NCBI RefSeq assembly: GCF_000725345.1
Contig: NZ_CP008852.1
Span: 2,782,001-2,846,000 of the forward strand
Direction: 5' to 3'
Origin: Pelosinus sp. UFO1
GTDB lineage: Bacteria > Bacillota > Negativicutes > DSM-13327
Length of the DNA stretch: 64,000 nucleotides
Below the pieces are notes generated by a model. It saw nothing but the letters and a program-made list of their open reading frames with translations, did not search any database and was not told where the DNA came from. Shown here piece by piece: positions 1 to 64,000 of the stretch. A program made the position numbers and the translations under genes. How positions within the stretch are numbered: the first letter of the stretch is position 1; the number at the start of each line of letters is the position of its first letter.

Positions 1-123
1 CCAGCAGTTCGTGTAAATGACAGACATGTGCATTTTGCAACTGGAATGACCACTGAGGTTGAGGATCATGTGCATCAATTTATGTTTGCTACTCTAATTG
101 AAGACCCAATTGGTGATGACTAA
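1..123 (+). CDS. YmaF-family protein, 3' end only
   Basis: Forty codons are open from the first base of the window to a TAA at 121-123; the start lies outside. The peptide has spaced HVH and H.H motifs (DRHVHFATGM, EDHVHQFMFAT) and ends in LIEDPIGDD, which I recognise as the C-terminal repeat of the YmaF family, small histidine-rich proteins common in spore-forming Bacillota. The function of that family is unknown, and metal binding is only a guess from the histidines. If the sigK-interrupting element extends to the left of the window, this gene is cargo of that element. Confidence 0.65.
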   Translation, partial: PAVRVNDRHVHFATGMTTEVEDHVHQFMFATLIEDPIGDD

Positions 124-163
124 CCCTGGTTTTGGGTAAAAAGTGAATTGATATATATAGTAC

Positions 164-209
164 AGGGACACAGGTTATGTTTAGTGTTTTGAAACAACAT
201 CCTTGTCCC
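164..209. repeat. Imperfect palindrome, REP-like
   Basis: GGGACA at 165-170 pairs with TGTCCC at 204-209, followed inward by AGG/CCT and ATGTT/AACAT with small bulges. A second GGGAC...GTCCC pair lies between about 258 and 285. Such GGGACA-bounded palindromes resemble the REP-like extragenic repeats of clostridial genomes. The stretch 124-292 otherwise holds no gene that I can support. Confidence 0.4.
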
Positions 210-292
210 CATATTTTTGCATCAAGTGAAATATATTGTCGCCCTCGGAAGACTCACAGGGACGGCTCTGTTGATTCCATGTCCCATAAACA

Positions 293-327
293 CGCAAAAC
301 TCCTGCCAACTTAGCAGGAGTTTTGCG
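293..327. terminator. Hairpin terminator, bidirectional
   Basis: A 14-bp perfect stem (293-306 with 314-327) with a 7-nt loop carries A-tracts and T-tracts on its outer side. It lies directly after the stop codon of the AraC-family gene at 331 and would end that minus-strand transcript. Confidence 0.75.
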
Positions 328-330
328 CTA

Positions 331-1185
331 TTACTTCTTGATAGGAATCCAAATCTCACATCTGTAATCTGGAGAGTATATATCACCTTTAGGATAGACC
401 TCAAGCTCTGGTGCACAATCATGTTGATATCCTGCAGCAGGCAACCACTCTGTAAATATCCTTCGAGTAAGATCCTGTATCGCTTCAGGCAGTGCTCCGA
501 CTAATTCAAATATAGCCCAGGTTGCTGCTGGTATCGTTGTCGAAATATATCCACTGGGAAGAGTTTCTTTGATGTTCTCAATTGCTATCATATAATTAAA
601 TTCATCTTTATACTTACCAAAATCCTTACATATACCTAACACGCCACGTTCACCGGCTCTTGAATTAATCCACTCGTATGATCCATCGTTCATGCAATCG
701 TTCCAAAATTGGGGCACCTGTTTGAAATTTTCTCCGTCTACCATAGTTATCCTTCGTTGTTTACCCACTACTGTAAAGCTTTCTTTATCAACAATCTTAT
801 AATCCATATTTTTATCTCCTTTTATTGAAATGTGAAAGGAGAGCTTAGGATATGCCTTGAGATTTGCTCCCGGCTCGCGCGCAGCCGAAGGGCTTATTCC
901 ATGCATTTTCCCAAAAGCTTTTGTGAATGCTTCGGGCGTTTCATAGCCATACTTATAAGCCACATTAATGATTTTTTCGCCAGATACAATATCCTGAGCA
1001 GCAAGTGTGAGCCTTCTTCTTCGTATATATTCAGCTATTGTAATACCAGTAATCATATGATACATACGCTGAAAGTGAAACGTAGAGGATAAGGCGATTT
1101 TCGCCACCTTCTCAATATCAAGCTTTTCAGTAATGTTATCCTCCAGATATTCTACTGCCTTATTCATTGCATCGAGCCAATTCAT
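331..1185 (-). CDS. AraC-family regulator with GyrI-like effector domain
   Basis: A 284-residue protein. Residues 1-105 form an AraC/XylS DNA-binding domain with two helix-turn-helix units (KVAKIALSSTFHFQRMYH and INVAYKYGYETPEAFTKAF). The remainder is a GyrI/SOUL-like small-molecule binding domain containing a long insert-free core that ends EVYPKGDIYSPDYRCEIW. This architecture is that of the Rob/BltR-like stress and drug regulators. I chose the ATG at 1183-1185 because GAGAGGGGTGG lies just upstream; a longer reading frame exists but has no ribosome site. The gene stands alone, upstream of a serine recombinase on the other strand, and is probably cargo of the sigK element. No target can be named. 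Confidence 0.88.
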   Translation of the reverse strand: MNWLDAMNKAVEYLEDNITEKLDIEKVAKIALSSTFHFQRMYHMITGITIAEYIRRRRLTLAAQDIVSGEKIINVAYKYGYETPEAFTKAFGKMHGISPSAAREPGANLKAYPKLSFHISIKGDKNMDYKIVDKESFTVVGKQRRITMVDGENFKQVPQFWNDCMNDGSYEWINSRAGERGVLGICKDFGKYKDEFNYMIAIENIKETLPSGYISTTIPAATWAIFELVGALPEAIQDLTRRIFTEWLPAAGYQHDCAPELEVYPKGDIYSPDYRCEIWIPIKK

Positions 1186-1415
1186 CGAGCCACCCCTCTC
1201 TAGTTCTATATTAAATACTTTCTGCTTATCTGTCCTGTCTTTAAATGCTGTCCGATGACAGGTTTGAAAAAAACGCTTCTTACTTCTTTTCCCTAAAAAC
1301 AAATAAACTCCTACCATAGATTAGAAGGATTTTTCCCGATTATGGTATAAAGTAAATACTAAATATGTTTGAAAGATATCATTTATAATGATATCGCAAC
1401 AAGGAAGGTGCTAAT

Positions 1416-2969
1416 GTGAGCAACCAGTATCATAAAGACCTAGAGCCTTCTTGTTTCTATCTCCGTAAATCAAGAGAAGATCAGGAAGCAGAATCCAGAG
1501 GTGAAGGGGAAACTCTCGCTAAGCATAAAAAGGCATTATTTAAAACAGCTAAAGTATATGGTGTGAATATTACTAAAGTCTTTGAAGAAGTTGTGTCAGG
1601 TGAGAGCATCATCCATCGGCCTGAGATGTTAAACCTACTAAAAGAAATTGAAGAAGGAAAATGGAAATCTGTTTTCTGTATGGATATTGATCGTCTTGGT
1701 CGTGGCAAGATGCAGGATCAAGGTTTAATTATAGAAACCTTTAAACAAGCAAAAACTAAGATCGTAACTCCACGTAAAATATATGATTTAAACGATGAAT
1801 GGGACGAAGAATATACCGAGTTTGAATCTTTCATGGCACGCAAAGAGCTCAAGATCATCACTAGACGCTTACAAGGCGGCAGAATTAGATCCTTGGAAGA
1901 TGGTAACTACCTTGGCACCGTACCTCCCTATGGATACCTAATAGAGAAAAAAGACCGCAAGAGATACTTAATTAAGAACCCAGAACAAAGTGAACCTACG
2001 ACTTTAATATGGAAGTTATACAGGATGAACATGGGAACCAATAAGATAGCGAATGAACTGAATGACATGGGATATCTATCTTATACGGGTAAGAAATGGT
2101 CTGCCTCATCGATTTTAGCTATTTTAAAGAATCCTACCTACGCTGGTGTTAATGCGTGGAAAAAAGTAGCTTCGAAGAAGTCGACTACCCGTATTGGCAG
2201 GGAAACAAAATTGCGCCCCAAAGAAGAGCAAATTTGGATTTATGATTGTCATGAACCCTATGTCACTCTTGAAGAATTTGAGCAGGTGCAACAAATGCTG
2301 TCAAAAAAATATCACCCGCCCTATCAGCTTATTAACGGCATTACCAATCCCCTAGCTGGATTGATTAAATGCGATATATGCGGCGGTTCAATGATCTATC
2401 GTCCTTATCAGCATCAACAGTACCCTCACCTCATGTGCTACAATCGGTATTGTCGTAATAAAAGCTGCCGCTTTGAATATGTGGAGCAGAAAATATTAGA
2501 GGGCCTGCTGCTATGGCTTAACGAATATCGCGCTCAGTGGGATAATTTTAAGGCTAATGAACAGGATAATACCATTGACCTCAAAGAGAAGGTATATAAA
2601 AACCTCAAAAAGGAATTAAAAGAATTAGAGCTGCAAAAAGACAATTTACATGACTTATTAGAAAAAGGGATTTATAATGCTGATACCTACCTAGAAAGAT
2701 CAGCAAAATTATCTGAGAAAATTGCTGATACAAAAAAAAATATCGACAAAACAGAATTTGCCTTGTCGAATGAGATTCAACATGAGAAAGCTAAAAAGGA
2801 TATTATTCCTAAGGTTCAACACGTTTTAGAAGTCTATGAGAAATCCAATAACCCTACTGAGAAAAATAATATGTTAAAGTCAGTGCTAGAAAATGCCACC
2901 TATCGCAAAGAAAAATGGCAAAAAGGTGATCAATTTACACTAGTGATAAATCCCCGTTTACCCCAGTAA
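1416..2969 (+). CDS. spoIVCA: Large serine recombinase, SpoIVCA-like excisionase of the sigK element
   Basis: A 517-residue large serine recombinase. The N-terminal resolvase domain (about 10-150) has the YLRKSRED motif with the presumed catalytic Ser19 and the [12 protein letters not shown] segment. It is followed by a recombinase domain (about 175-290), a zinc ribbon (CDICGGSM...[11 protein letters not shown], about 325-355) and a Lys/Glu-rich coiled coil (about 385-470). The start is GTG at 1416, preceded by AAGGAAGG; the overlapping ATG at 1414 runs straight into TGA. The gene is convergent with, and directly next to, the 5' half of sigK, the same arrangement as spoIVCA-spoIVCB in B. subtilis. 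I infer that it excises the intervening element in the mother cell to rebuild sigK. The symbol rests on this context, since phage integrases share the fold. Confidence 0.85.
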
Positions 2970-3442
2970 TTACATGGCTTCAATGCCCAATACAGATAAA
3001 TATATGATGTAAATTCATTTCCTTCCTTATCCACTCCAATAGGATCGTATAAGCTAACTTCAGCACGCGTGCGACGTGTACTTCTAAGATGCATTAAAAT
3101 TTCATTTTCAATACATCTAGCTGCGTAGGTTGCTAAGCGAATTTTCTTCGCTACATCAAAAGTATTAATCGCTTTTATTAGCCCGATTGTGCCGATTGAA
3201 ATTAAATCATCAATATCTTCACCCGTATTATCAAATTTTTTAACAATGTGTGCTACTAATCTTAGATTTCTCTCGATTAATATGCTTTTCGCATTTTCAT
3301 CTCCGCTTTTTAGCCGTTCCAAGTATATTTGTTCTTCCTTTTCTGAAAGAGGTAAGGGAAAAGTATTATTGGTTACGTAAGAAACCAGTAGGGAAAGGCC
3401 ATTCACAATAGAAACTGCTAATGCCGCAAAAAAAGACACCAC
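2930..3442 (-). CDS. sigK: sigK 5' half (pro-sigma-K N-terminal part), interrupted
   Basis: The protein begins with a membrane-associated pro-sequence ([13 protein letters not shown]... to SYVTNN) of exactly the length of B. subtilis pro-sigma-K. Region 1.2 and region 2 of sigma-K follow ([47 protein letters not shown]). Family similarity stops after DKEGNE at about 3014; the next 28 codons come from the inserted element and end at a stop inside the recombinase gene. Regions 3 and 4 are absent from this window and are expected on the minus strand left of position 1. The GTG at 3442 is preferred to the GTG at 3451 because GGGGGTGA is correctly spaced from it and the pro-sequence length then fits. 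Sigma-K directs late mother-cell transcription, so an unexcised copy should be inactive. Confidence 0.9.
2985..3040. other. Probable attachment site of the sigK-intervening element
   Basis: Reading on the minus strand, the sigK coding sequence matches the family through DKEGNE (codon ending at 3014). It then diverges into [12 protein letters not shown], which has no likeness to sigma-K. The recombination crossover must therefore lie within or just beside GAAGGAAATGAA (about 3014-3025). Large serine recombinases use att sites of roughly 40-50 bp around such a core. The exact dinucleotide cannot be fixed without the other end of the element. Confidence 0.6.
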
Positions 3443-3471
3443 AACATTCACCCCCGCAAATCACTTGCTTC

Positions 3472-3500
3472 ATTGTATGGTATAATATCTCTTCATGTGC
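3472..3500 (-). promoter_or_regulatory. Putative sigma-E-type promoter of sigK
   Basis: The minus strand carries CATACAAT (3472-3479), an exact sigma-E -10 element, about 30 bp upstream of the sigK start. The -35 side (GCACATG, about 3494-3500) is a weak match. Sigma-E control of sigK is established in B. subtilis; here it is inferred from the -10 box. Confidence 0.45.
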
Positions 3501-3649
3501 CTGTTAATTTTTGTATATCATAGATCTTTTTAAAAGTTTCCTTAGACTTCCACTTCTTACTCGTATTTTTTTCCTCTCGTTGCAATAAATGTACAACTCT
3601 ACTGAATTCAGATATTAATGAAAGAGTACTGACTTTTTAAATAATAGAC

Positions 3650-3678
3650 TTGCGTCTTTCTAGCACGTAGCATATAAT
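3650..3678 (+). promoter_or_regulatory. Sigma-A-type promoter for the 29-residue peptide gene
   Basis: TTGCGT (3650-3655) and TATAAT (3673-3678) are separated by 17 bp and lie 20 bp upstream of the start of the small gene at 3699. The remainder of 3443-3649 shows no gene. Confidence 0.55.
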
Positions 3679-3698
3679 CGCAAAAGGAGAGTGATATC

Positions 3699-3788
3699 AT
3701 GGAACAATATGCTGGTGATTTCCAACTACTATTTGCCTGTATTCTTATTCTTGTCTACGTACTATGGGAAAGATTATTTCCAGAATGA
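3699..3788 (+). CDS. Small single-span membrane peptide (29 residues)
   Basis: ATG at 3699 follows AAAAGGAGAGTG with good spacing and opens 29 codons ending in TGA. The peptide has an acidic start (MEQYAGDF), one hydrophobic segment of about 16 residues (LLFACILILVYVLW) and a short ERLFPE tail. I do not recognise the family. Its place between sigK and yyaC, and its resemblance in size to YjcZ/SscA-like sporulation peptides, suggest a sporulation role, but that is conjecture. A near-consensus promoter at 3650-3678 supports it being a real gene. Confidence 0.55.
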   Translation: MEQYAGDFQLLFACILILVYVLWERLFPE

Positions 3789-3803
3789 TAAGTTTTCCAT
3801 AAG

Positions 3804-4373
3804 TTAAACTGCATCATAATCCGTAACGTAATTAATCACATCACTTATCACCTTACCAATGCAATTGCTAAGTTTTATAACAATCGATAATGAGGCACTC
3901 TGTAAATCTAAATATCCCATATAGCCTCCCGCGTTGACTACACCAATAATTGAAATGGTGCCGATATAAGGTAATTTATTGCCAACAGCAATACCAGCCT
4001 CTATACCTCCCTCCCATATTTCCATATTGCCAATTTCATTATTTTTACCTAAACATGCGTCAACAGCAATAATAATAGGCTGATGATGCTGTTTTTCTAT
4101 ACTCTGAATTACTTCTACTAAATTTCCTGCATGAACAGGATTATCCAAGCTACCATAAACAATGCTTTTTGTGTTTTCTAGCAAATAAGAGCCCACTAAG
4201 GGACCAAGAGCGTCGCCAATATATTTATCCGATCCAATACATAAAATAATGATTTTTCTATTATTCAGTTCTTTTTGTTGTTTTAATAAATACAATAAAT
4301 AGGGATGCATTTTGTTATAAGCCAAAGCATCATTTATATTAGTAACTACTTTTTCAGCGACAGTCTTCTTCAT
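3804..4373 (-). CDS. yyaC: YyaC-family spore protease-like protein
   Basis: A 189-residue protein of the YyaC (DUF1256) family, which is structurally related to the germination protease GPR and to hydrogenase maturation peptidases. The signature GSDKYIGDALGPLVG, the central IIIAVDACLG and the GYMGYLDLQ segment are all visible. The start ATG at 4373 follows AAAGGAGAT. It is monocistronic and faces the 29-residue peptide gene. YyaC is known to be expressed in sporulation in B. subtilis; its substrate is unsettled. The assignment to the family is firm, the activity is not. Confidence 0.88.
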   Translation of the reverse strand: MKKTVAEKVVTNINDALAYNKMHPYLLYLLKQQKELNNRKIIILCIGSDKYIGDALGPLVGSYLLENTKSIVYGSLDNPVHAGNLVEVIQSIEKQHHQPIIIAVDACLGKNNEIGNMEIWEGGIEAGIAVGNKLPYIGTISIIGVVNAGGYMGYLDLQSASLSIVIKLSNCIGKVISDVINYVTDYDAV

Positions 4374-4484
4374 TTTATGATCTCCTTTTATAATATTACC
4401 AATAATATCTATGCATCCTATCTACAAAGAATACTTGATTCTGTCGAAGTCCCTTGCTCCTAGCCAACCCATACTGTACCCAAA

Positions 4485-4516
4485 AAACCGCCTTGCAATA
4501 TTGCAAAGGCGTTTTC
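4485..4516. terminator. Hairpin with T-tract between yyaC and the Na/Pi transporter
   Basis: The stem CGCCTTGCAAT/ATTGCAAAGGCG (4489-4511), with one bulge, is flanked by AAAA and TTTT. It lies between the divergently transcribed yyaC and transporter genes, so it may end a read-through transcript or act as a leader hairpin. The remainder of 4374-4591 shows no gene. Confidence 0.45.
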
Positions 4517-4591
4517 CTATAAAAATTCTTTGTTTTAGAATCATAGCTAGTAACATACATTATATTGCAACTTGAAGATGGAGGTAATGCA

Positions 4592-5521
4592 ATGTATGTT
4601 ATGCTACTATTGAGTCTAATCGGTACCACACTGTTATTGGGTGGTATTTACTTCATGCGTCTTGGTCTACAAAAACTATTATGGACTAAATTACAGTCGC
4701 TCTTAAGCCAACTAACTAAAACTCCTTTGCGTGGTTTATTTGTAGGTATGTTTGCCGCTGCGATTATGCAAAGCAGTACTGCAGTTTCATTATTAACTAT
4801 AGGCTTGGTCCATGCAGAGTATTTATCCTTTTATCAAGGTCTAGGGATTATTCTAGGAGCAAATATTGGCACATGTTCCACAGTACAATTGATGACTATC
4901 ACGATACCGGAACAAGTTATCTTACCATTATTTCTATTCAGTTTATTACTCACAATCATATCCAAAAAACTTCGCTACCTCGGTATGGCAGCTTCAGGAT
5001 TACTTAGTATGTTTATTGGCATGAGTATTTTATCAGAAGCCTTAAGCAGTCTTTCAGAATTTACAACTGTTATTAGTTATTTGCTTGCCGCCAAAGAAAA
5101 TTCTATTTATGGAATCCTTGGAGGAATGATCATTACTCTTTTATTTCAATCTAGCAGCGCCGCTACAGGTGTATTAATGGTCCTAGCCAGCGATGGGATT
5201 ATCGATCTAACAACAGCTACTTATGTAGTCTACGGCAACAATATTGGATCCTGTTTATCTTCCATTATTGTAGCATTAACAGCATCTTTATCAGCGAGAC
5301 GTCTCGCTGCAGCCCATATCCTTCTTAATGTATTAGGTGTTTTTATTTTCTTACCATTTACAAATTTACTAGTGAAAATAGCCACCTATCTCACAGCAGA
5401 TTTTGCTGGGCAGGTGGCTATAGTACATACGCTATTTAATATTATTTCTTCTGTGGCTGTATTACCAATACTACGCCAATACGCAAATCTAGTTATGTTA
5501 TTGGTTCCCAAAAGAAGATGA
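4592..5521 (+). CDS. Na/Pi-cotransporter II family protein, short form
   Basis: A 309-residue membrane protein with about eight to nine hydrophobic segments and the duplicated Na/Pi cotransporter core. Each half carries a QSS motif (MQSSTAVSLLTIGL and FQSSSAATGVLMVLA) and a GANIGTC/GNNIGSC loop. The C-terminal PhoU-like domain of full-length NptA proteins is missing, as in YqeW-type members, so the transported ion may be phosphate but is not certain. ATG 4592 is preceded by GGAGGT at 4580. Its stop overlaps the 3' end of the convergent znuB by 24 bp. Confidence 0.85.
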   Translation: MYVMLLLSLIGTTLLLGGIYFMRLGLQKLLWTKLQSLLSQLTKTPLRGLFVGMFAAAIMQSSTAVSLLTIGLVHAEYLSFYQGLGIILGANIGTCSTVQLMTITIPEQVILPLFLFSLLLTIISKKLRYLGMAASGLLSMFIGMSILSEALSSLSEFTTVISYLLAAKENSIYGILGGMIITLLFQSSSAATGVLMVLASDGIIDLTTATYVVYGNNIGSCLSSIIVALTASLSARRLAAAHILLNVLGVFIFLPFTNLLVKIATYLTADFAGQVAIVHTLFNIISSVAVLPILRQYANLVMLLVPKRR

Positions 5522-6349
5522 AGTACCTACATCTTGTCTTTCCTTCCGATTGATACCCATTCTTACAACCGATATAAAAATATATTCCAAAACGGCAGTC
5601 ATTACAATGGTACCACCAGGAGCAATGTCCAAATAAAAAGAAGATGTTAGGCCAATGAGTACAGATATTATAGAAAATACTACTGCCCATCCCATGGTAG
5701 CCTTGAATCCCACCCTGAGCAGATGAGCTGTTGCCACAGGTATTATCATTAACGCACTCACAAGTAAGATACCGACTATCGTCATGCCAACGACAACGAC
5801 TAAAGCTGTCAATATGCTAAACAGCATATTGATCATTCCCGTATTAATCCCTGCAACTTTTGCAATGTCTTCATCTAAGGCCATTAACATAAGCTTATCA
5901 AATAAAAAATAAACAATAGCTAGTACTAGAGTTCCGGAACAAGCTATTGTTATCACATCAACAAGAGATACTGTAATAATACTCCCAAACAAAAAGCTTA
6001 ATAATCCAGAACTTGGCATACGAGTCATCGTACTAAAAATAATAGCCATAGCCGCGCCCGCATAAAAGAATATTGCTAATCCCATATCAGCAAATTCCAT
6101 ATGGCGCCTACGAACTAATTCAATGCCCACTGCACCCGCTATAGTCATAATCAAAGCTCCAACTACTGGATATAATCCCACCATATAGCCGCCTGTTACA
6201 CCAGCAAAAGCAATATGTCCCAAGCCATCACCAATTAGAGATTGACGACGCACCACTACAAAACTTCCGATAAGTGGGCAAACAATCCCCGTTATGAGAC
6301 CTGCCAATAATGCCCTTTGAATAAAATCATACTGAAAAAATTCCATCAT
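5498..6349 (-). CDS. znuB: Zinc/manganese ABC transporter permease
   Basis: A 283-residue ABC-3 family permease with about eight hydrophobic helices and the family motif GDGLGHIAFAGVT near residue 40. It is the third gene of the regulator-ATPase-permease operon and starts 9 nt after the ATPase stop; GAGGTGAA precedes the start. Together with the ATPase it should import zinc, judging by the linked Fur-family repressor. Mn or Fe cannot be excluded from sequence. No substrate-binding protein (ZnuA) gene lies in the window. The 3' end overlaps the facing transporter gene. Confidence 0.88.
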   Translation of the reverse strand: MMEFFQYDFIQRALLAGLITGIVCPLIGSFVVVRRQSLIGDGLGHIAFAGVTGGYMVGLYPVVGALIMTIAGAVGIELVRRRHMEFADMGLAIFFYAGAAMAIIFSTMTRMPSSGLLSFLFGSIITVSLVDVITIACSGTLVLAIVYFLFDKLMLMALDEDIAKVAGINTGMINMLFSILTALVVVVGMTIVGILLVSALMIIPVATAHLLRVGFKATMGWAVVFSIISVLIGLTSSFYLDIAPGGTIVMTAVLEYIFISVVRMGINRKERQDVGTSSSFGNQ

Positions 6350-6358
6350 TTCACCTCA

Positions 6359-7084
6359 TCACCCTGTATAGTACCACAAATGCCGAGCCTGGGCATGAGT
6401 AGCTTCAAACTCTTCACTACTACCATAGAAACATAGTTTTCGATTGATACATGCTACTTTATTAGCCCATGATACCGCTTTTTCAATATCATGAGAAACC
6501 ATAACTACTGTAATACCTAGATTTTTATTTAAAGTACCTAAGAGCTCGTAGATTTTTGCACTTGCTTCGTAATCAATTCCGCTAGTGGGTTCATCTAATA
6601 ATAGCAACTCTGGATTCGCTGCCAAAGCCATTGCCACCATAACCCTCTGTTGCTGCCCGCCTGAAAGCTCACCAATACGCCGATCGCGTAAATTCTCTGC
6701 CCCCACCAACTCTAACATATGGCTAGTAATGTGCTTGGCAGCCTGATGATTATTCCGAGTAGCTGCTGAACCTAACGTTAATCCCAGTGCTACTACTTCT
6801 TTCACAGTTGCTGGAAATCCCATTATATTCTTTCCATAATTTTGCGGTACATAACCAATTAAGCCATGTCCTTTTGCTGTAAGTAAATCTTTTCCACCAA
6901 TACTTACCTCTCCACGGCTAGGTTTTAAAAGTCCGGCTGTAACTCTAAGCATCGTACTTTTACCAGCTCCGTTTGGACCAACTACAGCAACAAAATCCCC
7001 TTTTGAAACCGTTAGAGATATATTTTCTAACGCAACCGTATTATTATAAGAAAAATTAATATCCACTAGTTTTACTTCACACAT
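6359..7084 (-). CDS. znuC: Zinc/manganese ABC transporter ATP-binding protein
   Basis: A 241-residue ABC ATPase with Walker A GPNGAGKSTM (about residue 37), Q-loop VPQNYG, signature LSGGQQQRV, Walker B LLLLDEPTSGID and the switch histidine in VSHDIE. It begins 12 nt after the Fur-family gene and ends 9 nt before the permease, so the three are one operon. It supplies energy for metal uptake through ZnuB at the cytoplasmic membrane. Confidence 0.9.
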   Translation of the reverse strand: MCEVKLVDINFSYNNTVALENISLTVSKGDFVAVVGPNGAGKSTMLRVTAGLLKPSRGEVSIGGKDLLTAKGHGLIGYVPQNYGKNIMGFPATVKEVVALGLTLGSAATRNNHQAAKHITSHMLELVGAENLRDRRIGELSGGQQQRVMVAMALAANPELLLLDEPTSGIDYEASAKIYELLGTLNKNLGITVVMVSHDIEKAVSWANKVACINRKLCFYGSSEEFEATHAQARHLWYYTG

Positions 7085-7096
7085 TTTCTATTCTCC

Positions 7097-7519
7097 TCAC
7101 AGACTTTTACAATCCGTACATAGACCTAATAACTCAACATTATGACGAATTAATTCATATCCATTCATCCTGAGCATTTCAATAAATTCTTGATTAATTG
7201 GACAATAGTCAATACAAACAGCCTGCCCGCATTTTACACAAACAACATGATGATGGTGATTGGCATGAGCCAATTCATATCGTGTACTCTCTTTTCCCGT
7301 TCCGGAAATTGGTATAAGAATCCCCATCTCTGTTAACATACTAATATTTCGATAAATTGTGTCTAGCCCAATGTCGTTATATTCTTGACGCACTAAATTC
7401 CAAATTTCAGCTGCCGTTAACAATCCTGCCGTATGTACAATTTTTTCTATAATAACGCGCCGCTGAGGCGTGATTCGATATCCTTTGTCTTTTAATTGTT
7501 TCATTACTTCATATATCAT
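7097..7519 (-). CDS. zur: Fur-family repressor, probably Zur
   Basis: A 140-residue Fur-family regulator. The N-terminal winged helix includes YRITPQRRVIIEKI and DTIYRNISMLTEMGIL. The dimerisation domain has HANHHHHVVCVKCG and a second LCTDC pair, giving a structural zinc site. Leading the znuCB operon makes Zur the best reading, though Fur or PerR specificity is not decided by sequence alone. AAAGGA lies upstream of the ATG. A 17-bp palindrome at 7543-7559 sits where an autoregulatory operator would. Confidence 0.85.
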   Translation of the reverse strand: MIYEVMKQLKDKGYRITPQRRVIIEKIVHTAGLLTAAEIWNLVRQEYNDIGLDTIYRNISMLTEMGILIPISGTGKESTRYELAHANHHHHVVCVKCGQAVCIDYCPINQEFIEMLRMNGYELIRHNVELLGLCTDCKSL

Positions 7520-7542
7520 TTTATATTTTTCCTTTAATTAAG

Positions 7543-7559
7543 TAATAACATTCTTATTA
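7543..7559. promoter_or_regulatory. Putative Zur/Fur box upstream of zur-znuCB
   Basis: TAATAACATTCTTATTA is a 17-bp inverted repeat with 6-bp perfect arms (TAATAA/TTATTA) and a nearly symmetric centre. It ends 24 nt upstream of the zur start. Its size and A/T pattern fit the Fur-superfamily 7-1-7 type of operator. Binding is inferred. Confidence 0.5.
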
Positions 7560-7621
7560 GCAACATAAAAATAAGTAAAGAGTGCAAAGCCCTTGGCGAG
7601 TATCACTACCCGCCCTACTTT

Positions 7622-9337
7622 TTATGCCTGCATCTCTTCATTAAATACGGCCTTAGCATACACTCCGCCTCGTTCTACAAGTTCTGCGTGTGTTCCTGCT
7701 TCTGTAATTCTGCCATTCATTAAACAAATCACTTTATCTGAATCTAATAAACTAGACAATCGATGGGTAATTAGAAAAGTTGTACGATTTTTGCTAACTT
7801 TACGTATGGACTCCATAACCAATTTCTCAGCCTCTGTATCAAGGGCTGCTGTTGGTTCATCTAATAATAAAATTGGTGGTTCAACAATAATGGCACGAGC
7901 AATTGCAATACGCTGCCGCTGTCCCCCGGATACATTATTACCCAATTCACCAACAATATAATCATAACCACCAGGCAAATTCATAATAAAATCATGGGCA
8001 TTCGCTAGTTTTGCTGCTTGTTTTACTTCATCGAAGGTAGCATTTGGTCGTCCATACCGAATGTTCTCTAAAATACTTATATTAAATAAAATCGGTTGTT
8101 GTTGAATAAATCCGATCTGTTTACGTAAACAACTCATCTTTATCTCTTTTATATTAAGATCATCCAATAAAATAACCCCGGAAATAGGATCATAAAAACG
8201 TAGGAGTAAATTCGCAAAAGATGATTTTCCGGCACCACTTGGTCCTACAATGGCCACCATATCACCTGGACGTATTATAAAATTAATTCCCCTTAAGGTC
8301 CCTAGCTCTGGGAGATATTCAAAATTTACATCTCTAAATTCAACCTTTCCCATAACCTTATCTATTTCTTGTTTTCCGTCAAACACTACCTTCGTTTCTC
8401 TTTCCAAACTACTAACCCTTTGCCAAGCAACAATGCCTAACTTCATACTAGAAACAGCTTCGCTAATCTTTCTGATAGGCGTTGGAATATTAATAATATA
8501 TATCAAAAAAGCAAACATGCCGCCTATGGTTAACTTATCATTAATTACTTCTCGACCACCATACCATATAATTCCCGTCAGGCCGATGGACGCTAGGAAT
8601 TCTACTAAAGCAATTAAAATAGCCTTTAATCGCTGTACTTTAATAAAATCACCAGCCGCATGGCGCATGCGCAAGCAAAATTTTTGTGATTCATACTCTT
8701 CTCGCACATAGCTTTGTACCACTTTTACCGATAATAAGGCCTGATGCAATATGCTAGTCACTTCGCCCAAAGTTTCTTCCACCAATTTGCCTAATCCACT
8801 AATTTTTTCATTAAAAAAGCTAGTAGCAAGAATAATAAAGGGCAAAGTAGCAAAGGTCACTAATGCCAGTTGCCAATCAAAGTAAATCATAATCATTAGG
8901 ATAGCAATTAAATTAAGTGACTCGACTAACAAATCAGGTACCGCCACTGAAACAGCTTGCTGAATCAACCCTAAGTCATTTGTAAATAAAGAAATAATTT
9001 CACCTGTTGAGGTATTAATAAAATATGCATAATCTAGTTGTTGTAACCGTTCAAACATCCTCTGTCGCAGTTTTGCCAACATCAGATTACCCGCTTTTGC
9101 TATCTTTTGTCCATAAATATATGAAAATATACCCCGTAATAAATATAAACCGATGACACCTGCTATAATCAGATGTAAAAAATCCTCATCCCCAGCAATT
9201 AATGCATCATCAATTAAAAACTTTATAACTAAGGGAGCCAACAAACCCGCAATACTGGCAATGATAAAACATATCAATGCCAATAATACCATCTCCCAAT
9301 GCGGTACTATAAATTTTTGCCAATATAATTTAAACAT
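7622..9337 (-). CDS. ABC exporter, fused permease-ATPase (half transporter)
   Basis: A 571-residue half-transporter. Six transmembrane segments occupy residues 1-310, followed by a nucleotide-binding domain with Walker A GPSGAGKSSF, Q-loop IGFIQQQP, signature NVSGGQRQRIAIARA, Walker B ILLLDEPTAALD and switch LITHR. It belongs to the MsbA/lipid-drug exporter group; the substrate is unknown. I chose ATG at 9337 because GGAGG lies 5 nt upstream; an upstream in-frame start has no ribosome site. It is transcribed alone, upstream of the zur operon. Confidence 0.87.
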   Translation of the reverse strand: MFKLYWQKFIVPHWEMVLLALICFIIASIAGLLAPLVIKFLIDDALIAGDEDFLHLIIAGVIGLYLLRGIFSYIYGQKIAKAGNLMLAKLRQRMFERLQQLDYAYFINTSTGEIISLFTNDLGLIQQAVSVAVPDLLVESLNLIAILMIMIYFDWQLALVTFATLPFIILATSFFNEKISGLGKLVEETLGEVTSILHQALLSVKVVQSYVREEYESQKFCLRMRHAAGDFIKVQRLKAILIALVEFLASIGLTGIIWYGGREVINDKLTIGGMFAFLIYIINIPTPIRKISEAVSSMKLGIVAWQRVSSLERETKVVFDGKQEIDKVMGKVEFRDVNFEYLPELGTLRGINFIIRPGDMVAIVGPSGAGKSSFANLLLRFYDPISGVILLDDLNIKEIKMSCLRKQIGFIQQQPILFNISILENIRYGRPNATFDEVKQAAKLANAHDFIMNLPGGYDYIVGELGNNVSGGQRQRIAIARAIIVEPPILLLDEPTAALDTEAEKLVMESIRKVSKNRTTFLITHRLSSLLDSDKVICLMNGRITEAGTHAELVERGGVYAKAVFNEEMQA

Positions 9338-9473
9338 ACAAGCCTCCGTACTTAGTAGAGGCAACTCATTAGTGCCCAAATTACAAAATACTCATTTGCT
9401 ATTAAAATAAGAAAATACCTTTAGTATAGTATAACTTATTTAACGATAAATATATATAACATAAACATATAAA

Positions 9474-9518
9474 AACTAGGCCTCCCACCAAAGCATTGCA
9501 CTGGCAGAGCCTAGTTTG
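9474..9518 (-). terminator. Hairpin terminator, second after the NlpC/P60 gene
   Basis: AAACTAGGC/GCCTAGTTT arms enclose a further partial stem; on the minus strand the stem is followed by TTATA. It backs up the terminator at 9557-9574. The rest of 9338-9586 holds no supportable gene. Confidence 0.45.
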
Positions 9519-9556
9519 GTTATATTGTGTTCCTGTAATACTAAAAATAAAAGCAA

Positions 9557-9574
9557 GGAGGCGTACTAGCCTCC
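9557..9574 (-). terminator. Rho-independent terminator of the NlpC/P60 gene
   Basis: GGAGGC and GCCTCC form a 6-bp GC-rich stem with a 6-nt loop. On the minus strand it is followed by TTGCTTTTATTTTT, 13 nt past the hydrolase stop. Confidence 0.7.
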
Positions 9575-9586
9575 CCTTACACTGCA

Positions 9587-10255
9587 TTATAGCACCCGAC
9601 GCGCTCCAAGGTAACGTGCTCCCCAATAACCACTATCCAATCGATCAATTACTACTCCACGACTTGAAGTAGCGCTAATAAACTGCCCATTGCCCACATA
9701 AATACCAGAGTGGGAAGCACCAGCTTCATAGGTAGTAAAAAACACAGTGTCTCCTGGTTGTAGGCGACTGTAGGATACAGGTTGCCCAACTTCATACTGT
9801 TCATCAGCAGCTCTTGGCAAATAAACACCAGCTTGCGCAAATACATAGCGAGTAAAACCCGAACAATCAAAACCATTCGGTGTAGTCCCACCAAAAACAT
9901 AAGGTACACCTTGATAACGCAATGCTGTCTGTATTACCCGCCTAGTTGCAGCACTGGAACTATCACGACTAACTGACATCTCTCTGCCCATGATCGCACG
10001 GTATGTTTGCATACCAATCACTCCATCAGCGTCTAGACCTCTGTCTCTTTGAAAGTTTTTTACTGCCTTAACTGTTACTTCACCAAAATCCCCATCAGAG
10101 CTACCAGCATTATACCCAAGTGCATTTAATTGTGCTTGAATACTAGCTATGTCATCACCCTGATCGCCTTGATGGTAAGCAGCTGCCGCGCAGGTTATGG
10201 TTCCTGCACTAACTAAAAATAGCAATAACACCACGACTCGAAAAATTTTAGTCAA
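9587..10255 (-). CDS. Secreted NlpC/P60 peptidoglycan endopeptidase with PG-binding domain
   Basis: A protein of about 222 residues with a signal peptide (MTKIFRVVVLLLFLVSAG...AAAA) and a PG_binding_1 domain (DIASIQAQLNALGY...GVIGMQTYRAI). A C-terminal NlpC/P60 domain carries the catalytic Cys in GFDCSGFTRYVF and the His in ASHSGIYVG. It cleaves stem-peptide bonds in the wall. TTG at 10255 is preferred because GAGGGG stands 8 nt before it; GTG at 10273 is possible but too close to GGAGG. The gene lies immediately downstream of a c-di-AMP riboswitch, a known pairing for wall hydrolases, so expression should fall as c-di-AMP rises. Confidence 0.88.
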   Translation of the reverse strand: MTKIFRVVVLLLFLVSAGTITCAAAAYHQGDQGDDIASIQAQLNALGYNAGSSDGDFGEVTVKAVKNFQRDRGLDADGVIGMQTYRAIMGREMSVSRDSSSAATRRVIQTALRYQGVPYVFGGTTPNGFDCSGFTRYVFAQAGVYLPRAADEQYEVGQPVSYSRLQPGDTVFFTTYEAGASHSGIYVGNGQFISATSSRGVVIDRLDSGYWGARYLGARRVL

Positions 10256-10274
10256 TATACATACCCCTCTCACT

Positions 10275-10398
10275 AGCCTCCGAGGTTAGCTGACGGGTTA
10301 GGGTTGAGATCCCCCTACCTCTAGGCAAATAAAAATCAGCCAAAAGGTTTCACCCCAAAACTTTGGTTCCCCCGGTCCTGTGCATTGATTAGGCTTTT
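10275..10398 (-). ncRNA. c-di-AMP riboswitch (ydaO/yuaA type)
   Basis: On the minus strand the leader reads AGCCT... then GACCGGGGGAACCAAA, GGGGTGAAACC, GGTAGGGGG and finally ACCCGTCAGCTAACCTCG with GGAGGCT closing the P1 stem. These are the hallmark segments of the ydaO-yuaA class, which binds cyclic di-AMP. It ends about 20 nt before the NlpC/P60 start, so the closing stem and the ribosome site or a terminator can compete. The class normally acts as an OFF switch. The assignment rests on conserved blocks seen in the sequence; no covariance model was run. Confidence 0.92.
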
Positions 10399-10535
10399 AT
10401 AAAACTGCACATTTTTTATTATTCGCTTTTTAAGTGAATATTCCTGCCATACATCTCATTATTTTACAATTAATATTTTCTTTTACAAGTTTTGTATGAA
10501 TTATCCACTTTTAGCAAAATAAATCATAATTGCAT

Positions 10536-11474
10536 TTATTCTTTTTGCTGTTGCTTTAATTCTACACGCAACAAATACAAGGGACGTTGCTTTACTTCTT
10601 CAAATATGCGCCCTACATATTCTCCAATAATACCTAGCCCTAACAATTGTAATCCACCTAAAAATAAGATACTTGCAGAAATCGTCGCCCACCCTGGTAC
10701 TGCCTCTAGAGTAAACAACTTAATATATACAACATGCATTGTCACAGCAAAGCTAATCAACGCAAATAACAATCCCATAAAAAAGGCAAAGCGTAAAGGT
10801 AATTTAGAATAAGCAGTAATTCCATCAAGAGCAAAATGCATCATTTTCCGTAAAGAAAACTTAGATGTACCAGCAAAACGTTTCGGAGCAACGAACTCTA
10901 CCAATGCTTGCCGATAACCGATTGCCCCGATCATACCTCGAATAAAGCGTGCCCTTTCTTTGTAACGACGAAAACTTTGTACAACAGCTTTATCCAATAA
11001 ACGAAAATCCGAACCACCTTCTTGAATATGCACTTTAGACATAGCATTAATTAGCTTATAAAATAGACCAGAAGTAACAGACTTAAACCAGGAAACTCCT
11101 TCGGTACTAATTCTTATCGTTTGAACTACCTCAAATCCCTCTTCCCATTTTGCCAAAAGAACTGGCAACATTTCAGGTGGATGTTGCATATCTCCATCCA
11201 TTGTAATAACACCATCGCCATCAGCATGATCAAGACCACAAGTCAAAGCTAATTGATGTCCATAATTTCGCGCCATAATCAATCCTCTAACCCTGCTGTC
11301 TTGCTGCGATATTTTCTCTAATAGCAGGGGTGTCGCATCACTTGAACCATCATCGACAAAAAGTAATTCAAACTTATAAGGTAATGGCTCCATATGTTTA
11401 CAAACTTCCTGGTAAAAAAATTCAATATTCTCTTCTTCATTATATACAGGTACAACAATCGAGATGAATTTCAT
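10536..11474 (-). CDS. Family 2 glycosyltransferase, DPM1/ArnC-like, membrane anchored
   Basis: A 312-residue GT2 enzyme. The N-terminal catalytic domain has the nucleotide-sugar site VVPVYNEEENI, the acidic motif FVDDGSSD and ITMDGDMQHPPE. Two C-terminal transmembrane helices (about 232-255 and 268-292) are followed by a short basic tail. This is the layout of polyprenyl-phosphate glycosyltransferases such as ArnC/GtrB, which load a sugar onto undecaprenyl phosphate for envelope glycans. The donor sugar is not predictable. GGAGAAAATA precedes the ATG. It is transcribed alone. Confidence 0.87.
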   Translation of the reverse strand: MKFISIVVPVYNEEENIEFFYQEVCKHMEPLPYKFELLFVDDGSSDATPLLLEKISQQDSRVRGLIMARNYGHQLALTCGLDHADGDGVITMDGDMQHPPEMLPVLLAKWEEGFEVVQTIRISTEGVSWFKSVTSGLFYKLINAMSKVHIQEGGSDFRLLDKAVVQSFRRYKERARFIRGMIGAIGYRQALVEFVAPKRFAGTSKFSLRKMMHFALDGITAYSKLPLRFAFFMGLLFALISFAVTMHVVYIKLFTLEAVPGWATISASILFLGGLQLLGLGIIGEYVGRIFEEVKQRPLYLLRVELKQQQKE

Positions 11475-11528
11475 TATTTTCTCCTCTATTCCTAACTTGT
11501 CCTAACTTTATTATGATCATTCATAAAA

Positions 11529-11564
11529 GTAAGCCTTTGCCTCCCATAGCAAAGGCTTACTTTT
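11529..11564. terminator. Rho-independent terminator after aroH
   Basis: A 12-bp perfect stem (GTAAGCCTTTGC / GCAAAGGCTTAC) with an 8-nt loop is followed by T-tracts on both strands. It lies between aroH and the glycosyltransferase gene. Confidence 0.8.
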
Positions 11565-11620
11565 AATGATTATTATAAGCCTATAGATTAAACTTATAAT
11601 AATATAATTAAAAGACAAGT

Positions 11621-11995
11621 CTATTTTTCTTTATTAATATCTTGCCGCAATACTACTGCGCCTCTTAAATATAAATGCCTAATCGCTTTTTGTGGCAAAT
11701 CAGTATTTAACAATATAAGTACACGAATACAGTGCGCTACCCCATTTGGGCTGTCAATTTCCTGCGTACCGAATAATGGTACCTCTGTCCATCCTAAATT
11801 CCTTGCTGCAATAGCCGGAAACGCCGAATTAACATCTGGAGTCGAGCTGAAAATTACAGCCCCAATATCTTCTATGTCGATTTTATTTGCCTCAACCAGA
11901 GCTGATAGAAGCTCTATTACGTTGCTAATAATCTCAGTTGACTCATTTTTCTCCACCGTAGTGGCACCTCGGATACCACGCACCAACCTTATCAT
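11621..11995 (-). CDS. aroH: Monofunctional chorismate mutase, AroH class
   Basis: About 124 residues matching the trimeric AroH family: the N-terminal RGIRGATTVE with the active-site arginine, the central VIFSSTPDVNSAFPA, then CIRVLILLNTD and HLYLRGAVVLRQD with the C-terminal arginine that contacts chorismate. It converts chorismate to prephenate in phenylalanine and tyrosine synthesis. The ATG at 11995 abuts AGAGAGG directly. TTG (codon 4) or GTG (codon 5) are better spaced and fit the B. subtilis N-terminus, so the start is uncertain by a few codons. Confidence 0.9.
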   Translation of the reverse strand: MIRLVRGIRGATTVEKNESTEIISNVIELLSALVEANKIDIEDIGAVIFSSTPDVNSAFPAIAARNLGWTEVPLFGTQEIDSPNGVAHCIRVLILLNTDLPQKAIRHLYLRGAVVLRQDINKEK

Positions 11996-12067
11996 CCTCT
12001 CTTACTACTATTCTAGTAAATAATTCGTTATTCACCACGTGATATCCTCTATCCTTTTAGAAAATCA

Positions 12068-12370
12068 TCAGGATTTATTACAATAACAAGCTCCGCAATG
12101 ATGGCATATCCACCATCCGCACCGAGGACAAATTGAATTAGATTCATTTAGTACGATATATTTTCCTTCATTATAATCCTTCCAACAAAAAACACTGCCT
12201 AAATCTTTATACAGTAACACATCATAAGCATCGACCCACGCTTTTTGATTATCTAATGTAAATAGTACTTCATTATGCCCTGTACTGTTATTCTTACGAT
12301 ATTCCTCTATTTTGATTTTTTCCTGTTTATCATCCCGTACCACAACAACATATAAATTCTTAATATCCAT
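12068..12370 (-). CDS. Small protein with C-terminal Cys cluster, unknown function
   Basis: A 100-residue protein with a well-placed GGGGGTGGGAG ribosome site. The first 75 residues are mixed alpha/beta without a recognised domain. The end carries a cluster of six Cys and two His (CPRCGWWICHHCGACYC) that should bind one or two zinc ions or an iron-sulphur centre. I do not recognise the family. It is next to a DUF1540 gene, another Cys-rich small protein, but they are separately terminated. Confidence 0.6.
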   Translation of the reverse strand: MDIKNLYVVVVRDDKQEKIKIEEYRKNNSTGHNEVLFTLDNQKAWVDAYDVLLYKDLGSVFCWKDYNEGKYIVLNESNSICPRCGWWICHHCGACYCNKS

Positions 12371-12421
12371 ACTCCCACCCCCATAAATATATATGGCTGC
12401 CTAGAAGTATGTATACCAAAA

Positions 12422-12457
12422 GGAATATAAAATCAGCATAGCTGAATTTTATATTCC
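12422..12457 (-). terminator. Terminator-like hairpin after the DUF1540 gene
   Basis: A 16-bp stem with one bulged base (GGAATATAAAAT... / ...ATTTTATATTCC) and a 3-nt loop lies 15 nt after the DUF1540 stop. Confidence 0.5.
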
Positions 12458-12471
12458 CTCTAAAACTTTCT

Positions 12472-12627
12472 TTACTTTTGATAAAAAGTTTTACAGTTTG
12501 TTTGTTCACTTTGATTAGCGGCTTTACCACCACCATCTACATTGACCTCAATTGCAGAAGCATCACAGTGTTCACCATTTCTCCAATATTTACAATTCGA
12601 TACAGTACATTTTACGCCTGATAGCAT
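12472..12627 (-). CDS. DUF1540 small Cys-rich protein
   Basis: A 51-residue protein too short for routine detection: MLSGVKCTVSNCKYW, then HCDASAIEVNVDGGG, then TNCKTFYQ. The four-Cys spacing and the C.V..C.YW...C.A..I.V pattern are those of the DUF1540 family, often found in spore-formers. A metal-binding role is likely but unproven. The ATG at 12627 lies 7 nt after GGGAGGTG; an ATG one codon pair upstream is too close to the ribosome site. Confidence 0.82.
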   Translation of the reverse strand: MLSGVKCTVSNCKYWRNGEHCDASAIEVNVDGGGKAANQSEQTNCKTFYQK

Positions 12628-12707
12628 GTGCATTCACCTCCCTTTTTTCAAATTTAGTATGTAGACTTTTCTTTCTCTTTATCCATTAAAACTAGGAATA
12701 TAAAACA

Positions 12708-12754
12708 AAAATACTGAATGAGAAGGTTACCAACCACCTTCTCATTCAGTATTT
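12708..12754. terminator. Terminator of the hydrogenase operon
   Basis: A long stem (AATACTGAATGAGAAGGT with ACCTTCTCATTCAGTATT) overlaps the stop of the last hydrogenase gene at 12754 and is flanked by T-rich sequence on both sides. Confidence 0.75.
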
Positions 12755-13125
12755 TACGCTAATTTTTGTGTTAATTTTTGCAACCCCATATTTATATCTT
12801 CAATTTGTGCAGAAGCTACTTGAGGATAATTGCCGATTTCGATCGTCTCAAGTATAGGGTTTTTTGTCTGATCATAAAATACACCGTACCATATTCCTGC
12901 TATACCACTTTCCATCCACTCCGCTGGTTCAGCAGTATCAGACAAGTGGATGGTAATACTCCCGAGACCGAGAAAATCTCGAATTTCTTGACGCTCATCA
13001 TCAGTAAGAGACATCTTATTAATAAAGACACTCCATGTTTCACCAGTCAAGGTAAAGCGTTTTAATGCCCCGTTTATCTCAAACAAGACTGCTTTACTCT
13101 TTTGCGATAATACTGCTTCATTCAT
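12754..13125 (-). CDS. hupH: HupH/HyaF-like hydrogenase expression protein
   Basis: About 123 residues related to the C-terminal HupH domain found in HyaF and HupH: FLGLGSITIHLSDTAEPAEWMESGIAGIWYG and EIGNYPQVASAQIEDI. HyaF/HupH proteins help assemble the hydrogenase small subunit. It is shorter than HupH of Proteobacteria, retaining essentially the C-terminal domain. ATG at 13125 overlaps the protease stop by 8 nt, which indicates translational coupling; a TTG at 13137 is possible. It is the last gene of the operon. Confidence 0.72.
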   Translation of the reverse strand: MNEAVLSQKSKAVLFEINGALKRFTLTGETWSVFINKMSLTDDERQEIRDFLGLGSITIHLSDTAEPAEWMESGIAGIWYGVFYDQTKNPILETIEIGNYPQVASAQIEDINMGLQKLTQKLA

Positions 13126-13603
13126 GAATTTTCCCAACCTCTACCTGCCAATCTTTCAATACTTGTAATATCTCTTTTACTACATTATCCATTGTTTCTG
13201 CTACTATAGGTGTTAATTCCAAACCAATATCAATCGCGAATGGTTGTACTCCCATTATCATGATTTCCTTAGCAGGTTTTTCTAATACTTCCATTATCGC
13301 GAGTACATCTTGAATGCCAAGTTCATGCATCGATACTTTTTCTTTAAAGTATGCCTTAACTTCGTCATTTTGAAACCGATAAAAAGATCCGGGTGGTAAT
13401 TGCCCTGACACAGCATCAATTAAAATTAAATTATCTGTTCCAACTAAAAAACGTAACAACTCCATGCCTAGCGTACCGCCATCTAATACCTGTACATTGG
13501 GAGGAAAGGAGTAGTGGCTAAGCAAATGTTCCACTACTCTTACACCAAATCCTTCATCCTGCATCAAAATGTTTCCTACCCCTAAAACCGTGATTTGCTT
13601 CAT
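13118..13603 (-). CDS. hyaD: Hydrogenase maturation protease, HyaD/HybD type
   Basis: A 161-residue endopeptidase of the HyaD family. Typical features are the N-terminal GVGNILMQDEGFGVRV with the nickel-sensing Glu/Asp, the central LILIDAVSGQ and the MHELG histidine motif. It removes the C-terminal extension of the hydrogenase large subunit after nickel insertion. The matching substrate, encoded two genes upstream, has a 20-residue tail after its last cluster ligand. The start overlaps the cytochrome b stop as ATGA. Confidence 0.9.
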   Translation of the reverse strand: MKQITVLGVGNILMQDEGFGVRVVEHLLSHYSFPPNVQVLDGGTLGMELLRFLVGTDNLILIDAVSGQLPPGSFYRFQNDEVKAYFKEKVSMHELGIQDVLAIMEVLEKPAKEIMIMGVQPFAIDIGLELTPIVAETMDNVVKEILQVLKDWQVEVGKIHE

Positions 13604-14301
13604 TCTTTTAGATCTCCTATATCATCCGGTTCTTTATCATAAAACTTAACTCCTGAAAACATTGCAGAAATCTCACCATATTTTTCACTCATGTCAGCCC
13701 TTGTCGCCATATATACATGGATAATGACAAATAAAACAATCATCCACGCTACGTAATGATGAATTAGATGCACAGTATATTCATCAATTAATAAATGGTT
13801 GATAGGTCCAAACAACTTAGCAAGTCCGCTATTGGGATTAACTTGTGCATACATAGCAAATCCTGTAAAGGCTTCTAAAAAAATCATACCATACACGCCA
13901 CCATATCCTGACCTGGCCATTGAATTTCTTAGGTATGGTCTATGAGCAGAACGCATAAAGCCATAATGCAGGCCCATATCAAGCATTCCTGTCCAAAATA
14001 GTTTCGTCCAGGGTTTCGGGAGCATACGATCACCTTTATGTATGATAAATCCATAAATCCGTAAAATAAAGGATGCCATTAATATGTACGCCGCAGAAAA
14101 ATGAATGAACCTAATTGTAGACATCGATGCCCAGTTACTAATAGCAAACGTTGGTTCTACACCTTGGCTACCAATATAAAAAGGATTACCAATATATAGA
14201 CCCGTAACAAACAGAACTAAAATAGCCCCCGCCATTATCCAATGAAAAATTCTCGTCCATATTGTAAATACATAATAAACAGTTACTACACGAGTCTTCA
14301 T
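13600..14301 (-). CDS. hyaC: [NiFe] hydrogenase cytochrome b subunit
   Basis: A 233-residue membrane protein with four main hydrophobic helices and the histidines expected for two b haems (ARIFHWIM-type WTRIFHWIMAG, IHFSAAYILM, LIHHYVAWMI, IHVYMATR). It passes electrons from the periplasmic hydrogenase dimer to the menaquinone pool. GGAGGAGTATA precedes the ATG; it starts 24 nt after the large-subunit stop. Confidence 0.9.
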   Translation of the reverse strand: MKTRVVTVYYVFTIWTRIFHWIMAGAILVLFVTGLYIGNPFYIGSQGVEPTFAISNWASMSTIRFIHFSAAYILMASFILRIYGFIIHKGDRMLPKPWTKLFWTGMLDMGLHYGFMRSAHRPYLRNSMARSGYGGVYGMIFLEAFTGFAMYAQVNPNSGLAKLFGPINHLLIDEYTVHLIHHYVAWMIVLFVIIHVYMATRADMSEKYGEISAMFSGVKFYDKEPDDIGDLKE

Positions 14302-14325
14302 TATACTCCTCCTTACCTACCATTC

Positions 14326-16224
14326 CTAGGCCTTCAAATAAGGATCACTATGTACAACTGCCAATTGACGACCTGAAGTATCATACAAATGAGTAGCACA
14401 AGCTAAACAAGGATCAAAAGCATGTATTGCTTTTAAAATTTCAAGAGGCTTATCAGCAATCTTTACTTTAGTATCCATCATAGTAGCTTCATAAGGTCCA
14501 TAACCAGACTTACTATCCCGTGGACAAGCATTCCACGTAGATGGTACAACTGCCTGATAATTAGCGATTTTACCATCTTTAATAACTACCCAATGGCTAA
14601 GACCACCACGAGGTGCTTCATGAAGACCTACACCCTTTGCTTCCTTAGGCCACATCGTAGGTTCCCATTTTTCCATATTTGCAACAGAAGTATCGCCAGC
14701 TTTAATATTATTTACTAGTTTATCAAAGTAATACTTGCTGAGATATGCCATGACTTGCGCTTCTAGCCCTCGTACTGCCGTACGACCAACAGTTGATAAC
14801 ATCCACTTTTCTGGTGCTATGTTTAACACTTTTGAGACTCCATCTATTTGATCAACCATCATTTTTTCAACCCAAGTCGGCTCTTTAATGATTCCCTGCT
14901 TTACTTTCGTGTATACTATAATATAACGCGAAAGAGGTCCTACTTCGGCCATCTTGCCTTTCCATTTTGGGGTCTTAATCCACGAATATTTGCCATTCTC
15001 ATCAAGGTATTTCCAATCAGTTTTCGTTCCCTCTTTTGGTGCAGTGTACTCGGGTTTAGTCACACCACTCCACGGGTGCAAATCCATATCCTTTTCAGGA
15101 TAATTGTACCAGGAGTGTTCAACACCTTCCGTTAATACTTCTGGATCCACTAAGTCTTTAGCTTCAAAAGTATGAAATACGGCTTTATCAACACCTTGAG
15201 AAAACTGTTCTACAACGCCATCAGAGCGCAGCAATAAATTCTTATGAAAATCACCATTTGAAGTTCCAGAATAGGTCTCCTCTGGATAGTCTCCAAAACC
15301 AAGTACCCTCTCTTTAGCTAAGCCACCGCCGTCAACATAACCCTTTTTAACGTATAACTCTCCAATTGCTAGTACATCGGGCACGTAAAAGGAACTAGCA
15401 AGACTGATTGCCAGATTGATTGACGTATCCACAGCTGCCAAACGTTCTGTATTAATCGGTGCATTCATGTCATTCATCGAAATAGAGCAAGGCATACCAC
15501 CAACCACATAATGAGGATGAGGATTTTTTCCACCAAAGACGACATGGGAAATAACAATTTCACGTTGTTTATCAAGCATATTTAAATAATGGGATACTGC
15601 CATTAAATGTACCTCTGGTGGTACTACATCATAATCAGGGTGATCCCACCACTGAGCAGAGAAGATCCCTAATTGACCACTATCCACAATTTTTTTCACT
15701 TTATCTTGTATACTCTTAAAATAAGCAGTGGTAGCTTTAGGGAATTCTTTAGGATATGCACTAGTGTCAAATTCAACTGGACCTTTTAGGCCTAAATCAT
15801 ATTTTTCTAACACTGTATTTTGTAAAGCTGCGGTAGCTGCTGGATCTGCTTTAAGAGCAGCAACAGGACTAATCCAATCCAAGGCATGTAAATGATAAAA
15901 ATGTACAATATGATCATGTACCATTTGTGTCGTTGCAATAATGTTTCGGATATAGTTCGCATTTTTAGGAATTTGGATCCCTAATGCATCTTCTACTGCC
16001 CGCAAGCAACCTAATGCGTGAACAGTAGTGCAAACGCCACAAATTCTTTGCGCAAAAAGCCATGCATCTCGAGGATCACGACCTTTTAAAATTAGTTCAA
16101 TACCACGCCATGCTGTGCCACTAGATAATGCATCTTGTACCTTACCAGTAGTTTCATCAACCGTAACTTCTAATCGTAAATGCCCTTCAATACGATTTAC
16201 AGGATCAACAACAACACGTTTCAC
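14326..16224 (-). CDS. hyaB: [NiFe] hydrogenase large subunit
   Basis: A 632-residue group 1 uptake-type large subunit. The nickel ligands lie in the N-terminal RICGVCTTVH (Cys62, Cys65) and C-terminal DPCLACATH (Cys606, Cys609) motifs. VDPVNRIEGHLR near the N-terminus and the GGLSHWVVI segment are conserved. Twenty residues follow the final histidine, the peptide removed by the maturation protease. The start is GTG at 16224 behind GAGGAGG. The enzyme oxidises hydrogen at the outer face of the cytoplasmic membrane with the small subunit and cytochrome b. Confidence 0.95.
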   Translation of the reverse strand: MKRVVVDPVNRIEGHLRLEVTVDETTGKVQDALSSGTAWRGIELILKGRDPRDAWLFAQRICGVCTTVHALGCLRAVEDALGIQIPKNANYIRNIIATTQMVHDHIVHFYHLHALDWISPVAALKADPAATAALQNTVLEKYDLGLKGPVEFDTSAYPKEFPKATTAYFKSIQDKVKKIVDSGQLGIFSAQWWDHPDYDVVPPEVHLMAVSHYLNMLDKQREIVISHVVFGGKNPHPHYVVGGMPCSISMNDMNAPINTERLAAVDTSINLAISLASSFYVPDVLAIGELYVKKGYVDGGGLAKERVLGFGDYPEETYSGTSNGDFHKNLLLRSDGVVEQFSQGVDKAVFHTFEAKDLVDPEVLTEGVEHSWYNYPEKDMDLHPWSGVTKPEYTAPKEGTKTDWKYLDENGKYSWIKTPKWKGKMAEVGPLSRYIIVYTKVKQGIIKEPTWVEKMMVDQIDGVSKVLNIAPEKWMLSTVGRTAVRGLEAQVMAYLSKYYFDKLVNNIKAGDTSVANMEKWEPTMWPKEAKGVGLHEAPRGGLSHWVVIKDGKIANYQAVVPSTWNACPRDSKSGYGPYEATMMDTKVKIADKPLEILKAIHAFDPCLACATHLYDTSGRQLAVVHSDPYLKA

Positions 16225-16245
16225 AAAACATCCTCCTCATTTCTT

Positions 16246-17346
16246 CTATTCATTATCATTATCTCGTTCATTATTGTCATCTTTATGATGTCTTCTATGT
16301 TGAATAGCAGAAAGAGCACCATGAGCAATTACACCAGCTGTAAGGGCGCCTGCCGCAACCAAGCCAACTTTATCCGCATTCGCAATGACATTAGGAACAG
16401 GAATGTTAGGCATACGTTCATAAAACGGATCATTATCCCAAAAATTATTAGAAGCACAAGCTACGCAGGGTGCTCCAGATTGAATCGGGTAGGAAAGCCC
16501 ATTCCACCATCGCATGTTACCACAAGAATTATAAGCTTCCGGTCCGCGACACCCGACCTTGTATAAACACCAACCAGCCTTACTGCCTGCGTCATCAAAC
16601 TTCTCGACAAACATACCCGAATCAAAAAAGGGACGACGATAACAAGTATCATGAATCCGATTGCCAAAAAATTGTTTCGGGCGGCCTTTGCTGTCCAAAG
16701 GAGGAATTTGTCCAAATAGGGTATAATGCATGATCACACCTGTGATAACTTCTGGGATCGGCGGACAGCCCGGTACCTTTATAATTGTCTTGCCACTAAT
16801 TACATCACTGACGGAAACAGATTTAGTAGGGTTTGGTTTAGCAGCTTGAATTCCTCCCCAAGCCGCACAAGAGCCAACTTCAATGATTGCAGCAGCACCT
16901 TTTGCTACTTCTTTAAGATTATGTACAAAGGGTTTACCACCTACCATACAAGAAGTACCATCATCATTCAATGGAACTGCACCTTCAATTGCAAGTAAAT
17001 ATTTTCCATTATACTTTTTCATAACTTCTTGTAAATGTTGTTCTAACGGTTCACCTGCAGCAGCAGCTAATACATCCATATATTCCATGGAAATCATGTT
17101 TAATAGGACATCAGAGGCCAAAGGTGTCTGTGAGCGAATAAAAGCCTCATCACACCCTGTACACTCATGTCCATGTAGCCAAATGACAGGCACTAGGGGC
17201 TGCTTTTCAGCTGCAGATACCACTTCTGAAATCATCATCGGTGATAATCCTAAAATTCCTGTAACTGTGACACAGGTTTTCAAAAAACTACGCCGGCTTA
17301 CATTTTTCTTTTGGAATAAATCCCACATTGACTCCAAATTATCCAT
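16246..17346 (-). CDS. hyaA: [NiFe] hydrogenase small subunit with Tat signal
   Basis: A 366-residue small subunit. The Tat signal SRRSFLK (Arg18-Arg19) is followed by a hydrophobic stretch. The proximal cluster motif is HGHECTGC (Cys62, Cys65), followed by PGCPPIPE, DTCYRRPFFDSG, GWCLYKVGCRG and APCVACASNNFW for the other iron-sulphur clusters. A C-terminal hydrophobic anchor (about 325-345) ends in a His/Asp-rich tail. The CTGC motif has Gly where oxygen-tolerant enzymes carry an extra Cys (CTCC), so a standard oxygen-sensitive enzyme is expected. GGGAGG precedes the ATG. Confidence 0.95.
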   Translation of the reverse strand: MDNLESMWDLFQKKNVSRRSFLKTCVTVTGILGLSPMMISEVVSAAEKQPLVPVIWLHGHECTGCDEAFIRSQTPLASDVLLNMISMEYMDVLAAAAGEPLEQHLQEVMKKYNGKYLLAIEGAVPLNDDGTSCMVGGKPFVHNLKEVAKGAAAIIEVGSCAAWGGIQAAKPNPTKSVSVSDVISGKTIIKVPGCPPIPEVITGVIMHYTLFGQIPPLDSKGRPKQFFGNRIHDTCYRRPFFDSGMFVEKFDDAGSKAGWCLYKVGCRGPEAYNSCGNMRWWNGLSYPIQSGAPCVACASNNFWDNDPFYERMPNIPVPNVIANADKVGLVAAGALTAGVIAHGALSAIQHRRHHKDDNNERDNDNE

Positions 17347-17368
17347 AATTAACCTCCCATCTTATTAC

Positions 17369-17419
17369 AAAAGGACTTAGCTTATGCCAAGTCCATAAGA
17401 ACACAGAAAGTGAGCCTTA
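17369..17419 (-). repeat. Partial copy of the dispersed hairpin element
   Basis: The minus strand reads AAGGCT, then a variable stretch, then GGACTTGGCATAAGC with TAAGTCC and TTTT. This matches the 3' half of the elements at 21770-21867 and 41356-41451. It lies in the 70-nt gap between the radical SAM gene and the hydrogenase small subunit gene and may attenuate transcription there. Confidence 0.4.
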
Positions 17420-18415
17420 TTTTTTTACTTCTCTAACTCCGCGATCACACCATGGCTCTTCTGCCATATAATCTCCATCATAATAGTAATAAGCGCGAGC
17501 CCGACAGCCACCACAAATACCATCATAGCCACAAGTTCCACAGCCGCCTTTTAATGTTTCGTGTCGTAATTTATTAAACATCTCACTATCTCGCCAAAGG
17601 ATATCAAAATCAGTTTCACGAACATTGCCGATCTTAATCGGCAAATAAGGACAAGCTTGTACGTCACCATTTGGCAGAATTACACAATAACCAGTACCCG
17701 CTAAACAGCCACGCGTAAATCGCATTGGTATATTACGTTCCTTAGCTATACGCATAAATTGAGGAGCACAGGTAGGTTTAAGTTCAATTGGTACTTCTTT
17801 TTGTTTCTCTAATATGCGTGTTAGCACTGCTTCATATTGCTCTGTTTTTAGCGTGGTATCTTCAATATCTTTCCCCCTGCCTGTGGGCACTAAGAAAAAG
17901 ATATGATGAGCCATAGCTCCTATTTTGACCGCTAAATCAGTAATATCAGTAACTTCCTTTTCATTCCACGTAGTTATTGTTGTATGAATTTGAAAAGGAA
18001 GCCCCACCTTCTTACAGGCTTGCATAGCAGCAATTGTTTTATCCCAAGCACCTTCCGACTGCCGAAACTTGTCATGAATGTTTTTATCAGTGCTATCTAG
18101 ACTAATGCCCGCTGCTCCAAGTCCAGCCTCTTTTAGTTTAATAGCTACTTCCTCAGTAATTAGAATTCCATTCGTACCAAGTACAGGCCTTAGACCAATA
18201 CTTTTAGCGTAGCGAATTAATTCGTAAATATCAGATCGCATCAATGGTTCGCCACCACTTAAAATAATAATTTTAAAGCCAGCGCGAGCCATTTCATCTA
18301 ATAATTTCTTACCTTCTTCCGTACTTAATTCATCTGTTCTTTTCGTTCCTGCATCACGATAACAATGAACACAGCTAATATTACAGGCCTGAGTAGTATT
18401 CCATGAAATGATCAT
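17417..18415 (-). CDS. Radical SAM/SPASM protein, NirJ-like
   Basis: A 332-residue radical SAM enzyme. Cys11, Cys15 and Cys18 in ACNISCVHCYRDAG bind the SAM cluster, followed by ILSGGEPLMR and GISLDS. A C-terminal SPASM-type Cys set (GCLAG, QACPYL, GGCGTCGYDGICGGCRAR) holds auxiliary clusters. The HHIFFLVPTGRG and ELKPTCAPQFMRIA segments resemble NirJ/AhbD proteins, which remove or modify propionate side chains in sirohaem-dependent haem and haem d1 synthesis. I rate that subfamily as likely, not certain. It lies between tatA and the hydrogenase genes, which would fit a haem supply role for cytochrome b. Confidence 0.75.
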   Translation of the reverse strand: MIISWNTTQACNISCVHCYRDAGTKRTDELSTEEGKKLLDEMARAGFKIIILSGGEPLMRSDIYELIRYAKSIGLRPVLGTNGILITEEVAIKLKEAGLGAAGISLDSTDKNIHDKFRQSEGAWDKTIAAMQACKKVGLPFQIHTTITTWNEKEVTDITDLAVKIGAMAHHIFFLVPTGRGKDIEDTTLKTEQYEAVLTRILEKQKEVPIELKPTCAPQFMRIAKERNIPMRFTRGCLAGTGYCVILPNGDVQACPYLPIKIGNVRETDFDILWRDSEMFNKLRHETLKGGCGTCGYDGICGGCRARAYYYYDGDYMAEEPWCDRGVREVKK

Positions 18416-18505
18416 ATAGAACTCCTTCCGGGTTTGCTAATCTAAGTTGCTACATTATTTGCTATAAAAAACAGGCTTCCAGTCTCTAGTTAATAATGAC
18501 CTATC

Positions 18506-18664
18506 TTAGGATTTGCGATTATCGTCCTCATTGGTAACAGCCGTTTTGAAATTACTAATTCCCTTACCTATTGCCTTACCTATCTCCGGTAGTTTAGCTG
18601 GTCCAAATACAACTAAGGCAATTGCCAAAATAACCACTAATTCAGACATACTAAAATTAAACAT
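18506..18664 (-). CDS. tatA: Twin-arginine translocase component TatA/E
   Basis: A 52-residue protein: a short N-terminus (MFNFSMSE), one membrane helix (LVVILAIALVVFGPAKLPEIGK), then an amphipathic segment and a charged tail ending NEDDNRKS. The FGPAKLPEIG hinge identifies TatA/TatE. GGGGGTTGG precedes the ATG. It opens the operon containing a Tat-dependent hydrogenase small subunit and most likely serves its export. No tatC lies in the window. Confidence 0.9.
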   Translation of the reverse strand: MFNFSMSELVVILAIALVVFGPAKLPEIGKAIGKGISNFKTAVTNEDDNRKS

Positions 18665-18686
18665 GACCAACCCCCTTTATACTCAT

Positions 18687-18715
18687 ATTATCGCAAATTA
18701 ATAGCCGTTAGACAA
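18687..18715 (-). promoter_or_regulatory. Sigma-A-type promoter of the tatA-hydrogenase operon
   Basis: On the minus strand TTGTCT and GATAAT are 17 bp apart, 22 nt upstream of tatA. No other promoter of this quality was seen before the hydrogenase genes. Confidence 0.5.
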
Positions 18716-18744
18716 TATAAATTTCTAAAATATAGAATAACATT

Positions 18745-18780
18745 AAAGGAAAGGCTTAGCCACGGCTAAGCCTTTCCTTA
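18745..18780. terminator. Terminator of trxA
   Basis: A 16-bp stem (AAGGAAAGGCTTAGCC with GGCTAAGCCTTTCCTT) with a 2-nt loop lies just after the trxA stop and before the tatA promoter. Confidence 0.8.
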
Positions 18781-18786
18781 TTAACT

Positions 18787-19110
18787 TTATATAACCTTAT
18801 CGATAGCATCCATTAAATCTTTACGTGGACGATATCCTACAATACGTTCGACCTCTACACCATCTTTAAATAATAATAAGGTTGGAATTCCCATCACATT
18901 ATAGTTACTGGCAAGTTGTTGCTGCTCATCAACATTTACTTTCATAACTACTGCTTTTCCTTCATATTCTTGTCCTACAGCTTCTAATTCAGGGGCAACC
19001 ATTTTACATGGTCCACACCATGAAGCCCAAAAATCCACTAGTACAGGTTTATCCTTCTGCGATATTTTTTCTTTAAATTCATTTTCATCGGCAATATTCA
19101 ATACGCTCAT
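18787..19110 (-). CDS. trxA: Thioredoxin
   Basis: A 107-residue classical thioredoxin with the active site WASWCGPCKM, the cis-proline loop MGIPTLLLF and the Gly-rich VGYRP. It reduces protein disulphides in the cytoplasm and serves ribonucleotide reductase and peroxiredoxins. AGGAGG precedes the ATG. It is monocistronic. Confidence 0.96.
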   Translation of the reverse strand: MSVLNIADENEFKEKISQKDKPVLVDFWASWCGPCKMVAPELEAVGQEYEGKAVVMKVNVDEQQQLASNYNVMGIPTLLLFKDGVEVERIVGYRPRKDLMDAIDKVI

Positions 19111-19310
19111 TATAAAACCTCCTACTTTTTATGATTCTTATTATTAACTATTGTTTAGATTTTAAATCATGCTTATTTGCTAGCTTATTTACATTTTAGA
19201 AAACATTTAATTAAAAGTCAATAGTTACTAGATATTTAAACTTGTTTTACTATTCATAGTATGTAATAGGAATTATTATTTCCAGAAATGCCTTTCCTGA
19301 AATAAGACAA

Positions 19311-19346
19311 AAACCCTCTACATTCTAAGAATATAGAGGGTTTATT
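19311..19346 (-). terminator. Terminator of rnpB
   Basis: AAACCCTCTA and TAGAGGGTTT form a 10-bp stem with a 13-nt loop directly 3' of the RNase P RNA. Confidence 0.75.
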
Positions 19347-19353
19347 TACATAA

Positions 19354-19713
19354 GGCTGTGAGTGATCAATAAGCCGAGTTCTGTTCCGCTCACGCGGTGA
19401 TGATCATCTATCTAGTCTGGCAGTTACCTGACAGCTCTAGCGACGCAACCCGGAAGGTTCAGCGGGCAGCTTCATCCCTTCCCTATTCGGTCTTGCTCCA
19501 GGTGGGGTTTACCTAGCCAGCCAGTCACCTGACTGCTGGTGCGCTCTTACCGCACCGTTCCATCCTTACCAGCATAAGCTGGCGGTTTACATTTCTATGG
19601 CACTTTCCCTAAGGTCGCCCTCGCTGGACGTTATCCAGCACCCTGCCCTATGGAGCTCGGACTTTCCTCGTATGCTTTATGGGCATCCGCGATCATCTTT
19701 CCTACTCACAACA
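19354..19713 (-). ncRNA. rnpB: RNase P RNA
   Basis: The minus strand has the conserved cores GAGGAAAGTCCGAGCTCC near the 5' end, GGTAAACCCCACC and GAATAGG in the middle, and ACAGAACTCGGCTTA near the 3' end. Terminal segments TGTGAGT and ACTCACA pair as P1. It is the catalytic RNA that matures tRNA 5' ends. The arrangement of the core is that of the ancestral A type rather than the Bacillus B type, though I did not fold it fully. Ends are estimated from P1. Confidence 0.95.
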
Positions 19714-19739
19714 ATAATTTCAATATCGACTGAGATAAT

Positions 19740-19768
19740 ATCATATCATAAATCATTTGCTAAGTCAA
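19740..19768 (-). promoter_or_regulatory. Sigma-A promoter of rnpB
   Basis: TTGACT and TATGAT are 17 bp apart on the minus strand, about 27 bp before the RNase P RNA 5' end. Confidence 0.65.
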
Positions 19769-19791
19769 TAAATTTCTGCGGCTAATTATTT

Positions 19792-20910
19792 TTAATATCG
19801 ATGTAGAATATTTTTGTTGATTTCATCAACCTCGACAATAACCGACCACTTACCTTGATCGGCACAGGAAGTTAGAAATTCTTTTACACGAGACAATATA
19901 GGTTGCTCCGTGGCAAAATGGCCCGCGTCAATAATACCAATACCACTTACTATAGCATTTTGGGCTTCATGGTATTTTACATCTCCGGTTACTAATACAT
20001 CGGCTCCAGCAAATACCGCTTTATGCAATACCCCAGCACCAGCGCCCCCACATACTGCTACCTTCTTTATCAACTTATCACATGAACCTGCTATATTTAC
20101 AGAATCTACTCCTAATAGATTTTTCACCTGATCCGCAAAATCTGAAAACAACATAGGTATTTCGAGCTTACCTATACGACCTAATCCAAATTCTTTACCT
20201 GAATTCATTAGTTGATATAAATCATACGCAACTTCCTCATAGGGATGGGCTTTAATCATCGCTTTAATTACCCTACGACTAATTCTGTCGGGCATAACTG
20301 TTTCAATGCGGCTTTCTTCAACAGATTCTAACTTACCATTATTACCAATGAATGGTTTTGCATCTTCTAAAGGTAAAAAAGTACCTATACCATTTGCCGA
20401 AAATGTGCAGTTACTATATTTTCCAATATGCCCAGCCCCAGCCGCTGCTAACGCTTCTCGCACCACTTCTACATGAGTTTGCGGCACAAACACTACTAAT
20501 TTGCATAACTTTTCAGTGGAGTTTACTGCTAAGGGTTGAATATCCTGCAACCCTAAACAGGCAGCTAAAGCATCATTAACGCCACCCTCCGCTGAATCAA
20601 GATTAGTATGAGCTGCGTAGACCCCTATATTTGCCTTAAGCAGGCTGGATAAAACTTGCCCTTGCGGCAAATCTGTTCGTATTGATGTAATGCTTTTGAA
20701 TATAAGAGGGTGATGAGCAATGATGAGATCTACATTATCGAGTATCGCTTGCTCTACAACCTCCTTCGTAACATCTAAGGTAATTCGTATCTTATGGATT
20801 GTTTGGGATGGGCTCCCAACTAATAAACCTACATTATCCCAACTTTCAGCTAAATGCCTTGGCGCTAACTTATCCATTGCATCCATAATTACTTGACATT
20901 TTACAGACAT
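19792..20910 (-). CDS. Nif3-like dinuclear metal centre protein (YqfO)
   Basis: A 372-residue Nif3/YqfO protein. The N-terminal half has the metal-binding DNVGLLVG and LIIAHHPLIFK motifs, an inserted PII-like domain lies in the middle (about 130-240), and the C-terminal half has GGAGAGVL, GDVKYHEA and DAGHFATE. The fold is related to GTP cyclohydrolase I type enzymes but the reaction is unknown. Its start overlaps the trmK stop by 10 nt, the order seen in B. subtilis (yqfN-yqfO). Confidence 0.92.
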   Translation of the reverse strand: MSVKCQVIMDAMDKLAPRHLAESWDNVGLLVGSPSQTIHKIRITLDVTKEVVEQAILDNVDLIIAHHPLIFKSITSIRTDLPQGQVLSSLLKANIGVYAAHTNLDSAEGGVNDALAACLGLQDIQPLAVNSTEKLCKLVVFVPQTHVEVVREALAAAGAGHIGKYSNCTFSANGIGTFLPLEDAKPFIGNNGKLESVEESRIETVMPDRISRRVIKAMIKAHPYEEVAYDLYQLMNSGKEFGLGRIGKLEIPMLFSDFADQVKNLLGVDSVNIAGSCDKLIKKVAVCGGAGAGVLHKAVFAGADVLVTGDVKYHEAQNAIVSGIGIIDAGHFATEQPILSRVKEFLTSCADQGKWSVIVEVDEINKNILHRY

Positions 20911-21605
20911 CGCTGTTTAGCCTCCAATTGTTGTAATCTTTCGGTATATTCATGATACTTTTGGCTCTTTTTTGCATTATCACTGAGTGACATCTCCTGT
21001 AAGACGCGTTTAGTCTGCGCAATGAGTTGCTCAATGTGTACAGATAGAAGTTCCGATTTATCTCTCCACAGTTTTTCCCCAATGTCGTACATAATAGGTT
21101 CACAACTAGTTGCCCCCCCTGGTTCGGCCACAACTATTTCGTACAATCGCCCTTCCTCTTGGACCAATCTTTCGTCAACAACATCCCATTCATTTTCATT
21201 TAACCAACGTCTCACAGTATTCGCGGCCACCATAGGTTGCAAAATTAAACGCTTAAGCGACTTAGTAACTTCAGGCTTTCCTGTTAGTATCTCAATAATT
21301 GTCTGACCACCCATACCAGCAATAATAACAACATCCACTTCTCCAGGAGAAAGCACTGTTATTCCATCACCTAAACGCACAGAAATTCGGTGCGTAAGCC
21401 CGAGGGCATCTACATGTTCTTTTGCTGCCTTCCAAGGCCCCAGATTAACGTCACCAGCTATTGCTGAAGTAACAATATGCCCTTGCACTAATTCAATAGG
21501 TAAATAAGCATGATCAGTACCAATATCTGCCACACGCGATCCCTCCGGCACCAATTCCGCCAACGCAGCTAATCTTCCAACAAGCTTCAATGCATTACAC
21601 CTCAT
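20901..21605 (-). CDS. trmK: tRNA (adenine22-N1)-methyltransferase
   Basis: A 234-residue SAM-dependent methyltransferase: VADIGTDHAYLPIELV holds the SAM glycine loop, and VIIAGMGGQTIIEIL and LILQPMVA are typical of TrmK (COG2384). It forms m1A22 in tRNA. A TTG at codon 6 is better spaced from GAGGTG than the ATG at 21605, so the protein may start five residues later. It is coupled to the nif3-like gene. Confidence 0.9.
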   Translation of the reverse strand: MRCNALKLVGRLAALAELVPEGSRVADIGTDHAYLPIELVQGHIVTSAIAGDVNLGPWKAAKEHVDALGLTHRISVRLGDGITVLSPGEVDVVIIAGMGGQTIIEILTGKPEVTKSLKRLILQPMVAANTVRRWLNENEWDVVDERLVQEEGRLYEIVVAEPGGATSCEPIMYDIGEKLWRDKSELLSVHIEQLIAQTKRVLQEMSLSDNAKKSQKYHEYTERLQQLEAKQRCL

Positions 21606-21686
21606 CCTTTATTTTCTTTCTGTTATTATACAAAAATAACTTACAATTAATCAATAAACAAACATTTCAACGACTAAAATAAAAAA

Positions 21687-21726
21687 GCACACAAAGGATC
21701 ATAAACGGCAGTCAATCCCTTTGTGC
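21687..21726 (-). terminator. Terminator-like hairpin upstream of trmK
   Basis: GCACAAAGG and CCTTTGTGTGC arms are followed on the minus strand by TTTTTTATTTT. It would end any transcript coming from the tRNA region or from the structured element at 21770-21867. Confidence 0.6.
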
Positions 21727-21769
21727 AGCAATACAATGTTGTTCCTTAGTAGTTGAGCACATACTTATA

Positions 21770-21867
21770 AAAAAAGACTTGGCTTGTACCAAGTCATAAA
21801 GCCGCAGGCAAAAGCCTTAGTTACTTTACTTAGAATCGAAAAAATTGTAACAAGTTCTCTAATCCGT
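21770..21867 (-). ncRNA. Structured dispersed element, copy B
   Basis: Read on the minus strand: ACGGATT... then GATTCTAAGTAAAG, an AGGC-TTTT-GCCT hairpin, and GACTTGG-TACAAG-CCAAGTC followed by TTTTTTT, a textbook terminator. It shares this order and most bases with copy A at 41356-41451. It begins directly after the terminator of the tRNA cluster. It could be a small RNA or a leader; nothing in the sequence decides. Confidence 0.45.
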
Positions 21868-21871
21868 AAAA

Positions 21872-21901
21872 AAATGCAAAGCATATACTGCTTTGCATTT
21901 C
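21872..21901 (-). terminator. Terminator of the tRNA cluster
   Basis: AAATGCAAAGC and GCTTTGCATTT form an 11-bp stem followed by TTTTTT on the minus strand, 10 nt beyond tRNA-Val. Confidence 0.8.
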
Positions 21902-21910
21902 ATTTTTAAA

Positions 21911-21986
<76 letters not shown>

Positions 21987-21990
21987 ATTA

Positions 21991-22065
21991 TGGTGACCCG
22001 TGGGGGAATCGAACCCCCGTTATCGCCGTGAAAGGGCGGTGTCTTGACCGCTTGACCAACGGGCC
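21991..22065 (-). tRNA. tRNA-Glu (TTC)
   Basis: A 75-nt cloverleaf with encoded CCA; the anticodon loop CTTTCAC gives TTC. The acceptor GGCCCGT pairs with ACGGGTC with one G-U pair. Confidence 0.95.
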
Positions 22066-22084
22066 TTTATTGCGTAATATAAAA

Positions 22085-22159
22085 TGGTGGGCCCACCTGG
22101 GATCGAACCAGGGACCAGCCGGTTATGAGCCGGCTGCTCTACCGCTGAGCTATAGGCCC
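22085..22159 (-). tRNA. tRNA with CAT anticodon (Met elongator or Ile2)
   Basis: A 75-nt cloverleaf with encoded CCA and anticodon loop CTCATAA. CAT can be elongator Met or, after lysidine modification, Ile. The GGCTCATAACC arm resembles several bacterial Ile2 tRNAs as well as clostridial Met tRNAs, so I leave it open. It lacks the three G-C pairs expected of an initiator tRNA stem. Confidence 0.85.
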
Positions 22160-22213
22160 TAGAGATATTAAAACAGGTTTTCCAAGGAAAGCCTGTTTGT
22201 AATCCATATAAGA

Positions 22214-22289
22214 TGGCTCCTTGAGTAGGACTCGAACCTACGACCGATCGGTTAACAGCCGATTGCTCTACCAACTGAGCTATCAAGGA
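22214..22289 (-). tRNA. tRNA-Asn (GTT)
   Basis: A 76-nt cloverleaf with encoded CCA. The anticodon loop CTGTTAA gives GTT. It is the first of four tRNAs read in the order Asn, Met/Ile, Glu, Val. Confidence 0.96.
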
Positions 22290-22380
22290 ATGTCGTCAAC
22301 ATTGACAATTATAATACAATTTCAACATTACGTCAACAACTTTTTTTCATATTATAAGATTTTTATATTTTTTTAGTTTT

Positions 22381-23496
22381 TTACTCTAAAAAGTCTTTTA
22401 ATTTTTTGCTACGGCTAGGATGACGTAGTTTTCTAAGGGCTTTCGCCTCAATTTGTCGAATACGTTCACGGGTAACACCAAAGTGTTGTCCTACTTCTTC
22501 TAATGTGCGAGCCCGTCCATCATCTAAACCAAATCGCAGTCTAAGAACCTTTTCTTCCCGTGGAGTAAGAGTTTCTAATACCTCTTCTAACTGTTCCTTT
22601 AAGAGCATAAAAGAAGCTGCCTCAGCTGGTGCTGGTGCGTCCTGATCCTCAATAAAATCTCCTAAATGAGAGTCTTCTTCTTCACCAATCGGCGTTTCTA
22701 AAGATACTGGTTCTTGAGCAATTTTCATAATCTCTCTTACACGCTCAACACTAATATCCATCTCTTTTGCAATCTCTTCAGGTTGAGGCTCACGCCCTAA
22801 TTCCTGTAGTAATTGTCTAGATACACGAATCAATTTATTAATAGTCTCTACCATATGCACAGGAATACGAATCGTCCGCGCCTGATCAGCTATTGCACGA
22901 GTAATTGCTTGACGAATCCACCAGGTAGCATACGTACTAAATTTGTAACCTTTATTATAATCAAATTTTTCAACAGCTTTGATTAGTCCAAGGTTGCCTT
23001 CTTGAATTAAATCCAAAAATAACATACCACGTCCAACATAACGTTTAGCAATACTAACTACAAGCCGCAAATTGGCTTCTGCCAAACGTCTTTTGGCTTC
23101 TTCATCACCTTGCTCCATGCGCTGTGCCAGTTTAATTTCTTCGTCAGCCGTCAGTAAGGGTACTCTTCCAATTTCCTTAAGATACATGCGAACAGGGTCG
23201 TCAATACTAATCCCCTCTGGGATAGTTAAATCAATATCAACTTCCTCAGGAGTTACTTCTTCTACCTCGACAACATCAGGCTCATCTGCTCTTTCAGTAT
23301 CATCCGGAAGTTCATCAACTATTTCAATTCCTTTACTAGAAAAGACCTCATATATCTCTTCAATTTCATCAGGAGATAAATCTTCACTTTGGAGAGTATC
23401 CATGATTTCACTATAAGTTAGCACGCCACCCTGTTTTTTCCCTTTGTTCACTAATTTAGTTACATATTCACTCGAAATTGTCTTTTTTTCTGTCAT
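22381..23496 (-). CDS. rpoD: Primary sigma factor sigma-A
   Basis: A 371-residue RpoD/SigA. Region 1.1 is short and acidic, region 1.2 includes [16 protein letters not shown], and region 2 has [26 protein letters not shown] and [15 protein letters not shown]. Regions 3 and 4 end [43 protein letters not shown], split here only by normal sequence. ATG at 23496 follows GGAGGGGAG; two upstream in-frame ATGs lack a ribosome site. It follows dnaG by about 50 nt, the usual macromolecular-synthesis operon order. Confidence 0.97.
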
Positions 23497-23549
23497 TTTA
23501 CTCCCCTCCTCCATTGGCCATTCCAATCAAGGCGTAGTTTTTTTTTTGA

Positions 23550-25361
23550 TTAAACACAATGTAATTTATTAATTTCATCTTTTATTCGTTGACTTTCTGC
23601 TAATGCCTGCAGAAAACCACTATCCCCCAGACGTTCTAATTCATCAGCCCTTAATCGGGACTGTTCATACAATAACTTTAAGTTTGTTAGGCGCATATTT
23701 TTTATACAATCATCAACCATTTTTATACTATCACTATCATTGTATTGTATATCAATTAACATAATATGGGATAATTCCGCATTTGCTGTCTCACTTAGCA
23801 TCATCGTCCAAGCAGTATCCGTAATATCTTTTCCCATATTATACTCTTTAAATATTAATTCGATTATTTCACGCCTGTGCTCTCCCTGTATTTCTGTAAC
23901 AGAAAGTTCTTTTTCAATATATGGTATAAGGGAGCTATCCCCACACATCAAGCGAATAAGATGTTTTTCGGCCTGCTCTATCGCAATCGATGGTTTTCTC
24001 GTAACCAATATATTAGATATATTCTTTCCTACATTTACATTTTTATCCTTTTTATTTTGAAACAAATATTTACGAACTTCACTACGTATTGCACTTTCGT
24101 CAATTGCTAACATCTGAGATATACGCGCAATATGCGTATTCACTTCTACAGCATTGTCTGCCGAAGCTAACACTGGAACTATTTTTGATACTACGGCAAC
24201 TTTACCTTCTAAACTACTATAATCTGTATTATCAAAAGCCTGCTTGATTTGATACTCCAAAACATCATTAGCTTCCTTAATTAATGTCTTAAAAGCTTCA
24301 GCGCCATGCTTACGGATAAATTCATCAGGATCTTTTCCATCAGGGATTAATACCACTCTCACATTTGCCCCCATACTGCGCAGAATTGTTAAAGCTCTGA
24401 CCGTAGCATTTTGACCAGCTGTATCACTATCATAAGCAAAACATATTTCGTTCGCATTGCGAAGTAATAACTTTGCCTGTTCTGGCGAAAAGGCTGTTCC
24501 TAATGACGCTACTACATTTTTTATGCCATAAGCATGAGCAGTAATAGCATCCATATAGCCTTCTACTACGATGGCTTGCCCAGATTCTTTTATAAACTTA
24601 TGAGCAGCATGAAAACCAAACAAAATATATCTTTTGTTAAAAACAGGGGTCTCTGGTGAATTAAGATATTTAGGTTGGCTATCATCAATCACTCTTCCAC
24701 CAAAACCAACTACCCGGCCACGTACATCAGAAATAGGAAACATAATGCGATTACGAAACCGATCATAAACACCATCACCAGAATTTCGTTCCACAATTAA
24801 ACCAGCTTTTAGCATAATATCCTGCTCTAACCCCCGTTCTAAGAAGGCATGCAATAATTTATCCCAAGCTGGGGGAGCAAAACCAATTTTAAAACTTTCA
24901 ATAACTTCATTTGTAACCCCACGGGATTCTAGGTACTCTTTTGCTTGCTTCCCATAGACTGTCTTTGTCAAACAAGCATAAAAAAACTCCCTAGCCAATT
25001 CATTAGCACGGTATAATTTAGTATGTTCCCGCTCCCTTGCCAACTCTTGTGGTGTTTTGTTCTTTTCTGGCAAAGGAATATTCATTTTTTGAGCCAACAT
25101 TTTCACCGCATCAAAGAAACTAACGTTTTCAATTTTCATCAAAAAATTGAATACATTACCACCACTTTGACAACCAAAACAATAAAAGAATCCTTTGTCA
25201 GGTGTTACAGAAAATGACGGAGTGTTCTCATGATGAAATGGACAGCAGCCCCAATAATTTTTCCCCTTTTTTTTCAAAGGAACATAATCTGATAGAATAC
25301 TTACTATGTCACTTTCAGAACGTAATCTATCAATAAACTCATCATAAACCGCATCTTTCAT
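23550..25361 (-). CDS. dnaG: DNA primase
   Basis: A 603-residue DnaG. The N-terminal CHC2 zinc finger uses Cys40, His43, Cys61 and Cys64 (CCPFHHENTPSF, FFYCFGCQSGG). The central TOPRIM domain shows VVEGYMDAI and FAYDSDTAGQNA. The C-terminal part is the DnaB helicase-interacting region. It makes RNA primers at the replication fork. GGTGAATTT precedes the ATG. Confidence 0.97.
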   Translation of the reverse strand: MKDAVYDEFIDRLRSESDIVSILSDYVPLKKKGKNYWGCCPFHHENTPSFSVTPDKGFFYCFGCQSGGNVFNFLMKIENVSFFDAVKMLAQKMNIPLPEKNKTPQELAREREHTKLYRANELAREFFYACLTKTVYGKQAKEYLESRGVTNEVIESFKIGFAPPAWDKLLHAFLERGLEQDIMLKAGLIVERNSGDGVYDRFRNRIMFPISDVRGRVVGFGGRVIDDSQPKYLNSPETPVFNKRYILFGFHAAHKFIKESGQAIVVEGYMDAITAHAYGIKNVVASLGTAFSPEQAKLLLRNANEICFAYDSDTAGQNATVRALTILRSMGANVRVVLIPDGKDPDEFIRKHGAEAFKTLIKEANDVLEYQIKQAFDNTDYSSLEGKVAVVSKIVPVLASADNAVEVNTHIARISQMLAIDESAIRSEVRKYLFQNKKDKNVNVGKNISNILVTRKPSIAIEQAEKHLIRLMCGDSSLIPYIEKELSVTEIQGEHRREIIELIFKEYNMGKDITDTAWTMMLSETANAELSHIMLIDIQYNDSDSIKMVDDCIKNMRLTNLKLLYEQSRLRADELERLGDSGFLQALAESQRIKDEINKLHCV

Positions 25362-25882
25362 AAATTCACCCTTAACCTACCCTATAGCAATTATGGCTTT
25401 TTACTTCCGACTAGATATCATTACAGCAAATCTATACTATTATCCTATTTTTCATATTTTCGCTATTTTTTCTTAATTTCCTGCTAATAATAGCATATCC
25501 AATCTAATTAAAAGAAAATCTAATTTTGATTTTGTGATTTATTTCTACATAAATTCCCATAATCCTTCTAGAATATAAATATACAGTTATACTTACTATC
25601 TTATACTAGAGACAATCGGATTCTACTTAGCTTTTAATCCCATCAAATTATTTATTGAATTCTTTCATAAACAATAGTATTCAATATAACTTATAAATAT
25701 CCTCTTTTCCCTATTGACAACACTTATATTATTTGATAATAAATTTAAAGTATGCGATTTCCTCTTAATTATGCTTATACACACATTACATTCTAAAAAT
25801 TTATGTATTTTTTTTGAAATAAAAGGTAATCGAACTATCCGTCGATTACCTTTCTATTACTAGATTCATCTTATTATGGGAT
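25362..25882. other. AT-rich intergenic region without a gene
   Basis: About 520 bp between dnaG and dgt, very rich in A and T. It holds the dnaG promoter region at its left end, a plus-strand promoter-like pair at 25714-25742 (TTGACA, 17 bp, TAATAA) and a terminator at 25825-25857. No reading frame with a ribosome site was found. Confidence 0.6.
25825..25857. terminator. Terminator of dgt
   Basis: AAAGGTAATCGA and TCGATTACCTTT form a 12-bp stem with T-rich flanks on both sides, 25 nt past the dgt stop. Confidence 0.75.
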
Positions 25883-26878
25883 TTACCGAGCAATCCATTT
25901 TGAAGGTATAAATAATTCTTCAAATAAATGAACAGCATATATATCCGTCAAACCAGCTATATAATCAACAATGGTTGCTTCTAACCCCCAATTTTCTTCT
26001 CGTTCTAAGAATTCCTGAGGTAAACTTTCTGGGTGAAGAGTAAAGTACTCGTACAGTTTATGAATGATATATTTTGCTTTCTTACGATCTGATTCTAACT
26101 CCGCAGAATGGTAGACTTTTTGAAACATGAACTCACGAAATTCTTCCATCGCATTTTTAACTTTTGCAGACAATTTTATTTCATTATAGCCATCTGAATT
26201 CTTAATCATATCAGATACCATAACAGTAATCATATTCGAAGGATTTGTACCTAATATGTGAGCAACTTTTTCCGGTAAATCAACAGCTTTAATCATACCT
26301 GCACGAATACCATCGTCATAATCATGGCATAGATAAGCAATACGATCGCCAATACGGACAATATTACCTTCTAAGGTAAATGGTTTATTTGCACCCGTAT
26401 GATTTAAAATTCCATCCTTTACCTCTAGTGTTAAATTTAGCCCCTTTCCATTACGTTCAAGATGCTCTACAACTCTTAAACTTTGTTCATTATGATTATA
26501 ATGTCCAATTAAATCACGTAGAGCGTACTCACCAACATGTCCAAATGGGGTATGTCCTACATCATGCCCTAAAGCAATTGCTTCTGTTAAATCTTCATTC
26601 AGCATTAGTCCTCTGGCAATTGTCCGAGATATTTGTGATACTTCTAAACTATGAGTCATGCGCATGCGATAATGATCGCCAGGAGAAATATATACTTGTG
26701 TTTTATGTTTTAAACGTCTAAAAGCCTTACTATGAATAATTCGATCACGATCACGTTGAAAAGCGGTGCGAAACTCACACGCATCTTCTTCTTTTTCCCG
26801 CATTGCATCCCTACTCTTACTTGCAAAAGCCGATAGCATCTTATGTTCTTGCTCCTCAATACGTTCACGTATGTTCAT
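25883..26878 (-). CDS. dgt: dGTP triphosphohydrolase-like HD protein
   Basis: A 331-residue HD-domain enzyme of the dGTPase type. The metal-binding residues lie in MRMTHSLEV, ALGHDVGHTPFGH and the later RIGDRIAYLCHDYDD. HSKAFRRLKHKTQV near the N-terminus is a family hallmark. It hydrolyses dNTPs to deoxynucleosides and triphosphate. GGAGGCGATATT precedes the ATG. In related Bacillota this gene commonly neighbours dnaG, as here. Confidence 0.93.
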   Translation of the reverse strand: MNIRERIEEQEHKMLSAFASKSRDAMREKEEDACEFRTAFQRDRDRIIHSKAFRRLKHKTQVYISPGDHYRMRMTHSLEVSQISRTIARGLMLNEDLTEAIALGHDVGHTPFGHVGEYALRDLIGHYNHNEQSLRVVEHLERNGKGLNLTLEVKDGILNHTGANKPFTLEGNIVRIGDRIAYLCHDYDDGIRAGMIKAVDLPEKVAHILGTNPSNMITVMVSDMIKNSDGYNEIKLSAKVKNAMEEFREFMFQKVYHSAELESDRKKAKYIIHKLYEYFTLHPESLPQEFLEREENWGLEATIVDYIAGLTDIYAVHLFEELFIPSKWIAR

Positions 26879-27084
26879 AATATCGCCTCCATTTTACAAA
26901 TAATCCATCATATGGAATACTATCTTCTCTCATTGTGACCTAACTTCTATTATCCATTTTATTCTTATAATCATTTCATCATATCATCCATTTATCCCTC
27001 CATTTTTCTCTACATTTCTGTTATAATAAAAAAAGATCTATTTTTTCAGTTTGCTGGCTATTCTAAATATGAAAGGAAGTTACT

Positions 27085-27561
27085 ATGAAAACTAAAGTTT
27101 TCCTACTCACATTGCTCCTTATGTTACTTTTTGCAGGCACTACTTTAGCTGCCAAACCAATCATCACAGCGGATCAACAATATTTTGATATTAATACAGG
27201 TTTATATGTATTAAACGGAAATGTTTACATAGAAGTAAAAAACCGTATTATTACTGCTGGTCAAGCTAAAGTAAATATGGGTTCCTTAGAAGTTTGGGGA
27301 ACTGGTGGCATAACAGTTAGCCAAGACGATATCTCCTTTACCGCTGATAAAGTATATGTATATGGCAGTCAAGATCATGCTGTCGTCGAAGGGAATGTAA
27401 TGTTCTCCCGTGCAAATCTTAAGGTTACTGCCAATCAAGTGGACTATAACTGGCGAGATAAAAATGCCGTGTTTAGCGGCAATGTACAAATTAGACAAAA
27501 TGACAACCTAGTGACTACGGATACTGCAAAATATAATATAGCTACAGATACCTTTCTATAG
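27085..27561 (+). CDS. lptA: LptA/OstA-like periplasmic protein
   Basis: A 158-residue protein with a signal peptide (MKTKVFLLTLLLMLLFAGTTLA) and an OstA-like beta-jellyroll repeat domain: ITADQQYFDINTGLYVLNGNV, ITAGQAKVNM, FTADKVYVYG, VTANQVDYNWRDKNAVFSGNV. LptA bridges lipopolysaccharide from the inner to the outer membrane. Its presence beside sporulation genes is expected in diderm Negativicutes and not in monoderm Bacillota. AAAGGAAG precedes the ATG. It is transcribed alone, so this may be a paralogue rather than the lptA of the main LPS export operon. Confidence 0.85.
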   Translation: MKTKVFLLTLLLMLLFAGTTLAAKPIITADQQYFDINTGLYVLNGNVYIEVKNRIITAGQAKVNMGSLEVWGTGGITVSQDDISFTADKVYVYGSQDHAVVEGNVMFSRANLKVTANQVDYNWRDKNAVFSGNVQIRQNDNLVTTDTAKYNIATDTFL

Positions 27562-27606
27562 GTGAATAAAAACCTCCAGCAAAAGAGCTGGAGGTTTTTA
27601 TTCACC
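27561..27606. terminator. Shared bidirectional terminator of lptA and the PPDK regulator gene
   Basis: A 20-bp near-perfect stem (GGTGAATAAAAACCTCCAGC with its complement) with a 6-nt loop spans the whole gap between two convergent genes. It touches both stop codons (TAG 27559-27561 and TAG 27606-27608). The T-tracts within the arms serve both strands. Confidence 0.9.
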
Positions 27607-28487
27607 TATGAACAGAACTCGTTCCCATAGATAGCTGACTGCTTCTTTTTGCAAACAAGTTCCATAATTTTATTTGCAGTTTCCTCAATCGCTTTGTTTG
27701 ATACATCAATAATCGGACATTTCAGCTTATACATAATACTTTTAGCGTATTCGACTTCCTCTGTAATTCGCTCGGAATCAGCATAACAGGAAGCAGGATC
27801 GAGTCCCATGGATCGTAGTCTTTCTGCACGAATGTTGTTAAGCTTAATAGGATCAATAATTAGCCCTACAATACGTTCTGCAGGAATTTCAAATAATTCT
27901 TTAGGTGGTGCCACCTCGGGAACCATTGGTACATTGGCCACTTTTAGTTCCTTATGAGCTAAGTACATACTAAGGGGAGTCTTAGATGTACGTGACACTC
28001 CAACCAATACAACATCTGCCTTTAAGATGCCACAAGGATTTTTACCATCATCATATTTTACTGCAAATTCAATCGCTGCAACACGCTTAAAATAAGCTTG
28101 ATCTAGTGTGTGAATTAGCCCAGGCTTTAATTGAGGATGCAGCCCAGACACATGCTGCACCGCATTAATCATAGGTCCCATAATATCTATGGTTGGAATG
28201 CCATGGCGCTTCGCTTGAGACAGCAATGCCTTCCTAAGCTCAGGGCCTACGATTGTATGGCAAATAACACTTGTATTATTTGCTGCTTCCTCAAGGATTC
28301 GTTCAATTTGATCAGTACTTTTAATATAAGGAATACGAATAATTTCAAAAGATCCAACTTGAAACTGACTAGCCGTTGCTCTAGCTATCATTTCCGCTGT
28401 TTCTCCAATAGAATCAGATAAAGCATAAATTATAGATGATTTAGCTATGATACTTACCTCCTTGTATACAACAACTATATATTGCAA
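27606..28487 (-). CDS. Pyruvate, phosphate dikinase regulatory protein (bifunctional kinase/phosphorylase)
   Basis: A DUF299/PDRP protein: IIYALSDSIGETAEMIARA at the N-terminus, the GVSRTSKTPLSMYLA P-loop and the LIIDPIKLNNIRAERL segment are diagnostic. It inactivates and reactivates pyruvate phosphate dikinase by threonine phosphorylation using ADP and Pi. The start is odd. The outermost conventional in-frame start, TTG 28487, abuts its only possible ribosome site. A strong AAGGAGG lies inside the frame and points to ATC (28451) or ATA (28448), which would give the family-typical N-terminus. The real protein probably begins there. Confidence 0.9.
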   Translation of the reverse strand: MQYIVVVYKEVSIIAKSSIIYALSDSIGETAEMIARATASQFQVGSFEIIRIPYIKSTDQIERILEEAANNTSVICHTIVGPELRKALLSQAKRHGIPTIDIMGPMINAVQHVSGLHPQLKPGLIHTLDQAYFKRVAAIEFAVKYDDGKNPCGILKADVVLVGVSRTSKTPLSMYLAHKELKVANVPMVPEVAPPKELFEIPAERIVGLIIDPIKLNNIRAERLRSMGLDPASCYADSERITEEVEYAKSIMYKLKCPIIDVSNKAIEETANKIMELVCKKKQSAIYGNEFCS

Positions 28488-28632
28488 CCTTCACTACATT
28501 TAATATCAATATATATATATATATCTAACTATAATGGCTCGACAAGTACTATATTGTGTATTATACGCTAAAATCATACAAATTCCTCTTTCTAGAACCT
28601 TAGAGAACACCTAGAGTAATCATTATTACAGC

Positions 28633-28666
28633 AAAATAAGCCCGTACAAATGTACAGGCTTATTTT
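28633..28666 (-). terminator. Terminator of glyQS
   Basis: AAAATAAGCCCGTACA and TGTACAGGCTTATTTT form a 16-bp stem with one mismatch and a 2-nt loop, 14 nt after the glyS stop. Confidence 0.8.
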
Positions 28667-28679
28667 CATTACGTTTTAT

Positions 28680-30743
28680 TTATAAAGCAACGATTTTACT
28701 CAAATCTGCCATCTTTGTACTAAGCCCCATAATGGCTTTTAGTAATGCTAAACGATTATTTCGGACATCTATCTCTTCAACCATAACCATTACCACACTA
28801 AAAAAGGCATCAATTGGCTGAGTCATGTTAATCATAATCCTTATAACACCAGCATAATCTTTCGCTTCTGTCATTTTGCAAACCTCTTGACAAGCCAATT
28901 TGTATGCATGGTATAAAGCACGTTCTTCGTCAACCATAAATAGATTTTCCTCAATTGTTTCAACTGGTGCATTTTTAGCTAAATTACCAACACGAGTAAA
29001 AGCCTGTACAGCTTTTTGCATCTCACTGCTGCAACCATCAGTTGCCATCGCTTTAGCCCTTAGCCAAGTATCATAAATATTATCCACACCAACTGCCATG
29101 ACTGCATCAATCAGATCATAACGAATATTTTCATCCGATAAAACATTTTTAATCCGCAAACGGAAAAACTCCTGTATTTCAGCTAGTAAATCCGCTTGTC
29201 GTTTATCATCATTAATACTTAGTAAATCCATTGCCTTAACTAGCATAGTATGTAAAGATACATGATATTTGCCGTCAATTAAGATGTTAACAATTCCAAG
29301 TGCCTGACGTCGTAAGGCATATGGATCTTGAGATCCTGTTGGTATTAAGCCACGACTAAAGGTTGCTACAATATTATCAAGCTTATCGGCAATACTAATA
29401 ACTCGTCCCGCAACACTCTCTGGTAATACATCGCCAGCAAAACGTGGTAAATAATGTTCAAATATAGCCTGAGCCACTTCTGGTTGCTCTTTATTTAATA
29501 ACGCATATTCTCGTCCCATGGTACCTTGTAATTCAGTAAACTCACAAACCATACCCGTAACAAGATCCGTCTTTGCTAAGGTAGCACCTCTTTCAATTAT
29601 AGGATGCAAATCATCAGTAGCCCCAACTGATTCGGCAATGTTAATTGAAAGCTCCTTAACACGTATTGTTTTATCATAGATTGTGCCCAAGCCTTCTTGA
29701 AAAACAATCGTCTTTAGTTTGTCTAAGCGATCAATTAATTTAACTTTCTTGTCTTCTTCAAAAAAGAACTGAGCATCAGACAACCTCGCTTTAAGCACCC
29801 TCTCATTACCATGACGAACAATATCAATATGTTCAGATCCACCATTACGAACAGTAATAAATACAGGTAGAAGTTTCCCTTCTTTAGAAATTACAGGGAA
29901 ATAACGTTGATGCTCACGCATAGGAGTAATTACAGCCTCTGGAGGCAGCGATAAATACTTATCTTCAAATTGTCCGTACAGGGCTGTAGGATATTCTACA
30001 AGATATACTACTTCTTCTAACAAATCTTCATCTATCGCAGCAGTACCGCCTTGATTAAGAGCAATTTTTTCAACTTGTTCACGAATCACCTTACGACGTA
30101 CATCTTGATCAACCATAACATAGTTTTTATGTAATGCATCAAAATAATCATCAACAGAATTAATGACTATTTCACCAATACTTAAGAATCGATGCCCACG
30201 AGTAACATTACTTGTGGATACTTCTGCAACGGTAAAAGGAATAACCTCATTACCAAAAAGTGCCACCATCCACCGAATAGGACGAACAAATTTCTTATCT
30301 AGATTAGCCCAACGCATATTTTTAGGGAAATTAAGACTATCAATAATACTAGTTAACATAGCCGGCAGTAACTCTTTTACCGGTTTGCCTACTTCATGCA
30401 CCATAGCATAAACATATCCATCTTTTACAACTAATTGAGCTGCATCTACCCCTTGCCCACGTGCAAACCCTTGAGCTGCTTTTGTAGGAGCACCATTATT
30501 ATCAAAGGCGATTTTTAGAGAAGGACCTTTGTTTTCACTATTTTTATCAGCCTGTTCCTCCACCATATTACGTATAATTAAGGCCATGCGGCGAGGTGTA
30601 CCGACAACTTTAATTTCACCATACCCAATTCTGAGTTCATCTAATTTACTTTTAGTAACACTTTCTAATTGACGTAAAGCCCCTGGCATAAACCTGGCAG
30701 GAATTTCTTCTGTACCAATTTCGAATAATAAATCTTTTGTCAT
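28680..30743 (-). CDS. glyS: Glycyl-tRNA synthetase beta subunit
   Basis: A 687-residue GlyS: LLFEIGTEEIPARFMPGAL at the N-terminus, TPRRMAL, the VITPMREHQRYFP segment and a C-terminal DALR-like anticodon region (about 560-680). It forms the alpha2beta2 enzyme with GlyQ and binds the tRNA. It starts 2 nt after glyQ, so the two are translationally coupled under one T-box. Confidence 0.97.
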   Translation of the reverse strand: MTKDLLFEIGTEEIPARFMPGALRQLESVTKSKLDELRIGYGEIKVVGTPRRMALIIRNMVEEQADKNSENKGPSLKIAFDNNGAPTKAAQGFARGQGVDAAQLVVKDGYVYAMVHEVGKPVKELLPAMLTSIIDSLNFPKNMRWANLDKKFVRPIRWMVALFGNEVIPFTVAEVSTSNVTRGHRFLSIGEIVINSVDDYFDALHKNYVMVDQDVRRKVIREQVEKIALNQGGTAAIDEDLLEEVVYLVEYPTALYGQFEDKYLSLPPEAVITPMREHQRYFPVISKEGKLLPVFITVRNGGSEHIDIVRHGNERVLKARLSDAQFFFEEDKKVKLIDRLDKLKTIVFQEGLGTIYDKTIRVKELSINIAESVGATDDLHPIIERGATLAKTDLVTGMVCEFTELQGTMGREYALLNKEQPEVAQAIFEHYLPRFAGDVLPESVAGRVISIADKLDNIVATFSRGLIPTGSQDPYALRRQALGIVNILIDGKYHVSLHTMLVKAMDLLSINDDKRQADLLAEIQEFFRLRIKNVLSDENIRYDLIDAVMAVGVDNIYDTWLRAKAMATDGCSSEMQKAVQAFTRVGNLAKNAPVETIEENLFMVDEERALYHAYKLACQEVCKMTEAKDYAGVIRIMINMTQPIDAFFSVVMVMVEEIDVRNNRLALLKAIMGLSTKMADLSKIVAL

Positions 30744-30745
30744 AA

Positions 30746-31621
30746 TTATTTAACCTCCTTGAGCAACGGAAAACCTAATTTTTCACGCTGTTCTAGATAA
30801 CCTTGTGCACAGAGCCTCGCCATATTACGTACCCGTCCAATAAAACCTGTACGTTCGCTAACACTAATAGCACCACGCGCATCCAATAAATTAAAAGTAT
30901 GAGAGCATTTTAATACATAATCATAAGCTGGCAGTACAAACCCAGATTCAATAATACGAATGGCTTCTTTTTCATACATATCAAAAAGCTGGAATAATAA
31001 GTTAACATCGGCTATTTCAAAGTTATAGTGTGATTGCTCTACTTCATTACGGTGAAATACATCACCATAAGTAACACCATTTACCCATTCTAATTCATAC
31101 ACGTTTTCTTTCCCTTGTATATACATAGCCAAGCGCTCCAAGCCATAGGTAATTTCTACGGATACAGGTTTAACATCGATACTACCGACTTGTTGAAAAT
31201 AAGTGAACTGAGTGATTTCCATACCATCAAGCCATACTTCCCAGCCAAGTCCCCATGCTCCAAGAGTTGGTGATTCCCAGTTATCTTCTACAAAACGAAT
31301 ATCATGTTGGCTAGGATCAATACCCAAACGAACTAAACTCTCTAAATACAATTCTTGAATGTTAGCTGGCGAGGGTTTCATAATAACCTGATATTGATGA
31401 TGTTGCAGTAAACGATTAGGATTTTCCCCATAGCGGCCATCAGCAGGGCGACGTGATGGCTCCACATACGCTACATTCCAAGGCTCAGGTCCTAAAGCCC
31501 TAAGGAAAGTAGCTGGGTTCATGGTGCCTGCCCCCTTCTCCACGTCATAAGGTTGCATTAAAATGCAATTTTGTTCAGCCCAGAAGTTCTGAAGTGTTAG
31601 AATCATCTCTTGAAAAGTCAA
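30746..31621 (-). CDS. glyQ: Glycyl-tRNA synthetase alpha subunit
   Basis: A 291-residue GlyQ with the class II catalytic core: [55 protein letters not shown] and [19 protein letters not shown]. It activates glycine. Expression is controlled by the T-box leader upstream. Confidence 0.98.
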
Positions 31622-31649
31622 TTATAATAGCCTCCCTCAATATTAAATA

Positions 31650-31915
31650 AAATAAAAACCCCTTCATCCACAGTAACATATCGTTACAGGGACGAGAGGT
31701 TTAATCCCGCGGTTCCACCCTGATTGACCATATAATATATGATCCACCTTATACTATAGCAAGCTTTACTCTCCTAAAAAGGATCTATTAATCCAATTTT
31801 AGAATTTCCTCTTGCAGCTTGGGAATGCCCTTCACCTTTTAAATCGCTAGGCTTGCACCCTCCCTAGCTCGCTATAATTATAGGCTACTGTTTTCCCGCA
31901 TTGCCGTAATTTAGT
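31650..31915 (-). ncRNA. Glycine T-box riboswitch
   Basis: The minus strand carries the T-box sequence AGGGTGGAACCGCGGG (31706-31721) preceded by a long stem I. The specifier loop reads GAAGGGCATTCCC, giving GGC for glycine. After the T-box a terminator stem (CCTCTCGTCC with GGATGAAGGGG, G-U pairs included) runs into TTTTTATTTT at about 31650. Uncharged tRNA-Gly should stabilise the antiterminator and allow glyQS transcription. The leader accounts for most of the gap 31622-31960. Confidence 0.93.
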
Positions 31916-31960
31916 TAAAATCATAACAAACCTGACTTTATTTGTCAATGCTTATAGCAG

Positions 31961-32419
31961 CTAAATTCCACTATCATTGTGATGATTTTGCTTTTGCTCA
32001 TTCACACGTTTATCATCATCTGAGACTTCTGTCTCAGTTGTACTGCCGTCATTACGAACTACTTCAATACTGCAACGCTTAAACATTGCTACTAATACAC
32101 CAAGTGCAGCAATCTGTGGCAATACTACAGCTCCAATCGCCCCCAATGCTACGGGAATCTCCACAACAGTACGCCCCTCACTCTTGATACTGATCTTATT
32201 CACATTGCCTTCATGAAGCAATTCTTTTACCTTATCAATCACATCGCTAGAACGCACAGAAAAGTTGTCTGTCCACTTTGTATCTTTCTTATCATCAAGT
32301 TCAATTAAGGCCTCAAGTAAATTCCCTTGATTTCTTTCCAAAGCCTCTTTCGCCTCTTTGTAAGATATGCCAGTGCGCTCCCGTAGGATGTCAATGTTCT
32401 CCAATGTTATTTCTTCCAT
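31961..32419 (-). CDS. DUF4342 protein with UBA-like N-terminus
   Basis: A 152-residue protein. Residues 1-45 resemble a UBA/TS-N helical domain (LRERTGISYKEAKEALERNQGNLLEALIEL). The middle is a DUF4342 domain with KISIKSEGRTVVEIPVALGAIGAVVLPQIAALGVLVAMF, probably membrane-associated. A hydrophilic tail is rich in Asp, Asn and His. Function unknown. It sits between glyQ and recO with its own ribosome site (GGAGGGT). Confidence 0.8.
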   Translation of the reverse strand: MEEITLENIDILRERTGISYKEAKEALERNQGNLLEALIELDDKKDTKWTDNFSVRSSDVIDKVKELLHEGNVNKISIKSEGRTVVEIPVALGAIGAVVLPQIAALGVLVAMFKRCSIEVVRNDGSTTETEVSDDDKRVNEQKQNHHNDSGI

Positions 32420-32532
32420 TATTATACCCTCCTATCCACATTTTTCTTATTATCTCCCATTACAATCTTAGTTATTCGGTAAACAATACCGATTGTATCT
32501 TACCATCCACATAATTTTTAACGATGCTTTAC

Positions 32533-33285
32533 TTATGTTCCGCTTTGCATTACTCCGGACACTTGTTTTATAAAGTTCATAGACTTTAAAGGCTTGTCCA
32601 AGCAATGAGTTAAATATTCCATAAGTATTTTTTCAGTTTGCATTAAAACGGTACCACTTACAGTAAACTCAACAGGGTTTTTCCAATCAATATGTAATAA
32701 ACAAGTGATAAAATTATAAATTTTATCACTCACTTCTAGAAGGTCGTTGTGATCACAAGTTGTACAAACGCAGCCCCCACTGGTTAAGCTAAAATAACCA
32801 GGCAAGGTTAATACTTGGCCACAACTAACACATTCTTTAAATTGAGGATAGTAACCCATAATAAACAATAATTGCCAAGCCCAAGCCAGTGCCACCATAC
32901 GAGGATTACGTAAGCTAAGTACGATAAGCACTTCTACTAGTAAATCAAAAACTTGAGGTTCTGGTTGCCTCTCAGGACAAAGTTCTGCAACTAATTCCGC
33001 TATAAAAGTACCATATGCCATACAATTAAAATCTTCTTGCACATGTCGAAAAGAATGCTTTATTTCACACTGCTTAACAGAATCATAATTTTTCCCTGCC
33101 GCCAATCTTACATCGAGATGTGTAAATAGCTGCATTCCCCCAGCCAAAGGACTCTTGGGGCGTCTAGCCCCATTAGCAAACGCCGTAATTTTTCCATACT
33201 CACGAGAAAATAAAGTTACCATTTTATCAGCCTCGCCCCAGTCACGCGTGGCCACTAAAATGGCTTCTGTTTGATATTGTGCCAT
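32533..33285 (-). CDS. recO: DNA repair protein RecO
   Basis: A 250-residue RecO with an N-terminal OB fold (TEAILVATRDWGEADKMVTLFSREYGKITAFANGARRPKS), a helical middle and a C-terminal zinc site (CVSCG...CVCTTC). It loads RecA through RecF and RecR during recombinational repair. GAGGGAAAT precedes the ATG. Order yqzL-recO-glyQ-glyS follows B. subtilis, with a DUF4342 gene inserted. Confidence 0.95.
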   Translation of the reverse strand: MAQYQTEAILVATRDWGEADKMVTLFSREYGKITAFANGARRPKSPLAGGMQLFTHLDVRLAAGKNYDSVKQCEIKHSFRHVQEDFNCMAYGTFIAELVAELCPERQPEPQVFDLLVEVLIVLSLRNPRMVALAWAWQLLFIMGYYPQFKECVSCGQVLTLPGYFSLTSGGCVCTTCDHNDLLEVSDKIYNFITCLLHIDWKNPVEFTVSGTVLMQTEKILMEYLTHCLDKPLKSMNFIKQVSGVMQSGT

Positions 33286-33325
33286 ATTTCCCTCAATTAC
33301 CCTACTAAGAATTAAAAATTATGTA

Positions 33326-33352
33326 AGGGGCGGCACATAGTAGCTCGCCCCT
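33326..33352. repeat. GC-rich palindrome
   Basis: AGGGGCG and CGCCCCT form a perfect 7-bp stem around a 13-nt loop, between recO and yqzL, with no T-tract. It stands out from the AT-rich surroundings and resembles REP-type palindromes. Confidence 0.45.
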
Positions 33353-33391
33353 ATCGCGATTTCAGAACTATCATATTCAATACAAGGACAA

Positions 33392-33523
33392 TTAAAGTCC
33401 TACATTGCTATCTGGCGGTGTTTCAAGTTGATCTTTAGATTCAGTGCATGAACGATACATCAAATATGCCCCAATATGTCCGGTACTTTGGAAAACTTCC
33501 CACATTAAATCCCGTAACAACAC
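33392..33523 (-). CDS. yqzL: YqzL-family small protein
   Basis: A 43-residue protein, MLLRDLMWEVFQSTGHIGAY followed by LMYRSCTESKDQ and a short polar tail. The LRDL.W..F..TG.I.AYL.Y pattern is that of YqzL, which lies between era and recO in B. subtilis, the same place as here apart from one extra gene. Function unknown. The GTG at 33523 follows AGGGATGA by 6 nt. The tail is about 15 residues longer than the usual YqzL. Confidence 0.78.
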   Translation of the reverse strand: MLLRDLMWEVFQSTGHIGAYLMYRSCTESKDQLETPPDSNVGL

Positions 33524-33612
33524 TTGACATCATCCCTTCGCACATATTTTTATACGACCATCAAAGATTCTCGCCTAATAACCTCCCTCCTAGAATATCT
33601 AGTTCTATATAT

Positions 33613-35001
33613 CTAAGCCTCGCTTTCTTCCTCTGGTGGAAGAGGTAAAGCTTTAACCCTAACAACACGAAAGCCAGTTACCTGCAGTACACTGAAGCTA
33701 TATTCGCCAATATTTACTTCATCACCAATCTCTGGGCGGCGCCCTAATAAACCAAATATATAACCGCCAATTGTGTCTTCTTCATGATCATCTAAATGTA
33801 TATCTAATAATTCAGCCACGTCGTCAAACAGAACCCGGCCATCAAACTCATACGTATTATCAGGCAAACGTTGAATTTCTGGTTGAATAATGTCATCATG
33901 TTCATCCTGAATGTCACCAACAATCTCTTCGATGACATCTTCTAATGCAACTAATCCAGCTGTACCACCATATTCATCTACTACTACCGCTAGGTGGATT
34001 CGTTTGCGACGCATCATTTGTAGTAACTTAGCAACGGACATTCCCTCAGGAATAACTAGTATTTCCCTCATAATCGTCTTTAAATCTTTTTCTTCCGCAT
34101 TACACAAATCAAAGTCCATTAAATCCCGCAGATGAATCATACCTACAATATGGTCTTTATCCTCAAAACATAAAGGAAAACGAGTATGGTGTGCTTCGCG
34201 TACCACCTTTAGATTTTCCTCATAAGAATCGTCTGCAAACAAACAAACCATATCCTGACGTGGTACCATAACCTCACGGGCTAAGCGATCCGCAAAATCA
34301 AACACATTATCAATGAGTTCACTTTCCATTTGATTTAGTATTCCACCCCGATGACTTGCACTAACAATCATTCTTAACTCTTCTTCTGAATGAGCTAATT
34401 CAGTTTCATTGGGGGCTTGCATTCCCATAACGGCTAACAAAGCTTTTGCCGCGCGGTTAAACAGTATAATAATGGGATAGCCCATTTTATGAAAAACATA
34501 TAAAGGCCATACACAAAACAATGCCATGTTTTCGGCTCTTTGAATTGCCATCGATTTTGGAACCAGTTCACCTACAACAATATGCAAGAAGGTAATAATG
34601 ATAAATCCAATTCCAATACTAATGGTACTTAATAACCAAGTAGATCCTGGAAAATAATCATACAATATAGGTTCTAATAACGAAGAAATTGCTGGCTCTC
34701 CGAGCCAACCTAAGGCTAGTGATGCTAAGGTAATACCTAACTGAGTCGCCCCAAGATAAGTATCAAAAGAAGATACCACTTTAAGAGCCAACTCTGCTCG
34801 ACTATTTCCTTGCTGAACTAGCTCTTCTAAACGTGTCTTACGAATCTTCACCAGAGAAAATTCTGCGAGTACAAAAAATCCATTTAATAAAACTAGTAAT
34901 AAGGCTCCAAATAATTTAAATAAGTCATATAAAGGCGAATCGAAAATAGCGCATCTCTCCCCAAAATCTGTTACCGTATCAAATTCATTACTATATAACA
35001 A
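33613..35001 (-). CDS. CNNM/CorC-type membrane protein with CBS pair (hemolysin family)
   Basis: A 462-residue protein. A CNNM transmembrane domain (about 25-220; NGFFVLAEFSLVKIRKTRLEELV, GELVPKS) is followed by two CBS domains (about 235-360; MVPRQDM, IHLAVVVDEYGGTAGLVALEDVIEEIVGDI) and a CorC/HlyC transporter-associated domain. Members are implicated in Mg2+ or Na+ export; older haemolysin labels are not informative. The start is TTG at 35001 behind AAGGG. It lies between era and yqzL. Confidence 0.88.
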   Translation of the reverse strand: MLYSNEFDTVTDFGERCAIFDSPLYDLFKLFGALLLVLLNGFFVLAEFSLVKIRKTRLEELVQQGNSRAELALKVVSSFDTYLGATQLGITLASLALGWLGEPAISSLLEPILYDYFPGSTWLLSTISIGIGFIIITFLHIVVGELVPKSMAIQRAENMALFCVWPLYVFHKMGYPIIILFNRAAKALLAVMGMQAPNETELAHSEEELRMIVSASHRGGILNQMESELIDNVFDFADRLAREVMVPRQDMVCLFADDSYEENLKVVREAHHTRFPLCFEDKDHIVGMIHLRDLMDFDLCNAEEKDLKTIMREILVIPEGMSVAKLLQMMRRKRIHLAVVVDEYGGTAGLVALEDVIEEIVGDIQDEHDDIIQPEIQRLPDNTYEFDGRVLFDDVAELLDIHLDDHEEDTIGGYIFGLLGRRPEIGDEVNIGEYSFSVLQVTGFRVVRVKALPLPPEEESEA

Positions 35002-35206
35002 ACAATGCCCTTAAACATGGGCCTCAAATTTCTTTAAAATTTTCTCCTATTGAGCAATAGACATTATTGTCCTTTTTATCTACCATGACTTCACTGCAAA
35101 TTTATTATGTCCCAGTTTGGCATAATAAATGAAAACAACCATCCTAAAAATTTATTTTTACCCCTCTTTACAAATGATACCACCCGAAGACGCTTCGGTC
35201 AACAAA

Positions 35207-35235
35207 GAATGGCTATCGCTAAGCGATAGCCATTC
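35207..35235 (-). terminator. Terminator-like hairpin after era
   Basis: GAATGGCTATCGC and GCGATAGCCATTC form a 13-bp perfect stem with a 3-nt loop, 31 nt past the era stop. The following sequence is only moderately T-rich. Nothing else is seen in 35002-35206. Confidence 0.65.
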
Positions 35236-35265
35236 AAAAAATTGGAATTATGTTAAGCTTTCAGG

Positions 35266-36162
35266 TTATTCATAACCAAAGGTACGTAAACTACCCTCTT
35301 TATTACGCCAATCTTTTTTCACTTTGACCCAAAGATCTAGGTATATTTTAGAACCTAACAAGTTTTCAATATCAGCCCTTGCCAATCGTCCCACGTCTTT
35401 TAACAGCTGCCCTTTGGCACCAATCACAATACCTTTCTGGGATTCCCTTTCCACGTAAACAACAGCCCGAATATACAAATCTTCATTGGCTCTAGTTGTT
35501 ATTTCTTCTATATCTACAGCAATGGAATGGGGAATTTCGTCTCGTGTAGCATGAAGAACCTTTTCACGAATGAGCTCTGCGATGACCAAACGTTCCGGTT
35601 GATCAGTAATCATATCTTCAGGATAATATTGAGGCCCTGGCTCTAAATATTTCTTAACCTCAGTAACCAAACCATCTAAATTAGTATGCTCCATAGCGGA
35701 TATTGGCACTACACCAGCAAATTTATAACAAGCAGAATATTTTTGTATGATTGGCAGTAATTTGGCCTTATCAATTTTATCAATTTTATTTACTACCAGT
35801 ATAACAGGGGTCTGAATGGCATCTAGTAAATCTAATATATACTTTTCACCACCACCAATATCTTCTGTAGCATCTACAACAAAAAAGATAACATCCACTT
35901 CACGCAGTGTATTTTCTGCTGCTTTTTGCATATATTCTCCTAACTTATGTTTAGGCTTATGTATACCAGGTGTATCAATGAACAAAATCTGTGCATCATC
36001 TAATGTAAGCACACACATAATCTTATTCCGAGTGGTCTGGGGTTTATCAGACATAATAACTACTTTTTGCCCAATCAAACTATTAATTAAGGTTGATTTG
36101 CCTACATTTGGTCTACCAATAACTGAAACGAATCCTGATTTATGATCTTTCTTAACTTCCAT
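35266..36162 (-). CDS. era: GTPase Era
   Basis: A 298-residue Era: G1 GRPNVGKSTLINSL, switch region QTTRNKI, G3 DTPGIH, G4 NKID and a C-terminal KH domain with VVIGAKGQLLKDVGRLARADIE-type sequence (IVIGAKGQLLKDVG). It assists 16S rRNA 3'-end maturation and 30S assembly. Its ATG overlaps the cdd stop by one base. Confidence 0.97.
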   Translation of the reverse strand: MEVKKDHKSGFVSVIGRPNVGKSTLINSLIGQKVVIMSDKPQTTRNKIMCVLTLDDAQILFIDTPGIHKPKHKLGEYMQKAAENTLREVDVIFFVVDATEDIGGGEKYILDLLDAIQTPVILVVNKIDKIDKAKLLPIIQKYSACYKFAGVVPISAMEHTNLDGLVTEVKKYLEPGPQYYPEDMITDQPERLVIAELIREKVLHATRDEIPHSIAVDIEEITTRANEDLYIRAVVYVERESQKGIVIGAKGQLLKDVGRLARADIENLLGSKIYLDLWVKVKKDWRNKEGSLRTFGYE

Positions 36163-36557
36163 TATTCTTGTTCTCCTGACAAATGTTTTTTTTCGAATGA
36201 ATAGGGTAATAAGTCTTTTAATGTTGCAACATATTCTTCACCCTGTAAATTGCACATAATTACTTTTTCAATGCCAAATTCGGCCATTACTTGTCTACAT
36301 GCACCACAAGGTGCTACAGGCTTGATCGTATCGGCAACAACGGCAATAGTCACTAATTCCGTTTCGCCTTCGGAAATAGCTTTAAATATGGCCGTCCGCT
36401 CCGCACAATTACATAATCCATAAGAAGCATTTTCAACATTACAGCCCGTATAAATTTTACCTTCTTTTGTTATTACCGCAGCACCTACCTTAAATTTGGA
36501 ATAAGGCACGTAAGCATGTTCACGGCTATCTCTTGCGGCTTTTATTAGTTTTTCCAT
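36162..36557 (-). CDS. cdd: Cytidine deaminase
   Basis: A 131-residue homotetramer-type enzyme with zinc ligands in NCAERTAIFKAI and PCGACRQVMAEF and the catalytic Glu in CAE. It deaminates cytidine and deoxycytidine in pyrimidine salvage. ATG at 36557 follows GGAGGGGGC; upstream in-frame starts lack a ribosome site. Confidence 0.95.
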   Translation of the reverse strand: MEKLIKAARDSREHAYVPYSKFKVGAAVITKEGKIYTGCNVENASYGLCNCAERTAIFKAISEGETELVTIAVVADTIKPVAPCGACRQVMAEFGIEKVIMCNLQGEEYVATLKDLLPYSFEKKHLSGEQE

Positions 36558-36570
36558 AAGCCCCCTCCTC

Positions 36571-36927
36571 CTAAGTCCATATTCTATAAAAGAAGAGCAT
36601 ATAACCAACTAGTAATGAAACGATTGCCGTAATCAGAACTGCACCAGCAGCTACATCTTTAGCAATTTTTGCCATTGGGTGAAATTCTGGGGATATCATA
36701 TCTACTATTGTTTCTACCGCTGTGTTCACCATTTCAGCGACCAATACACTTGCTACCGTTATTACTAGTATAAGCAGTTCATATTTTGTTATTTTCGACC
36801 ACCAAGCTAAAAAGGCTACTAAGACCATTGCTCCAAGATGAATTTTCATATTGCGCTCATGTCGAGCGCAATAGATTATACCTCTAAAAGCATTTCTAAA
36901 GGCGCATAACACATTTCCCTTTCTCAT
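36571..36927 (-). CDS. dgkA: Diacylglycerol/undecaprenol kinase
   Basis: A 118-residue integral membrane kinase with three helices and the DgkA hallmark LVAEMVNTAVETIVD. In Bacillota the enzyme phosphorylates undecaprenol, recycling the lipid carrier. It lies between ybeY and cdd as in B. subtilis. Start at ATG 36927 or the overlapping GTG 36930. Confidence 0.93.
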   Translation of the reverse strand: MRKGNVLCAFRNAFRGIIYCARHERNMKIHLGAMVLVAFLAWWSKITKYELLILVITVASVLVAEMVNTAVETIVDMISPEFHPMAKIAKDVAAGAVLITAIVSLLVGYMLFFYRIWT

Positions 36928-36929
36928 CA

Positions 36930-37397
36930 CTACACACGAGTAATACCTAAGAAAGATAAAACATATTCCTCTTCTTGACGCATCTCTTTTTTATCATCTT
37001 CCGTCATATGATCATATCCTAGCAAATGTAGGATGCCGTGTACTGTTAAATAGGCTAGCTCACGCTCTAGGCTATGACCATATTCTTCAGCCTGGCGAGT
37101 AGCAGTTTCTAAAGAAATTATAATATCGCCCAACAAGACCTCTTCTGGTCCATCTATCATCAGAGGCTCCTCCCCCTCATTTAGGGCAAAAGATAATACA
37201 TCTGTAGAACAATCCTTATCTCTATACTGGCGATTTAAAACCCGTATATATTCATCATCAGCTAACACAAGACTAACTTCAGTATGGGGCTCGATGCCAT
37301 AGGCCTCAGCAGCTTTATTTAGTACTGCAATCACTATCTGCTCCATTTGAGGTGTTACTATCATCTTTTCCTGAACATTGCTTATTGCTACTTCCAT
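36930..37397 (-). CDS. ybeY: Endoribonuclease YbeY
   Basis: A 155-residue metalloprotein with the H-G-x-L-H-L-x-G-Y-D-H zinc motif (HGILHLLGYDH) near the C-terminus and YRDKDCSTDVLSF in the core. It functions in 16S rRNA maturation and ribosome quality control. The first 83 bp overlap the pgpH 3' end in another frame; ATG at 37364 is an alternative start that would shorten the overlap. Confidence 0.95.
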   Translation of the reverse strand: MEVAISNVQEKMIVTPQMEQIVIAVLNKAAEAYGIEPHTEVSLVLADDEYIRVLNRQYRDKDCSTDVLSFALNEGEEPLMIDGPEEVLLGDIIISLETATRQAEEYGHSLERELAYLTVHGILHLLGYDHMTEDDKKEMRQEEEYVLSFLGITRV

Positions 37398-39498
37398 TTT
37401 TTGTTTTTCTCCTTTCCAATTCCTTCAATGTTTCTGGATATTCAATTCGGGTATGAAACATACTGGAAAGAACCCTAATAAATACGTCACCTATTACGTT
37501 TAAATCCTTTAATGTTACATTGCATTCATCTAGTTGCCCATCATGTAAACGCTCACGAATAATCTTACGAACTGTGGCCTCAATCCGATTTACATTTGGT
37601 TTACCAATGGATCGCACGGCCGCCTCGCAAGCATCAGCTAACATAATAAGAGCCGCCTCTTTACTTTGGGGACGAGGTCCCTCATAGCGAAAATCAGCCT
37701 CAATAATACATTCACTATGTTCATTTTCAGTAGCCCGTTTATAAAAATAAGAGACTAACATCGTACCATGATGCTGTTGAACAATATCAACAATTACCTG
37801 AGGTAATTTATAATCGCGACATAAATCAACACCATCTTTAATATGGGAAGTCACAATTAACGTACTTAAGGAAGGTGCTATTTTGTCATGAGGATTTTCA
37901 TTTACCACTTGATTTTCCACAAAGAAGTAAGGTCTTTTTATCTTTCCAATATCATGGTAATAAGCTCCAACTCTGACGGTAACAGGATCCGCATCTATCG
38001 ATCCTGCGGCTGTCTCCGCTAAATTTCCTACCAGAACGCTATGATGATACGTTCCAGGAGCATCTAAAAGCAACCTTTGTAATAGAGGATGGTTTGGTTG
38101 AGCTAAATCTAATAATTTAAGAGGCGTAGTAATATTAAAAGCATTTTCTAAATAAGGAAGTAACCCTGTCGTAATAACAGAGGCTCCAATCCCACTCAGA
38201 ACACCCTGTACACCTTGCATTAAAATTTGAGAATTATTTAGTTGCTCGATAAAACCAGTAGAAGCAATCACTAAAAAATTTACACCAGCAATCCAAATTC
38301 CCGTTCTTGTTAAGCTATATCCATGAGCCATTTTCGAAACACTATAAACACCAATTAAACTACCAATTAACACTGTCGATACCGCTCTTAAATCATGTTC
38401 CACAATAATGCCAAAAAGCAAGGACAAGGCTATGCTAATGACTAGTCCGAGACGAGTATCGATCAAAATAGCAACAAGAAGCGCTCCTGCAGCAATAGGT
38501 GCTGAAAAATCAGAATAGTAATGTGCCGCTTTACCTAATAACAATGTTACTAACATAATCAAACCTAGTAACACTAAATACAAATCGTTTTCATAAATTG
38601 GATAGGCAAACTTATACATATATCCTAGAATAATAAGCATAGTCGTTAAAACAAAAATAGCCAGTCCAAAAATACGCATTTCATTTACATGCCCTTTAGA
38701 CAATCCTAATTCTTCCATAGCATGAATTTGTTCTGCAGTAACAAAATCTCCACGCCTGACCATAACCTGTCCCTTTTTTACCGTTTCACGAACAGGCTCA
38801 ATGCTTGCCATAGCAGACTGCTTGCGTTTATCTGTTTCACGCACGTTTAATATAAGAGTCGGTCGTAATAACGCTTGCCCAATGCCAGCAACGACAGTTT
38901 CAGTAGTCTTCCCTAATCCCAGTTCTTCCGTTTCGATAACAATATGTTTCCTTGCTATATCCAAATCGTCATCCCGAATTCCGCGCTGAAAGAATTTACG
39001 TAGAATCGCTTTCGACTGTTCTTCCGCATTTGTCATAGCTTTTTCATCAAGAGCGATTAATCCTTGAATTACACTATTAGGTAGGGGAACTGGTAAAACT
39101 TTCTGCAATTTTTCTATTTTTTGTTCTGTTGATTCTAATGTTTTGTTAGAAGTAGCCATTCGCGCTTCACTAAAGATCATACTAATACTTTCTTCAGCTT
39201 TAGTAATAACAGCAATATCCAAATCATATACGTTGGCTACGCTAGCTAACACTTCATCTTCAAATTTTTTCGTTTTAATTAGGTCTACATAGGCAACAGT
39301 TCTTGGCGCAATGACATCACGGTCACTAACTTGTCCTACTTCAAAAGATACTTTTTCTGAAATAAAATCAGATGATAAGATAATCATAAATAAGAGAAAA
39401 AATGCTAGGCCTAATACAATCCTTCGTGCAATTGGCCTTGCATATACACTTGTCGGCTGGGCAAAAATCTCTCGTAACTTATTATTTAAAGATATCAC
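37315..39498 (-). CDS. pgpH: 7TMR-HD phosphodiesterase (PgpH, YqfF)
   Basis: A 727-residue protein: an N-terminal helix, an extracytoplasmic 7TMR-HDED domain (about 55-270), seven transmembrane helices (about 275-470) and a cytoplasmic HD domain with HHSVLVGNLAE, AYYHDIGKIKRP and DIVQQHHGT. PgpH degrades c-di-AMP in Listeria, which links it to the c-di-AMP riboswitch at 10.3 kb. The start is GTG 39498 with a weak ribosome site. The extended Ser/Asn-rich tail overlaps ybeY. Confidence 0.92.
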   Translation of the reverse strand: MISLNNKLREIFAQPTSVYARPIARRIVLGLAFFLLFMIILSSDFISEKVSFEVGQVSDRDVIAPRTVAYVDLIKTKKFEDEVLASVANVYDLDIAVITKAEESISMIFSEARMATSNKTLESTEQKIEKLQKVLPVPLPNSVIQGLIALDEKAMTNAEEQSKAILRKFFQRGIRDDDLDIARKHIVIETEELGLGKTTETVVAGIGQALLRPTLILNVRETDKRKQSAMASIEPVRETVKKGQVMVRRGDFVTAEQIHAMEELGLSKGHVNEMRIFGLAIFVLTTMLIILGYMYKFAYPIYENDLYLVLLGLIMLVTLLLGKAAHYYSDFSAPIAAGALLVAILIDTRLGLVISIALSLLFGIIVEHDLRAVSTVLIGSLIGVYSVSKMAHGYSLTRTGIWIAGVNFLVIASTGFIEQLNNSQILMQGVQGVLSGIGASVITTGLLPYLENAFNITTPLKLLDLAQPNHPLLQRLLLDAPGTYHHSVLVGNLAETAAGSIDADPVTVRVGAYYHDIGKIKRPYFFVENQVVNENPHDKIAPSLSTLIVTSHIKDGVDLCRDYKLPQVIVDIVQQHHGTMLVSYFYKRATENEHSECIIEADFRYEGPRPQSKEAALIMLADACEAAVRSIGKPNVNRIEATVRKIIRERLHDGQLDECNVTLKDLNVIGDVFIRVLSSMFHTRIEYPETLKELERRKTKNGSSNKQCSGKDDSNTSNGADSDCSTK

Positions 39499-39701
39499 TT
39501 ATTTCAACTCCATCATTTAGAAGCATGAATTCACATGCAACCAGAATGTTAACTCATTTTTTGTGGTAATAAATAACAATATCAGTTTTCCCCATTCCCC
39601 AGCGTCCTATTCTTGGCGGTATATCTACGAATCTAACGATATCAACGTCCTTACTATTTATGCCTTTCTACGTTAAGCGGCAATTCATTAATAAAAGAAG
39701 A

Positions 39702-39750
39702 AAGGGCTAGTAAGATACGTTTTGCTATATACTGCAAAACGTGAGCCCTT
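39702..39750 (-). terminator. Terminator downstream of yqfD
   Basis: Nested arms AAGGGCT/AGCCCTT and ACGTTTTGC/GCAAAACGT are followed on the minus strand by TTTCTTCTTTTATT. The remainder of 39499-39788 shows no gene; phoH, usual at this place, is absent. Confidence 0.7.
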
Positions 39751-39788
39751 CCAACATCTTAGCAATGAATCAACAACAATGCACTCAT

Positions 39789-41015
39789 TCACTGTATATT
39801 ACTATCATACTTTGTGGTTATATTGACAAGTTCTCCAATATCTTCCACGGTTTCAACACTTACTTTAACACGTACCAGATTTTTCTCAGGCATTTGCAAT
39901 ACTTCAATGTTCCTTGATAGCACATGCGCTGTTTCGGGGATCAAAGATTGTAATGCTGTCAAAGCTTTAATTTTTCCTTGCTCTTTTGCTTCTTCTATAC
40001 CTATCTCAACTTTCTTGGACTTCAATTCATGATATGTACTTATAATAGATTCGACAGCAAGGTCATGATTCCTCCACCAAGATAGCTTTTTATTGAAAAC
40101 CTCAACTTCAACTAATTTTTCTGGTTTATCTTCCACTGTTTTTAATAAGAATTCCTGTTGTCCTATTCGTAAGGCTACACCAATCTCTTGTTGTCCTGTT
40201 CGCTCATAGATAGTTGTAACCAACTCCGACTCTCCATAACTCTCGTACCACACACGAGCTTTTATAATTCCATTTGCCCTAACCAATTGAGGAGGTACTT
40301 TGGCAGTTTCCGGCACATCCACTGGACCTTCGTAACTAATTCCTTTTATTAATAAATCCCCTTTTTTAACGGTCTCCCCCTTTTTAACAATACTTTGACC
40401 CGTTAATGGAATAATTTCCGTAATGACACCGTCTTTTTGTGCAATAATATTGGCTGGCGCCTTGTCTTGGGTTTTCTGCATTGTTTTTTCCACTACTTCT
40501 ACTACTGCATGAATACCTGTAAAACTAATTCCTACCCAAGCAACTTCCGGTATTGTCACTGCTATTTGATTTTCAATCTGCTTTATTGGGATGGTATCTT
40601 TAAGCGCGCCTGGCTTTAATCCACTTTCGTATACAATTTCCCTAATTCGCTGAATAGGGATAGATTTAGCACCTGTAATGTCAATAAACCAAATATATGA
40701 AACTAGAGTATTTAAAACAAGCAAAGATACTGCAGCACCAATAACCATCATTTTTCTTCTCTTAACCTTTCTAGTCAAAAAAGGTAAACCTGAATAACCA
40801 ACCACTTTTATATGATTTCTGCTTTGACGTACTAACGGTCTAATTGAAAAAAAATGTTCTAAGCTCATACAAACGAAAAGACCCTTACTATTTTTAGTCA
40901 ATCCCCATAATGGAATATTTTGTATCACACATAAATTAATAAATTTCTCTGGCATAGTCCCGCTAACTTTAACCTTAACAGTACCACTTATAAAATGGAA
41001 CATATTACGTATCAT
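39789..41015 (-). CDS. yqfD: Sporulation protein YqfD
   Basis: A protein of about 408 residues with one transmembrane helix near residues 90-112 and a large outer domain with repeated YqfD sequence (GVISFTGIHAVVEVVEKT-type, KDGVITEIIPLTGQSIVKKGETVKKGDLLIKG). YqfD is required for efficient engulfment or later stages of sporulation in B. subtilis, under sigma-E. ATG at 41015 follows GGGGGAAG and overlaps the yqfC stop, indicating coupling. Confidence 0.92.
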   Translation of the reverse strand: MIRNMFHFISGTVKVKVSGTMPEKFINLCVIQNIPLWGLTKNSKGLFVCMSLEHFFSIRPLVRQSRNHIKVVGYSGLPFLTRKVKRRKMMVIGAAVSLLVLNTLVSYIWFIDITGAKSIPIQRIREIVYESGLKPGALKDTIPIKQIENQIAVTIPEVAWVGISFTGIHAVVEVVEKTMQKTQDKAPANIIAQKDGVITEIIPLTGQSIVKKGETVKKGDLLIKGISYEGPVDVPETAKVPPQLVRANGIIKARVWYESYGESELVTTIYERTGQQEIGVALRIGQQEFLLKTVEDKPEKLVEVEVFNKKLSWWRNHDLAVESIISTYHELKSKKVEIGIEEAKEQGKIKALTALQSLIPETAHVLSRNIEVLQMPEKNLVRVKVSVETVEDIGELVNITTKYDSNIQ

Positions 41016-41283
41016 ACTTGACTTCCCCCACCGTGCCCTCAACTAAAATTTGCTCAACTTGTAAATTACTTAGTACTAAACCTTTACCATGAATAATAAG
41101 CTCACCTTGTTCTAAATTTATACGTACTAACGAGGGAGTGTATTCAATAATCCCTTTATGATTTTCTACAAGTAGCTGTTTATTACCCAACATTGTAATA
41201 CGGGGTAAATCCAGCACAATATCTTGGGGAATCTCTAAAATGCCAGCTAATCGTTGTAAATGCCTATTTTTATTATATTGCAC
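41005..41283 (-). CDS. yqfC: Sporulation protein YqfC
   Basis: About 92 residues of the YqfC/YabP family: RLAGILEIPQDIVLDLPRITMLGN, LLVENHKGIIEYTPSLVRI, GELIIHGKGLVLSNL. It is partnered with YqfD in spore-formers. The start is GTG 41283, directly behind GGAGGAGGGGG; an upstream ATG places the ribosome site inside the gene and is less likely. Confidence 0.9.
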   Translation of the reverse strand: MQYNKNRHLQRLAGILEIPQDIVLDLPRITMLGNKQLLVENHKGIIEYTPSLVRINLEQGELIIHGKGLVLSNLQVEQILVEGTVGEVKYDT

Positions 41284-41355
41284 AGTACCCCCTCCTCCAT
41301 ATAAAATATATGCCAAACATTGACCTTTAGTACGAAAATTCCCAAAGAGCAGATA

Positions 41356-41451
41356 AGAAAAGACTTGGCTTGTACCAAGTCCTCGGACGCAGGCAGAAGC
41401 CTTAGTCGTTCTTACTTGGAATCAAGAAAGTGTTATACTTTCTGATTCCGC
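41356..41451 (-). ncRNA. Structured dispersed element, copy A
   Basis: Minus strand: GGAATCAGAAAGT...ACTTTCTTGATTCC hairpin, AAGTAAG linker, GAC-TA-AGGC-TTCT-GCCT-GC-GTC hairpin, then GACTTGG-TACAAG-CCAAGTC followed by TTTTC. It shares sequence and order with copy B (21770-21867). It starts right after the terminator of the HerA-like gene and ends about 70 nt upstream of yqfC, so it may be a free small RNA or the yqfC leader. Confidence 0.5.
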
Positions 41452-41453
41452 AA

Positions 41454-41483
41454 AAAAGACGTGGAGAAAATTCCACGTCTTTT
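41454..41483 (-). terminator. Terminator of the HerA-like gene
   Basis: AAAAGACGTGGA and TCCACGTCTTTT form a 12-bp stem with a 6-nt loop that touches the stop codon at 41482 and is followed by further T residues on the minus strand. Confidence 0.85.
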
Positions 41484-43005
41484 AGACAACTGAAATAGGT
41501 GATGTATAATCAATCTCTCTCTGTTGTAAGAAATCTTCAAATTTGTGAACCTTTACAGGAGCTGCAAAACGCATGTAATTTGTTGCAACTATCATTTCAC
41601 CACAATCTAAGTTCTTTATTTCATTGCGTTGTTGCAAAATATCTTTCCGACACATAGCTTCTAACTTGCTTCGATCCGCCTTAGATGCTAAGCCAAGGAT
41701 AAATAAGGTATTTAGTTGAGACAACACCTTATCAGCCAACAACCGAGGTTGCTGATCCACTATACACATTCCTAAATTAAACTTTCGTGCTTCGCTAACC
41801 AAACGCGAAAATACATTGTTACTACTATTCTCTTTCTTACCTAGGAATCTATGAGCTTCTTCTAAAACAATTAGTACTGGTTTTATCAAACTACGTTCCA
41901 AGTCTGTCTTGCTTGCGTAATTTGTTAATAACTTTTTAGATAGCAAGGTAGATAAGGCTTGTTCGCCTACGGCTGAGACATTTTTTAACTCAACAAGAAC
42001 AACCTTCCCTTGCTCTAATTGGGAGATGATGTCAGCTACTACAGTAGCTTCTTGCTCATTTACATGAAGCTCCTGCTCTAAATTCCAGCAAATACTTTTA
42101 ATTTTTCCAATGGTTCTAGGATGAAATTTTTGTCCCGTACAACCAGCTACCTCATCAATAATATCCTTCGCGTCGTACTTAAGCACATAACGCATCCAAT
42201 CATCTTGCCAAACCGATGAAAGTTTATAGATCGCATCAAGTTGTGGTTCGGTAAAAGTCGCACACGCAGTAATATCTTCTGGACCAACTTCTGAAAAATT
42301 AACTGTAATTGTTTTACCATACTCTTTTACATCTGTATGGTAAACGCATAAACGGTCCTTCGAAGCCGGATGGGAAGATAAATCTTTGTAATACTCATTA
42401 TGCACATCAAAAATCAAAAGACCATAATTACCACTATCAATTACCGAACTGGCTAATACTTTAACAACATTACTTTTACCTGATCCAGTGGTACCAAATA
42501 TTCCAATATGCTCTGTAATGGCTTTTGATCCATAAATACCTACGGGCATATTTAATACCCCTCGGCCACTCTTTAAGTATCCTATTTCCAAGTCGCCTTT
42601 TATTTCAGATAAGAGACTTGTATCTTCTGAATTCAATGTGCGTATCTGACAAAAGAAGTCTGGGCATGTTTTTGGATTTAATAATTGTCCTTTATCATTC
42701 ACATAGCATAGCTGCTCAGCTAGGCCTATTTTGACTGTATGATTGCCTCCCATATAGAAATCTAGTTCTTCTTGATTTTCAACTTGTCCATTTTCATCCA
42801 ATTTGCTCATTAAATAACCAACGCCATTTAAGCCTGACCAACGAGACTTGACTTTAAAGTCATAGGCCCGAATATAGAATTTATCCTTATTTGTACCTTC
42901 TACTACTAAAATATCACCAAAATCAACATCTTGATTTGGCGCAACAACGAATTCTATTGATGTCCCCTTTGCGTAGGTTAATCTTCCTTTATACTCTGTT
43001 TCCAT
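41482..43005 (-). CDS. HerA-like AAA ATPase (HerA/FtsK type), solitary
   Basis: A 507-residue ATPase. An N-terminal HAS-barrel-like domain (about 1-150) precedes a HerA/FtsK core with Walker A GTTGSGKSNVVK, LLIFDVHNEYY (Walker B1 and the HerA NEYY motif) and VLIVLEEAHRFL. The arginine-finger region is near QQPRLLADKVLSQLNTLFILGLAS. In archaea HerA works with NurA nuclease in end resection, and in bacteria HerA-like ATPases pair with nucleases or SIR2 in defence. No such partner is adjacent; the neighbours are a flotillin operon and yqfC. Its task is unknown. Confidence 0.85.
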   Translation of the reverse strand: METEYKGRLTYAKGTSIEFVVAPNQDVDFGDILVVEGTNKDKFYIRAYDFKVKSRWSGLNGVGYLMSKLDENGQVENQEELDFYMGGNHTVKIGLAEQLCYVNDKGQLLNPKTCPDFFCQIRTLNSEDTSLLSEIKGDLEIGYLKSGRGVLNMPVGIYGSKAITEHIGIFGTTGSGKSNVVKVLASSVIDSGNYGLLIFDVHNEYYKDLSSHPASKDRLCVYHTDVKEYGKTITVNFSEVGPEDITACATFTEPQLDAIYKLSSVWQDDWMRYVLKYDAKDIIDEVAGCTGQKFHPRTIGKIKSICWNLEQELHVNEQEATVVADIISQLEQGKVVLVELKNVSAVGEQALSTLLSKKLLTNYASKTDLERSLIKPVLIVLEEAHRFLGKKENSSNNVFSRLVSEARKFNLGMCIVDQQPRLLADKVLSQLNTLFILGLASKADRSKLEAMCRKDILQQRNEIKNLDCGEMIVATNYMRFAAPVKVHKFEDFLQQREIDYTSPISVV

Positions 43006-43120
43006 AGATTACGCCTCCCTTTATTTTATTAAGTTGGCAATTCCAGTACTTTTTTAATAATCCCTCATTCCATGTATAGATAATTTATTTATTATTACTT
43101 ATGTTGTGCTAAAAAACAAA

Positions 43121-43153
43121 AAAAATAACAGGGTTATTTACCCTGTTATTTTC
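43121..43153 (-). terminator. Terminator of the NfeD-flotillin operon
   Basis: AAAATAACAGGG and CCCTGTTATTTT form a 12-bp stem with a 6- to 7-nt loop; the minus strand continues TTTTTTG. Confidence 0.85.
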
Positions 43154-43196
43154 GTTCTATTTCAAATCACTAATTTTTTATCTTTATTGTTCAGAC

Positions 43197-43541
43197 TTAT
43201 TTAAATTTTCCTTTAAATGGCCGATACGCCCGTGGAGGTTGTAATATTTCGGCAAAAATCACACCATTTTGGATCACACTCTCACTTAACTTTCCTTCCC
43301 AAGGGGATAATTCTTTCTCTATATTTACAAGCTCATTTTTATCAGTTACATTAGAGGATATTTGAGAACTATGTGCATGAGTTGTATCTATCAGCAAACT
43401 TTCTTCATAATCATTCTCCATAGGAGGTAAAACTTGTTCCACAGATACCTTGCTTACTTTTTTTGACTTTATGTAATGCCGCCATAGGGGAGGAATTAAG
43501 TACATAGCCGCAATTAATGCTAAAGGTAATATATTATCCAT
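43197..43541 (-). CDS. Small membrane-anchored protein in flotillin operon, unknown
   Basis: A 114-residue protein with an N-terminal hydrophobic segment (ILPLALIAAMYLIPPLW), a Ser/Asn-rich middle and a C-terminal block WEGKLSESVIQNGVIFAEILQPPRAYRP that looks conserved in style. I do not recognise the family. It begins 8 nt before the end of the floA stop region, with AGGTGAT upstream, and is the last gene of the NfeD-flotillin operon, so it may be a partner of the flotillin. Confidence 0.7.
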   Translation of the reverse strand: MDNILPLALIAAMYLIPPLWRHYIKSKKVSKVSVEQVLPPMENDYEESLLIDTTHAHSSQISSNVTDKNELVNIEKELSPWEGKLSESVIQNGVIFAEILQPPRAYRPFKGKFK

Positions 43542-43549
43542 AGTATCAC

Positions 43550-44566
43550 CTATTTCCTAGGTTCTTCAATTTTATTTGAAGAAGGAGGTATTGCAGGTCC
43601 AGACTTACTAATTGTTTCACGCATTTGAGTATCTGCCATAATATTGTTCATATTATAATAATCCATAACCCCAATACGGCCTTCTGTTAATGCTACAGAA
43701 AGTGCGTGAGGAATTTGAGCTTGCGCTTCTACCACCTTGGCCTGCATTTCCTGAGTATATGCTTTCATTTCTTGTTCATTGGCAACAGCCATAGCCCTAC
43801 GTTCTTCCGCTTTCGCTTGTGCAATTCGCTTTTCCGCCTCTGCTTGGTCGGTCAATAATTCAGCGCCAATATTACGTCCTACGTCCACATCAGCAATATC
43901 AATGGATAATATTTCAAAAGCGGTACCTGCATCAAGCCCTTTTGCTAATACAGTGCGTGAAATATGATCTGGGTTAGCTAATACGTCTTTATGATCTTGT
44001 GATGAGCCAACAGTCGTAATGATCCCCTCACCTACTCTAGCTAAAACAGTGGCCTCCCCAGCACCGCCAACTAAGCGATCAATATTGGCTCGCACTGTCA
44101 CTCGTGCCTTAACCTTTAGCTCAATACCATTTTTTGCTACAGCCGCAACTACTGGTGTCTCAATGACTTTAGGATTAACACTCATTTGCACGGCTTCCAA
44201 AACATTTCTTCCTGCCAAATCAATAGCGGCAGCTCGTGCAAAAGGTAAGGGAATTTCAGCCCGATGGGCAGCAATTAAAGCATCAACTACACGGTCTACA
44301 TTACCACCAGCTAAATAATGAGCTTCTAATTGATTAACATTCACGTCGAGTCCCGCTTTGTTCGCCTTAATTAGCGGCAAAACGATATTTGCTGGAGGTA
44401 CACGCCTAAGCCGCATACCAACCAAAGTGATAATACCAACTCTCACCCCTGCAGCAATGGCTGAAATCCATAATCCAAGGGGGACAAAATGTAAAAATAT
44501 ACTAATACCAATAACAACCAATAGCACTAGAAATAAGGGACCAATCATACTAATCATGTTTAACAT
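43550..44566 (-). CDS. floA: Flotillin-like protein FloA
   Basis: A 338-residue FloA (YqfA) with an N-terminal membrane hairpin (about 5-50), an SPFH-like domain ([41 protein letters not shown]) and an Ala/Glu-rich coiled coil ([29 protein letters not shown] type). It organises functional membrane microdomains. GGAGGAAAT precedes the ATG. It lies downstream of NfeD as in B. subtilis yqeZ-yqfA. Confidence 0.95.
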
Positions 44567-44584
44567 ATTAATTTCCTCCTTTAT

Positions 44585-45874
44585 TTAGACACGTCTCACA
44601 AGAATTCTGCTACCGTTACTACTCACCACCTTTACCCGAACTCCTGGTTCAATATACTGGCCTTCCGAAATAACATCTAGGTGAACACCTTCGATATCAA
44701 CCATACCAGCAGGCCTTAGTAACGTTATAACTACACCTTCTTTCCCGATATAGCTAGTATAATCCGCACTGCTGCTAAAACCATGCTCCTTTGTCTCTAC
44801 ATCCGCAAGCGTCAATTTGGTCCATAATTTACTTGTTGGCAAATATTTAAGTACTACAAGAAATATAATGATCGCTACAATTAAACTCATTGATAATGTG
44901 GCTAGAGCCGCTCCATTCCCTCCTAGAGTAAGAAAAAGACTAACTAAAATACAGCTCGCACCGCTAATACCCCAAAAACCAAAACCAGGCACAAATAATT
45001 CTATTAAAATAAGTAAGATTCCACTGATGAACAAAATAAGTTCAAGCCATCCAGCAAGGCCCGTCAACCACTGGCTGCCAAAGAATAGTAGTGCGGCTAC
45101 TAGACCAGTAAAGGCTGCTACCCCCAATCCTGCTGTTTTAATTTCCGTAAATACAGCCAAAAATATTACAGATAGCAAGAGTGACTTTACTGTAGGATCC
45201 GATAACCAACCTGCAAATCTTTCGGACCAGCCAATCTGATATTCCCTTCTTTCATTCTCTGCTAACCCATAATATGACAAAATCTCCTCCCTATCGGCGG
45301 CTATAAAATCAGCATAACCAACTTCTTTCGCCTGGTAATCTGTCAGAGCTAAAATCTGTCCTGGCTCCGCATAACCAGGAAAACCAACAGTTTTATCAAC
45401 CATAGCTTCTGCTACCTTAACATTACGACCACTTTTATTGGCAGTAGCAGCAAACTCGGCTTTTAGAGCAGCAACCGTTTTTTCGGTTGTCGGTATTGGC
45501 TCTGCGGCACCAATACTCCCCCCGGGCGCGATCGCAATATGTTTATGAGAAATAGCAATCAGTGCCCCCGCTGACCAGGCCCTATTTTTTATATAACAAA
45601 TAGTCTCAATCGGTGTCTGGCTTATCATATCACGAATCTTAACAGCAGAATCAACTAAACCACCAAAAGTATCAATTTCAATCATGATCGCCTTGGCGTC
45701 GAGACTTTCAGCTTCAGCCATTGCACGGTGTACTAGAGCAACTTGACTACTATCAATCTCCCCTTTTATCTGTATAACAACGACTGGCTGCGCCCCAGCC
45801 ACTAGTGGATAACAGCCATAAAATAAAATTCCCAAAAACATACTTAACATAATTTTTATTAGCATACGTTTCAC
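44585..45874 (-). CDS. NfeD-family membrane serine protease
   Basis: A 429-residue long NfeD (YqeZ type). A signal peptide is followed by a ClpP-class protease domain (about 28-205) with the catalytic Ser in NRAWSAGALIAIS, then four to five transmembrane helices (about 232-345) and a C-terminal OB-fold NfeD domain (SYIGKEGVVITLLRPAGMVDIEG). It is co-transcribed with the flotillin gene and probably processes or stabilises membrane proteins with it. The start is GTG 45874 with GGAGGTGG. Confidence 0.92.
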   Translation of the reverse strand: MKRMLIKIMLSMFLGILFYGCYPLVAGAQPVVVIQIKGEIDSSQVALVHRAMAEAESLDAKAIMIEIDTFGGLVDSAVKIRDMISQTPIETICYIKNRAWSAGALIAISHKHIAIAPGGSIGAAEPIPTTEKTVAALKAEFAATANKSGRNVKVAEAMVDKTVGFPGYAEPGQILALTDYQAKEVGYADFIAADREEILSYYGLAENERREYQIGWSERFAGWLSDPTVKSLLLSVIFLAVFTEIKTAGLGVAAFTGLVAALLFFGSQWLTGLAGWLELILFISGILLILIELFVPGFGFWGISGASCILVSLFLTLGGNGAALATLSMSLIVAIIIFLVVLKYLPTSKLWTKLTLADVETKEHGFSSSADYTSYIGKEGVVITLLRPAGMVDIEGVHLDVISEGQYIEPGVRVKVVSSNGSRILVRRV

Positions 45875-46283
45875 TCAAACCACCTCCAAATTTATTACTT
45901 ATTTTTTCGACAAACCTCTTGACTTGTCGAAGCTTGTATGTTAATGTCTAATTGTAAGTATTAAGTGACATAAATTATACTTTAATTATACTCTACATTT
46001 GTATTATATGTTGTAACATTCATACTATATATTTAAACTATCTTACTAAGATTTATTATAATTTTTCTAGTTAAACTTTGCAAAACATATAGCTTCTCTT
46101 TAGTAATAATTATAACAAATAGCAAACAGCAATCATTCTACTATCTGCATTAGCTTCTTTTCAAACATAGATATTTTCACACTCGATAAAATTACTAAAT
46201 TATGCTTCACTTAACTACATCAAAATAAGACAAGCTTTAAGCTTGTCTTATTTTTTTTAATTTTATAGATCTTATAAAATTAA
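45875..46283. other. AT-rich intergenic region without a gene
   Basis: Between the NfeD gene and yqeY. It holds a TTCGACAA.../TTGTCGAA hairpin at about 45906-45933 in the leader of the NfeD gene and an AATAAGACAAGC/GCTTGTCTTATT hairpin at 46223-46258 with an eight-T tract on the plus strand. No reading frame with a ribosome site is seen. Confidence 0.6.
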
Positions 46284-46316
46284 AATCCGGTACTTATTTA
46301 AAATAAGTACCGGATT
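46284..46316 (-). terminator. Terminator of yqeY
   Basis: A 16-bp perfect stem (AATCCGGTACTTATTT and its complement) around one base, followed by TTTAATTTTAT on the minus strand. Confidence 0.85.
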
Positions 46317-46319
46317 AAC

Positions 46320-46772
46320 TCATTGATTTAGCAACTCACGTACAATGGTATTGACTAACTTTCCATCAGCACGTCCCTTAACTTTCGGCATAAGTACAGC
46401 CATCACTTTACCCATATCTTTAGGGCTAACGGCTTTGGCTTCCACTACAGCCTGCTCCACTAAAGTGCGAACTTCAGCTTCACTTAGTTGTTCCGGCAAG
46501 TAATTCATCAAGATAGCAACCTCTTGTTCAAGGTTTTCAACCAAATCTGGGCGATTACCTTTTTTGAACTCTTCAATTGAATCTCGACGCATTTTTACTT
46601 CCTTGGCTACAACATCTAAAACCCCATCATCAGAAAGCTCTTGTTTACTGTCAATCTCGACATTCTTTATGTTAGCACGTACCATACGTATAACAGAAAG
46701 GTGCAACTTACCTGCCTCTTTGCTCTTCATGGCCTGCTTCATATCTTCTGTCAATCTTTCTTTCAAAGACAT
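46320..46772 (-). CDS. yqeY: YqeY/GatB-C-terminal domain-like protein
   Basis: A 150-residue YqeY-family protein: MSLKERLTEDMKQAMKSKEAGKLHLSVIRMVRANIKN and LMNYLPEQLSEAEVR are typical. The fold matches the tRNA-binding tail of GatB. It follows rpsU, as in B. subtilis and many bacteria where the two are co-transcribed. Confidence 0.95.
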   Translation of the reverse strand: MSLKERLTEDMKQAMKSKEAGKLHLSVIRMVRANIKNVEIDSKQELSDDGVLDVVAKEVKMRRDSIEEFKKGNRPDLVENLEQEVAILMNYLPEQLSEAEVRTLVEQAVVEAKAVSPKDMGKVMAVLMPKVKGRADGKLVNTIVRELLNQ

Positions 46773-46803
46773 ATAAAAACCTCCGAAACTTGGAAAATCC
46801 TAA

Positions 46804-46977
46804 CTAAAACTTACGTTTACGCGCTGCTTCGGATTTTTTCTTGCGCTTTACGCTAGGTTTTTCATAATGTTCGCGCTTCCTTATTTCAGCAAGAGTGCCG
46901 GCTTTTTGACAAGTACGTTTAAATCTGCGGAGTGCACTATCAATTGTTTCATTTTTTCCAACTTTAACTTCTGACAT
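46804..46977 (-). CDS. rpsU: 30S ribosomal protein S21
   Basis: A 57-residue S21: [20 protein letters not shown], then [21 protein letters not shown] and a basic tail [14 protein letters not shown]. It is short enough to be missed by length filters. It starts at ATG 46977 with GGAGGGAGGG upstream and leads into yqeY. Confidence 0.96.
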
Positions 46978-47071
46978 CTGATATCCCTCCCTCCACTGGA
47001 CCGATATGGGAAGTGTATTTCTTCTACATACACCTAGAAATTATACACGATAAAGGTAAGCATTGTCAATA

Positions 47072-47419
47072 TCAACCTGGTGGCCAAGTCATTGCTCTAC
47101 CACCTAACAAGTGCCAGTGCAAATGATGAACCGTTTGTCCACCATTCTCCTTCGTATTTACGACCAAACGGAATCCATCTTCATCTATTCCTAATTTAGA
47201 CGCAATCTTTGGTATGGTTGATAAGATATGACCCATTAGTGAAACATCTTCAGACGCCAGTTCTAGAAGATTAGCAATATGCTTTTTGGGAATTACTAAC
47301 ACATGGACAGGAGCAACGGGATTAATATCAGGAAAAACAATCATATGTTCATCCTCGTATATTGCCGTTACAGGTATCTCATTGGCCGCAATTTTGCAAA
47401 AAATACATTCCTGTGGCAT
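47072..47419 (-). CDS. HIT-family nucleotide hydrolase (HinT type)
   Basis: A 115-residue histidine-triad protein with ECIFCKIAANEIP at the N-terminus (zinc Cys pair) and the triad HHLHWHLLGGR near the C-terminus. HinT enzymes hydrolyse nucleoside phosphoramidates. GGGAGG precedes the ATG. It lies between mtaB and rpsU, its common place in Bacillota. Confidence 0.94.
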   Translation of the reverse strand: MPQECIFCKIAANEIPVTAIYEDEHMIVFPDINPVAPVHVLVIPKKHIANLLELASEDVSLMGHILSTIPKIASKLGIDEDGFRLVVNTKENGGQTVHHLHWHLLGGRAMTWPPG

Positions 47420-47571
47420 ACTACAACACCTCCCTTCTTCTGTTCACTCTGAAGTAGCACGTCTGAAACACTAATAGGATAGTATACTTTGTTTATATGT
47501 ATCTAATCCTATAAAATGATTCTGCCTTTTTTGCAGATATCCTGCTATAAAATAAATAAATTTCAAAAAAG

Positions 47572-48879
47572 TTACTGTACTATTTCACCCCACAGGCCAT
47601 CCTGATACGTTTTTAGCAATAAAACTTTGTAGATTTTGCCTTGCATATTTTTATTTCCATTAACATATACCCTAATATAATTACCAGTTAATCCGTCAAT
47701 TATTGCAGAATCTTTTTGATTTTCTATCTCGAATAAAACATCCAATTGTTTATTTAAGAATTGCTCCTGAAATTCTACAGCTTTTCGGTCTGCTAATTCC
47801 TGCATTTTGTTTACTCGATATTTTTTTTCGTCTTCACTTATCTGTTCACTAAATTCAGCTGCTGGCGTACCACTGCGACGAGAATAAGGGAAAATATGCA
47901 TTCGTGAGAAATTCATTTTCTCTACAAACTGTAAAGCATTCTCAAACATTTCTCTTGTTTCTCCTGGAAAACCAACAATAATGTCTGTTGATATCCCAAT
48001 ACTCGGAATTGACATCTTAATATTATTAATAAGTTGTCGATATTCAGCCAGGGTATAATGCCGGTTCATAGCCTTAAGAATTGTATCATCGCCAGCTTGC
48101 AAAGGCAAATGTAAGTGATCACATAATCTATCGTCTTGCTGCATAATGGTAATCAGCTCATCGGATATTTCAATAGACTCTAAAGATCCTAGGCGAAGCC
48201 GAGTAAGGCCATCCCTACTAAGCACTGCCTTTACTGCATCCACTAATGTAATATTACCCTCCATACCACGGCCATAGGCGCCTAGATGAATACCAGTTAA
48301 GACAATTTCCTTAAAACCTGCCCCAATTAATTTTTCACTCTCGGTAATAATACTCTCTAATGGACGGGACCTTAACGGTCCACGAGCATAGGGAATAATA
48401 CAATACGTACAAAAATTAGTACAACCTTCTTGAATTTTCAAAAAAGCCCTTGTACGACCTGGTGTATCAAATAATGGGATATCTTCAAAATGCTCTGCAT
48501 TCATAATATTTTTCACTACATTAACTGGAGAAATGGAACTAGCAGCTTTCTCCACCAAATCTACAATGCGATGCCGATCTTGGGTACCGACAATTACTTT
48601 CACACCTTCGATGGCTTCAATCTCTTCTGGAGATACTTGAGCATAACAACCAGCCACAGCCACTACAGCCTTGTCATTAAGGCGTATCGCTCTGCGGATA
48701 ATTTGTCTAGATTTTTTCTCACCCAAATGGGTAACGGAACAAGTATTAATCACATAAACGTCAGCAACTTGATCAAAAGGAAGAATTTCATAACCTCGTT
48801 GTTTAAAAAGCCCTTCCATTACCTCTGTTTCAAATTGATTTACTTTACATCCTAAGGTAGTAAATGCAACTCGTGGCAC
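47572..48879 (-). CDS. mtaB: tRNA ct6A37/t6A37 methylthiotransferase
   Basis: A 435-residue MtaB (YqeV). The N-terminal UPF0004 cluster uses TLGCKVNQFE, NTCSVT and AGCYAQ cysteines; the radical SAM cluster is CTNFCTYC; a TRAM-like tail follows. It adds the 2-methylthio group to t6A37 in tRNAs. The start is GTG 48879 behind GGGGGG, 2 nt after rsmE. It is the last gene of the heat-shock cluster. Confidence 0.95.
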   Translation of the reverse strand: MPRVAFTTLGCKVNQFETEVMEGLFKQRGYEILPFDQVADVYVINTCSVTHLGEKKSRQIIRRAIRLNDKAVVAVAGCYAQVSPEEIEAIEGVKVIVGTQDRHRIVDLVEKAASSISPVNVVKNIMNAEHFEDIPLFDTPGRTRAFLKIQEGCTNFCTYCIIPYARGPLRSRPLESIITESEKLIGAGFKEIVLTGIHLGAYGRGMEGNITLVDAVKAVLSRDGLTRLRLGSLESIEISDELITIMQQDDRLCDHLHLPLQAGDDTILKAMNRHYTLAEYRQLINNIKMSIPSIGISTDIIVGFPGETREMFENALQFVEKMNFSRMHIFPYSRRSGTPAAEFSEQISEDEKKYRVNKMQELADRKAVEFQEQFLNKQLDVLFEIENQKDSAIIDGLTGNYIRVYVNGNKNMQGKIYKVLLLKTYQDGLWGEIVQ

Positions 48880-48881
48880 AA

Positions 48882-49616
48882 TTAACCCCCCAAATCACCA
48901 TACTCATACATAATCATTGCCACTCCCGCTAATGATGCTGTCTCAGTGCGCAAAATACGTGGTCCTAACGTAACAATCGAAGCACCTTGTTCTTGACACT
49001 GAGCAACCTCTTTAGCACTAAAACCACCTTCGGGTCCAACCAACAAAAGGTAGGAAGCAGCGGGTTTCTCCATCAATGCTTGCTTTAAGCCTTGCAATGT
49101 TCTTCCTTCATATAACATAATGATAGCAACATCGGAAGGAAGGCTGGCAAAAAGATCCGCTAAACCCTGAATAGGCTCCACAGTCGGCACGATGGTACGA
49201 CCACATTGCTTTGCTGCTTCTACGGAAAGCTTTTGCCACCTTTCTCGGCGAGAAAGTTTCTTAGCAGGATCATACTGGACAACAGAGTGTTCCATCTGTA
49301 TTGGATATACCGCTTTTACTCCAAGCTCTACGGCCTTTTGCACAATGTAATCCATCTTATCACTCTTTGGCAATCCCTGAGCTAAGTAAACATTTACAGG
49401 TGCTTCCTTTTGTTCTACGATTCCTTCTTGGAGCAGTAGTTTTACTTGTTCAGAAGCAAGTTCTTGTATTACGGCAGTACCAGACAATCCATCAGGAGCT
49501 ACCACTATGATCTTGTCACCAACTTGTAGGCGAAGCACTCGACAAATATGATGAGCATCCTGACCATGTATGAACATTTCTGCAGCTAATGGCGTAGCAA
49601 GAAAAAAGCGACGCAC
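48882..49616 (-). CDS. rsmE: 16S rRNA m3U1498 methyltransferase
   Basis: A 244-residue SPOUT methyltransferase: an N-terminal PUA-like domain, then LAQGLPKSDKMDYIVQKAVELGV, LLVGPEGGFS and LGPRILRTETASLAG, which form the trefoil-knot SAM site. It starts with GTG one nucleotide after prmA. Confidence 0.95.
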   Translation of the reverse strand: MRRFFLATPLAAEMFIHGQDAHHICRVLRLQVGDKIIVVAPDGLSGTAVIQELASEQVKLLLQEGIVEQKEAPVNVYLAQGLPKSDKMDYIVQKAVELGVKAVYPIQMEHSVVQYDPAKKLSRRERWQKLSVEAAKQCGRTIVPTVEPIQGLADLFASLPSDVAIIMLYEGRTLQGLKQALMEKPAASYLLLVGPEGGFSAKEVAQCQEQGASIVTLGPRILRTETASLAGVAMIMYEYGDLGG

Positions 49617-49617
49617 C

Positions 49618-50556
49618 TTAACAGCCTCCCTTACGGGCTATGACCGCCACCCAGCCACCTTCTTCAATCACTTTATCAACGAGTAAATTATGCTCTAACA
49701 TGACAGCAGCAACATCACTTAATCGCTCACTAATAATACCGCTGGCAATAAAAATACCATTTTCTTTTAAACGTGCTGGAATATCAGCAATTAATTTGAT
49801 AACTACATCTGCAATAATATTGGCAATTACAATATCAGCTTTACCGGTGACGCCTGTCAACAAGTCTCCTTGGGCTACTTTTACAACATGTTCGACTTGA
49901 TTAATTGCAACATTTTCTGCAGCTACTCTAACGGCAACACTGTCTAAATCCACGGCTTGCACACTAGCAGCACCTAACTTAGCCGCGGCTATGGATAAAA
50001 TACCTGAACCTGTCCCCACATCAAAAACAAGACACCCAGGTTTAACAACTTCTTCTAAGGCACGACAGCACATTGCAGTCGTCTGATGAGTACCTGTACC
50101 AAAAGCCATACCTGGGTCCAATTCGATCACTAGATCATCAGAGGCGGCTTTATACTCTTCCCAAGATGGTTTTATTACAATATATTGACCCACTTTTATA
50201 GGATGAAAGAACTCTTTCCATGAGGATGCCCAGTCTTCTTCCTGTACTTCACGGCACTGCATGTCCCCTATTCCTTTATCCATACCACGAGAGGAAATCT
50301 GCTGAAATTCCTCTTCAAAATTACGCAACTTTTCATCTAATTGGTCATCAACAGGCAAATACGCTTTAACGGTTACAACTTCTGTATTACTTTCTTGCTC
50401 AATATCAGAATAATCCCATACACCTGATGTTAGGTATGAATTCACAAGTTCAGGATCTTCAATGACCACACCACTTGAACCTAATTCATGAAAAATATTG
50501 GCCACCGTTTCGGCAGCCTCGTGTGTAGTCTGAATACTTATTTCAGCCCATTTCAT
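49618..50556 (-). CDS. prmA: Ribosomal protein L11 methyltransferase
   Basis: A 312-residue PrmA: an N-terminal L11-binding domain and a SAM-binding domain with DPGMAFGTGTHQTT, VFDVGTGSGILSIAAAKLGA and VIANIIADV. It trimethylates L11. It is co-oriented with dnaJ, separated by a hairpin at 50650-50688. Confidence 0.96.
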   Translation of the reverse strand: MKWAEISIQTTHEAAETVANIFHELGSSGVVIEDPELVNSYLTSGVWDYSDIEQESNTEVVTVKAYLPVDDQLDEKLRNFEEEFQQISSRGMDKGIGDMQCREVQEEDWASSWKEFFHPIKVGQYIVIKPSWEEYKAASDDLVIELDPGMAFGTGTHQTTAMCCRALEEVVKPGCLVFDVGTGSGILSIAAAKLGAASVQAVDLDSVAVRVAAENVAINQVEHVVKVAQGDLLTGVTGKADIVIANIIADVVIKLIADIPARLKENGIFIASGIISERLSDVAAVMLEHNLLVDKVIEEGGWVAVIARKGGC

Positions 50557-50649
50557 ACCAATCGCCCCTTTTCCTCTTCTATCAAGGAAATATCCTACCC
50601 GAAAAAACGTTTAATTTCCGGACATGGCAATATCTCCATAGCCTATTAT

Positions 50650-50688
50650 AAACTACCAATATACAAAAATTATGTATATTGGTAGTTT
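50650..50688 (-). terminator. Terminator-like hairpin between dnaJ and prmA
   Basis: AAACTACCAATATACA and TGTATATTGGTAGTTT form a 16-bp perfect stem with a 7-nt loop just after dnaJ. It probably reduces read-through from the heat-shock genes into prmA-rsmE-mtaB. Confidence 0.7.
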
Positions 50689-50697
50689 ATTTATTTC

Positions 50698-51834
50698 TTA
50701 TACCCCAAATACATCCTTCACTTTTTTGAAAAAATTCTTTTGCTCAGGATTAATATTCTCACCACTAGCTTTCCCAAATTCTTGTAAAAGTTCTCGTTGT
50801 TTTTCATTTAATTTTTGTGGTGTGACTACTTTGACCCTGACATGCTGATCACCACGACCATTTCCTCTTAAATGAGGAATCCCTTTTTCTCGTAAGCGGA
50901 AAATAGTGCCTGATTGAGTTCCTTCGGTAATTTTCAGTTTCACTTTGCCATCCAGTGTTGGAACTTCAATTTCATCCCCTAATGTAGCCTGAACGAAGCT
51001 GATCGGAACTTCGCAGATCACTTCACTACCTTCCCGTGTAAACAGTTTGTGAGATTTTACAAAAATATAAACATACAAGTCACCAGGAGGCCCTCCACGT
51101 AGTCCAGCTTCCCCTTCATGACTAACTCTAAGTCTTGAACCATTATCTACACCAGCTGGAATTTTGACTTTAATTTTGCGTTTTACACGAGTTTTACCTT
51201 GTCCATGACACTCTTTACATGGCGTTTGAACAATTTTACCTTCTCCATGACAACGGTCACACACCCTAGTATTTATCATACGGCCAAAAGGTGTGTTTTG
51301 GGCCACTTGAATTTGACCGGTGCCTTTACACTGACCACAAGTTTCAGCATGAGTTCCAGGTGCAGCACCTGACCCGCTACAATTTTTACAATCTTCTGTT
51401 CTTGGAATCTGTATTTCTGTTTCTACCCCAAAAGCAGCTTGTTCAAAAGTAATTTCCATGTCATACCTAAGGTCAGATCCTTTTTCAGGCCCTGGTTGAC
51501 GTCCACCAAAACCAGACTGTCCACCAAAAAACATGTCAAAAATATCGTTAAATCCACCGCCGCCGCCAAAGCCACCAAAGCCGCCACCACCACCACCGGC
51601 ACCGCCTTCAAAAGCAGCGTGACCAAATTGATCATATTGCGCCCGACGCTCACTATTTGATAAAACTTCATATGCTTCATTTACTTCTTTAAATTGTTCT
51701 TCCGCTTCTTTAGTATTATCACGATTTACGTCAGGATGGTACTTACGGGCCATCTTACGAAAACCCTTTTTTATTTCATCATCAGACGCACCTTTACTTA
51801 CGCCTAATACTTCATAGTAGTCGCGTTTACTCAC
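50698..51834 (-). CDS. dnaJ: Chaperone DnaJ
   Basis: A 378-residue type I DnaJ: a J domain with HPD (about 33-35), a Gly/Phe-rich linker that includes a run of glycines, four CxxCxGxG zinc repeats ([32 protein letters not shown]) and the substrate domain. It stimulates DnaK. GTG 51834 lies 6 nt after GGATGG; a longer in-frame extension has no ribosome site. Confidence 0.97.
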
Positions 51835-51952
51835 ATTACACCATCCTAAAAACTTTTTAGTTATAACTATAAAAAACAATTGAACCACAAAAACACGATG
51901 TCACAATCGTGTCAGTGTGTTTTATAGTTATTACCGCTATCAATTATATAGT

Positions 51953-51986
51953 ATTTGGCAGGGAAAGCAACCTATCCCTGCCAAAT
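51953..51986 (-). terminator. Hairpin between dnaK and dnaJ
   Basis: ATTTGGCAGGGA and TCCCTGCCAAAT form a 12-bp perfect stem with a 10-nt loop. A second small hairpin (ACACGA/TCGTGT, 51893-51912) followed by TTTT comes next. Such hairpins often set the dnaK to dnaJ mRNA ratio. Confidence 0.6.
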
Positions 51987-52016
51987 ATCAGTGATTTTTC
52001 TTATGCCAGCTAGTAC

Positions 52017-53843
52017 CTATTTCTTGTCTTCATCAACAACTTTGTACTCAGCGTCCACTACTTTTTCATCCTTGCCGGTCTCAGGTGCTTGTTGCCCTGC
52101 AGCTTCTTGTTCCTTATTATAAACGGCAGAGGTCATTTCATATAATGGTTTTGTTAATTCTTCTGTATCTGCTTTAATTTTTTCTGTATCCGTACCTTTA
52201 AGGCTTTCTTTCAATGTATCCGCTGCCTTTTGTACTTTTGCTAGCAATTCTTTATCTTCTACTTTATCGCCCATATCTTTAATGGTTTTTTCAGCCTGAT
52301 AAACTAAAGAATCAGCATTATTGCGAACTTCTACTTCTTCCTTACGAGTTTTATCTTCTGCTGCGTGCGCCTCTGCTTCTTTTACCATGCGTTCAATATC
52401 ATCTTTGCTCATACCACCTGAAGAGGTAATGGTAATTTTTTGTTCTTTGCCAGTCCCCAAATCCTTGGCAGATACATGTACAATACCATTGGCATCAATA
52501 TCAAAAGAAACTTCGATGCGTGGTACACCACGTTGTGCTGGTGGAATTTCTTTTAGTTCAAAACGACCTAACGTTTTATTATAGGACGCCATTTCTCTTT
52601 CCCCTTGTAGAACATGAATATCTACAGATGGTTGGTTATCAGCGGCAGTAGAGAATACTTGGCTCTTTGATGTAGGAATCGTAGTGTTACGCTCAATTAT
52701 TTTAGTGAATACGCCACCTAGCGTTTCAATCCCTAAGGACAATGGAGTAACGTCAAGTAATAATACATCTTTTACTTCACCTACTAATACACCTGCTTGA
52801 ATTGCAGCACCTACAGCTACACACTCATCAGGATTTACACCACGATGAGGCTCTTTACCTAAGAAGCTTTTAATTGCTTCTTGTACTGCAGGAATACGAG
52901 TAGAACCACCCACCAAAATTACTTTTTCAATATCTTTAGGAGACAATCCAGCATCACTCATAGCTTGACGAGTTGGCCCCATAGTTGATTCTACTAGATC
53001 AGCAGTTAACTCATCAAATTTAGCTCTTGTTAAGTTTACTTCTAAATGTTTAGGGCCAGTTTGGTCTGCTGTAATAAATGGTAAATTAATATTCGTTGTT
53101 AACACACCAGAAAGTTCAATTTTGGCTTTTTCAGCAGCTTCACGCAGACGTTGTTCTGCCATACGGTCTTTTGATAAATCAATACCATTTTCCTTTTTGA
53201 ACTCAGCAACTAACCATTTCATAACGCGTTCATCAAAGTCATCCCCACCTAAACGGTTATTACCATTTGTAGCTTTTACTTCGAATACACCTTCACCAAG
53301 TTCTAAGATAGATACGTCAAACGTACCACCACCCAAGTCAAAAACAAGTATAGTATGGTCGTTTCCTTTATCAATACCGTAGGCTAACGCTGCGGCTGTT
53401 GGTTCATTAATAATACGTAACACTTCTAAACCAGCAATCGTTCCAGCATCTTTTGTTGCTTGACGTTGACTGTCATTATAGTAGGCAGGTACGGTAATAA
53501 CAGCTTGTGTTATCGTTTGACCTAAATAAGCTTCTGCATCAGCCTTTAATTTTTGTAAAATCATCGCGGAAATTTCTTGTGGGGTATATGATTTATCATC
53601 AATTTTTACTTTATGGTCAGTCCCCATATGTCTTTTAATCGAGCTGATTGTGCGTTCTGGATTAGATACAGCTTGACGTTTTGCTAATTGACCAACTAAA
53701 CGTTCATCTGTCTTTGAAAAACCCACTACAGAAGGGGTAATTCTATTTCCTTCAGCATTTGCAATAACAACAGGTTCTCCACCTTCCATTACTGCTACAC
53801 ATGAATTTGTTGTACCAAGATCTATACCAATTACTTTTGCCAT
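52017..53843 (-). CDS. dnaK: Chaperone DnaK (Hsp70)
   Basis: A 608-residue Dna[19 protein letters not shown] at the N-terminus, the ATPase motifs [15 protein letters not shown] (as [14 protein letters not shown]) and [13 protein letters not shown], and a substrate domain ending [23 protein letters not shown] precedes the ATG. Confidence 0.98.
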
Positions 53844-53906
53844 TGTGTATTCCTCCTTGAAATATGTAAAATTTATTTTTTAAATGAAGTTTCTATTAAG
53901 TAACTT

Positions 53907-54458
53907 CTAATTACTTACTACTTTTACCATACTAGGTCTTATTACTTTACCTCGTACAGCGTAGCCCTTTTGCAATTCTTCGACAATAGTACCATCTGGT
54001 TGTTCAGCATCCTCTACTCTCATAACAGCTTCATGCTGCTGAGGATCAAAACCCTTACCAACTGCCTCTACTGTTGTCAAGCCACTTTTTTCTAAGACTT
54101 GTGCCAATTGACGATAAATCATCTCTACTCCAGAAAGCATCTTATCCGCATCCTGAGTAGCAACACTGCCTAAGGCACGTTCAAAGTTATCAAGCACTGG
54201 CAACAACTCTAAGATAACATTCTGCGCCACAATATTTGATAACTCTTCCTTTTCTTGACGAGTCCGTCGCCGAAAATTATCAAAATCAGCCTGTAATCGC
54301 TTATAACGATCATTGGCTTCTTCTAAAAGGCGATCTTTACCAAGAAGTTCTGCCTCTAATGAAGTGCCATCGGCTTCTTCTATCACTTCTACCGTCGGTT
54401 CCGATGTTGTAGCGTTATCTTCAATTTCCTGTTCTAACTTTTCTTTTGTTTCACTCAA
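53907..54458 (-). CDS. grpE: Nucleotide exchange factor GrpE
   Basis: A protein of about 183 residues with an acidic N-terminus, a long coiled coil (RLLEEANDRYKRLQADFDNFRRRTRQEKEEL type) and a beta-wing ending GYAVRGKVIRPSMVKV. It exchanges ADP on DnaK. The start is probably TTG 54458, because GGGGTG is spaced 5-6 nt from it; the GTG at 54467 overlaps the ribosome site. Confidence 0.95.
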   Translation of the reverse strand: MSETKEKLEQEIEDNATTSEPTVEVIEEADGTSLEAELLGKDRLLEEANDRYKRLQADFDNFRRRTRQEKEELSNIVAQNVILELLPVLDNFERALGSVATQDADKMLSGVEMIYRQLAQVLEKSGLTTVEAVGKGFDPQQHEAVMRVEDAEQPDGTIVEELQKGYAVRGKVIRPSMVKVVSN

Positions 54459-54494
54459 ATATATCACCCCATATATAAAATTCCATTGTTTATT

Positions 54495-56063
54495 TTAATT
54501 TTTGCCACCAAGATTAGCTGTTTTGCTGCTGTTCTCTTCTTTTTTCTTAATAATCGTATCTATACGCAAAATAGCTACTGCCACTTCACCAGCTGCTTTA
54601 ACTGCATGTAGTTTCACAGTTGCTGGATCCACGACTCCAATGTCCAGCATATTAATGATTTCCCCAGTATCACAATCTATACCCAAGGAGTCTTTTTTCT
54701 GCTTTGCATGGGCGGCAATAACCTCTTCTACTTTTTCTAGCGGGTTGTAACCAGCATTTTCTACGATTTGTGCTAAGGGCCTACGTAAAGCTTGGGTGAC
54801 ACAATCAACGCCATATGCCGCCATACCTTTTACTGCCTCCCGTGAGGCATTGATCTCACGGCTAATGGCAACCTCAATGGAGCCACCACCAGGAACATAA
54901 CCACCTTTAATGGCAGCTTGCACACTAGAAGCTGCATCTTTGGCAATACGTTGTCTCTCTCCTACAACTTCTTCTGTTGCAGCACCTACCAAAATTGTCG
55001 CCATTGGCTTACCAGCGCCACCTAAAATACGAATATGTTTTAACTTTTCATCCTCATATACCCTTGCTGCTACGCCTAAATAACCAGCGATATCGGTACA
55101 CTCTTTTTTAAGACCTGTGCGTTTTATCATTCGGGCCCCTACATGTTCAGCGGCACGTCGTAATTCCTCCGCAGCCACTCGCTGAATCACCAAAACGCCA
55201 GAATCTGTAAGTATTTCCTCAGCAATATCATGAACACCTCTGTCTACCAAAACGACCTTAACGCCAAGCTCCACAATTTTATGTATATTATTTTTAAATT
55301 CATTTTGCAGCTCAAGATAACGTTTAAAACCAGATTCGGTACGCAGGGCTTCATCCCCTATTTCTTCAGGTTCTAAAGCATCATCAATAACTAACACTTT
55401 TGCCTGACTTACTTCTAGGGGCATCTCTGTAGTCATTCGTTTCTTATCAATAATAACACCCATGAATACTTCGTTCTCAGCACCTTCTTGAGATAGGATA
55501 ATGTCTGCTAATTTAAAATTATTTTCGCATAATTTTTCAATTCCTATAAGGCCTGCAGCTCGAATCACTAGTTCAGCAATATCTTTATATTCACGCCCAG
55601 CAATCATGGCAATATTAAGTAACACAGGATCATGTAAGTCATGAATTTGATGGGCCCGTTGTTTTATTCCTTCTAATGCTAGAGCAATACCGTACTTAAT
55701 ACCTTCAATAACTCGGGCAATAGGTACACCTCTTACTACTTGGTTTACCCCTTCTCCCACCAAGCCACCAGCCATAATCGTAGCCGTCGTTGTACCATCT
55801 CCTACTTCAGCTTGCTGGGCTCTAGCTATATTAATCAGCATCTTAGCGGCAGGATGATCTACATCCATTTTTTCTAGAATGGTAACACCATCATTTGTAA
55901 TAATCACTTCACCAAAAGAACCAAGCAGCATAGTATCGAGCCCCTTAGGGCCAATTGTTCCCTCAACAGCTGCCGTTACAACACGAATCGCATTGGCATT
56001 TGTCATAAGTGCTGCCAGCCGTTCATCCGCTTCAGAACCATTGCCAGCTTTATTTAGCTTCAT
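54495..56063 (-). CDS. Archaeal-type (TCP-1/thermosome-like, group II/III) chaperonin
   Basis: A 522-residue chaperonin. TIGPKGLD (36-43), NDGVTIL (57-63), GDGTTT (88-93) and VPGGGS (390-395) show the complete ATP site. EVSQAKVLVIDDALEPEE with VLVDRGVHDIAEEIL are thermosome-like, and the overall sequence is much closer to TCP-1/thermosome than to GroEL. Bacterial members of this type (group III, described from Carboxydothermus) form lidless-cofactor rings with a built-in lid and need no GroES; none is encoded here. It sits between hrcA and grpE under a CIRCE operator, so heat-shock control is likely. GGAGGAACCAG precedes the ATG. Confidence 0.92.
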   Translation of the reverse strand: MKLNKAGNGSEADERLAALMTNANAIRVVTAAVEGTIGPKGLDTMLLGSFGEVIITNDGVTILEKMDVDHPAAKMLINIARAQQAEVGDGTTTATIMAGGLVGEGVNQVVRGVPIARVIEGIKYGIALALEGIKQRAHQIHDLHDPVLLNIAMIAGREYKDIAELVIRAAGLIGIEKLCENNFKLADIILSQEGAENEVFMGVIIDKKRMTTEMPLEVSQAKVLVIDDALEPEEIGDEALRTESGFKRYLELQNEFKNNIHKIVELGVKVVLVDRGVHDIAEEILTDSGVLVIQRVAAEELRRAAEHVGARMIKRTGLKKECTDIAGYLGVAARVYEDEKLKHIRILGGAGKPMATILVGAATEEVVGERQRIAKDAASSVQAAIKGGYVPGGGSIEVAISREINASREAVKGMAAYGVDCVTQALRRPLAQIVENAGYNPLEKVEEVIAAHAKQKKDSLGIDCDTGEIINMLDIGVVDPATVKLHAVKAAGEVAVAILRIDTIIKKKEENSSKTANLGGKN

Positions 56064-56153
56064 TCCTGGTTCCTCCCAATTACAGTTATATTATATGTAT
56101 GATAGAGTTAGCAATACCTTATTATGGTGAAAAGTTATTCTAACTCTATCGTT

Positions 56154-57182
56154 TTACACTTTATATTTTTTCAGTACTTCACCTAAATGGTTATGCATAA
56201 ACTCCAACACTGACATCACTTTACCATAATCCATTCTTGTTGGACCTAATACAGCTACAGTCCCAACTACCTGCCCATCAATACGATAGGTAGCCTGCAC
56301 CATGCTGCAGTCTTGAATGCCACTATATTTATTTTCATCACCAATCGTAACAATAACACCATCATTTTTTTGATTCTGCAAGATATTCGATAAGAGTTGT
56401 TCTTCTTCTAACATATCCAGAAATGATTTTACTTTGTCGATGTTCTTAAATTCGGGCTGGCTTAACAATTGCGTCGTACCACCAAGATACAACCTTTCGT
56501 TTTTTTCCACCACTAAAGCCCTTTTTAAGATCCCCATGGCAGTTTCAAATAAATCCACGTCTACTAACATATCATTTTGGATATCTCTCAAAATAGACGC
56601 TTCAATGTTGTCAAAAGACAAACCAGATAAACGTCGATTGATATGTTCTGCAATACGTTGTAAATCATTAAAAGAAAGACCTTTGGGTATATCGATTACC
56701 TTATTCTCGACAAAGCCTGTGTCAGTTACAACTACTAAAATAGCACGACAATCATCAAATGGCAGGAACTTTAGGTATTTAAAGGCACACTGTGATACCT
56801 GAGGCACCAACACTAACGAAATGTTACTAGTAATTTTCGATAAGATTTTCGCAGTTTCCTGAAAAACTTCCTCAACGTGACGAGTTTTTTCCTGATACCA
56901 GTTTTTTATTAATGTGATTTCTTTATCTGACATCTGAGTTGGCTCTAATAAAGAATCTACATAAAAACGATAACCTTTAGCAGAAGGAATTCGTCCTGAT
57001 GAAGTATGGAGTTGTTCAATATAACCTAATAGTTCAAGATCAGCCATTTCATTACGAATGGTTGCTGGGCTAACACCCAAATCATGCTTTCTAGCAATCG
57101 TGCGTGAACCAATAGGCTCTGCGGTGGAAATATAGTCATCAACAATCGCTTGGAGAATACTACGTTTTCTCTTATCTAACAT
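56154..57182 (-). CDS. hrcA: Heat-shock repressor HrcA
   Basis: A 342-residue HrcA: an N-terminal winged helix (RKRSILQAIVDDYISTAEPIGSR, VSPATIRNEMADLELLGYI), a GAF-like middle and an inserted dimerisation part. It represses at CIRCE and is activated by chaperonin, typically GroEL. ATG 57182 follows GGAGGTGG; an upstream extension would run through the operator. It opens the operon. Confidence 0.97.
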   Translation of the reverse strand: MLDKRKRSILQAIVDDYISTAEPIGSRTIARKHDLGVSPATIRNEMADLELLGYIEQLHTSSGRIPSAKGYRFYVDSLLEPTQMSDKEITLIKNWYQEKTRHVEEVFQETAKILSKITSNISLVLVPQVSQCAFKYLKFLPFDDCRAILVVVTDTGFVENKVIDIPKGLSFNDLQRIAEHINRRLSGLSFDNIEASILRDIQNDMLVDVDLFETAMGILKRALVVEKNERLYLGGTTQLLSQPEFKNIDKVKSFLDMLEEEQLLSNILQNQKNDGVIVTIGDENKYSGIQDCSMVQATYRIDGQVVGTVAVLGPTRMDYGKVMSVLEFMHNHLGEVLKKYKV

Positions 57183-57202
57183 ACAAGTTCCACCTCCTAT
57201 TG

Positions 57203-57229
57203 TTAGCACTCTACACTGTAGAGTGCTAA
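57203..57229. promoter_or_regulatory. CIRCE operator
   Basis: TTAGCACTC, nine bases, GAGTGCTAA: a perfect match to the CIRCE consensus, 20 nt upstream of hrcA. HrcA binding here gives autoregulation and control of the whole chaperone operon. Confidence 0.97.
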
Positions 57230-57240
57230 CGCCTATTAAA

Positions 57241-57269
57241 AAAATACCACTCCTACGCTCGATTGTCAA
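57241..57269 (-). promoter_or_regulatory. Sigma-A promoter of the hrcA operon
   Basis: TTGACA (57264-57269) and TATTTT (57241-57246) are 17 bp apart on the minus strand, immediately upstream of the CIRCE, so a bound repressor would cover the transcription start. Confidence 0.8.
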
Positions 57270-57285
57270 GATATAATAATCAGTT

Positions 57286-58422
57286 TTACGCAGGTAAAAA
57301 TGCACGAAATACTACGTTGCCATACTTCATACCTATTGTTGTTAAATATATTTGATTTTCTTCTACTACAATCAACTTTTGTCTTGTTAGTTTTTCAAGG
57401 ACATCTTGGTATTGTTCCATAAAATTATACGGAAAATATTTGTTAAACTCATTCATCGATAAACCTTGTACTGTACGCAAAGCTAAAAATACATATTCAG
57501 CCATAGCCACTTCTATAGCTGGTGTCTCTCGGTCTTTAATTGGCGATTTCCCCATTGAAAGACATGTTATATATTGAGATACATCACTTATATTAGAAAT
57601 CCGCTCTTTGTGCAAAAAAGAATGAGCAGCTGCACCTACCCCCACATAAGGCTGATATTGCCAATATTTTAAATTATGACGGCACTCAAAGCCAACTTTC
57701 GCAAAGTTCGATATTTCATACCTCATAAATCCATTTCTAGGCAAAAACTCCGTTGTATATTGATACATTTCCTCATCAATTTCTTCATCTGGCAGCATAA
57801 GTTTTCCTTGCTTTTGCATTGCCTGAAAAGGTGTCCCCTCTTCTACCTTCAATCCATAAGCCGATATATGGGTAACATTAAGCTTAATTGCTTGCCGCAC
57901 ACTAGCCTCTAAGTCCAAAAGAGATTGTCCTGGTAATCCATACATTAAGTCAATATTAATATTTTCAAACCCTGTACTTTGTGCTACTTGTATCGCTTGC
58001 ATTGCCTCTTGCCCACAATGTATTCTACCAATTGACTGCAGTAGTTTATCAGAAAAGGTTTGTACACCAAAACTAATTCGATTCACACCACTTGCCTTTA
58101 AAGCCCGTAGTTTGTTTTGATCGACTGTACCAGGATTCGCTTCTATACTAATTTCAGCGTTTTTATCAATAACAAAGGAATTGTGTACACATTCTAATAT
58201 CTCCCGCAAGGAATCCGTTGCTAATACGGTAGGAGTTCCACCACCAATATATATTGTATCAATAACATCCCCAGATAAAACACCGCCCTTGCCAGAAATT
58301 TCCTGACATAAGGCGGCAACATAGGGCAGATATAAATGGGTCAAATTGGCCTCGGATGGAAAATCACAGTATAAACACTTTTGCTGACAAAAAGGAATGT
58401 GAATATATAGACCCATTTTCAT
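57286..58422 (-). CDS. hemW: Haem chaperone HemW (radical SAM, formerly HemN-like)
   Basis: About 378 residues. IPFCQQKCLYCDF carries the cluster cysteines, GGGTPTVL the SAM glycine motif, and the C-terminal HemN-C domain ends FPYNFMEQY...GMKYGNVVFRAFL. The CxxxCxxC lacks the fourth cysteine of true coproporphyrinogen oxidase HemN (CxxxCxxCxC), so HemW is the better name; it delivers haem to haem proteins. ATG 58422 or 58416 are equally possible. Confidence 0.92.
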   Translation of the reverse strand: MKMGLYIHIPFCQQKCLYCDFPSEANLTHLYLPYVAALCQEISGKGGVLSGDVIDTIYIGGGTPTVLATDSLREILECVHNSFVIDKNAEISIEANPGTVDQNKLRALKASGVNRISFGVQTFSDKLLQSIGRIHCGQEAMQAIQVAQSTGFENINIDLMYGLPGQSLLDLEASVRQAIKLNVTHISAYGLKVEEGTPFQAMQKQGKLMLPDEEIDEEMYQYTTEFLPRNGFMRYEISNFAKVGFECRHNLKYWQYQPYVGVGAAAHSFLHKERISNISDVSQYITCLSMGKSPIKDRETPAIEVAMAEYVFLALRTVQGLSMNEFNKYFPYNFMEQYQDVLEKLTRQKLIVVEENQIYLTTIGMKYGNVVFRAFLPA

Positions 58423-58438
58423 TATCCTAATCACCTTT

Positions 58439-60235
58439 TTAATCAATCTTTAATATGGCCATAAAGGCTTCTTGCGGCACTTCCACACTACCTACCTGTT
58501 TCATGCGCTTTTTACCTTCTTTTTGTTTTTCCAATAATTTTCGTTTACGGCTAATATCGCCACCATAACATTTTGCCAATACATCCTTACGCATTGCTCT
58601 TACAGTTTCCCGCGCAATTACCTTATTGCCAATAGCTGCTTGAATTGGAATTTCAAACATTTGTCTGGGAATAATTCCTCTTAATTTTTCTACCAATATA
58701 CGTCCTCGATAGGTTGCCTTATCTCGGTGTACAATGATGGACAATGCATCAACAGGTTCACTATTGAGCAAGATATCAAGTTTGACAAGTAGGGATTGCC
58801 GATAACCAATTAATTCATAGTCTAAAGAGGCATACCCGCGAGTAGCTGATTTTAAACGATCAAAATAATCATAAATAATCTCACTCAAAGGTAAATGATA
58901 GGTGAGCATGACCCTAGTCGTATCTAGATATTTCATATCCTTGAATTCGCCACGTTTTTCTTGGGACAACTCCATAACTACACCTACATAGTCATTCGGG
59001 ACAATCACCATAGCTTTAACATAAGGTTCTTCAATATGTTCAATTTCTTGAGGAGTTGGTAATTTGGAAGGGTTTTCAATTTCGAAAATTTCCCCATCTG
59101 TCTTGAACACTTTGTAGATAACACTAGGTGCTGTCGTAATCAGGGTAATACTATATTCCCTCTCCAAGCGTTCCTGTATGACTTCCATATGTAAAAGTCC
59201 TAAGAATCCGCAACGGAAACCAAACCCTAAAGCGCTAGAAGTCTCAGGTTCAAATACCAGTGATGCGTCATTCAGCTTTAATTTTTCCAAAGCATCGCGA
59301 AGCAGATCATATTCAGAACTATCTACTGGATACAAACCACAATAGACCATAGGAGTAACCTTACGGTAACCTGGTAAAGCCTCAGCAACAGGACGCTCAG
59401 CATCAGTGATTGTGTCACCAACTCGAACATCCTTTACATTTTTAATACTACCTGCCACAAAACCAACATGACCTGGAGCCAGTTCACTGACATTGGTCAT
59501 AGCTGGTCTAAAAACGCCTACCTCAGTCACTTCGACTATCTTATTGGTAGCCATCATTTTCATTTTCATACCAGGTCTAATTGTGCCGTTTATAACCCTT
59601 ACATAGGCGATGACCCCTTTATAAGCATCAAAATGGGAATCAAAAATGAGTGCACATAATGGCTCTTCCACCGTGCCAGTAGGTGGTGGAATCTTCTTCA
59701 CAATTGCCTCTAGTACTTCTTCAATACCAATACCCGATTTCGCACTTGTTAACACAGCTTCAGAAGTATCGAGACCAATTACATCTTCGACTTCCTGTTT
59801 CACTCTCTCTGGATCAGCGCTTGGTAAATCAATTTTATTAATAACTGTAATGATTTCTAAATCATTATCTAATGCTAAATACACATTGGCCAAGGTTTGT
59901 GCCTCAATACCCTGGGCAGCATCTACAATCAATAGCGCTCCTTCACAAGCTGCCAAACTGCGTGACACCTCATAAGTGAAGTCAACGTGTCCTGGTGTGT
60001 CGATGAGATTTAACATGTAAGTCTCACCATCTTTTGCCGTATATTCTAACCTTACAGACTGTGCTTTAATGGTAATACCACGTTCACGTTCAAGATCCAT
60101 ATTATCCAAAACCTGGGCTTCCATTTGCCGGGAAGAAAGAGTGCCTGTATACTCAATCAACCGATCGGCTAGAGTAGATTTTCCATGATCTATATGAGCA
60201 ATTATCGAGAAATTGCGGATATTATTCGTCTTCAT
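58439..60235 (-). CDS. lepA: Elongation factor 4 (LepA)
   Basis: A 598-residue translational GTPase: [17 protein letters not shown] (G1), DTPGHVDF (G3) and NKIDLP (G4), with the LepA-specific C-terminal domain ending [21 protein letters not shown]. It acts on stalled or mis-translocated ribosomes and in initiation. Order lepA-hemW-hrcA is conserved with B. subtilis. Confidence 0.98.
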
Positions 60236-60343
60236 ATAGGCCTCCTCTCGAAATCAATAGCATAATTACTGCTCTTGATTATATCACTTGGGACCTAACA
60301 CCTGCAAGTATTACCTGAATTGTTACTATAAACATTTATAGAT

Positions 60344-60374
60344 AGGAAGCCGCTTTGAATAATGGCGGCTTCCT
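60344..60374 (-). terminator. Hairpin between the YqxA-position gene and lepA
   Basis: AGGAAGCCGC and GCGGCTTCCT form a 10-bp perfect stem with an 11-nt loop. The tail is only moderately T-rich, so it may be a partial terminator. Confidence 0.6.
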
Positions 60375-60406
60375 TCTAATAGAACACAATTACCATATAT
60401 ACGAGA

Positions 60407-60823
60407 TTAGAACTTGAGGTGGGCTAACTCTTTCTTAATCATTTGCCATCCCGCCACAATATACGTTTCTACTTCTCTGCTTTCGAGACTCAGCCATGCG
60501 ATACCTTCTCGGCAATCAAAGTATATATATTTAGGAATTGTTAGCGTATAAAATGGTGTCTTTATTCGTAAATTGTTCTCTTGATTCATAATTTCTGCTA
60601 CTTTATACATTGCACTTACCTTATAGCTGGCCCCTAATACCTCTAAATTGTAAATTCCCTCACTATTACGATTCATATTAAAAACATATGTATGATTCTC
60701 TCTCTCTGTTAAGCTATTTAACTGTTGTTCTGTAGCGACTATACCTAACATAATCGCTACAACTAAAATTAATAAGCCACGTCCAATAACCATGGTATCG
60801 CTATAAGCTAAGCGGCAAAACAT
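60407..60823 (-). CDS. Membrane protein at the yqxA position, unknown
   Basis: A 138-residue protein with one N-terminal transmembrane segment (VIGRGLLILVVAIMLGIVA) and an extracytoplasmic remainder with no recognised domain. GAGGTGAGGAT precedes the ATG. It lies between spoIIP and lepA, exactly where B. subtilis has yqxA (DUF3679); size and topology agree roughly, but I cannot confirm homology by eye. A sporulation role is possible from context. Confidence 0.65.
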   Translation of the reverse strand: MFCRLAYSDTMVIGRGLLILVVAIMLGIVATEQQLNSLTERENHTYVFNMNRNSEGIYNLEVLGASYKVSAMYKVAEIMNQENNLRIKTPFYTLTIPKYIYFDCREGIAWLSLESREVETYIVAGWQMIKKELAHLKF

Positions 60824-60862
60824 ATCCTCACCTCTATTCTTACATGAGGAACAATTGGATTG

Positions 60863-61924
60863 CTATTGTTTGTTGCTCTCTTCAATAATTTCCGCCAATA
60901 TATCACCAAACATTTCAATTCCACGCTCTGCTTCCTCTTTACTACTTTCCTGGCACCCTATTTCAATTAATAATGCCCGTGGGTGAAGATGTTGGTTATA
61001 GCGCCAATTTTCCATCTGAATTCCACGGGAAAGACCTGGATAGCGTTGATTCAACTTGGCATCAATTAATTTAGCAAAGGCATGATTTTGCTGCCAATGG
61101 GGTTGCACTAAATCCTGTTGTCCTACACAAACGATTATCTTGATTTTTGCGACCTCTACACCATTTACAATAGCCGTATAATTTTCTCGTTTATCGGCAT
61201 CACGATGAATATCAAAGAGCATCTGAATGGACGGGTTTTCGGCTAACATCTTCCTCACAGTAACTTCTGAAGCATCATAAGCTTTCATAAAACTAGGGTA
61301 ATCATGAATTGTCGTATTCTGTAGTGTGGAAATACCATAAGTACCTAACTTTTTTGTTAAGGCTTCTCCCACATCTACAATATCTCCTCGCTGACCACCC
61401 GGCTTGTGCGCTGCTCCAGAGCTAGGAATAAAGGACTCCGCTGTGTGAGTATAATATAACCCTACCACGGGTTTGCCACTTGGCAAACTGCTTTTCGTTT
61501 CAAATTTAGGAAAGTTAGGCAGACTCATAGCACTTACTGTTTGCGGCCCCGCTTTAAATTTTGCTAATATAGGAATTTCAGCCTGAAAGATAGATCTCAT
61601 ATCTTTAATATCCACACCGATAAAAAATAACAGTGTCTCTCTAATGACTTGTTGTATACTATCTTTATTTTTTATCGTAACTGGATTTTTCAATTCTGTA
61701 GCAGTATTTAGTCCTGGAACTCCTGAGAATAATATATCACGCCATTGTGGCACTCTATACTGTTTTTGTTGTATTGAACTATTGGCACTCACTGCTAAAG
61801 CTTCTTCAGATATCCCAAGATGAGGCCATATTGCTACACATAACAAAAATAACAACAGAAGAATTACTGCTATCCTTTTAGATGATTTATACTTTTCTCT
61901 ATGGCGAGCGCGTCTTGTTAACAT
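60863..61924 (-). CDS. spoIIP: Stage II sporulation protein P
   Basis: A 353-residue SpoIIP: a cytoplasmic basic start (MLTRRARHREKYKSSKR), one transmembrane helix and an extracytoplasmic amidase/endopeptidase domain with VGLYYTHTAESFIPS, FDIHRDA and LLIEIGCQESS, which carry the zinc ligands. With SpoIID and SpoIIM it degrades peptidoglycan for engulfment. GGGAGGAAAGG precedes the ATG. It follows gpr as in B. subtilis. Confidence 0.95.
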   Translation of the reverse strand: MLTRRARHREKYKSSKRIAVILLLLFLLCVAIWPHLGISEEALAVSANSSIQQKQYRVPQWRDILFSGVPGLNTATELKNPVTIKNKDSIQQVIRETLLFFIGVDIKDMRSIFQAEIPILAKFKAGPQTVSAMSLPNFPKFETKSSLPSGKPVVGLYYTHTAESFIPSSGAAHKPGGQRGDIVDVGEALTKKLGTYGISTLQNTTIHDYPSFMKAYDASEVTVRKMLAENPSIQMLFDIHRDADKRENYTAIVNGVEVAKIKIIVCVGQQDLVQPHWQQNHAFAKLIDAKLNQRYPGLSRGIQMENWRYNQHLHPRALLIEIGCQESSKEEAERGIEMFGDILAEIIEESNKQ

Positions 61925-62059
61925 CCTTTCCTCCCACTGACATCTATGCTAAGAATAACAGCAAGCACAGGTTGTCACACTTTTTTGTTTACATACAATG
62001 TATATGCTTTGGAGGAGAAGGATAGTACTGATTACGATATAAGAAAACAGCGAGTCATC

Positions 62060-63034
62060 TTAACCATGTAAATAGGTATGTATGTTTTCATAGTCAATAT
62101 GCGGGTGCATAGCTTGGTTGATCCCCCCAGCTAAAACGACGGCAATATCATCAATGAAACGATCTACTTCCTTAGGGGTAACCATTAAATCGCCCAACAC
62201 TTCTGGTAGAACTTGGCCGACAATTGTACGGCGATCTGTATCTGATAAATTCTCCATACTTTTAAAATAACGTGCAAAAGGAGCATGTTCTTGCAATGTA
62301 TTAATCGTATCCATCGCAATCGTAGAGGCATGAACAACAGTAGGTACCCCAATGGCAATAACAGGCACGCCTAAAGATTCCTTCGTTAATCCAAAGCGTT
62401 TATTTCCTACACCTGATCCAGGACTGATTCCTGTATTTGCCAGTTGGACTGTCGTAATCACTCTGCGAGTAGATGCCGCTGCTAATGCATCAATGGCAAT
62501 AACCAAATTAGGTTTTATTTTACTAACTAGCCCTTGTACAATTTCCACCGTTTCCATCCCTGTAATGCCTAAAACACCTGGTGCTATGGCACAAACGGAT
62601 CGCACCCCACCCTTAAGTTCAGGTGACAACATTTCCTGCAAATGACGAGTCACTACTATTTTATCAATTGCTCTAGGTCCTAAGGCATCAGGCGTAATAT
62701 TCCAATTTCCTAGACCGATAACCAATACAGTAGCATTTTTTCCCAAGTCCGCCATATCGACCAGTTCTTTCGCTAAGAGTTTCATAATCTTTTGCTGCAA
62801 AGGAGTATTTTTATAGCGAAGCCCCTGGGCTTCAATAGTCACATAAGTCCCTTTTCCTTTACCCATTATTTTCTCCGCCTCGGGAGTCGTAATATTAACC
62901 TTAGTAATAATAACTTCCTCATCCTCTGCCGTTTCCACTAGAACACCTGGAATATCTTCACTAACTTCTTTAGTTAACATCTCCCGCACTTCTAGCGCTA
63001 AGTCAGTACGACTGCTTCCTGTGAAATGGCCCAC
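62060..63034 (-). CDS. gpr: Germination protease GPR
   Basis: About 324 residues of the GPR aspartic-type protease: TDLALEVREML near the N-terminus (pro-region short), LVIGLGNWNITPDALGPRAI, VCAIAPGVLGITGMET and IAIDALAAASTRRV. It degrades small acid-soluble spore proteins at germination. AAGGAG fits GTG 63034 best (8 nt); ATG 63040 and GTG 63043 are too close to it but cannot be excluded. Confidence 0.95.
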   Translation of the reverse strand: MGHFTGSSRTDLALEVREMLTKEVSEDIPGVLVETAEDEEVIITKVNITTPEAEKIMGKGKGTYVTIEAQGLRYKNTPLQQKIMKLLAKELVDMADLGKNATVLVIGLGNWNITPDALGPRAIDKIVVTRHLQEMLSPELKGGVRSVCAIAPGVLGITGMETVEIVQGLVSKIKPNLVIAIDALAAASTRRVITTVQLANTGISPGSGVGNKRFGLTKESLGVPVIAIGVPTVVHASTIAMDTINTLQEHAPFARYFKSMENLSDTDRRTIVGQVLPEVLGDLMVTPKEVDRFIDDIAVVLAGGINQAMHPHIDYENIHTYLHG

Positions 63035-63066
63035 CCTCATCACTCCTTATTTATAAAATCAAGGTT

Positions 63067-63095
63067 ATATTACCCTAAATTAATAATAGCTATAC
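63067..63095 (-). promoter_or_regulatory. Putative forespore (sigma-F/G-like) promoter of gpr
   Basis: On the minus strand GTATA (63091-63095) and GGGTAATAT (63067-63075) are 15 bp apart, resembling sigma-F elements. gpr is transcribed by sigma-F and sigma-G in B. subtilis. Assignment is by pattern only. Confidence 0.4.
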
Positions 63096-63191
63096 AAATC
63101 AATACCAGCCTTCACAAACCTTGCCCTATTAGGGCAACATAACTACTCTAAAGAATTCCCAACTTATAGTTATAAATTTATTAAATGTTAC

Positions 63192-63220
63192 TTGCATTTT
63201 CCATAATCACATGCTAAGAT
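63192..63220 (+). promoter_or_regulatory. Sigma-A-type promoter of rpsT
   Basis: TTGCAT (63192-63197) and TAAGAT (63215-63220) are 17 bp apart, 37 nt upstream of the rpsT start. Confidence 0.5.
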
Positions 63221-63256
63221 ACTATAGGTAACATGCTCTTTAAGGAGGTGAATCAC

Positions 63257-63523
63257 TTGCCAAACATTAAATCATCTGAACGTAGCGTAAAAACTGATGC
63301 TGAGCGACGCGCTAGAAACTTTGCGGTGAGATCAACCATTAGAACTGTATCTCGCAAAGTAGTTGAGTCCGTAGCTGCTGGTAAAAACGATGAGGCGAAA
63401 GCCCTTCTAATTAATGCTAGCAAAACGATTGACAAGGCAGCCAGCAAAGGTGTTGTTCATAAAAATGCCGCGGCCCGCAAGAAATCGAGATTAGCTCGTA
63501 AACTTAATGCCTTAGCTAAGTAA
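63257..63523 (+). CDS. rpsT: 30S ribosomal protein S20
   Basis: An 88-residue basic S20: MPNIKSSERSVKTDAERRAR, then NFAVRSTIRTVSRKVVE and the C-terminal AASKGVVHKNAAARKKSRLARKLN type sequence. The start is TTG 63257, 7 nt after AAGGAGGTGA; an upstream ATG at 63233 would put the ribosome site within the gene. It is divergent from gpr and convergent with holA, the usual layout. Confidence 0.96.
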   Translation: MPNIKSSERSVKTDAERRARNFAVRSTIRTVSRKVVESVAAGKNDEAKALLINASKTIDKAASKGVVHKNAAARKKSRLARKLNALAK

Positions 63524-63529
63524 TTAAGA

Positions 63530-63566
63530 AAAAGCCCCTGTTCATTACATAATGAACAGGGGCTTT
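63530..63566 (+). terminator. Terminator of rpsT
   Basis: AAAAGCCCCTGTTCATT and AATGAACAGGGGCTTTT form a 17-bp stem with a small loop and T-tract, 8 nt after the rpsT stop. Confidence 0.9.
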
Positions 63567-63691
63567 TGCGTTTGATTTAACTATTTATCCGATGACTAAA
63601 CCGCTCTAAGACTCCCATCTTCATCTCGTTAACAGCCTGTAATATCCTGCCCTCTGGTTAGGATAACAGTCTGTAAAACTCGAAGTAAGTT

Positions 63692-63746
63692 CGCTCTAAG
63701 GATTTTCGAATCCAAGGCTCACTTATATAAGTGGGAGTTAAGAGCG
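63692..63746. repeat. Structured element with three-way-junction fold
   Basis: CGCTCT (63692-63697) pairs with AGAGCG (63741-63746) and encloses two hairpins: GGATT-TTCG-AATCC and CTCACTTATATAAGTGGGAG. No gene explains it. The rest of 63567-63771 has no reading frame I can support. Confidence 0.5.
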
Positions 63747-63773
63747 GCTAAGTCCCTGGATAAGTGCGCCTAA

Positions 63774-63804
63774 GATTCAGATGGAGTTAAAACTCCATCT
63801 GAAT
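63774..63804 (-). terminator. Terminator of holA
   Basis: GATTCAGATGGAGTT and AACTCCATCTGAATC form a 15-bp perfect stem with a tiny loop, 11 nt after the holA stop. Confidence 0.75.
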
Positions 63805-63814
63805 CAAGTCTTCT

Positions 63815-64000
63815 TTATCTACAAAGGGCAATAATAATTTGTTCAATTACGGAATGATTGGCTCTACCTGATTTTAAATCATAATCCGCAGCTGCCAAAG
63901 CCAAGGTTGCTTCTTTCAAGACCTCTAGCCTAAAATTTTGACTCTGTTTTAGCATCTTTTCACCAATGAAGGGCATTACACCAAGCTTTTCTGAAATTTC
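63815..64000 (-). CDS. holA: DNA polymerase III delta subunit, C-terminal end
   Basis: The last 61 codons of a minus-strand gene cut by the window edge, ending TAA at 63815-63817. The peptide EISEKLGVMPFIGEKML, then LKEATLALAAADYDLKSGRA and IEQIIIALCR, matches the HolA C-terminal helical domain, and the position beside rpsT is conserved in Bacillota. Delta loads the sliding clamp. Confidence 0.88.
   Translation of the reverse strand, partial: EISEKLGVMPFIGEKMLKQSQNFRLEVLKEATLALAAADYDLKSGRANHSVIEQIIIALCR

Follow-up and report, generated by a model that had tools for sequence, protein, structure and literature searches.

An intact Group III chaperonin gene within the dnaK operon of Pelosinus sp. 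UFO1

The window, by which we mean the whole 64,000-nucleotide stretch of the Pelosinus sp. UFO1 genome that was analysed (NZ_CP008852.1, positions 2,782,001 to 2,846,000), contains an open reading frame on the reverse strand that spans exactly positions 54495-56063, begins with ATG and encodes 522 amino acids with zero internal stops. The protein matches the Pfam family Cpn60_TCP1 over nearly its full length (residues 30-508, 2.4e-109). The reading frame and this match, together with the PDB sequence match, residues, tree and fold described below, confirm that it is an intact gene for a Group III (bacterial thermosome-like) chaperonin, here called cpn3. It is the second of six genes that all lie on the reverse strand and for each of which Pfam confirmed the identity. 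In the order of transcription these are hrcA, encoding the heat-inducible repressor HrcA (56154-57182; PF01628 and PF03444, with NCBIfam TIGR00331 above its cut-off), cpn3, grpE (53907-54467; PF01025), dnaK (52017-53843; PF00012), dnaJ (50698-51888 as listed, with the true start probably near 51834; PF00226, PF01556 and PF00684) and prmA (49618-50556; PF06325), the next gene of the conserved operon. A match to cpn3 was also found in Pelosinus fermentans JBW45 (NZ_CP010978.1, 2175889-2177424).

A CIRCE operator with the perfect consensus TTAGCACTC-N9-GAGTGCTAA is located at 57203-57229, about 20 bp upstream of the ATG codon of hrcA at 57182 (0 mismatches, with 0 such sites expected in shuffled sequence). 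The alternative GTG start of hrcA at 57305 in the list of open reading frames was rejected as too far upstream, because the operator would then fall inside the gene. Directly upstream of CIRCE is a candidate sigma-A-like promoter on the reverse strand (57269-57241, TTGACA-17-TGTATTTT), a consensus match at 10 of 12 positions with a -10 element of TATTTT preceded by TG, and with the joint best score in the scanned region. Gene order and operator thus support the placement of cpn3 as the second gene of a dnaK operon that is predicted to be controlled by HrcA through CIRCE. The initial annotation had described a chaperonin with these limits between hrcA and grpE under a perfect CIRCE, and was correct on each of these points.

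We also searched the whole genome, which consists of one contig of 5.1 Mb, for chaperonin genes and CIRCE sites. Only two chaperonin genes were identified, cpn3 and groEL, the latter located at 1433484 and following the only groES gene of the genome (1433111). Perfect CIRCE sites were present in three places: in front of the dnaK operon, in front of groES-groEL (1433038) and upstream of htpG. Since groES-groEL is present under its own operator, cpn3 adds to GroEL/ES and replaces nothing, as had been proposed initially. The third site, at 1298904-1298930, is situated about 50 bp upstream of the HSP90 gene htpG, and this position makes HtpG a probable member of the HrcA regulon in the Pelosinus genome.

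Among natural proteins in the PDB, the top sequence match to Cpn3 was the chaperonin Ch-CPN of Carboxydothermus hydrogenoformans (5x9u, 3.7e-137), with the thermosomes far behind at 4e-68 and weaker. The single best match overall was 9rwq, an entry titled ACII, which we read as the resurrected ancestral protein of Group III described in PMC12696368, while the chain 9rwp with the same title looks like a thermosome. A predicted model of the Cpn3 structure (mean pLDDT 88.9) had the two Ch-CPN structures as its first matches, 5x9v with a TM score of 0.89 and 5x9u with 0.88. A tree built from 32 proteins split off GroEL (support 100/100), the thermosomes (100/100) and Group III (94/84) from the remaining sequences by one branch each. 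Long branches connect the three groups, so that no claim is made about their mutual order. A larger quick tree agreed and placed Cpn3 with the Group III proteins (46 rows, SH-aLRT 90).

The active-site residues were identified by alignment to Ch-CPN, with roles as assigned to that protein in PMC5635000. The catalytic residues D58 and D376 (Asp56 and Asp373 in Ch-CPN) are present in Cpn3, as are the P-loop GDGTTT with D89, T91 and T93, the gamma-phosphate contact R157 (position 155 in Ch-CPN) and the pivot L442. The hydrophobic residues of the lid, L240, F246, Y249 and F256, correspond to L237, F243, Y246 and F253 in Ch-CPN, and the predicted model has a helix at residues 243-265 in the built-in lid. 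R157, D376 and L442 showed no variation across 135 aligned Group III proteins. The initial annotation had named two findings that would speak against a Group III chaperonin, loss of the conserved ATPase residues and a placement inside GroEL; D58, D376 and GDGTTT were all there, and the phylogeny placed the protein with Group III and outside GroEL.

To describe the distribution of the gene, we sampled 299 genomes spread evenly over the phylum, of which 103 including this one, or about a third, carried a Group III gene, as counted from the listed matches. The arrangement is thus ordinary. In a follow-up of 75 carriers, with one or two per genus, both GroES and HrcA were kept in every genome and no carrier without GroEL/ES was found. 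Two further carriers, one 87% complete (G323) and the other a MAG (G362), had no GroES match and a single chaperonin match each, for which incomplete assembly is the likelier explanation. The hrcA gene was located directly upstream of cpn3 in 117 of 124 distinct Group III loci, and the exact CIRCE core was present in 107 of these 117; the remaining ten comprised three loci cut by a contig edge and seven from Armatimonadota-type genomes. In 16 relatives selected as non-carriers of cpn3, hrcA was followed directly by grpE and dnaK, and 15 contained the exact CIRCE core. The operon is constant apart from cpn3, which comes and goes like an optional unit.

Taken together, we consider it very probable that cpn3 encodes an ordinary, functional Group III chaperonin that is made together with GrpE, DnaK and DnaJ, with HrcA tuned most simply by GroEL/ES. 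By homology, the product would form a double ring of 16 subunits with a built-in lid and no need for GroES, in which clients would be folded at the expense of ATP. Because cpn3 is the second gene of the putatively HrcA/CIRCE-repressed dnaK operon, it would be made in step with GrpE, DnaK and DnaJ. During heat stress HrcA would no longer be kept active, and the dnaK operon, groES-groEL and probably htpG would be derepressed. The Group III cage may then take clients from DnaK or act in parallel with it, and the simplest assumption is that GroEL/ES sets the activity of HrcA, in line with the feedback by GroEL-GroES described for Bacillus subtilis (PMC8957991).

An alternative for the last step is that the Group III chaperonin itself modulates HrcA, alone or together with GroEL. 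A free cage would keep HrcA folded and repressing, while an overload with clients would free the operon, creating a self-limiting loop beside the repressor gene. Consistent with such a role, cpn3 stays next to hrcA even in lineages that are far apart, and CIRCE is found on both chaperonin operons. Moreover, at about equal DnaK identity within the class, the identity of HrcA to that of the window was 60% in carriers (n=2) and 41-57% in non-carriers, although this comparison is weak since it relies on few loci with shared ancestry and possibly fast lineages. However, hrcA and grpE are neighbours anyway, and the position of cpn3 next to hrcA is therefore inherited from the operon. The clean absence of cpn3 from the 16 relatives with an unchanged operon indicates that HrcA works without it, and GroES was retained in all of the carriers followed up. 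Two non-carriers (L178 and L180) had HrcA proteins with 65-66% identity to that of the window, about the same as in carriers of equal DnaK identity. A possible effect of lacking cpn3 on how far HrcA has diverged was seen in a few families of the class, but neither in these two nor outside the class, and is not convincing. With cpn3 always accompanied by GroEL/ES where testable, dispensable, and leaving no consistent mark on HrcA, GroEL alone is the simpler modulator. The comparative data thus mildly disfavour a tuning of HrcA by the Group III protein, and we regard this role as unlikely. If it were true, bacteria with both chaperonins would have a second or even the main folding modulator of HrcA in the Group III protein, and the repressor would read the load on two different cages.

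Much less probable still is a recent transfer from an archaeon, by which cpn3 would be a genuine thermosome gene of the archaeal Group II. The fold resembles that of thermosomes, the best NCBIfam matches were to thermosome models, and a placement of Cpn3 among the thermosomes was narrowly not rejected at the 5% level (p-AU 0.065). However, the NCBIfam matches were all below the curated cut-offs, and the sequence identity to thermosomes was only about 30%, whereas Ch-CPN reached 45% and the other Group III proteins of bacteria for the most part 60-97%. Furthermore, the alignment revealed a 6-residue gap at the position of the nucleotide-sensing loop of thermosomes, and an arginine is present at position 157, as in all of the 135 Group III proteins. 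On the basis of these sequence comparisons we consider a recent archaeal transfer to be excluded; an ancient archaeal origin of Group III as a whole is a matter of published debate (PMC12696368). Least probable of all is a divergent extra copy of GroEL (Group I), with which Cpn3 shares the Pfam family and about 28% identity to the GroEL of its own genome, but its placement inside GroEL was rejected (p-AU 0.010) in agreement with the tree, it has a built-in lid segment that GroEL lacks, its best structural match is to Group III, and there is no cpn10 gene beside it, the only one in the genome adjoining groEL.

As a Group III chaperonin, Cpn3 is best compared to Ch-CPN (PDB 5x9u and 5x9v; PMC5635000), which belongs to the same family, has the same domain plan and active-site residues, and likewise has a built-in lid with conserved hydrophobic residues, no nucleotide-sensing loop and a gene inside the dnaK operon. 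The two differ in their rate of evolution, which in the trees is comparatively high for Ch-CPN and lower for Cpn3, as for the majority of the family, and F461 and M430 of Ch-CPN correspond to C464 and I433 in Cpn3, the usual state of the family. The Group III loci of other Bacillota (Pelosinus, Anaerospora, Lucifera, Pelotomaculum and Desulfofundulus) have the same order of hrcA, cpn3, grpE, dnaK, dnaJ and prmA with CIRCE and encode proteins with 62-85% identity, differing from the window only in sequence divergence and spacer length. Archaeal thermosomes (Group II, such as Mm-cpn) share the fold and the built-in lid, but their lid is longer and they have the nucleotide-sensing loop of 6 residues. 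The hrcA-grpE-dnaK-dnaJ-yqeTUV operon of B. subtilis has the same gene order and control by HrcA and CIRCE (PMC8957991) but, unlike the window, no chaperonin gene between hrcA and grpE.

Group III genes have been described in the DnaK operon with one exception, and an interaction with DnaK was suggested (PMC5635000). The same placement is given in PMC5220055, where the relation between Group III and GroEL is described as uncharacterised. For Firmicutes, PMC5904260 states with reference to Techtmann and Robb 2010 that HrcA regulates the genes of Type I as well as those of Type III. The remark in the initial annotation that a Group III chaperonin in the dnaK operon is established knowledge was right; the operon position and the shared control by HrcA are already known, and the arrangement has been in print since 2010. 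The locus examined here adds one well-preserved example, the Pelosinus genome being complete and having perfect CIRCE sites in three places. Pelosinus and its relatives, with or without cpn3 in the same operon, would offer a good setting for studies of the role of Group III beside GroEL and of whether HrcA senses it.

The spacer between hrcA and cpn3 is 90 nt long in the window and contains a stem-loop on the reverse strand (56101-56150, z -3.3), in which GATAGAGTTAG at 56150-56140 pairs with CTAACTCTATC at 56111-56101 in a stem of 11 bp. Variant stems were observed in the corresponding spacer of some Pelosinus relatives. As a general feature of Group III loci the stem-loop was discarded, because in many others hrcA and cpn3 are no more than about 14-40 nt apart. 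In B. subtilis, the mRNA is processed downstream of hrcA. By analogy, the stem could possibly be a processing or stability element, and might separate hrcA from the chaperone message.

A few Group III loci deviated from the common pattern. In the seven Armatimonadota-type loci (L111, L116, L118, L120, L123, L126 and L129), hrcA and cpn3 are kept together and in most cases followed by grpE, but a CIRCE was not recognisable in front of hrcA and dnaK was not found beside grpE; both the repressor target and the operon layout seem to differ. Two other loci (L035, 283-1386, and L097, 7968-9059) had cpn3 followed directly by a DnaJ-like gene, and neither grpE nor dnaK was found between or beside the two genes. 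Apparent internal stops in the cpn3 genes of Pelosinus relatives turned out to be natural C-termini at residue 510, and an apparent 426-base insertion in another cpn3 gene (L125) was a run of N, that is, an assembly gap.

The prototype Ch-CPN was placed on a long Group III branch in both trees, its rate of evolution being well above that of most other members. The biochemistry of the prototype thus comes from a divergent, fast-evolving member from a thermophile, and Ch-CPN may be an atypical model of Group III. Finally, the otherwise invariant catalytic Asp58 is replaced by Ala in 6 of the 135 Group III proteins (L011, L020, L100, L102, L105 and L127); the three of these that we inspected contained the motif TNAGVTIL and had kept the remaining active-site residues.
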